Shown: piece after piece, positions 1 through 64,000 of the stretch
Numbering within the stretch: the first letter of the stretch is position 1
Layout of the letters: every line of letters starts with the position of its first letter
Origin: Ignavibacteria bacterium
GTDB lineage: Bacteria; Bacteroidota; Ignavibacteria; Kapaibacteriales; UBA4661
Length of the DNA stretch: 64,000 nucleotides
Assembly: GCA_013298775.1 (NCBI GenBank)
Contig: JAAFIV010000007.1
Span: 62,001 to 126,000, forward strand
Direction of reading: 5' to 3'
Program-made: the position numbers and the translations under genes
Notes under the pieces: generated by a model
What the model was told of the DNA's origin: nothing
Databases searched by the model: none
The model's input: only the letters and a program-made list of their open reading frames with translations

Positions 1-10
1 GCTCTTTTAG

Positions 11-41
11 CTTTATCCCTCAGCCCTCATATTTCATCCTT
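11..41 (-). repeat. post-stop GGATGAA/GAGGGCTGAGGGAT repeat, copy 1
   Basis: Read on the minus strand, the bases directly after the HU stop codon contain AAGGATGAAA followed by GAGGGCTGAGGGAT. Nearly the same string, in the same position after a TAA stop, follows the small gene ending at 13099. Looser versions follow the truncated clpB stop (about 35580-35612) and possibly the stop at 27782. It has no long inverted repeat, so it is not an obvious terminator; function unknown. Confidence 0.5.
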
Positions 42-43
42 GC

Positions 44-406
44 TTACACGAGTTCCACTTCTTCTTTTGCTTTGCGGACGGTTTTTACAAGACCGTTATT
101 TTTGCCTTTACCAGACTTCAAGCGAGCATCTACGCGGGCGCGGAGCTTGCGCGATACTTTGAAGGTGGGAACATAGCGTTCTTCGAGTTCCACAGGCTCG
201 CCCGTGCGTGGGTTGCGAGCAGCGCGAGGGCGACGCTTTTTCACGGCAAATACGCCGAAATCACGGAGTTCAATGCGCTCACCATCGGCAAGAGCTTCCC
301 CAACTGTTTTCAAGAAACCGTCCACAACAGCGTCGGTTTCTACCTTCGTCATGCCGGTTGCGCTGGATATTCTATCCACGATGTCGGCTTTAGTCATGCT
401 TTTCAT
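44..406 (-). CDS. HU/IHF-family DNA-binding protein
   Basis: A 120-residue histone-like protein that should bind and bend DNA as a dimer in the nucleoid. The start is taken at the ATG of MKSMTKADIVDRIS because the family begins there; a second ATG three codons later (397) is equally possible, and the longer in-frame extension to 460 is unlike the family. The dimerisation helices (TKADIVDRI, ETDAVVDGFLKTVGEAL) are followed by the signature strand IELRDFGVFAVKKRRPRAARNP and the DNA-binding arm RNPRTGEPV. A basic tail (about residues 95-120, KSGKGKNNGLVKTVRKAKEE) extends the usual 90-residue length. It is transcribed away from secG across a 380-base gap. HU and IHF-like subunits cannot be told apart here. 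Confidence 0.93.
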   Translation of the reverse strand: MKSMTKADIVDRISSATGMTKVETDAVVDGFLKTVGEALADGERIELRDFGVFAVKKRRPRAARNPRTGEPVELEERYVPTFKVSRKLRARVDARLKSGKGKNNGLVKTVRKAKEEVELV

Positions 407-786
407 ATTGAATGAGAGATTGCTTGAAAGAAAGGACGCAAATACGCGGAGATGCTGCATTTATCGCGTATTGCGGTGTATTCGTTTGGGTAGAATATTC
501 TGCAAAAAAACTAATGTGCAATGAAGCACACAAAGTGGTGCAGAAACCAGAATCTACGCGCTTTGTAAGGCAAATTACGAAAAGAATATTTTCGAGAATT
601 GTGCAAGGACAAAAGAACGCGATAAAACGATACAGACAACAAAGATACGAAAAATACAGGGAAAAGTGCAAGCGTTGAAAAAAAAATGTTTGGTTGATTT
701 TAAAAAGCATCGTAAGTTTGTTGTTCTGTAACAGAAATTCAGGATTCAAAAAATTTTCGCATTAACTTCTTATTCAGCATAAAGTT
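407..786. other. divergent intergenic region between the HU gene and secG
   Basis: 380 bases without a supported gene. Short open frames on both strands have no recognisable family and no ribosome-binding site. It presumably carries the divergent promoters for the HU gene and secG; an A-rich run lies near 677-690 on the secG side, but no clear promoter boxes can be assigned. Confidence 0.5.
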
Positions 787-1179
787 ATGTTTATTCTTCT
801 TTGTGTAATCATGGTTTTGGCAGGTATATTACTTGTTGCGGCGGTATTGCTTCAGCCGGGCAAAGGCGCGGGATTAAGCGGCTTTGGTGGCGCAACAGGT
901 CAAATTTCCAACATGTTTGGCGCACGCCGCACCAGCGATTTTCTTCAAAAATTTACCATTGGTTTAGCACTCGGAATTCTTCTTCTGGCTGTTATTACCA
1001 ATAAGTTTTTCCTCAGCACGCCGACAGCAGCAACTGGCACTGGCGATGACCGCACGCCAATCACACAAGGTGTAGCAAAGCCACCCGCACAGCCAGCACC
1101 GCAAATGCAGCAACAAGCGGCTCCAGCGCAACAGCAACAAGCTCCAGCGCAGCAGCAAGCAAAACCCGCAGGCAAGTAA
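787..1179 (+). CDS. secG: preprotein translocase subunit SecG
   Basis: A 130-residue inner-membrane subunit of the SecYEG channel. Two membrane segments are visible: residues 2-21 (FILLCVIMVLAGILLVAAV) and about 56-74 (FTIGLALGILLLAVITNKFF). Between them is the SecG signature LLQPGKGAGLSGFGG followed by FGARRTSDFLQK. The C-terminal 50 residues are a Pro/Ala/Gln-rich low-complexity tail (PAQQQQAPAQQQAKP), which is common in this family outside the Enterobacteria and may be periplasmic or cytoplasmic. The start ATG at 787 gives the normal N-terminus; no strong Shine-Dalgarno is seen. A strong hairpin terminator follows 28 bases after the stop, so the gene is probably monocistronic. Confidence 0.95.
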   Translation: MFILLCVIMVLAGILLVAAVLLQPGKGAGLSGFGGATGQISNMFGARRTSDFLQKFTIGLALGILLLAVITNKFFLSTPTAATGTGDDRTPITQGVAKPPAQPAPQMQQQAAPAQQQQAPAQQQAKPAGK

Positions 1180-1206
1180 TTATCGTGTGTTGATAATGTT
1201 CGCAAG

Positions 1207-1249
1207 AAGCGGAATATGAGCAAATCTCGTATTCCGCTTTTTGTTTTTT
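1207..1249 (+). terminator. intrinsic terminator after secG
   Basis: A 14-bp stem (AAGCGGAATATGAG with CTCGTATTCCGCTT, one T-G wobble) with a 5-base loop is followed by TTTGTTTTTT on the plus strand. Stem strength, loop and T-tract fit a rho-independent terminator for secG. Confidence 0.9.
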
Positions 1250-1474
1250 GGAGAGAAGCACCCTACTTCTCGTACAAAATCTGCACAAAAATCTGCACAA
1301 AAAACCTGTACAAAAAACTGTACAATACACGGGAATTTTGTATCTTCGTGAGTTCTGTTTTCATTCGCTCACGCTCGTCAAATTCGCCCCACCGAACACC
1401 CGATTTACCTCGTATTCATGCAGCTTTCACGCACTACATATCAATATTTTTTTCAAGAATGTTTCTTCCCGAAA

Positions 1475-4400
1475 ATGATGTTCTTGTTGAAAAAACGAAA
1501 TATTTCCTGTGTGTTTCTGTTCTTTGTGTCGGTGCTTGGTGCAATTGCTCAAAAAAACTCCTCCCAACTCCCGTTACCACTGCGTTCGCCTTCCCAAGTG
1601 CAGTTTCGCGTGTATTCTCTGGAACAAGGATTGTCGCAAAGCAGCGTTATGGGGATTTTGCAAGACAAGCGGGGTTTCGTGTGGCTCGCAACCGAAGAGG
1701 GCGTAAACCGCTTCGATGCGTACTCTTTCCGCATTTTTCGGAATGAATCTGGCGACTCTAGTTCACTTTCCGATTCCTACACCACTGCGCTGTGCTTAGA
1801 TGCGCGAGGCACTGTGTGGGTAGGGACGCTTGCAGGAGGCATTTGCGCCTACGAGCCACATTCGGAGCGGTTTGTAAGCTATCGGTATCAGCCAAACAAT
1901 CCACGCGCCATCAGCTCGAATAACATTAAAGCAATTCTTCAATCCCGCATGAATACGAAAGTGTGGATTGCTACTGGTGATGGTGGTATTAATGCTTTTA
2001 ACCCCGAAACCCGCGCATTTACTCGCTTCTTTCATGTTCCTGCCAATCCACAAAGCCTTTCCTCAAACCTTGTAAACTGTCTTGCTGAAGATGCCGACGG
2101 TATGCTCTGGCTCGGCACGGATGCTGGTTTGTGTAGATTTAATCCAACAACAGGACTTGCCGAAACGTTTACCCACGACCCAAACAATACCAATAGTCTG
2201 GCGCACAACGACGTGCGGGCTATCACCATTGACCAGCAAGGACGCTTGTGGCTGGCGACCTTTGGCGGCGGGATGGATTGTTTTTCTCCCAAAAGCAAGG
2301 CGTGGCGGCATTATACCGAAGAGCATCAGGAAATACCAGAAAATCGTCTTAATTGCTTGCGTTTCACCTCCGATGGGCTGTTATGGGTAGGCACGCACAA
2401 TAGCGGCGTTGTTGCCTTCGACACAGCAACGGCGCGGTTTCAAGCATTTACCAATTCTCCCTCCGACCCTACGAGCTTAGGAAATAGCCGCGTGTACGCT
2501 CTCATGGAAGACCGCGACGGACGCTTGTGGGTTGGCACGAATGCTGGTGGTGTGGGAATATACGACCCCAAAGCACGAAAGTTTTTGCATTATCGCCACG
2601 ACCCCGCGCGGGCAAAGAGTTTAAGTTCCAATTCTGTGAGTGGTATTTTGGAAGATGCACAGCACCGCCTCTGGATTGGCACGCAGGAATCGGGTATTGA
2701 CCTTTTTAATGACGCAGACGGCACCTTTACCGTATTCGCCCACGACCCGCGCAAACCCACAACGCTCAGTAATAAGCGCGTTCTCTCCATCCACCAAGAC
2801 CCCAGCACGCAAAAACTCTGGGTCGGAACAGAAGTTGGGTTGAATTTTTTCGACCCCGCCACAGGAATATCGAAGCATTATTTCCACGACCCCAACAATC
2901 CCGCCAGCATCAGCAATGACCGTGCATACGAGGTACATATTCCTTTGAAAACATCGCCCGTTGCAGGAAAAATTTGGCTTGGAACATTCACCGGTGGACT
3001 GAATCTTTTCGACCCAGTAACGGAGCGGTCTGTACGCTTTCAATATAATCCTCAGGACACAAATTCCCTCAGCAACAACGATGTCATCTCCCTTCGCGAG
3101 CGCAAGGATTCTACCTTGTGGGTGGGAACGTTTGGCGGTGGCATATCCGTTCTAAATCTCAAAACGCAGCAATGGAGACGCTTTCAGCACGACCCAACAT
3201 CTCCGCGCAGTATTAGCGCAAATGCCGTTACATGCTTTCAGGAAGACAGCAAAGGCAACTTTTGGGTAGGTACAGTAAATGGTTTGAATCGCTACGAACC
3301 AGCAACAGAGAGCTTTGTACGCTATCAGAAAAATTCTGGCTTTCTGGATGAATTGGTCTATGCAATTTTGGAAGACAAACGCGGTAACTTCTGGATAAGC
3401 ACAAACAAAGGAATTGTGCGCTTTCACCCCGATACCAAACTCATTCGGCAGTACGACGTTTCCGATGGTTTGCAGAGCAATGAGTATAATTCTGGTGCCT
3501 TCAAAACCTCCGATGGACGGATGTTTTTTGGTGGCATCAACGGCTTCAATGTTTTTCATCCTGACAGCATCCAAGACCAAGCAAACACCTCACCAATCGT
3601 TCTCACAGGCTTTCGCAAGTTTAATAAAAATATTCGTCTGGACACCAGCATTACCGAAGCACATACGCTCACGTTGCCATACAGCGATAATTTTATCAGT
3701 TTTGAATACACGCAGCTCAATTACACGAATCCCCAGAAAAATTATTACGCATACAAACTCGATGGCTTCGACGGCGAATGGATTGAAGCTGGCTCGGTGC
3801 GAGAAGCCACGTACACGAATCTCGACCCGGGCGAGTACACATTTCGCGTGAAAGCGGCAAACCATGATGGTATCTGGGGCGAGCGTGAAGCAACGGTGCG
3901 CCTTGTGGTACTGTCTCCTTGGTGGCGGACGTGGTGGTTTCGCTTACTTGTCGCAATCGTTATAGCAAGCGTGATTGCAGGAATTTTTCAATGGCGCACA
4001 CGGCAAATTAACGTGCGAAACCGCATTCTCAGTCACTCCGTGCGTGAGCAAACGGGCGAAATCAGTCGTCAGATGAGTATCTTGGACGACCAAGCGCGTG
4101 AAATTGAGCTTCGCAATTCGGAATTGCAACAAAAAAATCTTGCCCTAGAAGAACTCAATCGTGAAAAGAATGAATTTTTAGGCATTGCCGCCCACGACCT
4201 GAAGAACCCGCTTGCATCCATTATTCTGACGGCAGAAAATCTGCAACGCTACGGTTCCACGATGAAGGCAGAACAATCGGCACGGTTGCAAGAAAATATC
4301 AAAACCACTGCATCGCGCATGAAATCTATCATTGAACGGCTCTTGGATGTGAATGCAATTGAAGCAGGTGCATTGAATCTTACCCTGAAAGAATGTGATT

Positions 4401-4855
4401 TCCCTCATCTTTTGCGAACAACAGTGGAAGAATATCGTGTGCGTGCAGAAGCAAAAAAAATCACACTTCACGTTGCAGTCAGCGATGAAAGTATTCGCGC
4501 TCTCGCCGATGAAGCCTCGCTGCATACCATTTTGGAAAACCTTATCTCAAATGCTATCAAATACTCGCCTTTCGAGCGCAATATCTACGTACAGCTTGGG
4601 CGCGAGGGTGGAATGGCACGCTGCGATGTGCAGGATGAAGGTCCCGGCTTCTCCGAAGACGATCAATTACGCCTCTTTGGAAAATACGCCCGCCTCACAC
4701 CGAAACCCACTGGTGGAGAGCATTCTACGGGTTTAGGGCTGTCTATCGTCAAGCGCATGATTGAGGCACAACGCGGACACGTGTGGTGCAGCAGCAAACT
4801 TGGTGAGGGCGCGACGTTTAGTATTACCTTGCCGCTCAGTTATGATGCCGAGTAA
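1475..4855 (+). CDS. sensor histidine kinase with N-terminal two-component-regulator propeller
   Basis: An 1126-residue membrane sensor kinase. From the ATG at 1475 it starts with a signal sequence (MFLLKKRNISCVFLFFVSVL). About fourteen Reg_prop repeats follow, each with a core like LWVGTDAGL or LWLATFGGG, forming a periplasmic beta-propeller (to about residue 690). A Y_Y_Y-type domain (YYAYKLDGFDGEWIEAG) precedes one membrane segment near residues 815-835 and a coiled coil. The kinase part has the phospho-acceptor in AHDLKNPLASI (His907), an N box ENLISNAIKYSP, and G boxes GPGF and GLGLSIVKRM. It has no receiver or DNA-binding domain, unlike the hybrid one-component systems common in Bacteroidota, and no response regulator gene adjoins it. 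In-frame ATGs at 1418 and 1478 are alternative starts. The ligand is unknown. Confidence 0.92.
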   Translation: MMFLLKKRNISCVFLFFVSVLGAIAQKNSSQLPLPLRSPSQVQFRVYSLEQGLSQSSVMGILQDKRGFVWLATEEGVNRFDAYSFRIFRNESGDSSSLSDSYTTALCLDARGTVWVGTLAGGICAYEPHSERFVSYRYQPNNPRAISSNNIKAILQSRMNTKVWIATGDGGINAFNPETRAFTRFFHVPANPQSLSSNLVNCLAEDADGMLWLGTDAGLCRFNPTTGLAETFTHDPNNTNSLAHNDVRAITIDQQGRLWLATFGGGMDCFSPKSKAWRHYTEEHQEIPENRLNCLRFTSDGLLWVGTHNSGVVAFDTATARFQAFTNSPSDPTSLGNSRVYALMEDRDGRLWVGTNAGGVGIYDPKARKFLHYRHDPARAKSLSSNSVSGILEDAQHRLWIGTQESGIDLFNDADGTFTVFAHDPRKPTTLSNKRVLSIHQDPSTQKLWVGTEVGLNFFDPATGISKHYFHDPNNPASISNDRAYEVHIPLKTSPVAGKIWLGTFTGGLNLFDPVTERSVRFQYNPQDTNSLSNNDVISLRERKDSTLWVGTFGGGISVLNLKTQQWRRFQHDPTSPRSISANAVTCFQEDSKGNFWVGTVNGLNRYEPATESFVRYQKNSGFLDELVYAILEDKRGNFWISTNKGIVRFHPDTKLIRQYDVSDGLQSNEYNSGAFKTSDGRMFFGGINGFNVFHPDSIQDQANTSPIVLTGFRKFNKNIRLDTSITEAHTLTLPYSDNFISFEYTQLNYTNPQKNYYAYKLDGFDGEWIEAGSVREATYTNLDPGEYTFRVKAANHDGIWGEREATVRLVVLSPWWRTWWFRLLVAIVIASVIAGIFQWRTRQINVRNRILSHSVREQTGEISRQMSILDDQAREIELRNSELQQKNLALEELNREKNEFLGIAAHDLKNPLASIILTAENLQRYGSTMKAEQSARLQENIKTTASRMKSIIERLLDVNAIEAGALNLTLKECDFPHLLRTTVEEYRVRAEAKKITLHVAVSDESIRALADEASLHTILENLISNAIKYSPFERNIYVQLGREGGMARCDVQDEGPGFSEDDQLRLFGKYARLTPKPTGGEHSTGLGLSIVKRMIEAQRGHVWCSSKLGEGATFSITLPLSYDAE

Positions 4856-5260
4856 ACTTGTGTATCTTCCTTGGGTACATTGTGAATTCAAGCACAACAA
4901 AATTCGGTAATACCATTTTTAGTGCGTGATTCTGGAATTTCGCAGTGATAATAAAAATGTGAGTAAGGAACGCGGATTTGAGGACTCACGAGGACTTTGA
5001 GGATAGCAAAAAGTCCTCAACGTCCTGACAGTCTGGGCTTCATCGGCGTTCCAAATAATCGTTGCATAATTCAAGAATCGTGTATTTGGTGAATGACTTG
5101 AATAGTGAATGACTTGAATAGTGGATGACTTGGATAGTAGATGACTTGAAGCAAAGCAGCATACAACCTTATTTCATTGGATATTCAAAAACTCATTTTC
5201 GACACTACCTACATTTTGCGAAAGCCTTCTTTCCTTGCCGTACAATCTGAACCAATCTTC
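4856..5260. other. intergenic region with hairpin and tandem repeat
   Basis: About 400 bases without a supported gene. A 9-bp hairpin (GAGGACTTT/AAAGTCCTC, 4990-5018) lies in the first half but has no T-tract. A 16-bp tandem repeat occupies 5091-5154. An in-frame extension of the next gene back to 5177 exists but lacks signal-peptide character. Confidence 0.5.
5091..5154. repeat. 16-bp tandem repeat, four units
   Basis: Four consecutive units of the form GAATGACTTGAATAGT (5091, 5107, 5123, 5139) with a few substitutions, about 110 bases upstream of the next start codon. Unit number could vary between strains; no function is evident. Confidence 0.85.
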
Positions 5261-6457
5261 ATGCAACACCAACGCCCATATTTTCTCGCAGTTCTTCTGT
5301 GCTATACGCTCATGCAGGGCGTAGTATTTGCCCAAGAAACCAGCAATAACGAGGCATCTACTGAACTCGCTGCCCGCAAAAACCAAGCGGCAGTAGATTT
5401 TTCCGCAGGACTCACTGCCCTTGAAAAGCAAGACTTTCGCACTGCAAGAAATTCCTTCCGAAGCTCGTATTTACTGGACTCTGCGAATATGACGACGTTG
5501 CGTCATTTCGCCAAAGCCTTGTTTTATGCCGAGTACAAGAACATTGATTCCGTGCGCTTTGTCCGCGAACTCCTGCGCGTGTACGATGTGCGGGGTGGCG
5601 AGGCAAATCCGCTTTGGCAGGAAAAAGGAAATATCTTGAAAAAAGATGTTGGCGACCGCTTGGATGTCCTCATTGCCGATAGCCTACAAGCCGCACAGAA
5701 AGAGGCGTTGCGCTTTGCCACGCAATATCAATACAGCTACCGCGCAACAGCCGTAAAACCCCTCGAACGTCCCAAAGACTCGCTTTCACTCGCTGGAAAA
5801 AGCATCTGGACGGCTTCATTCCTCATTCAAGCTGGTGTTATGCTCCAACCAAACCGCTCGCTCGACCATTGGGGCGATGTGTCGCTCGGTGTGCGTGGCG
5901 CATTTTGGGGGAAAATGTCGGAAACGGCGGATATTGGCGGGGATGTGGGCATACATGGCACATTTGGCGCAATGCTCGAAAGCGGCTCTGTTCCTACACG
6001 TATTGATACCGGAAGCGCACTTCGCCGTATGTATTCTGGTGAGCTTGGTGCGCGATTGCGCTTTTATTTTCATAACACGGGCGTTTTTGCCGTCGGCGGC
6101 TATGGTCGCGTGGAAAACACACAAACTCTGGGCAATACGCCAGAAAACATTGCCACATCTGCTTTGCGGGGTATTCCTTTTCATCTCGTGGGCGCAGGAC
6201 TGCACTGGGAACCTCGCGAAGGCGCAGAGGGTCTGCTCGTCGGCGGACGATTTTTCTTTGTTCCATTTCTCGGCACATACTCGAAAGCCCGCATGATTAC
6301 TGCTCTTGTAGGCTACTCCTTTGGACGCGCCGCCCTCACGCTTGATGCGCTGTACGCAGAACGCTCCGAAAGCACGTCCACACTAGCGGCGCGGGTTTCT
6401 TTGCATTGGCATTTTCTTCAAGCGGTTTCTGAAAAGAAAAGTGAGGAAACACCATGA
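5261..6457 (+). CDS. secreted or outer-membrane protein of unknown function, coupled to VWA-OmpA gene
   Basis: A 398-residue protein. The start at 5261 is chosen because it gives a clean signal peptide (MQHQRPYFLAVLLCYTLMQG then VVFAQ). Residues about 30-130 are helical and alanine-rich and look like a TPR-type segment (AAVDFSAGLTALEKQDFRTA, a spacing typical of TPR helices). From about residue 190 to the end the sequence alternates Gly and aromatic residues in strands (DVSLGVRGAFWGKM, ARLRFYFHNTGVFAVGGYG, ALVGYSFGRAALTLDALYA), as in outer-membrane beta-barrels. Its stop overlaps the start of the next gene by four bases (ATGA), so the two are translationally coupled and probably act together in the envelope. 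I do not recognise a named family. Confidence 0.75.
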   Translation: MQHQRPYFLAVLLCYTLMQGVVFAQETSNNEASTELAARKNQAAVDFSAGLTALEKQDFRTARNSFRSSYLLDSANMTTLRHFAKALFYAEYKNIDSVRFVRELLRVYDVRGGEANPLWQEKGNILKKDVGDRLDVLIADSLQAAQKEALRFATQYQYSYRATAVKPLERPKDSLSLAGKSIWTASFLIQAGVMLQPNRSLDHWGDVSLGVRGAFWGKMSETADIGGDVGIHGTFGAMLESGSVPTRIDTGSALRRMYSGELGARLRFYFHNTGVFAVGGYGRVENTQTLGNTPENIATSALRGIPFHLVGAGLHWEPREGAEGLLVGGRFFFVPFLGTYSKARMITALVGYSFGRAALTLDALYAERSESTSTLAARVSLHWHFLQAVSEKKSEETP

Positions 6458-8352
6458 AACGTTCCATGACACATCAGAAAGAAATGCCAACACTTCTCTT
6501 TGCTAGTGCAGACACTCTTGTCTGCGCAGAATTAGCGCAGGATGCAGGTGGAATTGCCATTACCACGACGCAGACAAGAGTGTCCGCGCTACCGAAGCCC
6601 CAATCTTTACGAACCTTGTTCTGGTGCGCTTTATGGGCATGTTTGCTCATCCTGCCATTTGCACAGCTTTCCGCTCAAACGCCCGCCATTCCTTGTGATT
6701 CCGCTTTCAAACAAGTATTGCTACTCGTTGATGTTTCGGGAAGTATGACAGAGAATGAGCGATTGCTGGAAGTAAAACAATTTGCTCTTCGCATGCTCAA
6801 GGAGCGAGAAAAGGAGCGGCTTCTGTACAAAATTATTTCCTTCGGTGGCGAGTGCAACGACATTCAAACCGATGTTGATTGGACGCGGGATGGAAGTGTC
6901 GTGAGCGCGGGTATCAAGAGCTTGTATTTGCGAGGCGGTACGCCACTTGGTTCTGCGCTGGAATATAGTATTGATGCGGTGAAGAAGTCCGCTTATCCAG
7001 ACCAAACGCAAATTCTTCTGTTTAATGATGGTGCAAATACTTGTGGCGATGTGCGAGAAATCCTTGCTCGGCGCGGCAAAGAAATTCCATGTGTGCGTAT
7101 TCACGTGCTTGGAATTGAATTAGACGAGGAAGATAAATCTCTTACAGACCGCTCTACATCTGACCTTGAAGCAATTCGCTCTCTTGGCAATGGCAAATTT
7201 ATACGCTTGCGCGATATACGAGAAGTGCGCGGAGTAAGTTTTGCTGAAAACCAAGTAACCGTTAGCCCCCAGAGCTTTCCACCACGCGTAAAAAAGTCAA
7301 AACAAGAAGCAACAAAACAAGAAGCAACAAAGCAAGAAATAACAAAGCAGGAAATTGCCAAAAAAGATAGCACGGCACAAAATCCAGCTCAAGTACCTCC
7401 AACGCAAGCAATCAAGCGAGATTCAGCACAAACAGTCCAAGCGCAAGGAACGAAGAGCGATACAGCACAGACACAACAAACACAAGCAATCAAGCGAGAT
7501 TCAGCACAAAGAAGCACTGCTGCGGTCAATGAGCAAAAATCTTCTTCTTCCTTGCCGTCTGCAACACCAAACACAAATCAGGCAGAACGCAAGGAAGCAT
7601 CATCGGTACAAGAGAAAAAGCAGAATAGCGAGCCAAAGCGAATAATTACACAAAACAATCCTCAAAATAATACTCAAAATAATACTCAAACCCGCTCTAC
7701 ACCAAGCACAAATGAAAACGTATCGCAAAAAGAAACGCTCTTAGAAACGCAAACACAACCAGAGAAGAAGAAATCAATTCGCCAAGTACATTCGCCGAAA
7801 GCCGCATCAAAGGCTCCATCAAAGGCTTCCTCAAAGGTTTCCTCAAGGGCTGCGGAAAAGTCGTCTGCCATGAAATTATCTTCTGAAGAGCCAGCATCGC
7901 CACAACCAAGTAAGCGGTACGCTTCGACCGAGAAGCAAGAACAGTCACCAAGCACGGTACAATCTAGCGTAGCGAGCAATGCAGTTTCCCTAGACAGTTC
8001 TTCTTTCCGCGAGGAAGGAATTATTTTGTTTTATCCAACAGGAAGCGACAAACTCCTACCACAGATGACGCAAGGTTTGGAGCGACTTGTGGAGCGTTTA
8101 CGCATGAAAACTATTCGTTCAATTTCGGTGGAAGGGCATAGCAGTATCGAAGGCAATGGCGCGACGAATTTGCGTCTCTCGGTGCAGCGTGCATCGGGTG
8201 TGGCGGCACTTCTGCGCTCACGCTTGGGCTTGTCGGAACGGGTAATTGTTTGGAATGCGTTTGGTGAATTGAAGCCGCTTGCTTCCAATGCAACGGAAGT
8301 GGGAAGGCAGGAAAATCGCCGCGTAGAGGTGCGTGTGCAGGTGGCGGAGTAG
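6454..8352 (+). CDS. von Willebrand A domain protein with C-terminal OmpA-like domain
   Basis: A 632-residue envelope protein. The N-terminus (about 50 residues) comes before a signal sequence (LFWCALWACLLILPFAQLSA) and much of it is encoded by an inserted copy of the dispersed palindromic element (6503-6592), so the translated leader is unusual. Residues 85-270 form a VWA domain with the metal-binding MIDAS motif DVSGSM (Asp93, Ser95, Ser97). A long Gln/Lys/Ser/Thr-rich linker with repeats such as KQEATKQEATKQE and QAIKRDSAQ follows (about 285-520). Residues about 525-630 are an OmpA-like peptidoglycan-binding domain (ISVEGHSSIEGNGATNLRLS, ENRRVEVRV). It starts inside the stop of the upstream gene. 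Likely a cell-wall-anchored periplasmic or outer-membrane protein that binds a partner through VWA. Confidence 0.88.
   Translation: MKRSMTHQKEMPTLLFASADTLVCAELAQDAGGIAITTTQTRVSALPKPQSLRTLFWCALWACLLILPFAQLSAQTPAIPCDSAFKQVLLLVDVSGSMTENERLLEVKQFALRMLKEREKERLLYKIISFGGECNDIQTDVDWTRDGSVVSAGIKSLYLRGGTPLGSALEYSIDAVKKSAYPDQTQILLFNDGANTCGDVREILARRGKEIPCVRIHVLGIELDEEDKSLTDRSTSDLEAIRSLGNGKFIRLRDIREVRGVSFAENQVTVSPQSFPPRVKKSKQEATKQEATKQEITKQEIAKKDSTAQNPAQVPPTQAIKRDSAQTVQAQGTKSDTAQTQQTQAIKRDSAQRSTAAVNEQKSSSSLPSATPNTNQAERKEASSVQEKKQNSEPKRIITQNNPQNNTQNNTQTRSTPSTNENVSQKETLLETQTQPEKKKSIRQVHSPKAASKAPSKASSKVSSRAAEKSSAMKLSSEEPASPQPSKRYASTEKQEQSPSTVQSSVASNAVSLDSSSFREEGIILFYPTGSDKLLPQMTQGLERLVERLRMKTIRSISVEGHSSIEGNGATNLRLSVQRASGVAALLRSRLGLSERVIVWNAFGELKPLASNATEVGRQENRRVEVRVQVAE
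6503..6592. repeat. palindromic element, GC-type copy inside a coding sequence
   Basis: Left arm GCGCAGACA-type hairpin sequence (GTGCAGACACTCTTGTCTGC) and right arm GCAGACAAGAGTGTCCGCGC are inverted repeats about 40 bases apart and end with the flank GCTACCGAAGCC shared with copies near 28745 and 40200. The copy is read in frame as about residues 17-48 of the VWA-OmpA protein. Confidence 0.85.
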
Positions 8353-8456
8353 ATTTCGCAAGTATTCTACGGTATCACACACGATAAAACTTCTGAACAT
8401 CAGATAAAATAGGGCTTTCGTTGTACTTGCATTCTTGTCTATATTTGTTTTTTGTA

Positions 8457-8597
8457 ACTGGTCAGGTCATATTTTCGTCGGGCGGCTGTTATCACAAGAG
8501 CAGTAGCCGTCCGGTGAGTGCTGTGGAGGCGACTCACTCGCCGGACGGCATTGCACTGGCACTCCTCAGCCGCCCGACGAGAAGATACCTGACCAGT
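8457..8597. repeat. GC-rich palindromic element (second family)
   Basis: A 141-bp imperfect palindrome. The ends ACTGGTCAGGT and ACCTGACCAGT match perfectly; inside are CGTCGGGCGGCTG and CAGCCGCCCGACG, and a second inner pair GCCGTCCGGTGAGTG with CACTCGCCGGACGGC. It lies in the intergenic gap before the aldehyde dehydrogenase gene. Related sequence is at 52427-52500 and, weakly, 45372-45425. It resembles a miniature inverted-repeat element; no transposase is nearby. Confidence 0.85.
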
Positions 8598-8640
8598 GAC
8601 TATTTTTTGAAGAAGTTACCAACGCTCACAAACCAAGACT

Positions 8641-8823
8641 GGTACTAAATGATTTCAGTTGGAAATCAGGTGTGGTATTGGATTGAAAAGGTACAAAAAC
8701 AAAGAGTGGCACAGACATTCTTGTCTGTGTTTTCCACCTGAATCCCGTACCAACACTCACAGACAAGAATGTCTGTGCCACTCACGAGGTAAGGATTCTT
8801 TCCAACTGAAATCATTTAGTACC
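8641..8823. repeat. palindromic element with perfect 25-bp outer inverted repeats
   Basis: The core (8704-8783) has the two CACAGACATTCTTGTCTGTG-type arms in inverted orientation. Outside it, positions 8641-8665 and 8799-8823 are perfect 25-bp inverted repeats starting GGTACTAAATGATTTCAG. These outer arms differ from the GTACACGACAAAA ends of other copies. It lies in the 680-base gap 8353-9031, which holds no gene. Confidence 0.93.
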
Positions 8824-9031
8824 CCAAGATTGTCGTATCTTTGTTTTTGTGCGAAGTTTTTATGCGAAAATACGCTAGATTCGAGTAGCAATACGGAAGG
8901 CTAAAGAAATGAAGTGAATAAATTTCTTTGGGCTTTCGATAGCATAGACCTGAGGGATTATCTCAGCCTGTCTGTACAATCTCAAATGCAAATTTCAATC
9001 ATCCTTCATCTTTTTGACTAGGGAGAACTCA

Positions 9032-10579
9032 ATGGCAATCCTCAAGCCCGATGCGGAATGGCAAACCCTTGTAAGCCGCGTAAAATCTATCCTTCCTGAA
9101 GCATTTGCTTCTAACGGGAATGTACTAAATTTGAAATGCGGCGAATGGCGCAATCCAGGCAACAGCAAACTCTTTCTCTCGCCCATTGACGGCTCGCCGC
9201 TTGGCGCGTACCCGATGCTCGACCTTGAAGGTGGCAAGCGTGCGGTACAGTTTGCCCGCGAGGAGTTCAATGCGTGGTCAAAAGTTGATTTAGAAACCCG
9301 CAAAGCCCGTGTTCACGAGTGTTTGCAGCTTTTGCGGCAGCACCACGAGCTTTTAGCATATCTGCTCGTGTGGGAAATTGGAAAGCCCTTCCAGCAAGCA
9401 ATGGTCAGCGTTGATAGGTGTATTACGGGCGTGGAATGGTACATTGGGGAAATTGAAGTGATGCTGCACGGACGCGCTCGCAAGCCGCTTGGGCTTATTT
9501 CCAACATTGCATCGTGGAATTATCCTTTGTCCGTGTTGGTTCATTCTATGCTCGTGCAAGTGTTGGCGGGCAATTCCGTCATTGCCAAAACTCCGTCGGA
9601 TGGCGGTTTGTACGCGCTGACGCTTGCCGTCGGATTGGCGCGGCGAGCGGGCTTGCCTGTGTCGCTCGTGAGCGGCTCTGGAGGCGAGCTTTCGGACGCG
9701 CTTGTGCGCAACGACAACGTTGATTGTTTGGCGTTTGTCGGCGGAAAGTCCAACGGACGCGACATTGCGGCTGCTTTTTACGACCGCAACAAACGCTATA
9801 TGCTCGAAATGGAGGGCTTGAATGCGTATGGTGTATGGAATTTCAGCGATTGGACAAAACTTGCCGCGCAGCTAAAAAAGGGCTTTGAGTACGGCAAACA
9901 GCGTTGTACCGCCTATCCGCGCTTTGTGGTGCAGCGTAGCCTTGTGCCAGATTTTATGGATACCTATCTCGGTGTGGCGAAATCACTCACCTTTGGGCAT
10001 CCGCTTCTGGTGGACAATGCCGCCGACGCACCGCCACAACTGGATTTCGGTCCGCTTATCAATAGCCGCAAAGTGAATGATTTGCAAGTGATGTTTAGCG
10101 AAGCCGTGAGCAATGGTGCGGTGTGCCTGTATCAAGGAAAGTTCGATGAATCGCGCTTTTTGGAAGGACAAGATATTTCTGCCTACTTCACGCCGCGCTT
10201 GCTCACGAACATCCCGCGCAAAGTAAAACTCTATCAAAACGAAGCCTTCGGACCAATGGACACCCTTGTCGTCGTTGATACCGTCGAGGAAATGATTGAA
10301 GAAATGAACGTCTCCAACGGCTCGCTCGTCTGCTCGGTTGCCAGCGACGATGAACAGCTTGTCAAGCGCATTGCACCTGAGCTTCGTGGCTTCAAAGTTG
10401 GCGCGAATACCGTGCGCTCGCGCGGCGACAAAGATGAGATTTTTGGCGGCATAGGACAATCATGGAAAGGCTGTTTTGTGGGCGGAAAATACTTGGTCGA
10501 ATCCGTAACGGTCGGTATGCCCGGAGAACGTTTGCATGGCAATTTCCCTGATTATACCTTGCTTCCAGAGCATCGGTAG
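9032..10579 (+). CDS. NAD(P)-dependent aldehyde dehydrogenase family protein
   Basis: A 515-residue cytoplasmic ALDH-superfamily enzyme that should oxidise an aldehyde to the acid. The start ATG at 9032 has an AGGGAG Shine-Dalgarno 8 bases upstream; a TTG at 9014 is a poorer choice. The N-terminal cofactor region has the ALDH pattern SNIASWNYPL and AGNSVIAKTPSDGG. The general-base glutamate is in LEMEGLN (Glu261) and the catalytic cysteine in KQRCTAYPR (Cys292); NEAFGPMDTLVVVD corresponds to the conserved NEIFGPV region. These key residues are present, so it is probably active. The spelling LEMEGLN and RCTAYP diverges from the usual LELGGKN and GQVCTA, so the subfamily and substrate cannot be named. 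It stands alone between palindromic elements. Confidence 0.88.
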   Translation: MAILKPDAEWQTLVSRVKSILPEAFASNGNVLNLKCGEWRNPGNSKLFLSPIDGSPLGAYPMLDLEGGKRAVQFAREEFNAWSKVDLETRKARVHECLQLLRQHHELLAYLLVWEIGKPFQQAMVSVDRCITGVEWYIGEIEVMLHGRARKPLGLISNIASWNYPLSVLVHSMLVQVLAGNSVIAKTPSDGGLYALTLAVGLARRAGLPVSLVSGSGGELSDALVRNDNVDCLAFVGGKSNGRDIAAAFYDRNKRYMLEMEGLNAYGVWNFSDWTKLAAQLKKGFEYGKQRCTAYPRFVVQRSLVPDFMDTYLGVAKSLTFGHPLLVDNAADAPPQLDFGPLINSRKVNDLQVMFSEAVSNGAVCLYQGKFDESRFLEGQDISAYFTPRLLTNIPRKVKLYQNEAFGPMDTLVVVDTVEEMIEEMNVSNGSLVCSVASDDEQLVKRIAPELRGFKVGANTVRSRGDKDEIFGGIGQSWKGCFVGGKYLVESVTVGMPGERLHGNFPDYTLLPEHR

Positions 10580-10628
10580 TATCCAATACTTATACTTGTT
10601 TTTATCTTTTTACAAACATTCCTCATTG

Positions 10629-10765
10629 CACGACAAAATTTCTTCAATAGTAGCACAGACATTCTTGTCTGTGAGTATTAGTGCGGGTCTCAGGCGACAA
10701 ACACAGACAAGAATGTCTGTGCCACTAAAGTCTGAATCTACAAACGCTGAAGGAATTTTGTCGTG
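10629..10765. repeat. palindromic element, complete copy
   Basis: Outer ends CACGACAAAATTTCTTCA and TGAAGGAATTTTGTCGTG match at 17 of 18 positions. The inner arms (about 10650-10673 and 10702-10725) carry CACAGACATTCTTGTCTGTG and its inverse. It fills the gap between the aldehyde dehydrogenase and dipeptidase genes and ends 20 bases before the dipeptidase start. Confidence 0.92.
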
Positions 10766-10785
10766 GATTCACAAAACCCCTTTCT

Positions 10786-11802
10786 ATGGCTCTTGAAACC
10801 TCACTTCCCGTCTTCGACCTTCATTGCGATTTGCTGTCGTATCTCACCGCCGTTCCCGATGCCGACCCCGTTCATACGGAGGACATTGGCGCGTCGCTTT
10901 CGGCATTGCGTGAAGGGAACGTCAAAGTTCAAACAATGGCAATTTACGTGGCAACCGACGATGAAGGCAGCGTCGAATCTGGCATTGAACAAAGTGTTGC
11001 GTTTTTGGAATTGATTGATAATTATTCCGACTACGTGCAACATTTGGATAATGCTGAGGATTGGAGCGATGTGCTGGAATCCGAAAAAACCACTATCATT
11101 GCCGCGATTGAAAATGCAAACGCTTTTTGCAGCGAAGACGACGACTTGGACGACGGTTTTGCGATGCTCGAAACGATGCTCGAAAACACAGGCGGACTGC
11201 TCTACATCTCGCTGACGCACAATGACGAAAACCGCTTCGGTGGCGGGAACGACGCACCTGGCGTAGGCTTGAAAGAAGATGGAAAATTGCTGTTGGAATT
11301 TTTGCACGAAATGAATATCGCGGTGGATTTAGCGCACACCAGCGACGCGCTTGCTGCCGATATTTTGAACTTCATTGATGCCCGCAACCTTGACGTTGCC
11401 GTGCTTGCAAGCCATTCCAATTTCCGCAGCGTCCACGACCACGCGCGAAATCTGCCCGAAGAACTCGTGCAAGAAATTGTGCGGCGTGGCGGGCTTATCG
11501 GCATGAATTTTTACCGCGAATTTATTCACGACACGGACCCCGATAAACTTTTTGCGCACATTTTGCATGGCATTGAACAAGGCGCGGGAGCGCATCTCGC
11601 CTTTGGTTCAGACTTTTTCTACTCTGCTGGCACCGATGAAGACGAAGAAGAGGATACCGAAGAAGATTTCTTCCACGAACACCGCAATTCCGCCCAGTTC
11701 CCGCATATTATCTCGCGTCTGAGCGATATACTGCCAGAAGAACAGCTCCACCGCCTCGCCTACGCAAATACCTACAATTTTTTGCAACGTTTATGGGGAT
11801 AA
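10786..11802 (+). CDS. membrane-dipeptidase-family (M19) metallopeptidase
   Basis: A 338-residue member of the renal dipeptidase/M19 family, zinc enzymes that hydrolyse dipeptides. Family motifs are visible: FDLHCDLL near the N-terminus (HxD metal ligands His13 and Asp15), SLTHNDENRFGG, VDLAHTSD, ASHSNFRSVHDHARN and the C-terminal LAFGSDF. There is no signal peptide, so it is probably cytoplasmic. An acidic insertion (DEDEEEDTEEDFFHEH, about residues 281-296) is unusual. The gene overlaps the start of trmO by 10 bases, which suggests co-transcription. A palindromic element lies immediately upstream. Substrate specificity cannot be inferred. Confidence 0.88.
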   Translation: MALETSLPVFDLHCDLLSYLTAVPDADPVHTEDIGASLSALREGNVKVQTMAIYVATDDEGSVESGIEQSVAFLELIDNYSDYVQHLDNAEDWSDVLESEKTTIIAAIENANAFCSEDDDLDDGFAMLETMLENTGGLLYISLTHNDENRFGGGNDAPGVGLKEDGKLLLEFLHEMNIAVDLAHTSDALAADILNFIDARNLDVAVLASHSNFRSVHDHARNLPEELVQEIVRRGGLIGMNFYREFIHDTDPDKLFAHILHGIEQGAGAHLAFGSDFFYSAGTDEDEEEDTEEDFFHEHRNSAQFPHIISRLSDILPEEQLHRLAYANTYNFLQRLWG

Positions 11803-12674
11803 GTAATGATGCGCTCTCCAGCAAAGATGCGCGGCAATCAAACAACGCAGCAGCATTCACCTTCCAACCGATTGCTTTTGTGCGCACGGAGTTTCAGCGC
11901 AAATACGATGCTCCCCGCCAACCCGCACCAGAACAAGAATCTGTGGACAATTCCGAACATCAACACGGAGTAATTGAATTCCTTCCGCACCGCAATTTCG
12001 AGCAAGCACTCGCCGATATGCAAGGAATAGAGCGGGTTTGGCTTATATATGTCTTTCACCATAACCTTTCGCATTGGAAACCGAAAGTGTTGCCGCCACG
12101 CGGACGCACCAAACGGGGCGTGTTTGCTACACGCGCACCGTATCGCCCGAATCCCATCGGTTTGTCGCTTGTCAAAGTCAAGGAAATACGCGGCTTGCAG
12201 ATGTTTATTGGAAATTGTGATGTGCTGGACGGCACGCCAATCCTTGATGTAAAGCCCTATTTGCCCGAATACGATTCCTTTCCCGATTCCACAACGGGCT
12301 GGTGGGGCATTGAGCGAGCGCAAGAACACGAATATTCCGTTGAAATGAGCCTGAAAGCCGCAGAACAACAGGCTTTCTTGCTTCGGCACGGCGTTTCAGC
12401 AATCGAGAAAATGTGCGCTGTGCTGAGGCGCGACCCGCACCCACATCCGTATCAGCGCGTGAAAGTGATTGGAGAAATTGATGGAGAAATTGATGGAGAA
12501 ATTGACAGAGAAACATACTACGAAATAGCGCGTCAAGACTGGCGTTTGCGCTATTGCATCCGCGAAAAAAAGGTGATTGTACGCGAATGTAGAAGCGGAT
12601 TTTCCCCAGGCGCAATTCCCTCCAATGCCGCATTACATCAGGCTTTCTGGGAGTATTGGTGCGACAAGGAATAA
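11793..12674 (+). CDS. trmO: tRNA (N6-threonylcarbamoyladenosine(37)-N6)-methyltransferase TrmO
   Basis: A 293-residue TsaA/YaeB-family protein. In E. coli TrmO uses S-adenosylmethionine to methylate t6A37 of tRNA-Thr. The N-terminal beta-barrel starts at FTFQPIAFVRTEF; the family core has the typical PPRGRTKRGVFATRAPYRPNP pattern (here around residues 103-123), followed by IGLSLVKV and LDGTPILDVKPYLPEYDSF. The C-terminal portion is longer than in E. coli and includes a small GEIDGEIDGEID repeat (about residues 228-239). It overlaps the dipeptidase gene by 10 bases. No sign of damage. Confidence 0.93.
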   Translation: MGISNDALSSKDARQSNNAAAFTFQPIAFVRTEFQRKYDAPRQPAPEQESVDNSEHQHGVIEFLPHRNFEQALADMQGIERVWLIYVFHHNLSHWKPKVLPPRGRTKRGVFATRAPYRPNPIGLSLVKVKEIRGLQMFIGNCDVLDGTPILDVKPYLPEYDSFPDSTTGWWGIERAQEHEYSVEMSLKAAEQQAFLLRHGVSAIEKMCAVLRRDPHPHPYQRVKVIGEIDGEIDGEIDRETYYEIARQDWRLRYCIREKKVIVRECRSGFSPGAIPSNAALHQAFWEYWCDKE

Positions 12675-12880
12675 GTGCAGTAATAAAATAATCCTGTCAA
12701 ACGGCGGAAGAGCGAAAATAAAATCTTGGTGTACGTTGCTCTTCTGCAAAAAATTGGCACAAAAAATGCTTCGCTAGAAAGTGTAGCAAAAAGGAAACGA
12801 TTTCTGCAAGAAAATTGACCTTCCTTTTCAAAAAACTTTTGCTGAAAGCATTTCTTCACACAGATTCACGAGGCGGCACA

Positions 12881-13099
12881 ATGATTAAGAAACTAGCTAT
12901 TGAGGACGGGCGGCGCGTTGTTTTGAAGCGCGAAGAAGGAGACCGTACCTTTTTTACTCAGGGCGTGATTGCATATGAAGGGCGGCTCTGGTACGCCATT
13001 CTTCTGGAAAATGAAGCATTGGTAAAAATTCGCAAAAATAGCGGCAAGGAATACCGCGTAAAATACGGCGGCTGGACGCTGTGCGAGATTAACAGCTAA
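12881..13099 (+). CDS. small protein of unknown function
   Basis: A 72-residue protein beginning MIKKLAIEDGRRVVLKREEG. The ATG at 12881 follows GAGGCGG and is preferred over an in-frame start at 12815, whose leader is non-descript. The sequence alternates short strands (FTQGVIAYEGRLWYAILLEN, EYRVKYGGWTLCEIN), suggesting a small beta-barrel or SH3-like fold, but I recognise no family. It lies between trmO and the convergent GAF protein gene. Its stop is followed by the GGATGAA post-stop repeat. Confidence 0.6.
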   Translation: MIKKLAIEDGRRVVLKREEGDRTFFTQGVIAYEGRLWYAILLENEALVKIRKNSGKEYRVKYGGWTLCEINS

Positions 13100-13101
13100 G
13101 A

Positions 13102-13132
13102 GAAGGATGAAAGAGGAGGGCTGAGGGATGAA
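13102..13132 (+). repeat. post-stop GGATGAA/GAGGGCTGAGGGAT repeat, copy 2
   Basis: Directly after a TAA stop: GAAGGATGAAAGAGGAGGG then CTGAGGGATGAAGG. It matches positions 11-41 (other strand) in sequence and in placement relative to the stop codon. Confidence 0.5.
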
Positions 13133-13159
13133 GGTCTGGAAGCCTTATACAATCAGGCT

Positions 13160-13192
13160 TTCGTAGCGCGGACACTCTTGTCTGCGCAGCTC
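13160..13192. repeat. single-arm fragment of palindromic element
   Basis: CTTTCGTAGCGCGGACACTC followed by TTGTCTGCGC is one GC-type arm. Its right end touches the stop codon of the GAF/GGDEF-like gene read on the minus strand. No second arm is present. Confidence 0.7.
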
Positions 13193-16100
13193 TTATGCAA
13201 AGACATTTACGCGGTTTGTGGCTTGTGAAGCTAGTTGCAGTGCTTGTTCGGCGTGGGTGAAAAGTTCTTCGGTGGTGGATTGTTTCAAAAGCTCTGCAAG
13301 CCCGATACTTGCTGTGATGGTGAATTGTTTGCCTTTCACGTTGATTGGTTTTCCCGCAATTTCTCGGCGCAAGCGTTCTGCCCACATCTGCGCTTCATTG
13401 GTCGTTTTTCCATTCAAGCACACACCGACAATATTCCCCAAATACCGCCCCACTACATCGTTCTCGCGGAGATGCGCTTTTACATTTTCGCTAAAAAGAC
13501 GGAAAAGTTCTTCCTTCAGCGTGTCATTTTTCGCAAACGCTGCGTACTCGTCCAGTTTTATGAGCGCAATGCTCATCGTGCTTCCCGCTTCCCGTGCTTT
13601 CGCCATTTCCTGCCGAATTTGCATCACAAAATCTATTGCTTCCACGATATTTTGCTGGGTTCGCTCATCCGCAACCAGGTCATTTGCTTTGCTTGCCGAT
13701 GAAGCCTGTGTTTGTGCGTGGTTCTGCACATAATCTTGCAACTGAATTTGCTCCAATGCCGTTCCTGCGTACTCACACGCCGTTTCCAAAATTTCAATGT
13801 CTTGCTTTGTGAGCCGCGTTTCGCCGTGTTCTTCGATGAACAGCGCACCGTAGCAGCGCGACACCGACACAAGCGGAATAGCAGTAAACGCAATCGCCGC
13901 CGATGCCAGTTCGCCTTCTGCCAAGCGCACAAAATTTGGCGTGAGATTTTGAAACCGATACGTGCGCCCATTGGTGATAGTTTTTCCCACCAAACTTGTT
14001 TCCAAAACAACCGTCGCGCCCAGCACTGACCGTGCTTCTACGATTTTTGTGTGCAAATTAGAAATGTACCACGCGGAGGTTTCATCGTTGTAAATGCAGG
14101 TTCCCATCGTGGAATACGGCACAAGGCGCATGAGCGAGCGAATAAGAGCAGTGCAGATGTCTTCGCCCGTGCGTTCGGGCTTCAGCGTGAGTTGGCGGAA
14201 GGTGTCGATTGCTTCCAGTGTTCGTGCGGCTTGTAGGAGGTCGTATTTTTCGGTGTAGCTTTGAATTAAACCAGAAATGAGTTTGGTAAAATGTCCCAGA
14301 AAGCTCACCGTTGCGTTGTCGTAAGCATCGTCTTCGGAAGAATCTGCCGTCAGAATGCCTACCACTGCTTGATTGTAGAACACTGGCACACCAACAAAGG
14401 AGCGCGTTCCCGCAGCACTTGTATAATAGGGCAAGAGCGTCAATTCCGCATCAGTGCTAATTTCCGTTAAGATTTCAGGGCTACCACTCAGAGCAATCTG
14501 ACTCAAAGTATCCGTCTCGGAGAGAGTAATGGTGCGGTGTTCAATGGTATTCGCACTATCGGAGATTTTTGCTTCCATCGTCAGTTGTTTGCGGTCGGCG
14601 GCGTACCACCAATAGGCGGCGGTGCGAGCATTCATCGCGCTTCGGATAGCCATCAGGATTCGTTGCAGGAGAAAATCGAACTCACGGCGCGGCTCATTTT
14701 TCACCACTTCTGGTGTTTCCTCTGCAATTTCATCCATCGTAACGGTGAGCTTCTTGCGCCGATGCGAAACCGCTTCTTCGGGCAATTCGTGCGATGCGTC
14801 CGAAGCCGCTATTTTGCTTGCGTTGAGCTTGTTTGTCTCTGGCTTTTCTGGGCGATAATTTTTCAGGTCAGCCGCTTGCGCCGCCGCAACCGCGTCCGCA
14901 GTACGTTCCGCACCTCCAGACGATACCTGCGCTGAAACTGCACTAATCTCGCGGATTTCTTTCTCCACCGTCGCAATGTGCAAAGCGGCTTTGGAAGCGC
15001 GTGAAACCTTCTCTTGCAGGTCTTCTGACTCCGTTATTTGTGCTGTCGGCTCGGATTGGTCATTAGTTGATTGGTCATTGGTTGATTGGTCATTGGTTGA
15101 TTGGTCATTGGTTGATTGGTCATTCGTCATTGGTTGATTCGTCGTTGGTGCAATCGTGTTATCGTCAGTCGAATGACCAATTTCCAATGACACATGACCC
15201 TCTTCCACTCTCACTTCATCGCTTTTTTTTTTCGCTAGCTCTTCTTGGAAGGCAGTATTGGTGCTGCTTGCGCCAACTTCTACGCTTGGCATTTTCCCTA
15301 AGATGCGAAACTCACCACCTTCTTCATCGTCAAAATCTGCGCCGAGCAAGGTTTCATCAAGCGCGGGAGCAGTGTAGTTTCCTGGCGTTGGCAGCGTGGA
15401 TGTGCGGGTAAATGGCTGTGGTGCTGGGGTAACGGGCGCAGGTGCGGGAGCTTTCTTCAAGGATTCTGGCAAATCCGATTCGCCAATCGCCACCGTTGGC
15501 GTGAAGTCGTTTCGCATGGACGCGCCTTCGTCGGCATCATCGAAAACGAGGACTTTTTTAGCAAAGGTTGTTGTTGAAGTGCTTGAAGAGCGTACTGCGT
15601 CTGGTTTTGTGCTTGATTGAGGAATGTTTTGTGTTGCAGCCGCATTCGCACTTCCAAGTACGGGTGCGCTTTGCAAGGGCGTAAATTTTTCTGGCGCAAT
15701 TACGAGTTGAACATCATCAAAATCAGCAGCTTCATCGAAATCATCAAAGACCAATCGCTTGGGTAAGGCTTGATTACTGGGCGGATTGGTTGTTGGAGCA
15801 GTTGCGGGAATACGTGTTTTCTCAAGAGGTTGCTCGTTTGCTGCTGGCGGTGCGGTCTGCGAGGCTTGTATTGGTGAGCTTTTTGGGGAATTAACCTTGT
15901 CTTTATTTTTCTTGTTGTTGCCGGTTTGTGCTGGCGAATTACCAGCAGATGGCGTAGATGCTGGTGTTGAGCTTGTTGCCGCATTTGTTGCCGCATTTGG
16001 TACGGCGATTGTCGGCGCATCGTCAATTTCGCCAAAGGATTCCGCAAAATCGTCGAATACAAGACGCTTCGAGCCTGTTTCTTGTTTGACGGTAGTTTTA

Positions 16101-16360
16101 AAATCGGCAACATCAGAAACGGTTTTTGCGGGTTTCATTGTCGTGGGCTGTAACGCTGATAAATCCTTCACGCGCTGGGCATACAGCACAAAAAGAGCAA
16201 TGCTGCCCAAAATCGAAATACACACACCAATAAGGCGCACGGGCAGGTCTTCCATGAACGCCGCAATCGCAATTCCAATCGCGATAACAAGGAATGCTGG
16301 TACGTCAGTGGGAGCATTGAAGAGGCTGGAGAAGCCTTTGCGTGGTGATTCTTGTGCCAT
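13193..16360 (-). CDS. membrane protein with GAF domains and a degenerate GGDEF domain
   Basis: A 1055-residue protein. The start is placed at MAQESPRKGFSS (16360), because the longer frame runs into a dispersed repeat. Two membrane helices (about residues 19-36 VPAFLVIAIGIAIAAFM and 42-61) are followed by 480 residues of low-complexity Pro/Ala/Ser/Thr sequence with recurring KRLVFDDFDE-like motifs and a tandem NDQST repeat. Two GAF-type sensory domains follow (about 555-705 and 715-885). The C-terminal 140 residues look like a diguanylate cyclase fold (MSIALIKLDEYAAF, KQFTITASIGLAEL, FTHAEQALQLASQ), but the signature GGDEF loop reads GRYLGNIVG. It is therefore unlikely to make c-di-GMP and may be a regulatory pseudo-enzyme. 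The ligand is unknown. Confidence 0.85.
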   Translation of the reverse strand: MAQESPRKGFSSLFNAPTDVPAFLVIAIGIAIAAFMEDLPVRLIGVCISILGSIALFVLYAQRVKDLSALQPTTMKPAKTVSDVADFKTTVKQETGSKRLVFDDFAESFGEIDDAPTIAVPNAATNAATSSTPASTPSAGNSPAQTGNNKKNKDKVNSPKSSPIQASQTAPPAANEQPLEKTRIPATAPTTNPPSNQALPKRLVFDDFDEAADFDDVQLVIAPEKFTPLQSAPVLGSANAAATQNIPQSSTKPDAVRSSSTSTTTFAKKVLVFDDADEGASMRNDFTPTVAIGESDLPESLKKAPAPAPVTPAPQPFTRTSTLPTPGNYTAPALDETLLGADFDDEEGGEFRILGKMPSVEVGASSTNTAFQEELAKKKSDEVRVEEGHVSLEIGHSTDDNTIAPTTNQPMTNDQSTNDQSTNDQSTNDQSTNDQSEPTAQITESEDLQEKVSRASKAALHIATVEKEIREISAVSAQVSSGGAERTADAVAAAQAADLKNYRPEKPETNKLNASKIAASDASHELPEEAVSHRRKKLTVTMDEIAEETPEVVKNEPRREFDFLLQRILMAIRSAMNARTAAYWWYAADRKQLTMEAKISDSANTIEHRTITLSETDTLSQIALSGSPEILTEISTDAELTLLPYYTSAAGTRSFVGVPVFYNQAVVGILTADSSEDDAYDNATVSFLGHFTKLISGLIQSYTEKYDLLQAARTLEAIDTFRQLTLKPERTGEDICTALIRSLMRLVPYSTMGTCIYNDETSAWYISNLHTKIVEARSVLGATVVLETSLVGKTITNGRTYRFQNLTPNFVRLAEGELASAAIAFTAIPLVSVSRCYGALFIEEHGETRLTKQDIEILETACEYAGTALEQIQLQDYVQNHAQTQASSASKANDLVADERTQQNIVEAIDFVMQIRQEMAKAREAGSTMSIALIKLDEYAAFAKNDTLKEELFRLFSENVKAHLRENDVVGRYLGNIVGVCLNGKTTNEAQMWAERLRREIAGKPINVKGKQFTITASIGLAELLKQSTTEELFTHAEQALQLASQATNRVNVFA

Positions 16361-16382
16361 AGTTGCGATAAAAAAGCTCTCA

Positions 16383-16526
16383 GTACACGACAAAATTTCT
16401 TCAACAGTGGCACAGACATTCTTGTCTGTGAGCATTCGTAAGAGATTCAAGCGATAAACACAGACAGGAATGTCTGTGCCACGGAAGCCTGATTCTATCT
16501 GCTATTCAAAGATTCTATTCATGTAC
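16383..16526. repeat. palindromic element, nearly complete copy
   Basis: Left end GTACACGACAAAATTTCTTC; right end degenerate (TTCAAAGATT...ATGTAC). The inner arms are intact (CACAGACATTCTTGTCTGTG and its inverse with one change). It lies between the Nudix and GAF protein genes, 23 bases upstream of the latter's start. Confidence 0.9.
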
Positions 16527-16535
16527 CAAAAAAAA

Positions 16536-17075
16536 CTACAAAAAATCTTCTTGTGCCAAAAAAAGCTGCCAAGCAGCAAGCGTCATTCCATCCCAACATT
16601 CGCCGAGCCGAATCAAATTCATCAACTCTCTTCTCGAAACGCGCAATCGCTCGAACTCTTCGGATTCATCAGGCTTGGCGTGGGGTGCGGGCATGAGATT
16701 TTGCGCCAAAAATGCGGAGCAGATTTCATCGGTAATGCCATTGCACGGGTTAAATTCACCCAAAAAAGTGAGTTCACCTGAAAAGCCTGATTCTTCCTGC
16801 AATTCGCGCTGCGCCTGCTCTTCTACGCTGAGGTGGCGCAACTGCCCACCGCCTGGAAACTCAATGCTCACGCGGCGATTCAAGTAGCGATATTGCTTGG
16901 TGATGATAAACGTGTCGTCGTCGAAGCGCGGAACAATCATCACCGAGCCAGGTGTGTGGACGTAATGATAGTCGCCATGCGAGCCGTCGGGCTTTTCATA
17001 AACGTCAAACCCGTATTGCCAGTACGGGTTTGCGTCTTTTATCGAATGCGATATTTGCTTGAGTTCTTTGAGCAT
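16536..17075 (-). CDS. Nudix hydrolase
   Basis: A 179-residue Nudix-fold pyrophosphohydrolase, closest in layout to ADP-ribose or GDP-sugar pyrophosphatases. The Nudix helix is in FPGGGQLRHLSVEEQAQREL followed by QEESGF; the metal-binding REL-x-EE part is intact, but the first conserved Glu of the box is replaced by Leu. Strands before it (GSVMIVPRFDDDTFIITKQY) and the sequence FNPCNGITDE after it match the ADPRase-like group. The start ATG at 17075 gives a full-length protein. The gene is flanked on both sides by palindromic elements. Substrate not predictable. Confidence 0.88.
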   Translation of the reverse strand: MLKELKQISHSIKDANPYWQYGFDVYEKPDGSHGDYHYVHTPGSVMIVPRFDDDTFIITKQYRYLNRRVSIEFPGGGQLRHLSVEEQAQRELQEESGFSGELTFLGEFNPCNGITDEICSAFLAQNLMPAPHAKPDESEEFERLRVSRRELMNLIRLGECWDGMTLAAWQLFLAQEDFL

Positions 17076-17121
17076 AGCAGCTACATCTCAGAAATTTTCA
17101 AAAAGTAAATGCAAAATGTTC

Positions 17122-17200
17122 AGTGGCACAGACATTCTTGTCTGTGAGTGTTAGTGAGGGATTCAGGTGAAAAAACACAAACAAGAATGTCTGTGCCACT
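17122..17200. repeat. palindromic element, core copy
   Basis: AGTGGCACAGACATTCTTGT at the left and the inverse ending TGTCTGTGCCACT at the right, with the usual TTCAGGTGA-like spacer. The outer flanks (AAGTAAATG.. and ..ATCACTT) are only weakly inverted. It lies between ndk and the Nudix gene. Confidence 0.9.
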
Positions 17201-17247
17201 ATGAACTTTTATCACTTATTTTCTACCATCCCCAAAGAAGTTAAAAT

Positions 17248-17673
17248 TTAGCGAGCATTTGCCGCAATTTCCGCTTCGCTGAAGAAGAACGCGGTTTCAA
17301 TTTTTCCGTTCTCAACAGAATCCGAGCCGTGCGCAGCGTTTTCGCCTTTTGAGGAAGCAAAACGTTTGCGAATTGTGCCTTCTGCGGCTTCTGCGGGGTC
17401 GGTCGCGCCAATAAGCGTGCGGTAATCTGCCACAGCGTTGTCTTTTTCGAGCGCAATCACTACGGACGGACCACTGCTCATAAAATCAACCAATTCACCG
17501 TAGAATGGGCGTTCTTTGTGAACAGCATAAAATGCGCTTGCTTGTTCTTTGGTAATGCGAATCATTTTTACGCCAAGAATTTTGAACCCTGCTTGGGTCA
17601 TCATGGCGAGAATTTCACCGATAACGTTTTTACGAACCGCATCGGGTTTAATCATTGCAAAAGTGCGTTCCAT
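17248..17673 (-). CDS. ndk: nucleoside diphosphate kinase
   Basis: A 141-residue cytoplasmic enzyme that transfers the gamma-phosphate of ATP to nucleoside diphosphates. [16 protein letters not shown] is the canonical N-terminus, which fixes the start at 17673 (AAGG lies 6-9 bases upstream on the minus strand). The phospho-acceptor histidine is in NAAHGSDS, and the family motifs [10 protein letters not shown] and [17 protein letters not shown] are intact. Length fits the family. It lies downstream of sucD on the same strand with an 83-base gap; co-transcription is possible. Confidence 0.97.
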
Positions 17674-17756
17674 CGTGCCTTGTAAGAATGTTGAATGGTA
17701 AAAAATAAACGATGTCGTCCGCCAAAGAGCAGACGACATCAGGTGTTTGAGCTTCA

Positions 17757-18920
17757 TTATTTCTTTTTCGCTGGAGCAGCTTTTGGTGCTGCTTTTGCGG
17801 GAGCTTTCGCTGCGGGAGCCTTTGCTGCTGGTGCTTTTGCTGCTGGTGCTTTTGCTGCTACTGTTTTTGCGGGAGCAGCCTTTGGTGCTGCTTTCGCAGG
17901 AGCTTTTGCCGCTGGAGCCGCTTTCACAGGTGCTTTTGCGGCAGGTTTTGCGGGAGCTGGTTTGCTCGCAACAGCTTTTGGAGCCGCTTTAACGCTTACT
18001 CCGAGGGCTTTTGCCACCGTAATACCAATCGTTGCGGGCGATTCCACAACGTGGATACCAGCTTGCTTCATGGCTTTCATTTTCTCTTTTGCTGTGCCTT
18101 TTCCGCCAGAGATAATCGCGCCGGCGTGTCCCATGCGGCGACCGGGAGGCGCGGTTTGACCAGCAATGAAGCCGACAACAGGCTTTTTCACATATTTCTT
18201 AATGTACTCTGCCGCTTCTTCTTCTGCCGAACCGCCGATTTCGCCAATCATCACGATTGCGATGGTTTCAGGGTCTTCGTTGAAGAGTTGGATAGCATCA
18301 ATGAAGCGCGTACCGATAATTGGGTCGCCGCCGATGCCGATGGCAGTGGATTGACCAATGCCCAAATCGCTCATTTGCTTCACCGCTTCGTAGGTGAGCG
18401 TACCAGAGCGAGAAACCAAACCCACGCCGCCTTTATTGCCTGCTGCGGTGAATTTTTCTGGCGTGAAAATAAAGCCTGGCATGATACCGATTTTACACTC
18501 GCCCGGCGTGATAATTCCTGGGCAATTCGGTCCAATCAAACGCGCATTGGAGTTTTTCAACGCCGCGTGAACAACGGTCATATCACGCACAGGAATACCT
18601 TCGGTGATACAGATAATCAGCCCGATACCGCCTTCAATCGCTTCCAAAATTGCTTCACCCGCCAAGGATGCTGGCACGAAAATGATGGATGTATCTGCTT
18701 TTGTGGCTTTCACGGCATCTTTTACCGTGTTGAACACCGGAACAGGACGATTGAACATATCTTCGCCTTTGCCGGAATAGGTTGTGCCGCCTTTGCCGGG
18801 CGTTACGCCGCCCACGACATTTGTGCCGTATGCGAGCATTTGCGAAGCATGGAATGTACCTTCATTGCCCGTGATTCCTTGCACAAGGACTTTTGTATTT
18901 TTATTGACCAGAACACTCAT
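17757..18920 (-). CDS. sucD: succinate-CoA ligase (ADP-forming) alpha subunit with Ala/Lys/Pro tail
   Basis: A TCA-cycle enzyme subunit that carries the phosphohistidine and CoA-binding fold. Family motifs: [76 protein letters not shown] and the phosphohistidine in RRMGHAGAI (His265). The catalytic part ends near residue 298, where E. coli SucD also ends. It is followed by about 87 residues made almost only of Ala, Lys and Pro (repeats such as [10 protein letters not shown]), resembling histone-H1-like tails. No stop or frameshift separates the two parts. sucC is not in the window. A palindromic element (18973-19115) lies 52 bases upstream. Confidence 0.95.
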
Positions 18921-18972
18921 AGTGCGCCAAGTGGAAAAGTGTGAAAAGTACGAGAGTTATTTGCGATGTTTG

Positions 18973-19115
18973 ACACACGATAGAATCTCTCAAGAGCTGG
19001 TAAAATCTGGCTTCAGTGGCACAGACATTCTTGTCTGTGTTTCCATCTGGAATCGTGTGCCAATACTCACAGACAAGAATGTCTGTGCCACTAGTGAAGA
19101 AATTTTGTCGTGTAC
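18973..19115. repeat. palindromic element upstream of sucD
   Basis: The inner arms (about 19015-19040 and 19068-19092) are intact. The right outer end TTTTGTCGTGTAC is well conserved; the left (CACACGATAGAATCTC) is diverged. It lies between sucD and the tRNA-Phe gene. The rest of the gap 18921-19438 is AT-rich and carries only the tRNA terminator. Confidence 0.88.
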
Positions 19116-19382
19116 GAAAATGTGCGAGAGAAAAAGTCGCTTGCAAAGTGAAAATTATTGTGAAAATTATTCTGACATAAAATCGCTTCCAGAGCGCATT
19201 AAATCATGCAGAAAACTATTCCACAAAGACTTGCAAAAATAGAAAAAAAACTTGGGTGAAGAAACAAAAGATTACGAAAACACGTACTTTTCCACGATTT
19301 TTCTCCACAACGCGCAGAAGCAGAACACGATTGTTACAAAAATAATCAGCTAAAACCCGCATTAAATCTCGCGTTTGAACAT

Positions 19383-19410
19383 AAAAAAAGCCGCTTCGGA
19401 AAGAAGCGGC
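19383..19410 (-). terminator. intrinsic terminator of tRNA-Phe
   Basis: The 8-bp stem GCCGCTTC/GAAGCGGC with a 5-base loop is followed on the minus strand by seven T residues. It lies 28 bases after the tRNA 3' end. Confidence 0.92.
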
Positions 19411-19438
19411 TTTAGTAAAAATCTTGAAAGATTTTTTG

Positions 19439-19511
<73 letters not shown>

Positions 19512-19955
19512 ATTGTGTGAATACATTTTTGCCTTTCTTTGGGAGAGGCTGTTTGAATCAAGACTTGCAATATAAATGATTCTTTTTGCTCATGCAAGAA
19601 TTTTTTCTCCTGTGCGGACAAGCACATTGCACAAAATTTTGCTAAGTAATTTTGTATCAAATTTTTGCAGCCTGAAAAAATATACGTAAAAATTTCAAGC
19701 ATTGGTGATATTTTGCGCTCTTCATTTCAAAAAAGCAGGTAAAAAGAAGAACGCGAAAGGTGGAAATTCCACCAGAAATCTTGCGAAGTAATAGAAATTT
19801 TTTACCTTACTGCCGAAGTGGACACACTCCCTACCCAAAAGCCCGTCATTGCTTGCTTTAGGAGATTACCTTTTGTTGCAAGCATACATTTTTTGGCATA
19901 GTTTTTTCACTCTCCGAATGATAGTCATTCCTTTGTTTCCGTTTCTTTTTGCCCG
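19512..19955. other. AT-rich intergenic region
   Basis: 444 bases without a supported gene. A perfect 15-base palindrome GGTGGAAATTCCACC (19759-19773) could be an operator, but there is no second copy or known consensus to support it. Promoters for tRNA-Phe (leftward) and the OmpA-like gene (rightward) should lie here. Confidence 0.45.
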
Positions 19956-22658
19956 ATGAAACCTTGTTCCCATACGATATTGCTCCAACGCTCTTGCTTC
20001 ATGCTGCTCGTCTGCATTGTGCTTAAATTTGGCTCTACTTCAATGCTTCAAGCACAGCCCGCTTTCTTGCGCCCCGACGATGAAGATTTTCGCATCATCC
20101 CGCCGCCTGTCGAGGTGATTACGTGGGGCTTGGGAGCGTTTGCGGTAGGAAAAGTTTCGGCAAATACGACGACAAGTTTGGGTAATGATTTAACCAGTTC
20201 TCCTGGAATCTTCCAAAATCGTAGTCTGGACGCTGGCAGCAAGGTTCAATCCGTTTTTGCGGGCGTTGATGTTCGCCCAGTCGTTGATTATGGCTTGACT
20301 TTTTCTGTACCAACACTTTTTACACTGTTTGGAAGAAATTGGGGCATTAACATTGATACATACTTGGCAAGCTACCGCTATGTTACGCAATACCACATTA
20401 CAAATATCATTACAGACAATCCCCAAAAGCTCTTTATTCAAGCAAATCAGGCACTAAATGGTACTAGCGGTTTCGCCTTTAGTAATGAATTTCAACCGAA
20501 ATTTGTAACGACTTTTCGCACTCTGAACGTCTCTCCAATGCTGAACATCAGCGGCTTTTTAGTAGGCGCAAATATCGGTATTCCGATGCCGTTTATGGAA
20601 TCCACGCTCACAACGCCCAATTCTGCAATTTTACCGCTGCGTGAAACGGTGTTACCGATTGACCGCAGCGAGCTTCAAATTAGCATAGAACCTCGCATTG
20701 GGCTTTCTGCGCCGCTTGTTTCCACACGCTCTGGCTCACTCAATTTTCTCGCTTCCATTGGTTGGATGCTTCCCACCACGAATCCATTGCGTGGCGGAAC
20801 ACCAGCATCGAAGGCACTTGTACAGCGTTCCAATCAAATTTTTGGCGATGCAGTGCGGTCGTGGATGCTGACGCAAATGCCGACACAACCACAACCAACT
20901 CTTCTGCGCCCCCTTGAAGAACAAGGTATTACGCCACTTTCCATCAGCATCGGCTTCAATTATATGTTCACCTTCGGCAACGCCGCCATTATTGATGCCT
21001 TCGAGAAAGATGCCTACGATACCGATAGCTTACGCGCCGTCTATGCAGCAATTACGCGGCGTGTGGACTCCCTTCGCGCAATCTCCACGCGCCTTGCCGA
21101 TACGATGGTAAACCGCACAATAGTCTCCATGCGCCTCCGCGACTCGTTGGCGGCATTGCAAAAAATTCGCGCTGTGGATAGCACCAATCGCGCACAGGAG
21201 CAACGCCTCTTCGCCGAGCGTGAGCGACGCGACGCAATAGAAGCGGAAAAACAAGCATTAGCGACACTGAAGCGCGAGTTGGAGGAACAAAAACGCGCTT
21301 TGGAAACCAGCAATAAACGTAAGGATAAAGAGCTTGCGAAGAAAAATCAGGAACTTGCCGAAAAGCAGCGTCAAATCGAGGAAAAGCAGCGTCAGTTGGC
21401 GGCAAATCAGCAACTTGTCGAGGATAAAAACAAAGAAATTGAGGAAACGAAAAAGCGTGTCTTTGAGGCGAAAATCGGCATGATTGCGAGCTTGAACGAA
21501 GATGGCTCACGTGGTGAGGAAAATCCAACTATTAAAGTGGAAGAATTTACCGCAATCTTTACCAAAACCCTGATTCCACGCGTGTTCTTCGACAAAGGCT
21601 CGACGCTGATTCCCGCTCGCTACAAGCAAATTGCCGCCGCCGACCGCAATACTTACGCTTCTCCCACAAGCCCTAGCCTGAAAGCTACGCAAATACACGC
21701 GCAGGTACTGAACATCATTGCAAAACGCTTGTTGGAAAATCCCGCCGCGCAGCTCACGCTCACAGGCTTTAAGCGCGATGATGAAACTGACCCAAAGCTC
21801 GCATTGAAGCGGGCGGAAGCGATTGCGGTGTATTTTATTGACCGTTGGAAAATTCCTTCTGCGCGATTGCTCCGTGAAGCTGGAAAGCCGCTTTCTGCCT
21901 CATCTTCTGCGGTTTCTGTGCCAACATCCGCCAATAATGCGGCAGCACCAAATAGTGAAACAGCGAAGGCAATGAGCGTTCTCCTGAGTTCCAATACGCC
22001 CAGTATTTGTGCGGCATTTGTACTGCAAGACACCACGCGGACTTCCACGCCTACAAAGATAGCAATTGACCTCGACATCACTACTGGTGCGGGTTTGAAG
22101 CAATGGCAACTTGAGGCGCGGCAAATTATCAACAATGAAGATGAACTGCTCACCGATACGAGCAGCGCGAAAAATACTTCGCGCATCGTGTGGGATTTGG
22201 AGGAAGATGTCCTTTCCGTGCCGCGTTCAGGTAGCCCCGTTACCTTACGCTTGGAGGCATTTGATGTGAAAAATAGTAAAGCACCAGAGTCGCCGATACG
22301 CGAACTCAAAGTAGAGCAGCTTCGCCTCAAAGATAAGCAATCACGCGGCTTGCCAGACAAAACGGTCTATTTCTACGATATTGCTTTTGAGCAATCCGTT
22401 ACCAATTTCGCCGCCGAACAAGAACGCATCCTAAGCGAGATAAAAAGCCGCTTGCAGCCAAATTCAACCGTTAAACTGCAATTGTTTAATCCACAAAAAG
22501 TAAGCGGCACTGTTTCAGATGTAGCACAATTACTTGGCATTGATGCTGGTAAAGCAAAGCTCGCCGAAAGCGCGTCATTGCTCCACAATGGACAAACACC
22601 CGAAGCAAGCGCATACAATAGCATGATTCGCCTTCGGATTGAAACACCAGAAAAATAG
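19956..22658 (+). CDS. large outer-membrane protein with coiled coil and OmpA-like domains (paralogue 1)
   Basis: A 900-residue envelope protein. A signal peptide covers about residues 1-33 (ending LQAQ). Residues 35-340 are strand-rich and probably a beta-barrel (ITWGLGAFAVGKVSA, VDYGLTFSVPTLFTLFGRNW). Residues about 355-505 form a heptad-rich coiled coil (LKRELEEQKRALETSNK, KQRQIEEKQRQLAANQQ). An OmpA-like domain starts near residue 540 (FFDKGSTLIPARYKQIAAAD) with the peptidoglycan-binding helix region KLALKRAEAIAVYF. A further OmpA-like segment closes the protein (PEASAYNSMIRLRIETPEK). The gene at 28799-31219 encodes a close structural paralogue. A hairpin terminator follows. Likely a structural link between outer membrane and peptidoglycan. 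Confidence 0.82.
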   Translation: MKPCSHTILLQRSCFMLLVCIVLKFGSTSMLQAQPAFLRPDDEDFRIIPPPVEVITWGLGAFAVGKVSANTTTSLGNDLTSSPGIFQNRSLDAGSKVQSVFAGVDVRPVVDYGLTFSVPTLFTLFGRNWGINIDTYLASYRYVTQYHITNIITDNPQKLFIQANQALNGTSGFAFSNEFQPKFVTTFRTLNVSPMLNISGFLVGANIGIPMPFMESTLTTPNSAILPLRETVLPIDRSELQISIEPRIGLSAPLVSTRSGSLNFLASIGWMLPTTNPLRGGTPASKALVQRSNQIFGDAVRSWMLTQMPTQPQPTLLRPLEEQGITPLSISIGFNYMFTFGNAAIIDAFEKDAYDTDSLRAVYAAITRRVDSLRAISTRLADTMVNRTIVSMRLRDSLAALQKIRAVDSTNRAQEQRLFAERERRDAIEAEKQALATLKRELEEQKRALETSNKRKDKELAKKNQELAEKQRQIEEKQRQLAANQQLVEDKNKEIEETKKRVFEAKIGMIASLNEDGSRGEENPTIKVEEFTAIFTKTLIPRVFFDKGSTLIPARYKQIAAADRNTYASPTSPSLKATQIHAQVLNIIAKRLLENPAAQLTLTGFKRDDETDPKLALKRAEAIAVYFIDRWKIPSARLLREAGKPLSASSSAVSVPTSANNAAAPNSETAKAMSVLLSSNTPSICAAFVLQDTTRTSTPTKIAIDLDITTGAGLKQWQLEARQIINNEDELLTDTSSAKNTSRIVWDLEEDVLSVPRSGSPVTLRLEAFDVKNSKAPESPIRELKVEQLRLKDKQSRGLPDKTVYFYDIAFEQSVTNFAAEQERILSEIKSRLQPNSTVKLQLFNPQKVSGTVSDVAQLLGIDAGKAKLAESASLLHNGQTPEASAYNSMIRLRIETPEK

Positions 22659-22748
22659 GCGTATTGTAAGGTTGTTGCGGCTTGGCGAACTTTACCGTTG
22701 TAGGGGCAAATAGAAATTTTTTTGGTGTAATTGATGAAAACTTCCCAA

Positions 22749-22790
22749 AGTGAGGCTCTGACTTCTTTGTCAGGGTCTCACTTTTGCTTT
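22749..22790 (+). terminator. intrinsic terminator after OmpA-like gene
   Basis: AAGTGAGGCTCTGAC and GTCAGGGTCTCACTT pair over 15 bp with two wobble pairs around a short loop, followed by TTGCTTTTT. Confidence 0.85.
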
Positions 22791-22907
22791 TTACATTTCG
22801 CTGAAAAGCAGTATTTTTCTAAGCCTTTTCCGTTGTCTCTTCGAGTTCTTTGGTGATTTTCGTATCTCTCACAATTTCTCTTTGCACCTTTTTCTTGGGA
22901 ATGAATT

Positions 22908-25900
22908 ATGAAACACGTGCGCCTTATTGCCGTTCTCTTTTTCGCGCTGTGTTCTGGCTTTAGTGCAAGTATTTGCGCGGCTTCGAGCAATTTCTTGGTG
23001 CGTGGAATACATCATGTACCCAAAGCACATCTCGCACCCGTTGCCTCTGAAATTACCTCTGAAATTACCTCTGAAATTACCTCTGAAATTACCTCTGAAA
23101 TTGCCTCCGAAGCAGCATTTGTATTCATCCCAGCTGAAACGGATGCGACTATTGCTACCTTCTCGCCCACCATCGGCACAAGCGGCACAGTGATTCTTGT
23201 GACGGGTGCGAACCTCGGCATGGTACAGAATGCTCGTATTGGCGCGGTTTCTGTGCCGTTTCTTCTGCAATCGTCCACAAATCTTTCGCTTGGTCCAATT
23301 GGTGCAGCACAAAGCGGCGTACTCACACTCGCAACCGCTACAAGCGGCACAACCACTACTGCTACGCGATTCACCTTTATCGGCGAACCAATAGTTACAA
23401 GCCTTGTTCCACCAGCACCCACCCGCTCTGGCATTGGGCAAACCATCACCATCAATGGAAGTAATTTTTTCGGGACACCGCGTGAAAATCTGCCCGCCAT
23501 TGCACCACAAGTACGCATTGGCAGTGTAGAAGCAAGCAGCATTCAAGTCGTCGCGCCCTCACAAATGCTTGTTTCCTTCCCAAGCGCAACAACCGGAACA
23601 ATGCGGATTCAGGCGTGGGGCGGCTCTACAACAATTCCCAACGTGGAAATCCTGCCACCACCCGTCATTTCTGGCGTTTCGCCAACACTACTTGCACCGG
23701 GCTTTATTGTGAGCGTGACGGGGGCAAATTTCCTGAATGCCTCACAAGTGCTGGTCGGCGGCATTCCTGCGCTTTCGTACACTGTCATTTCGCCGAATCG
23801 CATAAACGTCATTGTTCCGCCAAATGCCGTGGGTGGTGTCAGTATTACCACGCCTGGCGGCACGGTCAGCAATGCAACGGTTATTACCGTTATTTCGCCG
23901 CCGAGTCTCGGTATGATTACACCCACAACGGCGCAAGTAGGCGCGGCAATCACCCTGCAAGGCACGAATTTTATCAATGTTTCCAGAGTGGCGATTGGCG
24001 GTATTCGCGCACTGTTCACGGTGTCTGAGCAGGTGGAAGGGCGGATTACGGCAATTGTGCCACCCAATGGAGCGCAGTCTGCAAGCCAAGCAACGGTCAG
24101 TGTTACAGCCATTGGTGGTACGTTTACCTCGCCACAGCGCATCACGGTTCTTCCTGCGCAAGGGGCAGTATTGACGGGCTTTTCGCCGAATCCCGCTCAG
24201 CTTGGCGGCATGCTCACACTCACAGGGTTTCATCTGCCAGCGAATCTTCTTCCGAATCCCCCAAACACCAGTATTTCTCTGCGTTTGAATGGCGTTCCAG
24301 CGCAAATAAGCCTTGTAACAAACAATACCATTTCGTGTACTATTCCCGTCAATCTTCTTGGTATTTCGCAAAACAGCACTCTTGCAAGCATTGAACTTAC
24401 CACGCCAGATGGTACCACAGCCGCATCATTCCTTGTTCCCGTCCTCGCTCCCAACGCGCCCGCGCTGACAAGTTTTACGCCCACTATTGGCGGTACAAAC
24501 ACGAGCATCGTGATAACGGGACAAAATCTTGATATTGCGCCGCGTGGAACGGTGCTTGGCATCAGTATCGGCGGGCTTCCCGTGCGGTCTTTTATGGTGC
24601 AATCCTCTACACAAATTGTTGCTATTGTGGGAACATTGAGTAATGCGATTACCAATGGAACGCTCACCATTGCTACACCTTCAGGCATTCTCACTTCCGC
24701 GCAACCGTTTCGCTACGACCCCGCCTACGTGCCACCGACTCCCGTGCAAGCAAGTGACTCTCTCGCACTCGTGGCACTGTACAATGCAACGGGTGGAATT
24801 GGCTGGGTAAATCGCACAAACTGGCTTCAGGACTACGTTTCTACGTGGTTTGGCGTGCGCGTGGAAAATGGTCGCGTCGTGGAAGTGCGCTTACCACGAA
24901 ACAGCCTATCGGGGCAAATTGCACAAATTCCTACACTCGCAAACCTTGATGCAATCAGGGTTCTCGACCTTTCGGAGAATAGCTTGGCTGGCAGCTTGCC
25001 CGCCGCACTCGCATCTATGCGGTCGCTGGAGGTTCTCAATCTTTCGGGGAATATTCTTGTTGGGGAAATTGGACAATCCCTCTGCGGCACAACGCGTTTG
25101 AGAGAACTGCGTCTAGCGCGAAACCGTGTGCAGGGCGAACTCAGCGAGATTTTATGCTGCCTCCCGCGCCTTGAAATTGCGGAATTGCACACAAATCTTT
25201 TGCGTGGCGGACTTCCGCGCTGCCTAGCGAATTTGCAAGCTCTTCTTGCTCTGGACGTAAGCAATAATCAGCTCTCCGATACGCTTCCCGCGTGGCTTGG
25301 CGATGCTCCAGTGCTGCAAGAATTGCGTTTGCGTGGCAATCGTTTTCGCGGTACGCTTCCAGCAGAATGGGGTCGGAGAACTCTTCAATCCAGAACCTTT
25401 GTGAAACAAACCGCTTCATCACACGCACTGGAAGGTGTAACGGTTCTGGATATTGGGCGCAATCAGCTCTCTGGCACACTTCCCCTTGAATGGAGTGGGC
25501 TGACGGCACTGCGCAATCTCCAACTTGACAGCAACGCCTTTACGGGTGCTGTTCCGCTTGAATGGCAGAATTTATCAAGTTTGCGGAATGCATCCTTTGC
25601 GTTCAATCGTTTTACAAATCTGCCAGACCTCGCACAAATACGCCGTTTAGACACACTCCACGTTGAAGGAAACGCACTGGATTTTTCCGCGCTTGAGCCA
25701 AATTCGCTCATTCGTCTTTTTACCTATTCCCCACAAAGTGAGACAGGAAGCCCCTCCACGACCATTGCCACGATTGACGCGCTCTTTCAGCAAGGCTTTC
25801 GCAGTGCAGGCACGCAAAACCGCTACGAATGGCGTAAAATGGCGATTTCTGGCGGAAACTCTCTTGCTGCGCAAACAACCTTTCCCGCCACAAGCGACGG

Positions 25901-27782
25901 TATCATGCGGATTCCAGCCTTTCAACCAACAGATACGGGTGAATATCGCTGTTTTATTACCAATACACTTTTGCCAAATCTTACGCTCACCTCAGCAACG
26001 GTGCGGGTTACAAGCATCAATCCAACAATACTTCCAGGCGATGTTGTTCTCATTTCTCCTGTGCGCAGCGCGACGGAGCTTGCCTTGCGCCCAGTGCTGG
26101 CGTGGGTTCCAGCGCAGGGAGCAAGTAATTACGACCTTGAATTTTCGACCAATCAAAATTTCATGCCCGTGAACGTCCGCGACCGAGTGCCGCAAACGCT
26201 GGAAGGCTTACTTACGGCGCGTTTGGAGCGGCTTGCACCCTTGCTTATGCCTGAAACTCGCTACTACTGGCGCGTCCGAGCCGTAAATAGTTTTGGCGCA
26301 GGTGCGTGGTCGGACGTGCGCGACCTCCGCGATTTTCGCACCGTCCGCGCCGATGCCGCACTCAGCGTCGAAACGGTCAATTTTGGCGATGTGCCGCGCC
26401 TCGACACCTCACAAACACTCATGCGCATCACGAATATCAGCAATGAACCTATTACCTTGAATGATGCCCGCCTCGCGCCACGCCATTTTGCTGCAAATGT
26501 ACTTTCATTGCGCGGTGTGATACTTGCGCCCGGACAAGTATTCGCGCTCCCTGTGAGCTTTTTGCCGCAAGATATTGGCACGCTTACTTCATCTGTCAGT
26601 GTCAATTACACGCTTGCGGGAACAAACGCAGAACGTAGCTTTGATGCGCGTTTGAGCGGACGCGGGACAGCACTCAAAGTTATTCCTCCAAATTTTCAAG
26701 ATGTCCTCTTGGGACGTACCCGCATTGCATCGGCGCAGATTGTCAATCGAACCGATGGGGTTGTGAAAGTGTTTGGTGTGGCAGTGACTTCCCCCAGAAC
26801 CAGCGCAAATACTCGCTTTGTGTATGAGTATGTGCCTAATTCACCAAATGTATCAAATCGTGATACTGTTTTTGTAGGAGCGCGAGATACCGTCCGATTG
26901 GTCGTGCGATGCTCGGCGGTGGGTGTTTCTCTGCAAAATGTTGGTGCGCTCCCGCAAGGATTGTTGCGCTTTGTGGGGAATATTGACGGAAGATTGGACA
27001 GCGTAGTAACGATACTCTCTGGCACAACGCGCATTCTGCGTTCTGGTGAAATACTAGCTCGTCTTGCAGCCCGCATGGTTCCTGCTGTTGCGCCGCCAGG
27101 TGGTCAAGTAATGTTGGAATTATTTTTGCAGGATTCTTCGCTCACAACACTTGCCGATGTGCAGCGCGTGGCAAATACCGTACAAGCGAACAACCGCGTG
27201 GTGATGAGCTTTTCGCAAAATGTTGTGGCACTTCAATCCACTTCAAGTACCGTTGCGCGGCGCGTGCGTAATTCCGCCCCGCAAAACCGCACGGAGCGTT
27301 TTGTTGTGCCGCTTTCGGGCTGGGATGTGCGCAATAACCGCACGGTGATTCAGCGCGTACCATGCCTAGCAGTTGCAGGAGAAATTGATGCAACGAAATT
27401 GGTCATTGAAGATGTAGAATGGTCAGGCACGACGCTGGATGTGGACGATGCAAACTTTGGCACGTTTCGCGCAGAAGCCTGTGAAGCAGGCGGGAAGCGG
27501 CTTGTAACGACAGCAGTGCGTACGAGCCTCACTGCACTCGCGCCAAATCCCGCAAAAGATGTCGTGAACATTGCGTATTCCGTCCGCGAAGATGGTTTTG
27601 TCGAGCTTGCACTGGTGAATGTTCGCGGCGAACTTGTGCAAATGATTCTCCGAAAAGAGCAGCATCAAGCGGGCGAATTTTTGATGGAAGCGTCCTTGCA
27701 GAATTTGCCACAAGGCTCGTATTTCCTACGTTTACGAGCTGCCGACGTTGTTCTGACAAAGCAGATGCAGATTGTGCGATAA
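22908..27782 (+). CDS. giant secreted protein with IPT/TIG, leucine-rich repeat and T9SS sorting domains
   Basis: A 1624-residue cell-surface protein. It has a signal peptide (MKHVRLIAVLFFALCSGFSA) and a short tandem SEIT repeat (about residues 46-64). Several IPT/TIG Ig-like domains follow (to about 600; cores like ITPTTAQVGAAITLQGTNF). Next comes a leucine-rich repeat block (about 640-870; LDLSENSLAGSLPAALASM). Then there are Ig-like and fibronectin-III-like segments (about 930-1130) and a HYDIN/ASH-like domain (VNFGDVPRLDTSQTLMRITN). The end (LAPNPAKDVVNIAYSV to LTKQMQIVR) is a type A T9SS sorting domain, so the protein should be exported through the type IX system. LRR and TIG domains suggest adhesion or binding. 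Partner unknown. Confidence 0.88.
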   Translation: MKHVRLIAVLFFALCSGFSASICAASSNFLVRGIHHVPKAHLAPVASEITSEITSEITSEITSEIASEAAFVFIPAETDATIATFSPTIGTSGTVILVTGANLGMVQNARIGAVSVPFLLQSSTNLSLGPIGAAQSGVLTLATATSGTTTTATRFTFIGEPIVTSLVPPAPTRSGIGQTITINGSNFFGTPRENLPAIAPQVRIGSVEASSIQVVAPSQMLVSFPSATTGTMRIQAWGGSTTIPNVEILPPPVISGVSPTLLAPGFIVSVTGANFLNASQVLVGGIPALSYTVISPNRINVIVPPNAVGGVSITTPGGTVSNATVITVISPPSLGMITPTTAQVGAAITLQGTNFINVSRVAIGGIRALFTVSEQVEGRITAIVPPNGAQSASQATVSVTAIGGTFTSPQRITVLPAQGAVLTGFSPNPAQLGGMLTLTGFHLPANLLPNPPNTSISLRLNGVPAQISLVTNNTISCTIPVNLLGISQNSTLASIELTTPDGTTAASFLVPVLAPNAPALTSFTPTIGGTNTSIVITGQNLDIAPRGTVLGISIGGLPVRSFMVQSSTQIVAIVGTLSNAITNGTLTIATPSGILTSAQPFRYDPAYVPPTPVQASDSLALVALYNATGGIGWVNRTNWLQDYVSTWFGVRVENGRVVEVRLPRNSLSGQIAQIPTLANLDAIRVLDLSENSLAGSLPAALASMRSLEVLNLSGNILVGEIGQSLCGTTRLRELRLARNRVQGELSEILCCLPRLEIAELHTNLLRGGLPRCLANLQALLALDVSNNQLSDTLPAWLGDAPVLQELRLRGNRFRGTLPAEWGRRTLQSRTFVKQTASSHALEGVTVLDIGRNQLSGTLPLEWSGLTALRNLQLDSNAFTGAVPLEWQNLSSLRNASFAFNRFTNLPDLAQIRRLDTLHVEGNALDFSALEPNSLIRLFTYSPQSETGSPSTTIATIDALFQQGFRSAGTQNRYEWRKMAISGGNSLAAQTTFPATSDGIMRIPAFQPTDTGEYRCFITNTLLPNLTLTSATVRVTSINPTILPGDVVLISPVRSATELALRPVLAWVPAQGASNYDLEFSTNQNFMPVNVRDRVPQTLEGLLTARLERLAPLLMPETRYYWRVRAVNSFGAGAWSDVRDLRDFRTVRADAALSVETVNFGDVPRLDTSQTLMRITNISNEPITLNDARLAPRHFAANVLSLRGVILAPGQVFALPVSFLPQDIGTLTSSVSVNYTLAGTNAERSFDARLSGRGTALKVIPPNFQDVLLGRTRIASAQIVNRTDGVVKVFGVAVTSPRTSANTRFVYEYVPNSPNVSNRDTVFVGARDTVRLVVRCSAVGVSLQNVGALPQGLLRFVGNIDGRLDSVVTILSGTTRILRSGEILARLAARMVPAVAPPGGQVMLELFLQDSSLTTLADVQRVANTVQANNRVVMSFSQNVVALQSTSSTVARRVRNSAPQNRTERFVVPLSGWDVRNNRTVIQRVPCLAVAGEIDATKLVIEDVEWSGTTLDVDDANFGTFRAEACEAGGKRLVTTAVRTSLTALAPNPAKDVVNIAYSVREDGFVELALVNVRGELVQMILRKEQHQAGEFLMEASLQNLPQGSYFLRLRAADVVLTKQMQIVR

Positions 27783-27818
27783 GAGCGTAGGATGGAGACC
27801 TGAGCAGTTACGTTCTCT

Positions 27819-28514
27819 TTACATCGTTTCCCGCAATAATGCGATATTTTTCGCATGTTCTTCAGAGCGCATAAATGCGTGGATGCGGTCAAATTCTGAT
27901 TTTGAAAAATGATGAATAGTATCTCCGTGCTGCAAGTATAAAATTGTGTCCGAGACCGACAAAAGCGGCTCTAAAATGTGAGAAGTGAGAACAACCGTCG
28001 TTCCTTGTTCGGTGAGGAGTTTTAGAATATCGGTGAGTGCATAATTTGTTTCAATGTCGAGACTATTAAAGGGTTCATCTAGCAAGACGAGCGGGCGACC
28101 CAAGCCCACAACGCCTATAAATGCGAGCTTTTTGCGCATCCCTGCCGAGTAGGTTTCTATTTCATCCTCCAACGGCAAATCGAATATTCTATTCCACGCC
28201 TCAGCGCGAAATGTGGGCTGAGCGAACTGCACAAGGCGTACATACTCGCTCCCTGTCATACGTGGATAAAAAAATGGCTCTACATCAAGCATCGCAATGT
28301 CTTCCTTACGTGGTTCTGCGCCGCAAAACAGAATCTCACCCTCAAAAGGGCGTAGATGCTTGCGAAGAAGATTGAGCAGGGTGGTTTTTCCTTGCCCATT
28401 TCTCCCTACAAGCCCGTGAATATGCGCTATTGGGAGCTGAAAAGAAATATTCTGCAACACCCGATGCTCACCATATCCAGCAGAAACATTCTGAAACTCA
28501 AGGAATGAAGACAT
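27819..28514 (-). CDS. ABC transporter ATP-binding protein
   Basis: A 231-residue ABC ATPase. Walker A is GRNGQGKTT, the signature is YSAGMRKK (a weakened LSGGQ, as in multidrug/ABC-2 exporters), Walker B is LVLLDEP, and the switch His is in LTSHILE. The order and length match ATPases that pair with ABC-2-type permeases, but no permease gene adjoins: upstream is a palindromic element and the OmpA paralogue, downstream the convergent T9SS gene. It may work with a permease encoded elsewhere. The substrate cannot be predicted. Confidence 0.92.
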   Translation of the reverse strand: MSSFLEFQNVSAGYGEHRVLQNISFQLPIAHIHGLVGRNGQGKTTLLNLLRKHLRPFEGEILFCGAEPRKEDIAMLDVEPFFYPRMTGSEYVRLVQFAQPTFRAEAWNRIFDLPLEDEIETYSAGMRKKLAFIGVVGLGRPLVLLDEPFNSLDIETNYALTDILKLLTEQGTTVVLTSHILEPLLSVSDTILYLQHGDTIHHFSKSEFDRIHAFMRSEEHAKNIALLRETM

Positions 28515-28668
28515 ATTGAATGAGGTTTGTACTTAAATTTGGAGGAGCATTACAAAAAAAATCCCGTACAAGCCTAGTATTGACGCGTTCTCTGCGCTTT
28601 TCCTAGTCGTTGCACGGGATGTACATTTTCATTGCTGATTTCTCGAAACATGAAAATTACTGCCGTTT

Positions 28669-28802
28669 CTAGTAGTCCGTCAAACAAATGTTTAGCGTCT
28701 TGTGGCGCAGACAAGAGTGTCTGCGCTACCGCACAATACTGGCTTCGGTAGCACAGACACTCTTGTCTCAAGCCTCTTCAAATACATTTGACAGACTACT
28801 AG
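28669..28802. repeat. palindromic element, GC-type core with CTAGTAGTC ends
   Basis: Outer ends CTAGTAGTCCGTCAAA and TTTGACAGACTACTAG form an inverted repeat (one mismatch). Inside are GC-type arms (GCGCAGACAAGAGTGTCTGC; GCACAGACACTCTTGTCT). The right end includes the TAG stop codon (28799-28801) of the minus-strand OmpA paralogue. Confidence 0.88.
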
Positions 28803-31219
28803 TTTCCTGTTGGTGTTTCAATGCGAATACGCACTGCGCGATTGTACACGCTGGCTTCGGGAAGCTGGGAATTGAGAAGTGGCGTTCCTGCATCGCGCAA
28901 AATCGCGCTGCGTGCATCCAAGCCGAGTGTTTGTGCGATGCTGCGAGCAGAGAGATTTGCATTGCCACCAAAAACGGTAATGTTTACTTTCGATTGTGGC
29001 GCGAGAGATGCTTTTGCTGCCGCCAATACCTGGCGTGATGCGGCATCCAAGTCATCCAAACCATTGACAACAACGAATTCAAATTGCTTGACTGATTTAT
29101 CCGCAAGTTTGCCAGCGCGTTTTTGTTCTAGCGTGATTTGCTCTACCTTCAAGGTTTTGAGGGGTGCATCGGGAGCAGCAGCATTATTGATGTCAAACGC
29201 TCCAAGACGCATTGTTACTGGCTCGGAGGACTGCGGCATGGTTGCTGGCTCTTCGTTCAAACGCCATACAAAACGTTGCGGATAGTTCGCGCCGCCATTG
29301 GTGTCTTTTAACATCACGCCTTGATTGTTCACGATTTGCTGCAATTCCAATTCCCATTGTTTCAAGCCCACACCTGTATTAATGTCAATACCAATGTTCA
29401 CAACGGGCGGATTTGCGAGGCGTGCGGTGTAGTCTATGCTGAGAGGTGCGGTAATATCTCCACTTTCGGAAGAAATATCAACGCGGCGTTCTTGCGCATT
29501 TGCCCCTGTGCTTTTATTGACCTTTTTGCTCAAGCGCGAAGCGGGGATTTTCCAAATATCCTGCAAGTATGTAGCGAGTGTTTCTACGCGGTTTTCAGCC
29601 AGTTTTATATCGGTTTCATCGCTGGATTGCGTTCCTGTGAGCGTGATTTTTCCTTGCGACGACGCAGCGCGTTTGCCAATGATGTTCAGCACGCTCGGAT
29701 AGAGCGAATACGAGCTTGCAAGCGCGTCGGAGGGAAGTTTGTAGCTTTCGCGGTCAGCAGCTTGAATGCGCTTGTAGCGCGTGGAAATGAGCGCAGAGCC
29801 TTGGTCGAAATACACGGTCGGGAGCAGTGTTTTTGTGGCAGTGGCTTTGAATTGTTCAATGCGTACCGTAGGATTCTCTGCCGTTTCCGAGCCGTCTTCG
29901 TTTGTGCCAGTGATTGTTGTGAAAAGTGCTTGGAAGACTTTCTTTTTGGTATCAACAAGCTCGGTTTTGAGGGCTTTCTTTTGCTGTTCAAGTTGGTTTT
30001 TTTCCAATTCTGCAAGACGTTCTGCCATTTTGCTGGATTGAACAACGGTATTGATTGCCTTGTCTGCAAGCCCGACTGAGCGTTGGCGGAGGTTATCAAC
30101 GGTGCGAGAAATTACCGCGTTGGTCACGCGCAAGCTGTCGGTGCGGCGTTCTTCTTGCTGCAATTCATTCAAAAGGTCGTTGTTATTGCCCGCGCTGAGA
30201 ACAAAACTCAAGCCAATCGAAGCAGAAAAAGGTTGCACGCTGATAGGGTCGAAGCGGGTTCTGCCAGCGTTTCTGCCTGTATCTTGCGCAACAACTGGAT
30301 AACGATAATCGAGCGAGTTTCGTGTTGAATCATACCCAAGCCGTGCGAGCGCACCTTGTACTCTTGTATTCATGCTATTGAGCGCGTCTGGCGTGAGTGG
30401 CGAGCTTCCAGGCAGTGTATAGCTCACATTTGCATTGAAGAAAAGTGTGCCAGTTCCGCGAATTTTAATAATTGGTACTTGCAAGCCCAGACGCGGTTCC
30501 CAGAAGACTTGCATCTTTTCTGGAGCAATTGTTTCGGTTGCAGCCGCAAGATTTAATGCGCCCCCATCTTGTGTTTGAATCGTGGACGTGAGAAACGGCA
30601 TGGGAATACCAACATTCACGCCCAAAAGCAAGCCGCCGATATTGAGCATCGGCGAGGCAGATAAGACCTGCACATTTGTGAAAAATCGCCCAACCTCAGC
30701 ACGGAAGCGGTCTGCGGCGGAGAGATTACCGAGCGCATTCAAGTAGCGGTCACTGGCAGCACTACTCAAAATGTAGCGGGGAAAAAGCTGCGTACCAAAA
30801 TTGTAATTTGCCAAGCCTAAATCAAGGTTGAATCCAACGGTTTCACCAATGAGTGACGGAGCCATGAGGGTAATGCCAAAATCAATTTGTGGCAGAAAGT
30901 CAATGTTGAAGCCTGTTTCGCCAGCGATGCTTGCGGTTGGTGTGTTGCTAGGATTTGTCGAGCGGAACACAGTGTTAATCGTTCCTTTCGCTGCGCCCCA
31001 AACGCCAATTCCCCAATAGGTTACATCTTTCGGAGGTGGAAACTTAATGAAATCCAGAGAATCAGAACGCACTTCCGGCGTAGCAACAAGCGGCATTTCA
31101 GAGGGTTTTGGGGCTTGAGCCATTGCACGATGTGAGACGAAGAATATCGGCAACACCGCACCAATACACATACTCATAATCATTACCGAAGCAAAACGAC
31201 GAAGGAAAAAAGTATTCAT
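28799..31219 (-). CDS. large outer-membrane protein with coiled coil and OmpA-like domains (paralogue 2)
   Basis: An 806-residue protein with the same plan as the product of 19956-22658. It has a signal peptide (MNTFFLRRFASVMIMSMCIG.. ending AMAQ), the shared start of the mature part (IKFPPPKDVTYWGIGVWGAA against IPPPVEVITWGLGAFAVG), a barrel-like region and a shorter coiled coil (AERLAELEKNQLEQQKKALK). An OmpA-like domain follows (VYFDQGSALISTRYKRIQAA), then the same C-terminal motif (PEASVYNRAVRIRIETPTGN). A GGGAGAG Shine-Dalgarno precedes the ATG. The two paralogues lie 6 kb apart in opposite orientation, so they arose by an old duplication. The stop codon lies within the end of a palindromic element. 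Confidence 0.82.
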   Translation of the reverse strand: MNTFFLRRFASVMIMSMCIGAVLPIFFVSHRAMAQAPKPSEMPLVATPEVRSDSLDFIKFPPPKDVTYWGIGVWGAAKGTINTVFRSTNPSNTPTASIAGETGFNIDFLPQIDFGITLMAPSLIGETVGFNLDLGLANYNFGTQLFPRYILSSAASDRYLNALGNLSAADRFRAEVGRFFTNVQVLSASPMLNIGGLLLGVNVGIPMPFLTSTIQTQDGGALNLAAATETIAPEKMQVFWEPRLGLQVPIIKIRGTGTLFFNANVSYTLPGSSPLTPDALNSMNTRVQGALARLGYDSTRNSLDYRYPVVAQDTGRNAGRTRFDPISVQPFSASIGLSFVLSAGNNNDLLNELQQEERRTDSLRVTNAVISRTVDNLRQRSVGLADKAINTVVQSSKMAERLAELEKNQLEQQKKALKTELVDTKKKVFQALFTTITGTNEDGSETAENPTVRIEQFKATATKTLLPTVYFDQGSALISTRYKRIQAADRESYKLPSDALASSYSLYPSVLNIIGKRAASSQGKITLTGTQSSDETDIKLAENRVETLATYLQDIWKIPASRLSKKVNKSTGANAQERRVDISSESGDITAPLSIDYTARLANPPVVNIGIDINTGVGLKQWELELQQIVNNQGVMLKDTNGGANYPQRFVWRLNEEPATMPQSSEPVTMRLGAFDINNAAAPDAPLKTLKVEQITLEQKRAGKLADKSVKQFEFVVVNGLDDLDAASRQVLAAAKASLAPQSKVNITVFGGNANLSARSIAQTLGLDARSAILRDAGTPLLNSQLPEASVYNRAVRIRIETPTGN

Positions 31220-31935
31220 AATTGCATCTCTCCCAAAATAGTGTCGGAGAATAACGGAAACTGTGTGAAAAACAAATGGTATAAATTTCGGAATAGCTGA
31301 AAGAGAGTGGAGATTATCAATACTGGCATACGACTACTGGCATACGACCAGTATTTACGCGGCTCTCATGCTTGGCAGAATGAAATACCGAATGTGTACG
31401 GCACAAAGAACATACCAGCAAAGGCAGTATGAGCGGGGGGACAAGCGCGAACACACCATGACAAGAAAAAATCGAGCGAGGAAGTAACCTACTGTTGTTC
31501 CGAACAATGTGCGGGCGGTTGTTTGCACAATAGCCAACACAAGGCTTTGGAACGTCCCCCTAAATCAGACAGCAAGCAAGCACAGCAAGCAACAACCTCG
31601 CTCACTTGTCAAGGGTGCGCGAATATACAACTTTTCTGTGAGTTGTGGTAGTTTCGGAAAGTAATTCTTCTGCATGACCAAAAGTCATGGAGAAAAATTG
31701 CGAAAAAATGGTTGGGTCTATTGGAGTTTACTCCGAATCATTTTCGTGGAGAGAGAACACGATGTGATTGCTTTGCAATATCAGTACGGGTAAAGCCAGT
31801 ACAGGTAAAGCCAGTACAGGCAAAGCGATTTTTCATATCCTCCAAAAAATTCGACTGGACTCGCTCTTACAAAACTTATTCGGAATAAACTCTCATCTTG
31901 TGAAGATTTTTTGAAAACCATGGATGTACACAAAT
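31220..31935. other. 716-base gene-free region with short tandem repeats
   Basis: No supported coding gene or recognised RNA. A 14-base unit (ACTGGCATACGACT) occurs twice at 31321-31348 and is closed by CCAGTA. A 15-base unit (CCAGTACAGGTAAAG) occurs three times at 31781-31825. A short hairpin CATGAC/GTCATG lies near 31674-31690. A 61-codon open frame at 31355-31540 (minus) has no family or start signal. Confidence 0.5.
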
Positions 31936-33018
31936 TTATCCAAGAATAAAATCGCGTAGTGCCGTATCGCGCACGTCGGAATCTTTGAAAAGAATTGTGT
32001 AATGGTTTGTATTCGGCACGGTTACTGTACTGCACAGTGGAATTCGTTTTTTCAAAAATTCCATTGCTTTCGGCGGTAGAAGTTCGTCGCCTTCCATCAC
32101 GTTGTAATCGCCCGCGCCCATTGCAAGAACTGGCATACGCAGCTCGGTGTAGGGGAAGGTCAGGATGCGGCTTTTGAGCAATTTGCGTACTTGCGAAATC
32201 GGGTGCAGAATATTGTTTTTGCATAATTCTAAAATACTCAGCGAGCTACCAATGCTATTGTATTCTGCCTCAATCGCGAAACGCGGAACACTTGAGCGGA
32301 CGCGTCCTTCGCCAACATCTTCCAAATCGTAGTTGATAAATTCTTCAATTGCAGGATGCCAAGGCTGCAAAACTGGATTCGAGCGCATTTGCGAAATATA
32401 CGTCTCGCGGCTCTCAAATACCGTATCTAAGCGAGATACAGACTTCCGAATCACAAAATATGCTTTTAGCATATTGATTGGATTGATTGGCGCACCAGCA
32501 TCCATCAGCACAAGTTTACTAATACATTCTGGGTGATGATAGGCAAAATACATTCCAATTGCCGCACCAAGCGAATGTCCGATAAAGACGGGCTTCTCGC
32601 GTCCAGGTGCATTTAAACCAAGTTCATTGATAACATTGTACATGTCTGGTAAATGACCGTCGAAACCATAGGGACCACGCGGCTTGTCGGAGCGTCCACG
32701 TCCGCGCAAATCTACCGCGACGACGTTTATTCCACTAGCTTGAAGTTGCTCGGCAATCACGTTCCAGCAGCGGTGATTTGCCGTCAAACCATGTACGAGA
32801 AAAGCAGTTTTCGTCGCACCTTCCACGTTCCAGCGTCCGACGTGGATGCGGATATTGTTCGACATCACATCACATTCATCATACCACATTTTGGGTGCAG
32901 TTTGAACTTCTACGTCTGTCCGAAGAGGTGCGGGTACAGGAATACTCGCAATAGCACGTGTTGCGGGTGCCTGAAAACGTCCGCGAAAGCGAGAGAACCA
33001 TGATTGTTTCGTTTTCAT
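31936..33018 (-). CDS. alpha/beta hydrolase
   Basis: A 360-residue alpha/beta-hydrolase-fold enzyme. The start at 33018 (MKTKQSWFSRFRGRF) avoids an upstream extension with no homology character. The oxyanion-hole region FLVHGLTANHRCW, the nucleophile elbow GHSLGAAIG (serine in GHS) and the catalytic-histidine region NTNHYTILF near the C-terminus are present, with the acid probably in the MGAGDYNVMEGDE segment. RGRGRSDKPRGPYGFDGH is typical of this fold. Its first 60 residues are basic and hydrophilic with no clear signal peptide. It stands alone; the substrate is unknown. Confidence 0.88.
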   Translation of the reverse strand: MKTKQSWFSRFRGRFQAPATRAIASIPVPAPLRTDVEVQTAPKMWYDECDVMSNNIRIHVGRWNVEGATKTAFLVHGLTANHRCWNVIAEQLQASGINVVAVDLRGRGRSDKPRGPYGFDGHLPDMYNVINELGLNAPGREKPVFIGHSLGAAIGMYFAYHHPECISKLVLMDAGAPINPINMLKAYFVIRKSVSRLDTVFESRETYISQMRSNPVLQPWHPAIEEFINYDLEDVGEGRVRSSVPRFAIEAEYNSIGSSLSILELCKNNILHPISQVRKLLKSRILTFPYTELRMPVLAMGAGDYNVMEGDELLPPKAMEFLKKRIPLCSTVTVPNTNHYTILFKDSDVRDTALRDFILG

Positions 33019-33337
33019 AAAAAAGAAATTGTGAGAAAATAGTTTACATATCAACGGTTGATGTAGCAAAAGTACGAAAAAAGAATGAAATAACGCAAGT
33101 ATTATTCATCATGTAATTCCTGCTCATTGCTTGGTATCAAAGCCGATTTTCCTTGCAAAACAGTCTTGCCTACCTGTATCTTTGTGCTTTCGTAGGCGAT
33201 AGTAGGAGAGCATTCACACAAAATTTAGTCTGTATATTATGAAACGTTAATACCCCGTAGCCCAGTAAATACACGCTTTCTACACGCTTTAGTCGTACAA
33301 AATTATTAAAAACAGCACGAGAATTTCTTTTCCACTT
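33019..33337. other. divergent intergenic region
   Basis: 319 bases between the hydrolase and the MetH-domain gene. ACACGCTTTCTACACGCTTTA near 33268-33288 is a short direct repeat. I see no cobalamin or SAM riboswitch and no gene. Confidence 0.4.
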
Positions 33338-34279
33338 ATGCCAAACTACACCCCAAAACGTCCTCAGATGCTTGGTTTACAGACCTTCGATTCTGTTTCC
33401 CTCTCTACACTTCGCGCCTATATTGATTGGACACCGTTTTTCCTTTCGTGGGAATTGCGCGGAAAATATCCCGCTATTTTCGAGGATAAAGTTGTGGGCG
33501 TAGAAGCAAAAAAACTCTTTGCCGATGCAGAGCGTATTCTCGACCGCATTGTTTCAGAAAATTTACTTACTGCAAAGGCTGTCTGCGGCATATTTCCTGC
33601 AAACTCCGTGCAGGATGACGACGTAGAAATCTACACCAATGAAGAGCGTACCGAGCTTCTTGCAACGCTCAATTTCCTTCGCCAACAAAGCCAGAAAGCC
33701 GCCGGAAACCCGAATCTCTGCCTTGCAGACTTCATTGCACCAAAAGAGGCTGCGCTTCCAGATTATATGGGCGCATTTGTTGTAACGGCGGGTATTGGGG
33801 CGGATAAACTCTGTGCTGAATACGAGCGCGAGCAGGATGATTACTCGTCTATTATGGTGAAAGCACTTGCCGACCGCCTTGCTGAAGCTGCCGCAGAATG
33901 GCTTCACGAGCGGGTGCGCAAGGAATTATGGGGATATGCTACCGACGAACAATTGCCAAATGAGGCACTCATCCAAGAAGAGTATGCAGGTATTCGCCCT
34001 GCACCAGGCTATCCAGCTTGCCCCGAACACACGGAAAAAGGCAAACTTTTTTCATTACTCAATGCCACAGAGCATACGCAGGTTTTCTTGACCGAGAGCT
34101 ATGCGATGTATCCAGCAGCATCGGTATCAGGCTGGTATTTTGCACATCCAGAAGCAAAATATTTCCCGCTTGGGAAAATCATGCGCGACCAAGTAGAACA
34201 CTACGCTGAACGCAAAGGCATGACGCTCGAAGAGGCGGAACGCTGGCTCGCACCGAATCTTGGATACGATGCCTCATAG
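33338..34279 (+). CDS. stand-alone cobalamin-dependent methionine synthase reactivation domain
   Basis: A 313-residue protein that corresponds to only the C-terminal activation (S-adenosylmethionine-binding) module of MetH. In full-length MetH this module re-methylates inactive cob(II)alamin. Family landmarks are [15 protein letters not shown] near the N-terminus, [17 protein letters not shown], and the SAM-binding signature [17 protein letters not shown] (about residues 218-234), followed by [20 protein letters not shown]. The catalytic homocysteine, folate and cobalamin modules are absent, and the ORF has its own start, so this is a split-gene arrangement as known in Thermotoga maritima. 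The remaining MetH parts are not in the window. It should act with them in the cytoplasm. Confidence 0.93.
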
Positions 34280-34344
34280 TATGCCAAGAGTATTGCTCCG
34301 TTTTTCGACGCAACCAAGAGTGGGCTGTAACACTGATAAATACT

Positions 34345-34426
34345 CGCTTTGGTAGAACAGGCATTTTGGTTTCGAGCCTCTTTCTATACATTGAGCGAAT
34401 TACTTGTATAGAAATTTGTCGTGTAC
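34345..34426. repeat. degenerate palindromic element
   Basis: CTTTGGTAGAACAGGCATTT followed by TGGTTTCGAGCCTC matches the copy at 28743-28778 with many changes. The right end TTTGTCGTGTAC matches the usual outer end. The left outer end is not recognisable. Confidence 0.55.
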
Positions 34427-34446
34427 TGTACATTTTATGACATTGG

Positions 34447-35193
34447 TCATTTCTCTCCAACAATGCGCAATGCCTCTTGAAACGTCGTTAAATACTTCTC
34501 TTCGTAGGAATGAAGCTGCTTGCGGCGGTACTGCATGATAAAACGCGGATGCTCCAACGGCAAAATGCGCTCGAAAAAATGATGCTCTGCGTTGATGCGC
34601 TCAAAGGCTTGTTGCAGTTTGCCAGTGCCGAAACATATTGCCACGCTGGAATGAAGCCCAAGGGCGCATTGTTGCTGCATTGTACTTACCATAAAGGGTA
34701 GCACTGCTTTGTGCAATTCTTTGTCGTCATAAAAGTTGTAATTCACCACGCTCCCACCCTGCGCTTTTGTGAAGCCAAGCGGACACAATGCCGTCAGAAA
34801 AAATCGCTGAAAAAATGGCTCTGCACCTTGCTTTGAAGCTACTTTACTTTCCTCCTGATATTTTTGCACAACTCCCCAGACGTATTCCGCAGAAAGCTCT
34901 TTATGCGTACCAAGATGTGTTTCAATACCGCAGACATCGCGTAGAATCACGGGGTCGGTGAAGGAAAGACCTGTAACGCCGCCGCCAAAGCGTCCTGGAT
35001 TGATACCCCAAATGCTGATGCGCTTCGTATTATCATTGAAATACTTTTCACAAAATTGCCGTACACAACGCATAGTTTCTGGGTTTCGGTAGGGATTCAT
35101 TGCCTCAATACCGCTTGGCAATTCTACATGTAGATCTAACTGTTCGTAGAATGCGGCAAGGTTTGCGCCGAAGGTGGAAATGGTAGTTTTCAT
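34447..35193 (-). CDS. uracil-DNA glycosylase superfamily protein (SMUG2-like, DUF4918)
   Basis: A 248-residue protein of the uracil-DNA glycosylase fold, closest to the SMUG2/DUF4918 group. The active-site loop reads GINPGRFGGGVTG, with GRFG and the following FTDP typical of SMUG-like enzymes, and the DNA-intercalating C-terminal motif is LEHPRFIMQYRR. It should remove damaged or deaminated bases in base-excision repair; the exact substrate is not predictable. The start at 35193 (MKTTISTFGANLA) is preferred to 35211. It follows a small membrane-protein gene on the same strand. Confidence 0.85.
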   Translation of the reverse strand: MKTTISTFGANLAAFYEQLDLHVELPSGIEAMNPYRNPETMRCVRQFCEKYFNDNTKRISIWGINPGRFGGGVTGLSFTDPVILRDVCGIETHLGTHKELSAEYVWGVVQKYQEESKVASKQGAEPFFQRFFLTALCPLGFTKAQGGSVVNYNFYDDKELHKAVLPFMVSTMQQQCALGLHSSVAICFGTGKLQQAFERINAEHHFFERILPLEHPRFIMQYRRKQLHSYEEKYLTTFQEALRIVGEK

Positions 35194-35263
35194 GCGGTGT
35201 TGAAGAGGCAAGATAGCGAGAAGATGTGGTCAGCAGATGCCGTGTCTATGTTGTCGTTGTGGT

Positions 35264-35500
35264 TTAGTTTTTTCGCACTTTTTCGACTTCTTGCTCGCCC
35301 TGCAACACCACAACGCCATTTTTGCGATACAATTCTTTTTGCACGCTCGCAGGTGATGACGATTGCTGCTCGGAAGCGAGATTCTGAGCGGCTTCTGAGA
35401 CTTTTGCATTGATAGCGCGGCGCAGAAGACCTTTCAAAAATGTCATCAAAAACGTCAGCGCAATAAAGGCGATAATAGTGATAAGAATGAAACGTGCCAT
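35264..35500 (-). CDS. small single-pass membrane protein
   Basis: A 78-residue protein with one N-terminal membrane helix (MARFILITIIAFIALTFLMT) and a charged cytoplasmic tail. The general plan resembles small DUF4834-type proteins of Bacteroidota, but the match cannot be established by eye. It lies between truncated clpB and the SMUG2-like gene, all on the minus strand with gaps of 70-112 bases. Confidence 0.65.
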   Translation of the reverse strand: MARFILITIIAFIALTFLMTFLKGLLRRAINAKVSEAAQNLASEQQSSSPASVQKELYRKNGVVVLQGEQEVEKVRKN

Positions 35501-35612
35501 ATCAATTATTCAAAAAAATCGGAAAATATACCACGAAATTTCGAGCCTCAAAGCGTGATTTTATCAGGTGTTTGCGCTTCATATTTCAACCTTCACAGTT
35601 CATCCTTTGCCC

Positions 35613-36932
35613 TCACCCTGCTTCGCCTAATTCCCTCAGCAGAGCTTGACGCTCAATTTCCAACTGGCGTATTTTTCGCTCAATCGAATCCAGTTCTTCT
35701 GGCATGGAGTCAATCTCAATGCGGAGTTTGGAGGCGGATTCATCAATCAAATCAATCGCTTTATCGGGCAAGAAACGGTCGGTGATGTAGCGGCTGGAAA
35801 GCTGTGCTGCCGCAATCAGAGCGGCATCGGTGATGCGCACACCATGATGCACTTCGTACTTGTCTTTAATCCCGCGTAAAATCGAAATCGTATCTTCCAC
35901 CGTCGGCTCGGCAATGAAAACTTTCTGGAAACGCCGCTCCAATGCTGCATCTTTCTCGATATATTTCTGATATTCATCCAATGTCGTCGCACCAATACAC
36001 CGCAGTTCGCCTCGTGCTAGAGCGGGTTTTAGGATGTTTGCTGCATCCATGCTTCCTTGGCTTGTCGCGCCAGCACCCACGAGCGTATGCAATTCATCAA
36101 TAAACACAATTATCTCGCCGTTGGACTCGCTCACCTCGCGCACCACTGCTTTCAAACGTTCCTCGAACTGCCCGCGAAAGCTCGTGCCAGCAACAAGTGC
36201 GCCCATGTCGAGCGCGTAGAGGGTTTTTGTTTTCAAATTTTCTGGCACATCGCCTGAAACGATGCGCTGTGCAATGCCTTCGGCAATCGCGGTCTTTCCA
36301 ACGCCTGGTTCACCGATGAGAACGGGGTTATTTTTCGTGCGCCGCGAAAGTACCTGCAAGACGCGCCGTATCTCGTCTTCTCGACCAATAATTGGGTCAA
36401 TTTTCCCTTTGCGGGCTTCGTCGTTCAGTGAGCGTCCGTACCGCTTCAAGGCTTGATATTTATCTTCGGGATTTTGGTCGGTAACGCGCTGCGAGCCGCG
36501 AAATTCCTTGAGAATCTTGATAATACCATCTTTCGTAATGCCTTGGTCGCGGAGTAATTGCGCCGCCGACGATTTCTGCTCCGCCAGCGACATGAGCAAA
36601 TGTTCTGTGCTGACGTATTCATCACCCAGATTTTGCGCCTGTTTCAGTGCATCTTCTAGCACCGCCGACATATCGCGTCCAAGATATTGCTGCCCCAGTA
36701 CCGCGCCGCCAATTTTCGGCATAGCTTCAATTTCCTGCTGCGCTTTTGTCTTCAAATAGTCAGTATTCGCGCCGAGTTTCAGCAACATCGGCGGAATAAT
36801 GCCGCCAGAATCTTCCAAGAGCGCAAGCAAGGTGTGAATTGGCTCAATAGCTTGTTGATTATTGTTAGAAACAAGCTCCTGTGCGCGTTGCAGAGCTTCT
36901 TGCGATTTGAGTGTGAGTTTTTGAAAATTCAT
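35613..36932 (-). CDS. clpB: ClpB chaperone, N-terminal half only (truncated)
   Basis: A 439-residue protein against about 860 in full-length ClpB. It has the N domain ([20 protein letters not shown]; the start is set here by family), then the complete first AAA+ module. Walker A is GEPGVGKTA, Walker B is IIVFIDELH, the sensor region is [12 protein letters not shown], and the end of the module is [12 protein letters not shown]. The reading frame stops at the first turn of the middle coiled-coil domain ([21 protein letters not shown]). No remnant of the M domain or second AAA+ module follows; the next 110 bases are non-coding and begin with a TGAGGGCAAAGGATGAA string like the post-stop repeats. 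It is either a disrupted gene or a split or shortened chaperone; disaggregation would need the missing half. Confidence 0.9.
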
Positions 36933-36972
36933 TGTCGGCATTGATTTGGAGTAATTGTTTCTGCTTTGCAAT

Positions 36973-37050
36973 AGTGGTACAGACATTCTTATCTGTAAGT
37001 GTTGGTGCTGGGTTCAGGTGATAAACACAGACACAAATATCTGTGCCACT
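36973..37050. repeat. palindromic element, core copy between purH and clpB
   Basis: Arms GTGGTACAGACATTCTTATC and CAAATATCTGTGCCAC are diverged by several substitutions but keep the spacing and the GTTCAGGTGATAAA spacer. The outer ends TTGCAATAGTGG/CCACTATTGGC are short. Confidence 0.85.
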
Positions 37051-37082
37051 ATTGGCTTTTACCACGTATTTTGTTCCGCTCT

Positions 37083-38720
37083 CTAATGCTTAAAATGACG
37101 CACACCCGTAAGAACCATTGCAATATTTTTCTCATCGGCAGCAGCAATTACCTCTTCGTCGCGTACTGAGCCGCCTGGCTGAATCACAGCACTCGCGCCC
37201 GCTTGCACAGCTTCGAGCAAGCCGTCGGCGAAGGGGAAGAACGCATCGGAAGCAACCGCGCAGCCTTGCAAGCTGATTCCAGCACGCTCTGCCTTACGAG
37301 CCGCGATAATAGCTGAATCCAAGCGCGACATCTGCCCTGCGCCAATACCCAATGCGCGGTCGGCGGCGGCATACACTATCGCATTCGATTTTACATGCTT
37401 TGCAATGCGCCATGCGTATTCCAATGCTCGCTCTTCATCGTTTGTCGGTGTGCGCTTTGTAACGGTGCGCTTCTCGGCAGCATTCCAGAGCAGTGCGTCG
37501 GAGGATTGCACAAGCATTCCACCAGCAATTGCCTTTACTTCAAGCATTTGTGCGGTCTTCAGGGCATCAAAGTTTACCGTCATCAGGCGGCGATTCTTTT
37601 TCTGTTGCAAAAGCTCTAGCGCGTCCGGCGCGAAAGCAGGTGCAATCACAACTTCGGTGAAAATTTCGTCAATTACCTTTGCTGTTTCAAAGTCGAGCGT
37701 TGCTGTGAGCGCAATAATTCCGCCAAAGGCAGAAGTTGTATCACAGGCGTATGCTTTGCGGTACGCATCCATGAGGCGAGGTGCAGAGCCAACTCCGCAT
37801 GGATTGGTGTGTTTGATAATCACCGCCGTCTCGCCAACAATATCTTTCCATTCCAAGAACTCCAACGCTAGTTTTGCCGTTGCATCAATATCCAAAATGT
37901 TGTTGTAGGAAAGCTCTTTCCCGTGCAACTGTGTAAACACGCCATTGTACGTCACACCTGAACCAGAAATCTTGTACAAACCTGCCTGTTGATGCGGGTT
38001 TTCGCCGTAGCGCAGGTCTTGTTCCTTGCGTAGCGCGAACGAAAATGTTTCGGGCAATGATACGCTAGACGTAGCATGATTGCTTGTGTTTGAGCTTTTC
38101 ATGTTTGAGCTTTTCTTTGTAAAATATGCCGCCACCATTCCGTCGTAATATGCTGTGTGCTGGAAGGCTTCGGCAGCAAGTTCAAAACGCAACTCCTCAG
38201 AAATCCCGCCATTACTAGCGTTCAGAGAATTCAAAATATCGGCGTAGCGTGCTGGATTGGTAACAATTGCTGTCCAACGGTAATTTTTCGCCGAAGCACG
38301 AATCATCGCGGGACCACCAATATCAATGTTTTCGATGATGTCTGCGTGAGTCGCGCTAGGTTTTGCCAGCGTTTGCTCGAAAGGATAGAGATTCACCACT
38401 ACCAAATCAATAGACTGAATCATATTTGCTTCAAGCTGATGAATATGCGATTTTTCATCCAGCACCGCCAGCAAACCAGCATGAATAGCGGGATGCAGCG
38501 TTTTGACGCGTCCGTCCAAGATTTCTGGAAAATGTGTCACGTCGGAAACACTCATCACGGGAATACCTGCTTCGCGCAGTGTTTGTGCGGTTCCGCCAGT
38601 AGAAACGATTTCAATACCGCGCTCGGCGAGAGATTTCGCAAATTCAAGAATACCTGTTTTGTCGGAAACGCTGATGAGCGCACGTCGGATGATGTGTGTA
38701 GAAGGTTGCAATTGCGACAT
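37083..38720 (-). CDS. purH: bifunctional AICAR formyltransferase / IMP cyclohydrolase
   Basis: A 545-residue cytoplasmic enzyme of the last two steps of purine synthesis. The start is placed at MSQLQPSTHIIRRALISVSD (38720), because the family begins close to the ALISVSDKTG motif; the longer frame to 38837 reads into the holA-purH gap. The N-terminal IMP cyclohydrolase part has STGGTAQTLREAGIPV and GRVKTLHPAIHAGLLA. The C-terminal AICAR transformylase part has LRYGENPHQQA, IKHTNPCGVG, AFGGIIALT and SNAIVYA, and ends with DAFFPFADGLLEA and PGGSVRDEEVIAAAD. All conserved blocks are present. It lies 61 bases downstream of holA. Confidence 0.97.
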   Translation of the reverse strand: MSQLQPSTHIIRRALISVSDKTGILEFAKSLAERGIEIVSTGGTAQTLREAGIPVMSVSDVTHFPEILDGRVKTLHPAIHAGLLAVLDEKSHIHQLEANMIQSIDLVVVNLYPFEQTLAKPSATHADIIENIDIGGPAMIRASAKNYRWTAIVTNPARYADILNSLNASNGGISEELRFELAAEAFQHTAYYDGMVAAYFTKKSSNMKSSNTSNHATSSVSLPETFSFALRKEQDLRYGENPHQQAGLYKISGSGVTYNGVFTQLHGKELSYNNILDIDATAKLALEFLEWKDIVGETAVIIKHTNPCGVGSAPRLMDAYRKAYACDTTSAFGGIIALTATLDFETAKVIDEIFTEVVIAPAFAPDALELLQQKKNRRLMTVNFDALKTAQMLEVKAIAGGMLVQSSDALLWNAAEKRTVTKRTPTNDEERALEYAWRIAKHVKSNAIVYAAADRALGIGAGQMSRLDSAIIAARKAERAGISLQGCAVASDAFFPFADGLLEAVQAGASAVIQPGGSVRDEEVIAAADEKNIAMVLTGVRHFKH

Positions 38721-38781
38721 TTTTTGAAGAATAGTGTGAAAAGTGTGTAAGCATTTTTGGAAGTGAGCAAAAGCTCTATCC

Positions 38782-39921
38782 TCAAGCAGTGATGAGGCGT
38801 GTGAGCATTTTTTGAATGACCACATCGGCATCCTCAACCGTTGAAGATTTTATCGAAACATCGGCATCGCACAAAGCGTAGAAGGCTGATTCTATCTGGC
38901 TTCTGGTGTAATTTTTCAAGACACCAAGATATTCTGGCACGAAATACGCGCTAATATCCAGTGCCTTTGCCAACTCGAAGTGATTTTGCGTTTGATGAAT
39001 ACTTTCGCTCAGTTTCCACAAGATAGTGAAATAGCGCGTCAGCATAGAAATAATCAGCAATTCCTGCCTCTCTGCTGTGAGCATTCGCTGGCTTATTTCC
39101 AGTGCTTTTGAGAGATTTCGCTCGCCAATCATGCGCTGCAGCTCGAAAATGTTATAGTTTTTCGACGCACCAATCACATCGGCAATATCTTCGCGAGAAA
39201 GCGAGGTTTTGTCAGGTGCGAAGGTGATAATTTTTTGGATTTCATTGTGTAAATCTCGTAAGGATTCCCCCGATTGCGCTACCAATAATTCGCACGCATC
39301 GGGCTGAATCGTGCGCCCCAGCGACTTAAAACGCTCGGCAACCCACGATGGCAACTCGCGTTCGTACAATTTCGGAAACTCAATCCACTCGCACTCTTCA
39401 AGTAAAATATTGTAGGGAAATTTTGCCGCCGCAAGTTTTTTTTGCGCTTTTTCTGGTTGCCGAGAGTTCTTGAGCGCAGCTTTTAAGCCGTTTAGCTCGT
39501 CGGCACTGGCTTGGAGAATAAGAAACGTCGTTGGCGATGGTTTCCGGAAATACGTGGAAAGCGGCGACTTTTTCTCGGGCGTTTCTTTTGTTTTCGCGCT
39601 TGTTGTTTTCGCGCTCGCTGCTTTCGACGAGCTTCGTCCTGTGCTTGTCCCAACGCCGCTCATTTTGTCGAAATGCCGCACCGCTACCACGCGCCGCTCG
39701 GACATCATTGGGTACGCGCTTGCCATTTCTACGAGTGTTTCTTGGGAAACATCGGAACCGTCTAGCACATCAACATTGAAGGATTCCATGCCATTGCGCT
39801 CAACCGCAGCTTCCACGAGCGCATTATAGGCTTCATCCAGCAAGAAATCTTCCTCGCCAAACATCAACAAGACGGGTGGAAAGGTGCGAGATTTTATGAG
39901 GGCTGCAACAGATTCGAGCAT
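38782..39921 (-). CDS. holA: DNA polymerase III subunit delta
   Basis: A 379-residue clamp-loader subunit that opens the sliding clamp. Family landmarks are VLLMFGEEDFLLDEAYN at the N-terminus, SERRVVAVRHFDKM, the middle region LVAQSGESLRDLHNEIQKI and the C-terminal SKNYNIFELQRMIGERNLSKAL. A Ser/Thr/Lys-rich insertion (about residues 95-120, SSSKAASAKTTSAKTKETPE) is not found in E. coli HolA. The start ATG at 39921 gives the normal N-terminus. It is upstream of purH on the same strand. Confidence 0.93.
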   Translation of the reverse strand: MLESVAALIKSRTFPPVLLMFGEEDFLLDEAYNALVEAAVERNGMESFNVDVLDGSDVSQETLVEMASAYPMMSERRVVAVRHFDKMSGVGTSTGRSSSKAASAKTTSAKTKETPEKKSPLSTYFRKPSPTTFLILQASADELNGLKAALKNSRQPEKAQKKLAAAKFPYNILLEECEWIEFPKLYERELPSWVAERFKSLGRTIQPDACELLVAQSGESLRDLHNEIQKIITFAPDKTSLSREDIADVIGASKNYNIFELQRMIGERNLSKALEISQRMLTAERQELLIISMLTRYFTILWKLSESIHQTQNHFELAKALDISAYFVPEYLGVLKNYTRSQIESAFYALCDADVSIKSSTVEDADVVIQKMLTRLITA

Positions 39922-40285
39922 AAATTCCTATAATGGAAATTCGTGGAAGTCCAAACGTAAAAGACAACATGACGGCTGAAACAGCATACAATTTACCATG
40001 ATAGCATGTATTTCTCCAAGTCTGACACATATTTTTTGTAAATTTGTTCTTTGGGGCTAAGTATTCTACGTCATCTTGAATATCATCTGGTTGTCTTGTG
40101 TGTATTCAGAACTTTCCCCGTGAAGTATGATAGAACTTTCGCAAATGGCGCAGACAGGAGTGTTACGCGCTACCGTCTGCAACGAGGTTTCATACGACTT
40201 CGGTAGAACAGACACTCTTGTCTGTTCCAGACAATGAGCATTTTGCGCACGTCCTATATGAAGTATCATCCTTTTTCAGAATTCC
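39922..40285. other. intergenic region upstream of giant T9SS gene
   Basis: 364 bases with no supported gene. It holds a diverged palindromic element (40147-40227) and otherwise only AT-rich sequence in the holA-proximal half. Confidence 0.5.
40147..40227. repeat. palindromic element, diverged GC-type copy
   Basis: Left arm GGCGCAGACAGGAGTGTTAC; right arm CTTCGGTAGAACAGACACTC then TTGTCTGTTC. The right arm and its CTTCGGTAG flank match the copies at 6592 (inverse) and 28743. Confidence 0.75.
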
Positions 40286-43200
40286 TTGCTGCTTATGCGA
40301 TTGCATCTTTCCGCACCACGACAAAAAGCGTGGGTACACACGTGGATAATAACGTGGGCAACAGCATGTTTCCAGCATTTAGCGTTTGTTGGAGCGATAT
40401 TGTTTCTTCTCTGCTCTTTCCATGCAGAGGCGCAAATCACTATCCTACAACCCAACGCAACCACGCGTATTATCTCGCGTGGAGAGTTTCTTATCCAGTG
40501 GTCGGGAACACTTCCGAGCGATACGGTACGCATTGAATTCAGCGAAAACTTAGGGCGCACATGGCAACTCATCACTGCAACTGCCACGAATAATCAATTC
40601 TTGTGGAGTCCTGTTCCCGTGATTGCGAGTGATAGCTGTATTCTTCGCATTTCTACGACGGTGTTCGATGCTACGCCATTTTCTGTGCAGAATACATTTC
40701 GGATTTCTTACGGCTCAAACATCACAGAACGCTCGGCACGGCGGCGTTTTGCGGCATTTAGCCCCGATAGTAAAAAAATATTATCGTTTTCCAATAATGT
40801 TCGGCGAGAAAATCCAAACGATAGCAATCAAGCCTATCAGATGCAAGTATGGAACTTGGAAACCCAGCAATTAACCAATATTCTTGCACTTCATTCCACC
40901 AACAATCGCCTTTTTCCTCAAGTGGAACGCTGGTCGTGGAATGATAACGTTATGGCATGGCTTCCGTACTGGTGGAGCGAGGATTCGCGTCGTATTGTGG
41001 CTCCTGTACAGTCCGATACAACGTTTGCAGTGTATAATTTGGATTTACCCAACGGACAACCAGAGCGAGAATTTACCATTCCACGCTTTGGACGGCTTCG
41101 CGCCTTGCGTCAAGTACGGTGGTCGAAATTGGGAACAGAGATTTATGCGAATATTTTGCATCGGGCTGCTGAGAATGATAGTGTCTTTACAACAATAATT
41201 CGATATAACCCCTTTACGGGTGCTACGCTTGGCTCAGTGAGTATTCCACTCGCGGAATCTACCGCGCAAGAATACATCACCTTTGGAGGATTCAGCAATG
41301 ACGCTCAAAAATATATTCGTATCCATCTTGATACTCGAACCCAGCAAATACGCCGCGTTACGGTTAATGAAACATTCACGGGAAATTTTGTCAGCAGCGC
41401 AAGTCCACCAATGGGCTATCGCTGGCGACAATACACCTCTGCAACAGCAAGCATCTGGTCTCCCGATGATTCTCTTTTTGTTCTTGTGAAAGAGCGAAAT
41501 GACGAAAATCCACTGCAAAATATCGCGTCCGAAACCTGTGTTATTCGCGTCCGTGATGGGCAGATTATCCGCCAAATACCTGCCGCACCAACCCCAGAGC
41601 CAATTCTCTGGAGTAGCAATAGCAAAAACCTTATGCTGTGGAATGGTCTGGACGAACTGGTACGGGATATTTACAGTGTCGAGCGTGGATTGATTAGTAG
41701 AAATCTTCGGTTCAATAACATTTCTTCCACGCAATTTCCAGGTGCTGGACCATTCGGTATCAATCCCTACAATGTGTCGTGGAGTAACGATATGCAGCGC
41801 ATCGCGGGGTATATTCGCCCGTTCGACCCGCAAAATCCCACGCTTGGCGTTTGGGATGCCGAACAGGGATGTTTGCTGCAAATAGTTCGCTTGCCTTTGC
41901 AAAATTCTTTTCCCCGAACTGGTGCCGACCTACGCTGGACAGGTCTTGTTTCTTGGAGCCGCGACGATTCGCGCTTGCTCTTGCAAAACTTTTTTACCGA
42001 TTCCACGCTCATTATACCTGTTCCGCGAGGTGGCGCAAGTTGCCGCCAAACCACCTCCGACTCAACCTTTTCGACAAGCCAACGTGGTGAAATTGTGTTA
42101 CAAGAAGTAACCAGTTTTCCAGCAATTATCTGCCAAACACGTGCTACCTATCGCATTCCTATTGGCAGCTTGAGTATGTTTCAGCAGGACGTTTCGGTAA
42201 CACTTACGAATCCTGATGATGAATTTCGTCCTGTTCAAGATTTTCGCATTGTGCGTGCTTTGAATTCCCTTTCAGCTCGCGGAAATGGCGAAGTTATTGT
42301 AGAATTTACACCACAAAGTTCAGGTCGAAAAACAGCATCGCTCAATTTTCGGATTAGTGGTGCGGGGATAGTACGGACACTTCTTGTTGCAGTAAAAGAT
42401 ACCATTTTCTTCGATGTTCCGAATCCAACTCTTAATTTTGGAAATCTCCCAGCAAATGTTTCTACCACGCTTAGTATAACCTTGCGCAATACTGGCACAA
42501 GCGCAATCACATGGACAACGCAAGGAACAATCAGTCCTTCGCGCTTGTTCTTTATTGAAAGTGTACAACCAACAATAACACAGCCAAATCAACTTGCCAC
42601 TCTCCGCGTGAGATTTCAAGGCTCTGCTACGCCACGCACCATCGTGGACTCGCTCAATATGCTCCAATGCTCTGAACGCAGCTTCCCGCTTCGCTTTCAA
42701 GCAAATATTCTTCCCGAAACAGCGAGAGTATTGGCAACCGATTCGCTTGATTTTGGTAGAATTCCTTGTTTGAATGGGTTTGCTGCAAGGACAATAACGA
42801 TACAAAACGTCGGCGGTCGGCAGCTTCAAGTCTTCGGGCTTTCCTCTGACAATGAAGCATTTCGTCTTGGAAGCACCACGTTTCCTTTCATTCTTGCACC
42901 TCTTGAACAACGTACACTCTCGCTTGGGTATCAATCATCCAGAGCAGGGGTGAATCAAGGCACTATTTCTATTCGTACCAACGACCCTGAACAAAGTACA
43001 GCACTGGTGCGGGTGCGAGCCGAGCAGGAACAATTATTATACACCGTTCAGGATAGCATTCTGCGCTACGAAAGTGTGCGAGAAAATACTAGTCGTGTAG
43101 AAACAACACTTTTAACGAATCGTACCAATTCTGCATTTCAATGGACAAATCTTCCCTTGCAACTCAGCAATGATTTTGTGTTGGAAAGCATGCAGCCATC

Positions 43201-45331
43201 ACGCCTTGAGCCAAATCAAACAGCAACATTGCGTGTACGCTTCAATGGTCGCCCTGTGCGGACAGAATTTACGGAGACTCTCCAACTTGTTCTACCAGAC
43301 ATGTGCCAAACTCCGCTCACCATCACCGCGCAGGTGCGTGTTGGCGAGCCGCGCCCACGTCTGCTTGTCCCAAGCGCAATTTCCTTTGACACCCTCGGCT
43401 GTCTTGCCACAACCCGCGCCACTCTTCGCTTGCAAAATATTGGTGGTCGCCAAGTGCGCATAGATTCGCTCGTTTTGGAGGGTGGGCAAGAAACGTTGCA
43501 GAATGCGAGTAGAAGAGCTACATTCCAGATTTTACCAGACAGTGCATTGACGTTGCCCTTATTCCTTGCTCCACAAGGAGCGACGGGCAGTACGGTCTAT
43601 ATTCCCATACAGTTCGAGGCGCGAACACTTGGCTTCAAAGAAGCATTCGTGCGCATTCTGTCCAATGATACCAGTACAACAACGAGCGGTGTTCAGCGCG
43701 TGGCTCTTTTTGCCACAAAAGATTCTCTTGCTTACGTGCTTACTTCGCAAGCTCTCAGCTTCTTTGTGCAACAAGAACGCGCCTCAAAAATTGATTCGGT
43801 GATTATTGCCAACACTGGTACAAAAACGCTGGATTGGCGCACTGTTCCTCGTCAGCTTGGCACGGCTTTTACCATTCTTCGCATTACCCCAGAGCAGACG
43901 TTACCTGGAAGAACTTCAATAATCATTATTCAATTCAATGGCGGGAATGCTGAAGGCGCATTTCAAGAAAACCTTCGTGTATTTCCTACACAATGCCCTT
44001 CAGCAATTTCAGAAATACGATTGCAAGCCTTAGTTGGCAGACAAGCACTTTTAGAAGCTCCCACGCAAGTGGAAAAACGCTTTATTTGTGAAGATAGGCA
44101 GCAATTCTCTGTACCTCTCACCAATACTGGTGCTGCCGCTCTTCGCATCACCGCAGCAGAGCTTGTCAATCCGACAGGGAATATAAGAATTCTACGAACC
44201 CCAACGATGATTGCTTCTGGAGAACGAGATAGTATCACGCTTGAACTATTCTCGCGTACCGTTGGCGTGTATTCCACGCGCATTCGTATTCAAAGCAATA
44301 GCGTACTGAATGCAAGCCTCGAAATACCATGCGTTCTTCGTAAGGATTCGCTGGGTGTTCAGTTTCGCCCATCTATTGCAAAATTTGGCTCAATTGCCGA
44401 GCGTGTTAGTTCTACACTAACAGTTTCATTACTCAACACTGGAAGTATTGCCTATCCGCTCCGTATTCCTGCACAACTCGGCGTATTTCGCACAGAAAAT
44501 GCTCCCAGCGCAGGTACGCTCTTGCCTGCACAATCACAAGTTCAGTTTACCATTCGCTTTCCAGCAAGTTCAAGCGGTACGTACTCTGCGCAACTTTCCC
44601 TTGAGGATTCATGCGCTCGGGCTGTCTCACTGCCTATTTCCGCTCAGGTAGTGGGCGGGCAGTTTTTGCTTCCAGAACGCATCGCTTTGGGGCAGGGACA
44701 AGAAACGACTGTACCGCTATATCTCATTGGCAGTAATAATCTCGCATCAGGCACAATGCTCGGTTTCCAATTGCGTATTGACAATGCTTCGCTTGTTGAA
44801 TTGCGCTCGCCAAGTCCCGTGAATACACGCATGGAACGCACGACGCGTGTTTTGAATTTCGCCATTCCTTTTGCTGCAAATGCTACTCAAAATCGTGATT
44901 CTCTACTTGTTCTTTCCCTCACCTTGCGCGGTCTTTTGGGTAATGACACTGCAACTACTATCCGTATTGACAGTGCAAGTATCGCAGGATTGGCTGTGCG
45001 TGGCTCTACAAGCCGCTTTCAAGCATTGGGGTTGAATAATAGCTCTGGTCGTCCGCGCTTGTATTATACGTCGCCAATTGTGCTGCAATCCATCGCACCA
45101 AACCCAACGGCAGACCAACTCACGCTTCGCCTTGATGCCTTAGAAAGCGCACCAATACAGCTTTTCCTTGTTGATGTGTTAGGAAAGCGAACTCTCTTGA
45201 AAGAATTAACACTTGAAGTAGGGCAGAATAGTGTAAAAACAACACTACAAGATTTTGCAACAGGTGTGTACTTACTAGAAATAGTGAATGCAGGTGGCAG
45301 AGAAGCGGCAAGAATACACGTTGTGCGGTAA
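40286..45331 (+). CDS. giant secreted protein with propeller, HYDIN-like repeats and T9SS sorting domain
   Basis: A 1681-residue cell-surface protein. A signal sequence ends near residue 50 (FVGAILFLLCSFHAEAQ). Residues about 130-590 resemble a WD40/TolB-like propeller (FSPDSKKILSFSNN, SWSRDDSRLLLQN). From about 620 to 1440 it has six or more ASH/HYDIN-like Ig domains, each opening with a motif such as LDFGRIPCLNGFAARTITIQ or ISFDTLGCLATTRATLRLQN. Residues about 1465-1590 look like a cohesin-type domain (TTVPLYLIGSNN, NRDSLLVLSLTL). The C-terminus (LQSIAPNPTADQLTLRL to AARIHVVR) is a type A T9SS sorting domain. It should be exported by the type IX system and held at the surface. The next ATG (40295) is an alternative start. 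Confidence 0.87.
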   Translation: MLLMRLHLSAPRQKAWVHTWIITWATACFQHLAFVGAILFLLCSFHAEAQITILQPNATTRIISRGEFLIQWSGTLPSDTVRIEFSENLGRTWQLITATATNNQFLWSPVPVIASDSCILRISTTVFDATPFSVQNTFRISYGSNITERSARRRFAAFSPDSKKILSFSNNVRRENPNDSNQAYQMQVWNLETQQLTNILALHSTNNRLFPQVERWSWNDNVMAWLPYWWSEDSRRIVAPVQSDTTFAVYNLDLPNGQPEREFTIPRFGRLRALRQVRWSKLGTEIYANILHRAAENDSVFTTIIRYNPFTGATLGSVSIPLAESTAQEYITFGGFSNDAQKYIRIHLDTRTQQIRRVTVNETFTGNFVSSASPPMGYRWRQYTSATASIWSPDDSLFVLVKERNDENPLQNIASETCVIRVRDGQIIRQIPAAPTPEPILWSSNSKNLMLWNGLDELVRDIYSVERGLISRNLRFNNISSTQFPGAGPFGINPYNVSWSNDMQRIAGYIRPFDPQNPTLGVWDAEQGCLLQIVRLPLQNSFPRTGADLRWTGLVSWSRDDSRLLLQNFFTDSTLIIPVPRGGASCRQTTSDSTFSTSQRGEIVLQEVTSFPAIICQTRATYRIPIGSLSMFQQDVSVTLTNPDDEFRPVQDFRIVRALNSLSARGNGEVIVEFTPQSSGRKTASLNFRISGAGIVRTLLVAVKDTIFFDVPNPTLNFGNLPANVSTTLSITLRNTGTSAITWTTQGTISPSRLFFIESVQPTITQPNQLATLRVRFQGSATPRTIVDSLNMLQCSERSFPLRFQANILPETARVLATDSLDFGRIPCLNGFAARTITIQNVGGRQLQVFGLSSDNEAFRLGSTTFPFILAPLEQRTLSLGYQSSRAGVNQGTISIRTNDPEQSTALVRVRAEQEQLLYTVQDSILRYESVRENTSRVETTLLTNRTNSAFQWTNLPLQLSNDFVLESMQPSRLEPNQTATLRVRFNGRPVRTEFTETLQLVLPDMCQTPLTITAQVRVGEPRPRLLVPSAISFDTLGCLATTRATLRLQNIGGRQVRIDSLVLEGGQETLQNASRRATFQILPDSALTLPLFLAPQGATGSTVYIPIQFEARTLGFKEAFVRILSNDTSTTTSGVQRVALFATKDSLAYVLTSQALSFFVQQERASKIDSVIIANTGTKTLDWRTVPRQLGTAFTILRITPEQTLPGRTSIIIIQFNGGNAEGAFQENLRVFPTQCPSAISEIRLQALVGRQALLEAPTQVEKRFICEDRQQFSVPLTNTGAAALRITAAELVNPTGNIRILRTPTMIASGERDSITLELFSRTVGVYSTRIRIQSNSVLNASLEIPCVLRKDSLGVQFRPSIAKFGSIAERVSSTLTVSLLNTGSIAYPLRIPAQLGVFRTENAPSAGTLLPAQSQVQFTIRFPASSSGTYSAQLSLEDSCARAVSLPISAQVVGGQFLLPERIALGQGQETTVPLYLIGSNNLASGTMLGFQLRIDNASLVELRSPSPVNTRMERTTRVLNFAIPFAANATQNRDSLLVLSLTLRGLLGNDTATTIRIDSASIAGLAVRGSTSRFQALGLNNSSGRPRLYYTSPIVLQSIAPNPTADQLTLRLDALESAPIQLFLVDVLGKRTLLKELTLEVGQNSVKTTLQDFATGVYLLEIVNAGGREAARIHVVR

Positions 45332-45371
45332 AATGAGCAACTTCAGAATATTGAATTAGAGAATACGATTC

Positions 45372-45425
45372 CCTTTCGGACGATAGAACCGTAGTTTCCG
45401 CCCCCAGCGGTTTCTTCACCGTCCA
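45372..45425. repeat. degenerate GC-rich palindromic element fragment
   Basis: GCGGTTTCTTCACCGTCC (45408-45425) matches GCGGTTTCTTGACCGTCC near 52471-52488 except for one base; TTTCGGACG on the left is a weak partner. Probably a remnant of the second palindromic family. Confidence 0.45.
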
Positions 45426-45512
45426 ATTTTGAAAACACCGAGAAATCGTGTAGATTGAAGCATCCAGAAACACTCATTCTCAGCGAATATCGTACCAAAC
45501 CAAAGTGCAATT

Positions 45513-46022
45513 ATGGAAACACTCACCGAACCAAGCATTGCCACAGAAGCCTCTTCATTGCTTGAAGAAGAGATGTCCGACTATGAACGCGAACGAGGAA
45601 AACAAACGCCCAGCAAAGTTCACGCCGCCACACAAACAAATGTTCTCGACGCACTTGCCCGCTACAAAAAGCAATATCGTCGCCTTACCGAAATTTCTTT
45701 ACGCTTGGACGGAGAAAAGTTCGTCCCCGACATTGCGCTCTACGCCGCACACGCAAGCGATTGGCACGAAAACGAAAGCGAAATGACGCTTCCGCCCTTG
45801 CTCTGCATTGAGGTTGTTTCGCCGACGCAAAGCATTGATGAAATGAAGGAGAAAGCGGATAAATACTTTGCTGCAGGAGTGCGCTCGGTGTGGCTGGTGC
45901 TGCCAGCTTTGGCGGGCGTGATGGTACTTCACGCGAACACAAAAGCACGGTTTTTCAGCGAAGGCGAGCTTTTGGATAATGAACTCGGCATCGGTATTCC
46001 TGTTGATGAGGTGTTTGAGTGA
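45513..46022 (+). CDS. Uma2-family (DUF820) putative endonuclease
   Basis: A 169-residue protein of the Uma2/DUF820 family, which has a PD-(D/E)XK nuclease-like fold and is very abundant in Cyanobacteria and some Bacteroidota; its biological role is unresolved. Characteristic blocks are FVPDIALYAA (the PD part), LLCIEVVSPTQSIDEMKEKA (the ExV part) and KADKYFAAGVRSVWLVLP. The start ATG at 45513 gives METLTEPSIATEA, a normal N-terminus. A strong terminator follows the gene, separating it from the restriction enzyme gene downstream. Confidence 0.88.
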   Translation: METLTEPSIATEASSLLEEEMSDYERERGKQTPSKVHAATQTNVLDALARYKKQYRRLTEISLRLDGEKFVPDIALYAAHASDWHENESEMTLPPLLCIEVVSPTQSIDEMKEKADKYFAAGVRSVWLVLPALAGVMVLHANTKARFFSEGELLDNELGIGIPVDEVFE

Positions 46023-46062
46023 TTTGTACTACTGTTACCAAGCAAGAGCTTATTTCGTTGCA

Positions 46063-46096
46063 GCCCTCTATTTATCTGTGATAGAGGGCTTTTTTA
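46063..46096 (+). terminator. intrinsic terminator after Uma2 gene
   Basis: A 9-bp perfect stem GCCCTCTAT/ATAGAGGGC with a 9-base loop is followed by TTTTTTATT. Confidence 0.93.
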
Positions 46097-46167
46097 TTGC
46101 TTGCGAAGATGAAAAAGACTAGATTTGCGCCGCGATACTTTTTCATGTTCTTACCTTTTCCTTTACC

Positions 46168-49100
46168 ATGATTACAGCCGAGAATCTTCCACAACTCTTA
46201 TCAATACTTGGTTTCACAAAACGTGGCAATCTTTTTTTTAAGCACTTCGAGGTGCATGATTGCTCGTTGAAGGTGGATATTGCCAAGCAGCAGCTTTTCT
46301 ATCCCGAAGAGAAAGGGCTGATTATCAATGAACGACAAACTTGTAATTTTGCCGCAAACGAAAATTTTGTTGTATTTGAGTGTGTTCACCGTTTGCTGGA
46401 AAAGGGCTACAAACCTCAGCATATCGAACTTGAACCCAAGTTTCCGGGCGGTCGTGAAATGAGCGGCGGCAGAGCAGATATTTTGATAAAAGATAACAAC
46501 GGCGAGGCATTGCTTATCATCGAATGCAAGACCGTCGGACGGGAATTCACAGACGCATGGAAAAAGACGTTGCTTAAAACGTATCAGCTTTTTACCTATG
46601 GCTATCAACAGCGTACGACGCAGTTTCTCTGTCTCTACGCTTCCGATGTTACTGATGATAAGATTGTGTACGATAGCAACATCATCACCATCAAAGATAA
46701 CGAAAACCTTTTGGAAGAACGAAAGGCAGAAAAGCCGCTTGCATACAAGGCTGCAAGCGAAGCTAACGACCTCTTTCGTGCATGGCGCGATACCTACAAG
46801 CAAGACTTTGCCACCAGTGGTATTTTTGAGGAAGATATTCAGGCGTACCACATCGGCAAAGAAAAGTACGCACTCAAAGATTTGCAGATTATCAGAGAAC
46901 GAGATATTCAGCGAAAATACAATGAGTTTGCAACAATTCTGCGCCAGCACAACGTTGCAGGGCGAGAAAATGCCTTCGATAAACTCGTCAATCTGTTCCT
47001 TTGCAAAATTGTGGACGAAAAGCAGAATCCGAACAATCTGCAATTTTACTGGAAAGGCATTGCCTACGATACCTATTTTGAACTCATTGACCGCCTTCAA
47101 CGCCTCTACAAAGAAGGGATGCAACAGTTTTTGAAGGAAGATGTTACCTATATTGACAACAAGCAAATTGATGAGGTTTTTTCGGCATTTCAAGGCAGAC
47201 CGAACGCCATTCAACGAAAGGTAAAAGAGTATTTTCGAGAATTGAAATTCTTCACCAACAACGATTTTGCCTTTATTGATGTTCATAACGAGCGGCTTTT
47301 CTACGATAATGCTACCGTGTTGCTCAAAATCGTGCAGATGATTCAGGATGTGCAACTGAACGGCGACCAACAAAATCAATTTCTCGGTGATTTGTTTGAA
47401 GGCTTCCTAGACCAAGGTGTGAAGCAGTCCGAAGGGCAGTTCTTTACGCCTATGCCGATTACAAAATTTATCCTTATGTCGCTGCCCTTGGAAGAATGGG
47501 TGCGTGACCATGAAAACACCCCCAAAGCCATTGATTACGCCTGCGGTGCAGGGCATTTTCTTACCGAATTGGCGGCGCAAATCAAGCCGTTTGTCGAGCA
47601 GCATAAAACCACAAACATCGAAGATTACTACCGCAATATGTACGGTATTGAGAAAGAATATCGCCTGTCGAAAGTTGCGAAGGTCTCCGCGTTTATGTAC
47701 AGCCAAGACGAAATTAACATCGTCTATGGCGACGCGCTGGCAGCGCAAGCATTGGCAAACGATGCGGGCATTCAGAATGGCAGTTTTGATTTGCTCGTTG
47801 CTAATCCGCCCTTTAGCGTCAAAGGCTTTTTGCAAACACTTGACGAACACGAGCGCGAGCAGTACCATTTGCTGGAAGAAATCAGTACCGACAGCCTTCT
47901 TGGTAGCAATGCCATTGAAACATTTTTCATTGAGCGCATGAAGCAACTCCTCGCGCCAGGCGGCATCGCGGGTATTATCGTTCCCTCGTCGGTATTGTCG
48001 AATGGCGGCATTTACGTTCATGCCCGCGCTCTTTTGCTGCAATATTTCGATATTGTTTCTATCGTTGAACTAGGCTCAAAAACCTTTGGCAAAACAGGTA
48101 CAAACACCGTCGTTCTTTTTCTTCGCAAAAAATCCGACAACCCGCCGCCGCATGAGCATTGGCGCAATCGCGTGAACGATTGGTTTGATGCGGTGCACTA
48201 CGAAGGGAAGGACTTTTCTGATGGAAATTCGCCCTTTCAAGACGAACATTTGCTGCGCCGCTACTGCGCTCATTGTAGCTTGCCTTTTGAGCAATATCAA
48301 GGTTTCTTGCGCGGTACGCTCACGTCCGAACTCCGCGAACACGACGTGTTCAAGGAATATCACCAAACATTTCTCGGCAAAACCGAAACAAAAAATCTTC
48401 TGGCAAACAGGCAGTTTCGGGCGCGAAGCGAGCGAGAGCAACAAACCGAACTGGACAAACGTTTCTTGGAATTTGCGCACAGTATTGAGCGCGAGAAGGC
48501 GTACTATTTCGTTCTGGCGCATCTGAACCCGCAGCCTGTTCTTATCGTGAAACCGCCCCAAGATACCAAACTGCAAAAGCAGTTTTTGGGTTATGAATGG
48601 AGCGGCAAAAAGGGAAATGAAGGCATTAAGTATTTGAGCGCAAATGCGACGGCTGCTGCATCGGCGACCGCATCACATCTTGCTGCGAAAGAAGATGAAG
48701 ATGATAACGAGGAAAGCAATAGCGAGGCAAGCGAAGAAACGGCAAGCACTCCCAACCGCGCACTTATTCACGCTATCCAAACGCCGCTTTTCGACCCGAA
48801 TAATCGCTCAAACCCTCGTAAAATCAATGCGCTCATTCAGCAGAATTTTCTACGAGCATCCGCACAAGAAATGCCCGATGTTCCCGAAGAACTGCGTCCC
48901 TACGCCGCTTTTACGCGGCTTGCGGATATGCTGGATTTTTCCCGCTCCGAGTTTGGCATTGCGCTCTCGCTTGCACCACAACGCAGCACGAGCATTGAAA
49001 CAAAGTGGGAGTTAGTGAAATTAGGGGATGTGGCAGAAATTAAAAATGGTGCAACACCCGACACCAATAATCTCAAATATTGGGACAATGGTACAATTTG

Positions 49101-50148
49101 CTGGGCAACGCTCGTTGACACGAAAAGCAAGTATTTGCGCGATACACAAAAGAAAATAACACAAGCTGGTTTTGACGGTAGTAGTACACAATTACTTCCA
49201 ATTAACTCTGTACTTTGGTCAAGCAGGGCAACTATTGGGGAAGTGTGCATCAATAAGGTTCCAACCACGACAAATCAAGGATTTAAAAATTTCATTTGCG
49301 ATGCAACCAAGCTCCATTACGAATTTCTGTATGAAATATTATTGTTTCTTCGCCCAATATTGGAACGTCTTGTCCCGCAGGGCGCAACCTATAAGGAAAT
49401 CAATACTGAAACTATGAAGGGTGTAAAAATCCCTCTCCCTCCACTCTCAGTACAGCAGCAAATAGTGGGTGAATGCGCTGCGGTAGATGCTGCTTGCGAG
49501 CAAGCGGAAAGCATGATAGAGCAGAAAAAAGCTGATATTGAAACGATGATAACGGGGGAGTTTAGCAAAGGTTATGCGGAGCTGAAATTATCGGATATTG
49601 CCGTTATCAATCCTTCCAAAACAGAGATAAAAGATGTGGATGAAAACACTCTTATTTCCTTTGTTGAAATGGCTTCGGTGAGCGACAAAGGCTATATTGC
49701 ACACAAGGTAGATAAACCGCTCAAAGACTTAAAAAAAGGCAGCTACACGTATTTTGCCGAGAACGACATTATCATTGCTAAAATTACGCCGTGCATGGAA
49801 AACGGGAAATGTGCCATAGCGCAAGGTTTGACGAGCGGTTTGGCAATGGGTAGTTCGGAATTTCATGTGTTCCGAGTCAAGAACGATATTTTGAACACCT
49901 ATCTTTTTGCCTTGCTCAATCGTGAAAGCATTCGTACAGAAGCGGAAAGGAATATGACCGGTTCAAGTGGGCATAGGCGTGTTCCGGCATCATTTTATGC
50001 TGGACTGCGGTTGCCCGTTCCACCTCTTGCCGCCCAAAAGAGCCTCGTCGCCTCAATCGAAACGCTGGAAACGCAGATAGAATCTGCCCGCCAGGTGATA
50101 GCAGTAGCGTCAGCAAAGAAAGAAGCGATACTCAAAAAATACTTGTAA
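46168..50148 (+). CDS. single-chain restriction-modification enzyme: nuclease, N6-adenine methyltransferase and two specificity domains
   Basis: A 1326-residue fused enzyme. Residues about 60-160 form an HsdR-N-like PD-(D/E)XK nuclease (GGRADILIKDN then ALLIIECKTVG). Residues about 390-680 are an N6-adenine DNA methyltransferase like HsdM, with the SAM motif AIDYACGAGHFLTE (about 454) and the catalytic NPPF (about 545). An acidic Ser/Ala linker lies near 823-865. Two type I S-like target-recognition domains follow (about 946-1120 starting WELVKLGDVAEIKNG, and 1136-1326 starting AELKLSDIAVINPSK). Each ends in a helix such as PLPPLSVQQQIVGECAAVD. There is no helicase, so this is a Type IIG/IIB-like layout rather than classical type I. 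It probably methylates and cuts near a bipartite site. All key motifs look intact. Confidence 0.9.
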   Translation: MITAENLPQLLSILGFTKRGNLFFKHFEVHDCSLKVDIAKQQLFYPEEKGLIINERQTCNFAANENFVVFECVHRLLEKGYKPQHIELEPKFPGGREMSGGRADILIKDNNGEALLIIECKTVGREFTDAWKKTLLKTYQLFTYGYQQRTTQFLCLYASDVTDDKIVYDSNIITIKDNENLLEERKAEKPLAYKAASEANDLFRAWRDTYKQDFATSGIFEEDIQAYHIGKEKYALKDLQIIRERDIQRKYNEFATILRQHNVAGRENAFDKLVNLFLCKIVDEKQNPNNLQFYWKGIAYDTYFELIDRLQRLYKEGMQQFLKEDVTYIDNKQIDEVFSAFQGRPNAIQRKVKEYFRELKFFTNNDFAFIDVHNERLFYDNATVLLKIVQMIQDVQLNGDQQNQFLGDLFEGFLDQGVKQSEGQFFTPMPITKFILMSLPLEEWVRDHENTPKAIDYACGAGHFLTELAAQIKPFVEQHKTTNIEDYYRNMYGIEKEYRLSKVAKVSAFMYSQDEINIVYGDALAAQALANDAGIQNGSFDLLVANPPFSVKGFLQTLDEHEREQYHLLEEISTDSLLGSNAIETFFIERMKQLLAPGGIAGIIVPSSVLSNGGIYVHARALLLQYFDIVSIVELGSKTFGKTGTNTVVLFLRKKSDNPPPHEHWRNRVNDWFDAVHYEGKDFSDGNSPFQDEHLLRRYCAHCSLPFEQYQGFLRGTLTSELREHDVFKEYHQTFLGKTETKNLLANRQFRARSEREQQTELDKRFLEFAHSIEREKAYYFVLAHLNPQPVLIVKPPQDTKLQKQFLGYEWSGKKGNEGIKYLSANATAAASATASHLAAKEDEDDNEESNSEASEETASTPNRALIHAIQTPLFDPNNRSNPRKINALIQQNFLRASAQEMPDVPEELRPYAAFTRLADMLDFSRSEFGIALSLAPQRSTSIETKWELVKLGDVAEIKNGATPDTNNLKYWDNGTICWATLVDTKSKYLRDTQKKITQAGFDGSSTQLLPINSVLWSSRATIGEVCINKVPTTTNQGFKNFICDATKLHYEFLYEILLFLRPILERLVPQGATYKEINTETMKGVKIPLPPLSVQQQIVGECAAVDAACEQAESMIEQKKADIETMITGEFSKGYAELKLSDIAVINPSKTEIKDVDENTLISFVEMASVSDKGYIAHKVDKPLKDLKKGSYTYFAENDIIIAKITPCMENGKCAIAQGLTSGLAMGSSEFHVFRVKNDILNTYLFALLNRESIRTEAERNMTGSSGHRRVPASFYAGLRLPVPPLAAQKSLVASIETLETQIESARQVIAVASAKKEAILKKYL

Positions 50149-50275
50149 GGGCGGCTTGATAAAAAAATATTTTCCTGTTCCTGCACATCTTGTCAACCAT
50201 TTTCACCCGAACATCGGTCTTATCTTCCAAGTAGCACAAATACTCATTTTGTTCAACATTTTGGAGATAGACCAG

Positions 50276-52408
50276 ATGAAAGCAACCGCTTTTTCCGCAA
50301 AAGTCATCGCGCTCAGTGCCGCATTTTTAACGAGCGTCGCGCTTTTGTGGGCAAATTTCGCACCAACCGAGACCGATAAAAACACAGGTAAACTCACAGG
50401 CGTTGTCGTCTCAACGGCAGACTCGAAGCCGCTTGCAGGAGTTTCTGTGAGCATTGATAAAAATCATAGCACCAAAACTGACGCAAAAGGCGTGTATTCA
50501 CTGGCTTCCGTGCCAAGTGGCGTAGTAGCGGTGCGCTTTTCCTTGCACGGCTACAAAAGTGTCGTTTTGGAAAATATCCGCATTGCAAAAGATTCGACAA
50601 GCCGCATCAATGCTTGGCTTTCGGAAGGCGTAGATGTTGCTCAAGATGTGGAAATTGCAACGAAAATGCCCCGCGAAGAAGCTACCAAAGCTGAGAATAA
50701 GCAGAAATTCAAAGACTTCGCAAATGTAGATGTGCAGCCAAGCTCACCAAGCACCACCCAACCCGCACCAGCACAAGAACTTGAGCAAGGCTATCTACGC
50801 CGCGCAGCAAAGTCTATGCTTGGTGAAATGAGCGGAAAAAGCGGCTCCACGTGGGGCGGCGCGGCAAATATGAAAATGTCCACTATGCCGCATGGATACA
50901 CGGTTCCAAGCATTCAACGCGAAAACGAAAACTTCAACACCGAAGAGTACGCCCACCAAAACGACAACGAATACCTGTTCTCCCGCGAGAACCCGCTTTC
51001 TACCTTCTCCATTGACGTAGATAACGCCTCATACTCGAATATGCGCCGCTTCCTGTCCATGCAGCAATTTCCACCCAAAGACGCGGTGCGCAGCGAAGAG
51101 TTTATCAATTATTTTCGCTATGATTATCCGCAGCCGAAAGGCGCAGATATGCGCTCCAAAGAGCCGTTTTCGGTCAATACCGAGATTTCCACCTGCCCTT
51201 GGAATACCGCGCATCATCTTGTGCATATCGGGCTGCAAGGCAAGGAAATACCTGCTGCCGAGCTTCCCGCCTCGAACATCGTGTTTTTGATTGACGTTTC
51301 GGGTTCGATGGATTCTCCTGAAAAATTACCGCTCTTGAAAGAAGCATTTACGCTGCTGACGAAGCAACTTCGCTCTCAAGACCGCGTGTCTCTTGTAGTC
51401 TATGCCGGTGCGGCAGGTGTGGTGCTGCCCCCGACCGACGGCAACGACAAAGCGCGTATTCTTCAGGCATTGGAGAATCTCCACGCAGGCGGCTCTACGG
51501 CTGGTGGCGAGGGCATTCGTCTTGCGTATTCACTCGCAAATCAGTATTTCCTCAAAAACGGTAACAACCGCGTCATTCTTGCCACCGACGGCGATTTTAA
51601 CATCGGCACATCCAGCGAAGGCGACCTCACGCGGCTCATCGAAAAAGAGCGTGAATCGGGCGTGTTTCTTACGGTCTTGGGCTTTGGCATGGGCAATTAC
51701 AAAGATTCCAAAATGGAAAAACTTGCCGATAAAGGAAATGGAAACTATGCGTATATTGATAACCTCCGCGAGGCGCAGAAAGTCTTGGTCGGGCAGATGT
51801 CTGGTACACTCTACACGATTGCAAAAGATGTGAAAATTCAAGTGGAATTCAACCCCGCCGTCGTGCAGGCGTACCGTCTTATCGGCTACGAAAATCGGAT
51901 GCTCGCAAAAGAAGATTTTAACAACGACAAAAAAGATGCCGGTGAAATTGGCGCGGGACATAGCGTTACTGCGCTCTACGAAGTTGTTCCTGTCGGTGTG
52001 GCGTTTCAAAATCCAATTGGCAATGGCTCAGTGGACCCGCTCAAATATCAAACGCCTGTGAAGCCAGAATCTATGCGCTCTTCAACCAATGGGATTGAAG
52101 AAGCACTGACGGTAAAAATTCGCTACAAAGAAGCTGACGGCGCGGTTTCCAAGCTGATTGAACGCCCTGTGCCGAACATTGCCGCGCCGCTTGCCGCATC
52201 TTCCAATAATTTTCGCTTTTCGGCTGCCGTTGCGGAGTTTGCAATGATGTTGCGCGAATCGCCGTTTAAGGCAAACGCAAGCTATAATCAGGTCTTGAGC
52301 CTTGCGCGTGCTTCGGTTGGGAAAGATGTGGAAGGCTACCGCGCAGAGTTTATTCGCCTCGTGGAAACCGCACAAATGCTGGTGAGTGGGGTTACGAGGA
52401 AGGATTGA
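50276..52408 (+). CDS. VWA domain protein with carboxypeptidase-regulatory-like domain (YfbK/DUF3520 type)
   Basis: A 710-residue envelope protein. The ATG at 50276 is preceded by TTGGAGATAG and gives a signal peptide (MKATAFSAKVIALSAAFLTS). Residues about 40-110 form a CarboxypepD_reg-like beta-sandwich (KLTGVVVSTADSKPLAGVSV). A Ser/Pro linker carries KDFANVD at residues 146-152. A VWA-associated N-terminal block (PLSTFSIDVDNASYSNMRRF) precedes the VWA domain, whose MIDAS motif is IDVSGSM (about 339-345). The C-terminus resembles the DUF3520 domain (PVGVAFQNPIGNGS, AVAEFAMMLRESPF). It heads a same-strand locus with a TonB-C lipoprotein, an ECF sigma factor and a membrane TonB-C protein. The shared KDFANVD motif suggests a functional link. 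Confidence 0.9.
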   Translation: MKATAFSAKVIALSAAFLTSVALLWANFAPTETDKNTGKLTGVVVSTADSKPLAGVSVSIDKNHSTKTDAKGVYSLASVPSGVVAVRFSLHGYKSVVLENIRIAKDSTSRINAWLSEGVDVAQDVEIATKMPREEATKAENKQKFKDFANVDVQPSSPSTTQPAPAQELEQGYLRRAAKSMLGEMSGKSGSTWGGAANMKMSTMPHGYTVPSIQRENENFNTEEYAHQNDNEYLFSRENPLSTFSIDVDNASYSNMRRFLSMQQFPPKDAVRSEEFINYFRYDYPQPKGADMRSKEPFSVNTEISTCPWNTAHHLVHIGLQGKEIPAAELPASNIVFLIDVSGSMDSPEKLPLLKEAFTLLTKQLRSQDRVSLVVYAGAAGVVLPPTDGNDKARILQALENLHAGGSTAGGEGIRLAYSLANQYFLKNGNNRVILATDGDFNIGTSSEGDLTRLIEKERESGVFLTVLGFGMGNYKDSKMEKLADKGNGNYAYIDNLREAQKVLVGQMSGTLYTIAKDVKIQVEFNPAVVQAYRLIGYENRMLAKEDFNNDKKDAGEIGAGHSVTALYEVVPVGVAFQNPIGNGSVDPLKYQTPVKPESMRSSTNGIEEALTVKIRYKEADGAVSKLIERPVPNIAAPLAASSNNFRFSAAVAEFAMMLRESPFKANASYNQVLSLARASVGKDVEGYRAEFIRLVETAQMLVSGVTRKD

Positions 52409-52426
52409 TTTAAGAAGAACCCGTCC

Positions 52427-52500
52427 GACGGCGAAGAAGCCGCCGGACGGGGTGGAGATTACCTCGTCGGGCGGTTTCTTGACCGTCCGGCGAGTGTTTG
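52427..52500. repeat. GC-rich palindromic element (second family)
   Basis: CCCGTCCGACGGCG and CGCCGGACGGGG form one hairpin; CGTCGGGCGG with CCGTCCGGCGAGTG continues the pattern of the element at 8457-8597. It lies between the VWA gene and the TonB-C lipoprotein gene and might reduce read-through between them. Confidence 0.75.
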
Positions 52501-52529
52501 GGTAAGCAAATAATCATAAAAAAAACACC

Positions 52530-52994
52530 ATGAAAACCGCATTGTTCCTCATTTTCATCATTGCAAGCACAGCCTTTTTTGCGGGATGTATGAACATGGA
52601 ATATGCTCGGCAAGCACAGAAACTCATCGTTATTGCCGATAGTTCTCGTGTTACAGATTTGTCAGAGCTTGAGATTCCTTTCGACCCGTACCAGCCCGAA
52701 GGATTTATGCTTGTAGAGAGTGAACCATACACCGACATCAAAGAAATTCAGCGTCATCTCAAATACCCAATCATGGCGCGAATGCTGGGCTTGCAGGGTA
52801 CAGTCAATGTTTGTGTTCTCATCGGCAAAAGCGGTGTTCCGCTCAAAGCAGCAGTGCAAAGCAGCGATTACAAAATATTCGAGAAACCCGCTCTGGATGC
52901 AGTGATGCGTCTTGACTGGCAGCCCGCGCGGTTAGTAAATAAACAGCCCATAGCTACGAAAGTATCTCTTCCCGTTACGTTTCGTTTACGATAA
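52530..52994 (+). CDS. lipoprotein with TonB C-terminal domain
   Basis: A 154-residue lipoprotein. The signal peptide ends in the lipobox FFAGC (cysteine at residue 20). The C-terminal 90 residues match the TonB C-terminal fold: YTDIKEIQRHLKYPIMARML, GLQGTVNVCVLIGKSGVPLK and the closing KVSLPVTFRLR. There is no membrane-spanning N-terminus or proline-rich stalk as in true TonB, so it is probably anchored to a membrane by lipid and acts as a TonB-C module. It is clearly homologous to the C-terminus of the protein at 53733-54845. The gap to the sigma factor gene is 13 bases, so the two are probably co-transcribed. Confidence 0.87.
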   Translation: MKTALFLIFIIASTAFFAGCMNMEYARQAQKLIVIADSSRVTDLSELEIPFDPYQPEGFMLVESEPYTDIKEIQRHLKYPIMARMLGLQGTVNVCVLIGKSGVPLKAAVQSSDYKIFEKPALDAVMRLDWQPARLVNKQPIATKVSLPVTFRLR

Positions 52995-53007
52995 ATCACA
53001 ACTACCA

Positions 53008-53736
53008 ATGCCCCAAACTCCCCCAGATACCGAACTCCGCGCCCAAATGGAGCGTTACTGCCGAGAGCGCGATGAAACGGCGTTCCGTGCCTTCTACGAT
53101 TCCTGCAAACACGCGGTCTTGCGTATAGCCGTGCATTTAAGCGGGCGCGGCGAACACGCCTACGACCTTTCGCAAGAGATTTGGGTGAAACTCTGGAAGC
53201 ATTTATGCAGTTTTCGGGGCGAATCCAAACTCATGTCGTGGGTGTATCGCGTGGCAATGACGACGTATTTGGACAAGAAAAACGCATTGGTGCAAAACGG
53301 CGGAAGTGGCGCGAATGCTGATTCTGCGCGGTCGGCGGTGCAGGTAGAAATTGCACGATTAGAAAATACCAGCAATGATGCGGCTTCTGAGACATCCGCC
53401 TTAGGAGCGCACTTCGCGCCGCCGGAGAAGCACAATCCCGAACATGGCGCAGAGACCGCATCAGCACAGGCGTTGGTGGAATTAGCATTGGCACGCCTTA
53501 CGCCCGCCGAGCGCACCGTGTTTGTGGCAAAACATTTCCACGATTTGACCTTCAAGGAAATTGCGCACGAACTCGGTTCGCACGAAGGAACGGCGAAAAC
53601 ACTGCATTTCAGGGCATTGAAGAAGTTGCAAAATATTTTGCAAGCGCATTATCCTGAACTTCGTGGTGAAGGAAATCGCACAGATACAATGCCCTCAAAA
53701 GCGCAACAATCCTCGCTCGGCGGAGGTGTTGCATGA
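53008..53736 (+). CDS. ECF-type RNA polymerase sigma factor
   Basis: A 242-residue sigma-70 family factor of the extracytoplasmic-function type. Region 2 covers about residues 20-85 (ETAFRAFYDSCKHAVLRIAV, YDLSQEIWVKLWKHL for the core-binding and -10 helices). Region 4 covers about residues 160-215 (ALARLTPAERTVFVAKHF, FKEIAHELGSHEGTAKTLHF as the -35 recognition helix-turn-helix). The linker (about 90-155) is unusually long and rich in Ala, Ser and Glu. The stop overlaps the next gene by four bases (ATGA), a strong sign of coupled translation with its membrane partner. It likely controls envelope genes, possibly this locus itself; the target promoters are not identifiable here. Confidence 0.92.
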   Translation: MPQTPPDTELRAQMERYCRERDETAFRAFYDSCKHAVLRIAVHLSGRGEHAYDLSQEIWVKLWKHLCSFRGESKLMSWVYRVAMTTYLDKKNALVQNGGSGANADSARSAVQVEIARLENTSNDAASETSALGAHFAPPEKHNPEHGAETASAQALVELALARLTPAERTVFVAKHFHDLTFKEIAHELGSHEGTAKTLHFRALKKLQNILQAHYPELRGEGNRTDTMPSKAQQSSLGGGVA

Positions 53737-54845
53737 ATCTGAACGGACATATTGATTATTTGCCAGACGACGAGCAATCTCGCCGAGACAAGATTTTACG
53801 CGCTTTATACGGCGATTCTGTTGAAGAGCAGCAACAAGAACAAACCTTGACAACAGAGGAGACGCAGGAATTACGCGCCTTACAACGATTGGCAGCATTT
53901 TTGACGGCAAGCAGCGAGGACGACAGCGAGGAGGAACATAACCGGAATGTTTCTTCTCAAAATCATTCTCCCAAAAGCCGCACCAACACTGCTTCCGACG
54001 ATATTTTTTTTGAACAACAATGGAACAATTTACGGAGAACAATTATGACACAATTTTCAGATTCCCAAAAGCCCGTTATGCCCCAAATGCCGCATAACGT
54101 CTCATTTGCTGGCGCAGCAACATATTCCGTTACGCGCTACGGTGCAATCGAACTGTTGCAGTTTATTCCCAAAGCTACAACGCGAGGTTTTATGGCGGCT
54201 GCAAGCATTTGTCTCGTCTTTTTGCTGGGCTACATGGGCTTGATGACGATGAATTCTGCCCGCCTCAAACGCGGACCCGCTATCAACAAAATGAAATTGA
54301 CCAATCTTCCGCCACCGCCCGCGACGATGGAAGCCGCTCCGCCGCCACCGCTCACAACAGTAGGACCCGCCGCCCGCGCAGGAACGCCCGTGCCTGTGCC
54401 AGACGCGCTCGTCGCGCCGGATGTGAAAGATTTTGCAAATGTTGATGAAATCTCCCGCGCAAGCACATCGGGCGGAGACGGCACCGATACTGGCTATTTG
54501 GGCTTGGCAAGCGACGTAGATACGGAAGTCCGCGAGGAAGAGGCAGACCCGTATGCCTTTGTTCCCGTCGAAAAAGAGCCGTACATCGACATCAAGGATT
54601 TGCAGAAAAAGGTGGTGTACCCAGACCTTGCAAAGCGAGCAGGAATCGAAGGGAAAGTGAATATCCGTGTGCTGGTTGGGAAAAATGGTGTGCCGAAAAA
54701 GCACATTATCGAATCCAGCGACTCCGACCTCTTGAACGACGCAGCAGTGCGGGCGGTGATGAGTTCGGTCTTTACGCCCGCTATCCAAAATAATCAGCCG
54801 ATTGATTGTTGGGTGAGTATTCCGATTGTCTTCCGACTGCGATAG
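53733..54845 (+). CDS. membrane protein with cytoplasmic N-terminus and periplasmic TonB-C domain (probable anti-sigma partner)
   Basis: A 370-residue protein. Residues 1-150 are acidic and hydrophilic (LPDDEQSRRDKILRALYGD, TTEETQELRALQRLAAFL) and should lie in the cytoplasm. One membrane helix covers about 153-172 (FMAAASICLVFLLGYMGLM). A proline-rich stalk (LPPPPATMEAAPPPPL) leads to KDFANVD (residues 232-238) and then a TonB C-terminal domain (about 285-370; EPYIDIKDLQKKVVYPDLAK, GIEGKVNIRVLVGKNGVPKK). The layout resembles an anti-sigma factor whose periplasmic sensor is a TonB-C module. It starts within the sigma gene's stop codon. The anti-sigma role is inferred from the coupling, since no classical anti-sigma motif is seen; a TonB-like energy transducer is the alternative. 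Confidence 0.85.
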   Translation: MNLNGHIDYLPDDEQSRRDKILRALYGDSVEEQQQEQTLTTEETQELRALQRLAAFLTASSEDDSEEEHNRNVSSQNHSPKSRTNTASDDIFFEQQWNNLRRTIMTQFSDSQKPVMPQMPHNVSFAGAATYSVTRYGAIELLQFIPKATTRGFMAAASICLVFLLGYMGLMTMNSARLKRGPAINKMKLTNLPPPPATMEAAPPPPLTTVGPAARAGTPVPVPDALVAPDVKDFANVDEISRASTSGGDGTDTGYLGLASDVDTEVREEEADPYAFVPVEKEPYIDIKDLQKKVVYPDLAKRAGIEGKVNIRVLVGKNGVPKKHIIESSDSDLLNDAAVRAVMSSVFTPAIQNNQPIDCWVSIPIVFRLR

Positions 54846-54883
54846 AATCTTGCTTTGGACTTTGATTTGGACTTTGACTGGAC

Positions 54884-55020
54884 TGGGATTTCTTGGGATG
54901 GTTGGGATTACTGGGATTTCTCAGATTCTGGTGTTGTTTTCGCAGCATTTTTCTCAATCAACCAAATGAATCACATCAAGAAAAAATCCCAGCAATCCCA
55001 CAAATCCTACAAAATCCCAG
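54884..55020. repeat. phased TGGGATT inverted repeat
   Basis: Four GGGAT motifs about 9 bases apart (left arm 54884-54922) face four ATCCC-type motifs in the right arm (54980-55020) across a 57-base spacer. The arms align with each other as an imperfect 40-bp inverted repeat. It fills most of the gap between the TonB-C gene and the terminator. Confidence 0.88.
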
Positions 55021-55043
55021 TTCAGTGAATTCCGAACACATAC

Positions 55044-55090
55044 AAAAAATCCCCGTCCACTACTTGCGTTGGACGGGGATTTTCATTTTT
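55044..55090. terminator. bidirectional intrinsic terminator
   Basis: AAAATCCCCGTCCA/TGGACGGGGATTTT forms a 14-bp stem with a 10-base loop. T-rich tails follow on both strands (TTTTCATTTTT on plus; poly-T on minus). It serves the converging TonB-C gene and trpG. Confidence 0.92.
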
Positions 55091-55111
55091 AAATACTTTC
55101 AACATTCACGG

Positions 55112-55699
55112 TCAATTTTGCAACCAATTCTGCACCATCGTTTTTCCATGCTCGGTTAAAACGGATTCTGGATGGAACTGTACACCGCGTACATCATAGC
55201 GTTTGTGCCGTAAAGCCATGATAAAACCGTCGTTGTCGCGGGCGGTGATTTCCAATTCCTCAGGAAAATGTTCGTTTGCAATGACCCACGAGTGATAGCG
55301 TCCGACGTTCAGCGTATTTGGAACATTGCGGAACAAAATATCCTCTGCACAAATGCTTGCGGAGGTCGCAAAACCGTGAATAACGCGGGAAAGATTGGTG
55401 AGCGTGCCGCCAAACGCCTCGCCGATTGCCTGATGCCCCAAACACACACCAAAAATGCTCTTCGTCGGCGCGTACTGCTTGATAAGTTCCGGCATAATTC
55501 CTGCTTCCTGTGGAATGCCAGGACCAGGCGAAAGCACGATTTTATCATACTTCTCAACATCAGCAAGCGCGATTTTATCATTGCGAATCACGTCCAGCGT
55601 GTGATTGTTTGGGTGAGAATCAATGCCACAAATTTCGCGGATGTAGTGTGCGAGATTGTAGGTGAAGGAATCGTAATTATCAAGTAAGAGAATGTTCAT
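55112..55699 (-). CDS. trpG: anthranilate/aminodeoxychorismate synthase glutamine amidotransferase subunit
   Basis: A 195-residue class I glutamine amidotransferase. It supplies ammonia for anthranilate synthesis from chorismate (or aminodeoxychorismate for folate; the TrpG/PabA distinction is not possible from sequence alone). The start MNILLLDNYDSFTYNLAHYI (55699) is canonical. The oxyanion region SPGPGIPQEAG, the catalytic cysteine in GVCLGHQAIGEAFGG and the His-Glu pair in FHPESVLTEHG are present. No TrpE gene adjoins. The trpG name is supported loosely by the trpC and trpB genes 6-8 kb away. It ends just before a bidirectional terminator. Confidence 0.93.
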   Translation of the reverse strand: MNILLLDNYDSFTYNLAHYIREICGIDSHPNNHTLDVIRNDKIALADVEKYDKIVLSPGPGIPQEAGIMPELIKQYAPTKSIFGVCLGHQAIGEAFGGTLTNLSRVIHGFATSASICAEDILFRNVPNTLNVGRYHSWVIANEHFPEELEITARDNDGFIMALRHKRYDVRGVQFHPESVLTEHGKTMVQNWLQN

Positions 55700-56160
55700 A
55701 AGAAAAACAAGGAATGATGCGGTGTTGAATAGTTTTCGCACAATTGTTTGAAGCGTGCGCCTACAACGAAGATGCAAAAAATATCCTGTGAATGCAAGTG
55801 TTTTTGCTGCGTTTGCAACCTTTTCGCATGTGCAACGTTGATTCTCTCCCTTGAATTCAAGTCCCGTATTATGAAATTTTTTTTGTGGAAATAGCGTGAA
55901 ACGTGTAAGTTTAAGGTGATAGAATCGTTTCAGCCGTTTTAATAGTGCGTACAATGACACTCTCGTTCATTCTACATTATTTGGGAAACATAAACTGTCA
56001 GGAAAAATACGTTCAACACTAGGAAATACGACCTCTTTACGGCGCACTGTCGATTGTTCCATGTCTCACTCGTTCTCTCTTTTTCACTTCACTTACCGTC
56101 CGTATGCAAATTTCACAAACCTTGTTTTCGAGCAATAATGTACTCACAAACAATGTCGTG

Positions 56161-58422
56161 ATGCGCTTTTTGAACAATCGCCGCATTGCGTCAAAAATTC
56201 TCATTCTCGTTGTACCGCTCGTGATGCTTTCACTCTTGGGGCTGGCGGGGTTGGCATGGAATACGTACAAACAATACCAACGCGCACAAACGCTGCGCTC
56301 GGCAAATAGTATCTCAGATTTTGTCATAAAAGCTGCGGCAGAGCAAGCAAAGGAGCGAGGCTTCACCGCTACGGCACTTTCCAATCCGCAAGATGAGCAA
56401 ACGCGAAGTAAAATTTCCATGTTGCGGGCAAAGGGCGATTCCTACTTGGATTCTGCTCTTGGCGAGGCTACAAAATTGACCGTAAAAAATTCTGAATTAG
56501 CAAGAAAAGTTGCGGCTCTCGTGGAAAAACGCATGAAGCGCGACGACCTCCGCAAACAATCGGACGCAATCCTCGGTTCGCAAGTGGCAAGTCCAGAATA
56601 TGTGGCAACGTGGATTAGCACGCAAACGGCACTGATTCTTGCCGAGCGCGGTTTTGCAAATGCTGCATTCAGCTCTGAAAGCCGCTTAGAATCTATCTTG
56701 GAATTTAACAGCCAAATTAAAAACAGCGTATTGAATGCGAGTGAATTTGCTGGGCGGGAACGCGCAAACATAGGAACGGTACTGGCTGGAGGGAAACCGC
56801 TTCCGAAAGAAAAACTGAATATGCTCATGCAATATCGCGGTATTGTCGAGGAGAATCTTGCATCTATCGTCGAATTTGGTAAGCGTGAAAATATTGCTCC
56901 GAGCGTGAAAGCCAGTATTGATACGATGCGTGGCGTATTTCTTGGTGAATTTCAGCAGGTGCGCCAGCAGGTGTATCAATCCAGCGCAAACGAGGAGGCA
57001 TATTCGCTTACATCGGCGGAATGGATTCGCGCTTCAACGAAGGGAATCAATAGTATTCTTGCGGTTTCGGATGCCGTCAGTGTGCAGACGCAAGCTCTCG
57101 CAGAAGAGGAGTTTATCGCCAGCAAACGAATAGTTGTGCTGACGTTTATTGCTTTTGGACTCTTACTCATTGTTGCCGTCATCGCGTTTCTGCTTGCACG
57201 CTCCATCATTACTCGTGTTCAGGCACTCGACCTTGCTGCGCAAAATATGGCAAGTGGTGATTTTCGCCCTGTGCAATTGAGCAGCGACCGCGATGAAATT
57301 GGCAACGTGGGTGCGTCGTTTGGCAAGGTGTTATCTATCTTGCAGGATTTTAGCAATTCTCAAGGAGAATTATTGGAAAACACCATGCACGGAAACATGT
57401 CGTTCCGCACCGACGAAACTCGCTACGAAGGCGGTTTTCAAACAATGGCACGCGGAACAAACGAACTGCTGGACGCAGTGAACCGCCCTATCCGTGAGGC
57501 ATTGCCAGTCCTTGAGCATTTAGCAAATGGAGATTTCACGCACAGTATGATGGGCAATTATGAAGGCGACCATGCAAAATTGAAAATTGCAATTAATAGC
57601 ACTGTTGATGCCATTAACGACGCGCTTTCCAGCGTTTTGGTGACGGCACAACAAATTCTCTACGGTGCGGGGCAAGTGGCGGCAGCAAGCCAGTCGTTAT
57701 CGCAAGGAGCAGTGGAGCAGGCGGCTTCGCTGGAGGAAATCACGAGTTCACTCCAAATGATTGCGGCGCAAATTTCGCACACCGCCCATGAAGCCTCTGC
57801 CGCAGCAATGGTAACGGATTCCTCGAAAAACAAGGCAGAGACTGGCGATGGCGATATGCAACGCTTGATGAAGGCAATGCAGGAAATCAATGCGTCCAGT
57901 AAAAACATTGCGGGAATTATTCGGGTGATTGATGAAATTGCTTTCCAAACAAATCTTTTATCACTCAATGCCGCTATTGAAGCTGCTCGTGCGGGACGGT
58001 ATGGTAAGGGTTTTGCGGTTGTGGCAGAGGAAGTGCGCTCACTCGCTGGACGCAGCGCGAAAGCCGCCCAACAAACCTCCGGCATGATTGAAGAAGCCGT
58101 AGAAAATGCTTCGATTGGCACCTCCACCGCCGAAGACACGGCAAAAAGTCTGCGAGAAATTGTGAATGCGTCAGGAAAAGTTGCGATTGTCGTTGGGGAG
58201 ATTGCGCACTCAGCACAGGCACAGGCAGGTGGTATTAGCGAGATAAATACAGGGTTGCATCAAATTGATAAAGTTGTGCAAATGACGGCTGCAAACGCCG
58301 AAGAATGCGCCGCCGCCGCACACGAACTGGAAGACCAAGCAAAGAATTTAAGTGCCTTGCTCCAGCGATTCCGTATCGTGAATACCAACGCACAAACTAC
58401 GCAGATGATGCGTGTGTACTGA
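56161..58422 (+). CDS. methyl-accepting chemotaxis protein with NIT sensor domain
   Basis: A 753-residue chemoreceptor. The start at 56161 (MRFLNNRRIASKILILVVPL) is favoured because it gives a standard membrane-inserted N-terminus; an in-frame ATG at 56104 is possible. Residues about 35-320 are helical and begin with ISDFVIKAAAEQAKERGFTA, the pattern of the NIT (nitrate/nitrite-sensing) domain. A second membrane helix (about 330-350, VVLTFIAFGLLLIVAVIAFL) is followed by a HAMP domain (LDLAAQNMASGDF), a second HAMP-like region and the signalling hairpin with INLLSLNAAIEAARAGRYGKGF-type core. It should signal through CheA and CheW; no che genes are in the window. Confidence 0.92.
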   Translation: MRFLNNRRIASKILILVVPLVMLSLLGLAGLAWNTYKQYQRAQTLRSANSISDFVIKAAAEQAKERGFTATALSNPQDEQTRSKISMLRAKGDSYLDSALGEATKLTVKNSELARKVAALVEKRMKRDDLRKQSDAILGSQVASPEYVATWISTQTALILAERGFANAAFSSESRLESILEFNSQIKNSVLNASEFAGRERANIGTVLAGGKPLPKEKLNMLMQYRGIVEENLASIVEFGKRENIAPSVKASIDTMRGVFLGEFQQVRQQVYQSSANEEAYSLTSAEWIRASTKGINSILAVSDAVSVQTQALAEEEFIASKRIVVLTFIAFGLLLIVAVIAFLLARSIITRVQALDLAAQNMASGDFRPVQLSSDRDEIGNVGASFGKVLSILQDFSNSQGELLENTMHGNMSFRTDETRYEGGFQTMARGTNELLDAVNRPIREALPVLEHLANGDFTHSMMGNYEGDHAKLKIAINSTVDAINDALSSVLVTAQQILYGAGQVAAASQSLSQGAVEQAASLEEITSSLQMIAAQISHTAHEASAAAMVTDSSKNKAETGDGDMQRLMKAMQEINASSKNIAGIIRVIDEIAFQTNLLSLNAAIEAARAGRYGKGFAVVAEEVRSLAGRSAKAAQQTSGMIEEAVENASIGTSTAEDTAKSLREIVNASGKVAIVVGEIAHSAQAQAGGISEINTGLHQIDKVVQMTAANAEECAAAAHELEDQAKNLSALLQRFRIVNTNAQTTQMMRVY

Positions 58423-58485
58423 TGGTACAAGCATCAATCAAAGAATGATTACTGTACCAATGACAAACCCTTGACAAACCCTCCG

Positions 58486-58851
58486 ATGCACATTTCTCCA
58501 AAATCTCTTTTCGCAGCCGCATTATTCCTTGTTCTTGCGGGCTGCGCTTTTCCGAGTACCTACAATCGTACACGCATGTTTTACGTTGGGAAATTCTTCC
58601 CACCCTCGCTGCGAGTAGATATCGTCTATGATGAACGAGATTTGCGTACCAATCGTTTTGAGTACATGGGCGAACTCGCCTGGACAAGCGTTCTTGTGCA
58701 ACGCGACGACTACGCACTTTTAGAAAAAGAACTTGCCGATGAAGCCCGATTTCGCGGCGCAGATGCAATGATTATCAGCGTTGTACCCTTGTACGACAGC
58801 TCGGTCGTGCGCCACAGCCTGCGTGTGCGCTTGGTAAAATATTTGGTGTGA
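58486..58851 (+). CDS. small lipoprotein of unknown function
   Basis: A 121-residue lipoprotein beginning MHISPKSLFAAALFLVLAGC, with the lipobox LAGC. The mature part has a mixed alpha/beta pattern (FPPSLRVDIVYDERDL, KELADEARFRGADAMIISVV), which resembles the YbjQ/heavy-metal-binding-like fold seen in some lipoproteins, but I cannot assign the family. The start at 58486 is the only one giving a signal peptide. It lies 63 bases after the chemoreceptor gene and may be co-transcribed. Confidence 0.78.
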   Translation: MHISPKSLFAAALFLVLAGCAFPSTYNRTRMFYVGKFFPPSLRVDIVYDERDLRTNRFEYMGELAWTSVLVQRDDYALLEKELADEARFRGADAMIISVVPLYDSSVVRHSLRVRLVKYLV

Positions 58852-58861
58852 GCATCCTTTA

Positions 58862-59002
58862 TACACGACAAAACTTCTTCAGCAGTGGCACAGACATTCT
58901 TGTCTGTGAGTGTTGGTGCGGGATTCAGGTGAGAAACACAGACAGGAAGTCTCAAGCCACTGAAGCCTGATTCTACGAGCTTTTCAGAGGTTTTGTCGTG
59001 TA
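58862..59002. repeat. palindromic element, complete copy
   Basis: Outer ends TACACGACAAAAC and GTTTTGTCGTGTA match perfectly over 13 bp. The left inner arm is intact; the right arm has changes (GACAGGAAGTCTCAAGCCAC). It lies between the lipoprotein gene and the convergent Uma2 gene. Confidence 0.93.
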
Positions 59003-59029
59003 CAAAGGTGAGCATCTCTCTCTCCCAGT

Positions 59030-59860
59030 TTATGGCTCAATGCCTAATGCTCGTAGCTTTGCCGCGAGTGCTTCCGCACGAGATTCCGCTTCGCTTGCAC
59101 GAGATTCTGCCTCGCTTGCACGAGATTCTGCTTCGCTTGCACGGGATTCCGCTTCGCTTGCACGCTTGCGCTCTTTCGCACTGTGTTTGCGCTCTTTCGT
59201 CAGCATTGCATCAAGTTCTTCGCCCACCGCGAGAAGTTTCCCATCCATCGTAAACCAGCGTAACCACGCGCCCTCTAACCCTTGATACGCTCCTTCCCAC
59301 AACTGCAAACGCAGACCAACGTCAGGAAAAACTGCCTCGTCAATTTCCTCGTACTGCCGTGAACGCCGCACAAATACACGCACGCTAGGCTTGCCATACA
59401 TTTCAAGCGGGTCATACACGACATAGTATTCCACACCAAGTTCCGCATATTTGCTCAGTTTCTCCGAAAACTCTTGTCCTTTCAGATTAGAAACTATCTC
59501 CAAAACAAGGTCTGGCGGCTTGCCATGTTGCCAAATCAAGTAGGTTCGATGTTTTTTTTGGTCATACTCGGACAAGTTTGGATGTGGCTCTACGCCAAGG
59601 CTAAGAAACATATCTGGTACAATCGGCGGGAGCTTTGGCGATGAAAATACGCCGACATTGGCAAGCGCGAGAAATGGTTCATTCGGCTTCCAGCTTGCAT
59701 ACAGCGTGTCCACGAGCAAGCGTTTCTGCCGCTCGGAAACAATATTGTCCATCGGTGCATCATCTTCCACTTCAAGAGTATTTGTTTCGGCTTCCAACTC
59801 ATCGAAGACTTCTTTGTATTCCTCCATGAGCTCCGCCGCAACGTGTTCACTGATGTACAT
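59030..59860 (-). CDS. Uma2-family protein with C-terminal coiled-coil repeat
   Basis: A 276-residue protein of the Uma2/DUF820 nuclease-like family. The start is at MYISEHVAAELMEEYKEVFD (59860). The fold blocks are LPPIVPDMFLSLGV (PD part), PPDLVLEIVSNLKGQEFSEK (ExV part) and KLSKYAELGVEYYVVYDP. The C-terminal third ends in a coiled coil (TKERKHSAKERKRASEAESR) with the 7-residue unit ASEAESR repeated, encoded by near-identical 21-base DNA repeats near 59090-59160. The tail is longer than in the other Uma2 protein in this window and probably varies in length. Role unknown. Confidence 0.87.
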   Translation of the reverse strand: MYISEHVAAELMEEYKEVFDELEAETNTLEVEDDAPMDNIVSERQKRLLVDTLYASWKPNEPFLALANVGVFSSPKLPPIVPDMFLSLGVEPHPNLSEYDQKKHRTYLIWQHGKPPDLVLEIVSNLKGQEFSEKLSKYAELGVEYYVVYDPLEMYGKPSVRVFVRRSRQYEEIDEAVFPDVGLRLQLWEGAYQGLEGAWLRWFTMDGKLLAVGEELDAMLTKERKHSAKERKRASEAESRASEAESRASEAESRASEAESRAEALAAKLRALGIEP

Positions 59861-59917
59861 AGCGTTTTTCCAACAAGTGAGAAAAGCAGTAGGATAAATC
59901 AAAATACAGACAAGCGA

Positions 59918-61114
59918 TTACCCGCCAAGTGCCGCCAATTCTTCTTCATAGAGCTTTTTCTGCATTTCTAAAAGCGTCATTTCATGCTCAATCGTGGCAA
60001 GTTTGCGCTTGACGGAATCCGCCGTCGAGCTAGATTCTACGCGCTCTTGAAGCAAAATATGGTCGAGCAATACGAGTGCGACCATTGCCTCTGCAACGGG
60101 AACAACACGTGGGCAAATACACGGGTCGTGCCGACCTTCTACCTTAAAATCAACCATTTCACCGCGTTTGTTGGCGGTTTGTACGGGTTTGGTGATGGAC
60201 GAAGCGGGCTTGACTGCAATGCGCACAACAATATCTTCGCCGTTGGAAATGCCGCCAATCACGCCTCCAGCCTTGTTGGTGACGGTGCGGAAGTTTCCGT
60301 GTTCGTCTTTGAAGTACGGGTCGTTGTTCTCGCTGCCGCGCAGTAACACGCTTTCAAAGCCATTGCCAATTTCAAATCCTTTGATTGCACCCAGCGTCAT
60401 GAGTGCGTGTGCGAGGTCTGCGTCGAGTTTGTGGTAAATTGGCTCGCCCAAGCCCGCCGGACAGCCCTTGACAACAACTTCCACCACACCACCAATGGAA
60501 TCACCTTCGGCTTGTGCTGCTTGAATCACAGCAATCATGCGCTCTGCAGAGGCGGCATCGGTTGTGCGGACGATGTTTGCTTCAATTTGCGCGACATCAA
60601 GGGAATCCGTCGAAACCTCCGAGCGTACATTGCCTACCTGCCGCGTAAAACCGATAATCTGCACCCCGCGCTCTGCTAATACTTGCTTTGCAATACCGCC
60701 CGCCGCCACGCGCAACGCCGTTTCGCGCCCGCTTGCTCGCCCGCCGCCACGAAAATCGAACACACCATATTTTTGCAAATACGTGTGGCTCGCGTGTCCA
60801 GGGCGCAGTATTTCTGCGATGTCGCCGTAATCTTTGGAACGCTGGTCTTGATTTTTAATGAGAATACAAATGGGCGTTCCCGTCGTTTTCCCTTCGTAGA
60901 TGCCGCTTACAATCTGGGCTTGGTCGGGTTCGTTGCGTGGCGTGGTGACGCTGCTTTGCCCAGGTTTGCGGCGATTGAGGTCGCGTTGGATTGTCTCGGT
61001 GTCAATCGGAATACCAGCTTTCATGCCGTCGAGAACCACGCCGATATACGCTCCGTGACTTTCGCCAAAGGTGATAAAACTGTATGTGTTGCCAAAAGAA
61101 TTTGCACTATTCAT
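59918..61114 (-). CDS. aroC: chorismate synthase
   Basis: A 398-residue enzyme that makes chorismate from 5-enolpyruvylshikimate-3-phosphate using reduced flavin; last step of the shikimate pathway. The start at 61114 (MNSANSFGNTYSFITFGESH) puts the family signature GESHGAYIGVVLDG near the N-terminus. Other blocks are NRRKPGQSSVTTPRNEPDQ, RPGHASHTYLQKYG followed by DFRGGGRASGRETALRVAAG, and RHDPCICPRVVPVAEAM. The length and all flavin/substrate-binding blocks are normal. It is transcribed away from trpC. Its product feeds tryptophan synthesis, consistent with trpG, trpC and trpB in the same 9 kb. Confidence 0.97.
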   Translation of the reverse strand: MNSANSFGNTYSFITFGESHGAYIGVVLDGMKAGIPIDTETIQRDLNRRKPGQSSVTTPRNEPDQAQIVSGIYEGKTTGTPICILIKNQDQRSKDYGDIAEILRPGHASHTYLQKYGVFDFRGGGRASGRETALRVAAGGIAKQVLAERGVQIIGFTRQVGNVRSEVSTDSLDVAQIEANIVRTTDAASAERMIAVIQAAQAEGDSIGGVVEVVVKGCPAGLGEPIYHKLDADLAHALMTLGAIKGFEIGNGFESVLLRGSENNDPYFKDEHGNFRTVTNKAGGVIGGISNGEDIVVRIAVKPASSITKPVQTANKRGEMVDFKVEGRHDPCICPRVVPVAEAMVALVLLDHILLQERVESSSTADSVKRKLATIEHEMTLLEMQKKLYEEELAALGG

Positions 61115-61287
61115 AAAACGTGAGTGTTTGAAAGGTGATGATAGTTGATGGTATGCCTGTTTGTTGCAATGTTGCTGCGCCAAAATATACACAAATTCAC
61201 GAAATTTTTTTATCGAAACCTTGAAAAAGCCATTGTGCGGCTCTTGCAGGAATGCGTGTTTGGTTGTAATTTACTTCATAAGTTTTG

Positions 61288-61425
61288 CATATAAAATTTC
61301 TTTATCAGTAGCACAGACATTCTTGTCTGTAAGTATTGGTGCCGTGTTCAGGCGAGCAACACAGACAAGAATGCCTGTGCCACTCAAGTCTGTATTTACT
61401 GTGGTATTGAGAGATTGTATCATGC
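61288..61425. repeat. palindromic element upstream of trpC
   Basis: The inner arms (61308-61333 and 61360-61384) are near-intact. The outer ends GCATATAAAATTTC and GATTGTATCATGC are weakly inverted and differ from the GTACACGACAAAA type. It lies in the 372-base gap 61115-61486 between aroC and trpC, which holds no gene, and ends 62 bases before the trpC start. Confidence 0.87.
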
Positions 61426-61486
61426 TGAAACTCAAATTGTGAGAAAAAACGCTTGACAAAAACTTCCTCATCCTTTTCAAATTTTT

Positions 61487-62320
61487 ATGACCATACTTGA
61501 CCAGATTGTAGCTTACAAGCGGTCTGCGCTTGCCGAACATAAAGAATTATATCCTGCAAAATTATTGGAAAAATCGCTGTATTTTGCTTCGCCAACGGTT
61601 TCGCTGACGAAATATTTGACACGACCAGATAAAAGCGGAATTATTGCGGAAATCAAGCGTGCATCGCCCTCGAAAGGTGTTATCAACAAATATGTTTCGA
61701 TTGAGCGGACTTCGATTGGGTACATGCAAGCGGGCGCGTCGGCGTTGTCGATTTTGACCGATGAAAAGTTTTTTCACGGAAAAAATGATGACCTGAAAGC
61801 CGCACGGAAGTTCAATTATTGCCCAATTTTGCGCAAAGATTTTACAATTGATGAGTACCAAATAATTGAAGCAAAATCTATCGGCGCGGATGCTATTTTG
61901 CTTATTGCGGCAATTCTCACGCCCGAAGAAATCAAGCAGTTCTCCAAAACCGCACAATCACTGGGCTTGGAGGTGTTATTGGAAGTGCATAACCGCGAAG
62001 AATTAGAGCGAAGTGTGTGCGATTCGTTGAATGTTGTTGGTGTGAATAATCGGAACCTTCACGATTTTTCGCTGTCGCTCGAAACCTCCGAAGAACTTGC
62101 GCATCTGATTCCGAACAGTATGGTGAAAATCTCGGAAAGCGGCATAAAATCTGCTGCGGATGTGCATCGTTTGCGGAGTGTTGGCTTTCAAGGATTTCTC
62201 ATTGGCGAGCAATTTATGCAGCATAGCCGCCCAGAAGAAGCCTGTGCCGAATTTATTCGCGAAGTGCGTTCCTATACCAGCACGGTGAAAGCATTGGGAT
62301 TTGCGGAAATGCCTTCGTAA
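61487..62320 (+). CDS. trpC: indole-3-glycerol phosphate synthase
   Basis: A 277-residue TIM-barrel enzyme that converts CdRP to indole-3-glycerol phosphate in tryptophan synthesis. Conserved blocks are MTILDQIVAYKRSALAEHKE at the N-terminus, IAEIKRASPSKGVINK (catalytic lysine region), SALSILTDEKFFHGKNDDLK, PILRKDFTIDEYQI, GADAILLIAAIL, VGVNNRNLHDFSLSLE and KISESGIKSAADV. All catalytic regions are present and the length is normal. It is a monofunctional TrpC with no TrpF fusion. A palindromic element lies just upstream. trpB follows after one small gene. Confidence 0.97.
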   Translation: MTILDQIVAYKRSALAEHKELYPAKLLEKSLYFASPTVSLTKYLTRPDKSGIIAEIKRASPSKGVINKYVSIERTSIGYMQAGASALSILTDEKFFHGKNDDLKAARKFNYCPILRKDFTIDEYQIIEAKSIGADAILLIAAILTPEEIKQFSKTAQSLGLEVLLEVHNREELERSVCDSLNVVGVNNRNLHDFSLSLETSEELAHLIPNSMVKISESGIKSAADVHRLRSVGFQGFLIGEQFMQHSRPEEACAEFIREVRSYTSTVKALGFAEMPS

Positions 62321-62480
62321 ATTCGAGAGTAGTTTTTCGAGCGTTTCGATAAAGCGTTTTGATAAAGTATTTCGTAAATTTTGGCGCACGTTTTGTAGCT
62401 ATCGTTACTGCAATGAACACAATCAGAAATATCACCTAATTCTTTACATTTTATTTTACCATTTTTTTTAAGGAGTTCGT

Positions 62481-62945
62481 ATGCCCACTTTGGCACTTTT
62501 TGAAGAAACATCTCTGCTCCAAACCGCGCCATTGCTTGAGAGTTCATATTTTTATCCAACGGCAGTCTCTCTCCGCGAGCAAGTTCTGCTGCTTGGCGGA
62601 TTGGATACTTTTCTCTTCGGAACACCGCATTCCAGCATTGTTGTCGCTGATGCCCGCCGAGCGGATGCTGTTACGGAAATCGCACCCTTTTTGAATGCCA
62701 AAGGGCGTGCAAAAAAAGAGGAAGATTTCGAGGACGAAGACGATGATGAGGATGAAGATGACTTTGAAGACGATGATGAGGACGAAGATGACGATGATGA
62801 TTACGATGAAGAAGACCTCGCTGGACTTGGAGAATTCGATTCCGATGAAGATGAAGACGATGAAATTGACGATGAGGAAGATATCGAATTTGAAGATTTC
62901 GATGAGGAAGATTTCGACCTCGATGATGAAGATGACGATTTTTAA
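62481..62945 (+). CDS. small protein with very acidic C-terminal half
   Basis: A 154-residue protein with an AAGGAG Shine-Dalgarno 7 bases before the ATG, one of the clearest in the window. The first 75 residues are ordinary and hydrophobic (SLREQVLLLGGLDTFLFG). From about residue 78 the sequence is almost entirely Asp and Glu with scattered aromatic residues (DEDDFEDDDEDEDDDDDYDE), giving an extremely low predicted pI. I recognise no family. It sits between trpC and trpB on the same strand. Acidic tails of this kind bind basic proteins or divalent ions in other systems, but no role can be assigned. Confidence 0.75.
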   Translation: MPTLALFEETSLLQTAPLLESSYFYPTAVSLREQVLLLGGLDTFLFGTPHSSIVVADARRADAVTEIAPFLNAKGRAKKEEDFEDEDDDEDEDDFEDDDEDEDDDDDYDEEDLAGLGEFDSDEDEDDEIDDEEDIEFEDFDEEDFDLDDEDDDF

Positions 62946-63048
62946 TCGTCCACAGTTTGTGCTGAATGCGCCCGAAACCTGATTTTGCCAGTCTTGTAGC
63001 CTATGCAAACAGTTTTCGGGCGTTACAGTTTATTCCATTTTACTTTTG

Positions 63049-63191
63049 GTACACGACAAAATTCCTTTCATAGTGGCACAGACATTCTTGTCTGTGAGTA
63101 TCGGTGCAAGGTTCAGGTGAAAAACACAGACAAGAATGTCTGTGCCACTGAAGCCTGATTTTATCAATGTTTCAAAGATTTTATCGTGTAC
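63049..63191. repeat. palindromic element upstream of trpB, complete copy
   Basis: Outer ends GTACACGACAAAATTCCTTT and GATTTTATCGTGTAC; inner arms CACAGACATTCTTGTCTGTG and CACAGACAAGAATGTCTGTG are both intact. It ends 23 bases before the trpB ATG and fills most of the gap after the acidic protein gene. Confidence 0.93.
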
Positions 63192-63214
63192 TGAGCCATT
63201 TTATTTTATTTGCC

Positions 63215-64000
63215 ATGCTCAAAACTCCCTCTTCAAGCGTATTTGCTTCCATTATTGCTACTTCGCTCACGCGCACATCGGAAAAATTTGCTGTGAGCAA
63301 CGAAGGATATTACGGCGATTTTGGTGGTGCATTTATTCCCGAAATGCTCTATCCGAATGTCGAGCATTTGCGGTCTGTCTATGCAGAAATTATTGCCGAG
63401 CCAAGTTTTCAAGCGGAATTTGAGGCATTGCTCCGAGATTACGTCGGTCGCCCAACGCCATTGTACCTAGCAAAGCGATTGTCGGAATTCTACAAAACCC
63501 GTATTTACTTGAAGCGCGAGGATTTGAACCACACTGGAGCGCATAAAATCAACAACACTGTTGGGCAAGTGCTGGTTGCAAAGCGTCTTGGAAAAAAGCG
63601 TATTATCGCTGAAACAGGCGCGGGGCAACATGGCGTTGCGACGGCGACGGTGTGCGCTCTTATGGGCTTGGAATGCGTTGTGTATATGGGTGAGATTGAC
63701 ATTGCCCGCCAAAAGCCAAACGTAGAGCGGATGAAGCTCTTGGGTGCGAAAATTGTTCCAGCAATGTCGGGCAGCAAAACCCTGAAAGACGCTACAAATG
63801 AAGCCATGCGCGATTGGATTAGCAATCCCGAAGACACGCACTATATCATCGGTTCGGTTGTGGGACCGCATCCGTATCCCGATATGGTGTCGCGGTTTCA
63901 ATCGGTGATAAGCGAGGAAATCAAGCAACAACTTCTTGAAATGGAAGGGCGCACCAATCCTGATTACGTGCTGGCATGCGTAGGCGGCGGCTCGAATGCA
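63215..64000 (+). CDS. trpB: tryptophan synthase beta subunit, partial (runs off the window end)
   Basis: The first 262 codons of a PLP enzyme that joins indole and serine to tryptophan. Visible blocks: [20 protein letters not shown] at the N-terminus, the PLP lysine in [20 protein letters not shown] (HKINN), the indole-tunnel region [51 protein letters not shown], and the phosphate-binding loop CVGGGSNA at the very end of the window. The ATG at 63215 is the first in-frame start. The frame is open to the window edge; about 130 further residues are expected, then probably trpA. Confidence 0.97.

Follow-up and report, generated by a model that had tools for sequence, protein, structure and literature searches.

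In a 64,000-nt stretch of DNA from an Ignavibacteria bacterium (hereafter, the window), a gene coding for a VWA-OmpA protein carries a palindrome near its 5′ end, in a frame that stays open. This locus raises the question of what the palindrome is, and of whether it is translated as part of the leader of an exported protein.

A preliminary description of the window had placed a palindromic element at 6503-6592, and this was borne out. The window contains an inverted repeat with arms of 29 nt at 6498-6526 and 6569-6597, which are 86% complementary. Folded as RNA, the element region reaches -48.2 kcal/mol (z = -5.8), a stability equalled by 0 of 200 shuffles, and a 20-mer from its core has five matches in the window with up to three mismatches, compared to none in 100 shuffles. 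With the element as query, BLAST returned 118 pieces from the 5.19-Mb genome to which it belongs. The inverted repeat is thus confirmed as real and not a chance product.

Once aligned, the units share a 32-nt pattern, GGCTTC-GGTAG followed by a hairpin, whose stem shows G-C/A-U and C-G/G-C exchanges. The stem comprises 9 bp, with 96% of cells paired and a compensatory G-C to A-U change in 9 of 35 sequences. Positions G8, T9, A10 and G11 are invariant or nearly so across the 35 units (in the window, unit 2 has GTAG and unit 1 CTAG). The element is a REP doublet at 6496-6599, made of two inverted 32-nt units, each consisting of GGCTTC-GGTAG and a 9-bp hairpin. In the ORF that begins at 6454 it encodes residues 15-49; the earlier estimate, about residues 17-48, was right as to location and slightly too narrow when measured by the units that covariance model R1 recognizes. 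The features of the locus are the following:

5261..6457, + strand: preceding gene, coding for an outer-membrane-type protein, in an operon shared with the host gene
6443..6446, + strand: Shine-Dalgarno-like GAGG, 7 nt 5′ of ATG 6454 (from the sequence)
6454..6457, + strand: ATGA, the host gene start overlapping the stop of the preceding gene
6454..8352, + strand: host gene, VWA-OmpA, 632 aa (from the ORF list), coding in order for a long leader, the signal peptide, VWA_2 (residues 88-193), a low-complexity linker and OmpA (residues 527-622)
6496..6527, + strand: REP unit 1, foot GTAG decayed to CTAG (R1, 43.5 bits)
6528..6567, no strand: doublet spacer, 40 nt (the modal spacer for the same arrangement in the genome is 26 nt)
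6568..6599, - strand: REP unit 2, inverted, foot GGCTTCGGTAG intact (R1, 52.1 bits)
6580..6582, + strand: in-frame GTG in REP unit 2, residue 43, the strongest candidate for an internal start (from the sequence)
6616..6618, + strand: in-frame TTG, residue 55, with no ribosome-binding site and no positive charge after it (from the sequence)
6619..6663, + strand: hydrophobic core of the signal peptide (FWCALWACLLILPFA), then QLSAQ (from the translation)

The host protein matches VWA_2 (4.2e-12) and OmpA (2.2e-10) in Pfam. Its hydrophobic core lies downstream of the element, as had been proposed, and starts at residue 56 (6619) rather than near residue 52.

The unit belongs to a large family. At least 146 REP units were found in the own genome with R1 (E ≤ 0.001), and a weight-matrix scan of 914 kb, comprising the regions around matches and the window and hence skewed towards REP-bearing regions, gave 374 units in 214 clusters. 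These include 72 '+-' doublets (spacer mostly 26 nt), 64 '-+' doublets (mostly 14 or 4 nt) and 67 singles. The 136 inverted doublets thus have spacer peaks at 26 and at 14/4 nt, among which the 40 nt of the window copy is atypical. According to a rough gene caller, 201 of the 214 clusters are intergenic. In the window, other copies of the same REP lie at 8699-8788, 10643-10732, 13156-13187, 16400-16489, 17116-17206, 19009-19098, 28705-28772, 36967-37056, 40148-40227, 58878-58909, 61301-61390 and 63066-63155; those at 8699, 10643 and 13156 stand between called genes, and that at 16400 on the 5′ side of a gene. Among related genomes, the family is present in G001, G005, G006 and G007 and absent or nearly so in G002-G004. 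It is a genus-wide family of Candidatus Kapaibacterium-type MAGs.

Its anatomy identifies the element as a GTAG-type REP doublet: the foot is GTAG, the unit forms a hairpin, the doublets are inverted and a RAYT is bordered by the unit. The hairpin-forming unit falls within 20-40 nt, GTAG stands as a 5′ foot, and the copy number is high and mostly intergenic. The family also pairs its REPs in inverted orientation around a short spacer of recurrent length, as in REPINs. A RAYT flanked by inverted copies of the window REP, the arrangement of a REPtron, is found in G005, G006 and G007; the window's own genome shows none. There, neither of the two RAYT-like genes (one of them with a stop codon) has an adjoining copy of this REP, and other palindromes adjoin them instead. 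These two genes, L152 and L153, are bordered by GTGAGGGTCTCA... and GTGCGGGAGCCTCGC..., apparently separate repeat families. The REP family is therefore RAYT-linked within the genus, through the REP-flanked RAYTs of sister species, and the window genome seems to have lost its partner or never to have had it.

The preliminary description had compared the element with the Rickettsia palindromic elements (RPEs). The comparison holds for behaviour, since the REP is likewise inserted in frame within ORFs, and fails for anatomy, which is that of a REP doublet with a RAYT link. RPEs are known above all for inserting in frame within ORFs, but the build of the unit, its GTAG foot, the inverted arrangement of the doublets and the RAYT bordered by this unit all fit a REP, and a true RPE, or a MITE of another transposon, is hardly credible here. 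It is because the sister-species RAYT is flanked by the same REPs that we retain GTAG-type REP identity; RPE identity was set aside on anatomy.

To see what the leader looks like without the doublet, we turn to VWA-OmpA orthologues from four further lineages of this genus, G001, G002, G006 and G007 (by identical leaders L303, L304, L302 and L305, from MAGs labelled Ignavibacteria or Candidatus Kapaibacterium). All four keep a Shine-Dalgarno sequence (GGAG, GAGG or AGGAGG) at the same place and a signal peptide. In all four the ATG overlaps the upstream stop, as ATGA in three and as TAATG in G007, and homologues of the preceding gene (5261..6457) also stand before orthologous VWA-OmpA genes in relatives. 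No REP was detected in the leaders L302-L305 with R1 up to E 0.1. All are shorter than that of the window; those of G001, G006 and G007 are short and that of G002 is fairly long without a REP. The alignment with orthologues that had been proposed as a check thus yields four element-free, shorter leaders with a conserved start, and the proposal that the ATGA overlap sets the normal start agrees with the overlap kept between start and stop. As the orthologues are only about 50% identical to the host gene, the empty site is not base-exact. The closest relative, sister species G005, gives no base-exact empty site either, since it has the downstream aldehyde-dehydrogenase-like gene and is without the preceding gene and the VWA-OmpA gene.

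Alternatively, the start could be displaced to GTG 6580, inside the element, or to TTG 6616, directly behind it, the REP then being a 5′ untranslated hairpin within the operon. Initiation at GTG 6580 would yield an acceptable signal peptide, SALPKPQSLR-FWCALW..., with K and R in a plausible n-region, and several REPs upstream of genes in the own genome are clearly untranslated, with a start after the REP (class B). However, neither 6580 nor 6616 has a ribosome-binding site, whereas GAGG lies before ATG 6454; the orthologues keep a start that overlaps the upstream stop, and initiation at 6616 would leave no positive charge. We regard a displaced start as unlikely, and the internal TTG near 6615 (at 6616) that had been put forward for checking as a poor candidate, without ribosome-binding site or positively charged n-region. 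Conserved coupling to the upstream gene favours ATG 6454 as the probable start, and translation is likely to pass in frame through the element; a predicted tryptic peptide diagnostic of such translation is EMPTLLFASADTLVCAELAQDAGGIAITTTQTR. The insertion had been thought to keep the frame and to lengthen the leader by about 30 residues. The in-frame reading, the conserved start and the shorter orthologue leaders agree with this, the added length being rather about 35.

We consider it quite probable that a doublet of a RAYT-dispersed GTAG REP inserted in frame in the n-region of the signal peptide, is translated from ATG 6454 and is removed with the signal peptide, being nearly neutral. A RAYT would disperse the GTAG-type REP family through the genus, and one doublet, of a length that keeps the reading frame, would have come to lie in the VWA-OmpA gene roughly from codon 14 to codon 50. 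Translation from ATG 6454 would then cross both REP hairpins and extend the n-region by about 35 residues, Sec would still export the host protein, and the extension would be cut off with the signal peptide. With the extension removed and export kept, the insertion would therefore cost next to nothing and survive. Under the same tolerance filter, in-frame copies would gather in other leaders, a propeptide and loops.

Finding a REP in an open frame is weak evidence on its own, since five of the six frames of the consensus unit have no stop (a reading of the consensus itself; chance expectation ~3.5), and a stricter leader test was applied. A leader counted when one uninterrupted frame led from a start ahead of the REP, across the REP and into a core resembling that of a signal peptide, and when no further usable start, taken as a start codon together with K/R, separated REP from core. 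Ten leaders satisfy this (L094, L095, L101, L105, L111, L141, L142, L192, L200 and the window), compared to 0.8 of 214 clusters expected from random placement, an expectation that gives an order of magnitude, as the gene caller and the signal-peptide rule are crude. An eleventh match, L086, is an internal loop and was left out of the ten. A protein-coding palindromic element had been called unusual; this does not hold here, where in-frame copies occur in nine further leaders and at several internal sites.

Orthologues support the OmpA gene L101 best. Its start region is common to the own genome and seven relatives, and its leader REPs are present in the own genome, G005, G001, G006 and G007 and absent in G002 and G004 (G003 was left out of R1 scoring). 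The REP peptides of G001/G006 differ from those of own/G005, and in G007 the REP array also offers a start at its end. The L101 leader REP is in frame in both own and G005, with dN 0.12 and dS 0.38; the L142 leader, also common to both, gives dN 0.19 and dS 0.52 (in each case over the first 75 codons, some mature sequence included). At L094 the REP readings differ between own and G005, and orthologue leaders settle nothing for L095, L105, L111, L141, L192 and L200. Counting every open-frame REP upstream of a gene as coding was rejected, as many have their true start after the REP. The Omp85 gene L121 was likewise rejected as an in-frame insertion: the REP is probably untranslated there because what looks like a conserved 'N-terminus' upstream has the form of an intrinsic terminator, GCCCGAC...GTCGGGC-T9. 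At L121 and L209 this terminator, common with G005, reads as an open N-terminus before an Omp85-like gene, a trap for start calling. In G007 (L245, L272), an OmpA-protein leader of about 190 codons is made of several REPs and a second repeat (CDREAPAYANIFPRSTDIL).

These leaders bear on two other explanations. The host gene could be dying, its leader ruined by the insertion and its open frame a recent accident, an event to which the appreciable chance of an open frame through an insert lends something; but its 632 codons are open with coding-like composition, the VWA and OmpA domains are intact, and REP-bearing leaders at other genes persist in frame in two species, which makes decay highly improbable. 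The leader REP could also be useful, a strong hairpin in the first 50 codons damping or timing translation of exported proteins and being kept by selection. The fold z-score, the recurrence of REPs in exported-protein leaders and the REP arrangements that differ between species at the same OmpA leader and at an acylase site would all suit this. Tolerance of the n-region explains the same pattern, however, unit 1 is decayed and the orthologues manage without a REP, so that we give a selected hairpin only a small chance.

In-frame copies are also found inside proteins. In penicillin amidase L117, REPs lie in the segment immediately before the GSNAW motif, which we take to be the excised spacer peptide; in G001 (L117 and L235 compared) REPs occupy the same segment in an arrangement different from that of the own genome. 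Further internal copies are found in cytochrome b (L096), an NFACT protein (L093), an ABC-permease/M1-peptidase protein (L086) and L076.

The RAYT itself can lie within a host gene. In G005 and G006, a REP-flanked RAYT and RecG form one open frame, whose product is matched by RecG and RAYT models alike; in G007 the halves are on two contigs with overlapping ends. The insert sits between DEQHRFG and SATPIPRT, at the DEQH and SAT helicase motifs. These loci (L309 in G005, L310 in G006, L312+L324 in G007) are patchy among close relatives, the loop being plain in G001-G004 and G009. In the own recG (L311), the same loop carries a different in-frame palindrome, encoding IPTLLPEGEG...PSPSGRGLGEG. 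On a RecG tree the carriers do not form a clade (G005 groups with G000 and G006 with G001), which implies repeated gain or loss. By eye against PMC6006769, where the class 2 catalytic tyrosine lies in the Y---NP motif, the HUH (DHVH) and Y---NP motifs of the embedded RAYTs are intact; all three have Y---NP, which speaks against a loss of the catalytic tyrosine. Among the 44 RAYT matches listed for the order, six are in open frames of more than 500 aa, the three RecG and those of G012, G091 and G083. The latter (L155, L342 and L359) are in frame in large DNA methylase/restriction-like ORFs, hosts judged by motif only, with repeated REP-like peptides near the RAYTs. We tentatively suggest that in this order the REP/RAYT system may live as translated matter. 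Its REPs would gather in cleaved or disordered protein segments, and its RAYT, flanked by REPs and in frame, would be made as a domain within host DNA enzymes, chiefly the fork helicase RecG. This would in effect be an inserted transposase that does not splice itself out and that its host carries to replication forks.

In-frame REPs inside ORFs are already published (PMC3733652, PMC6006769). In the open-licence literature searched, no precedent was found for their concentration in leaders, nor for a RecG-embedded RAYT or a helicase fusion of RAYT. REPs seem to be translated where the cell tolerates them most easily. If this is true, a non-coding mobile repeat supplies new peptide sequence at a predictable, tolerant and discarded part of the signal peptide. 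One leader with and without the insert across species makes the tolerance of the Sec n-region for long extensions directly testable, and the RecG-embedded transposase suggests a testable link between RAYT and the replication fork.

REPINs, which Bertels and Rainey reportedly described in 2011 as two inverted REPs with a short spacer, resemble the present family in this architecture, in high copy number and in having a RAYT in the genus; the window copy differs by its spacer, and its genome by having no RAYT flanked by the window REP. The GTAG REPs of Di Nocera et al. 2013 (PMC3733652) share the GTAG foot, the hairpin, inverted dimers and the REP-flanked RAYT, and some of their copies are in frame in ORFs, N-termini included. 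These authors note many repair genes, doubt the N-terminal cases and warn that many N-terminal REPs are extragenic (PMC3733652). Here, in contrast, the in-frame copies concentrate in exported proteins, in the stretch that runs from the start codon to the core of the signal peptide, and a conserved start supports N-terminal cases at some genes. RPEs (cited in PMC3733652) are also protein-coding palindromes inserted in frame, and differ in anatomy from our RAYT-linked GTAG REP. Finally, tnpAREP subclass 2.4 genes with in-frame REPs (PMC6006769) likewise show frame-keeping REP insertions in a tolerant protein region; the host there is the transposase itself, whereas here it is the n-region of a signal peptide.
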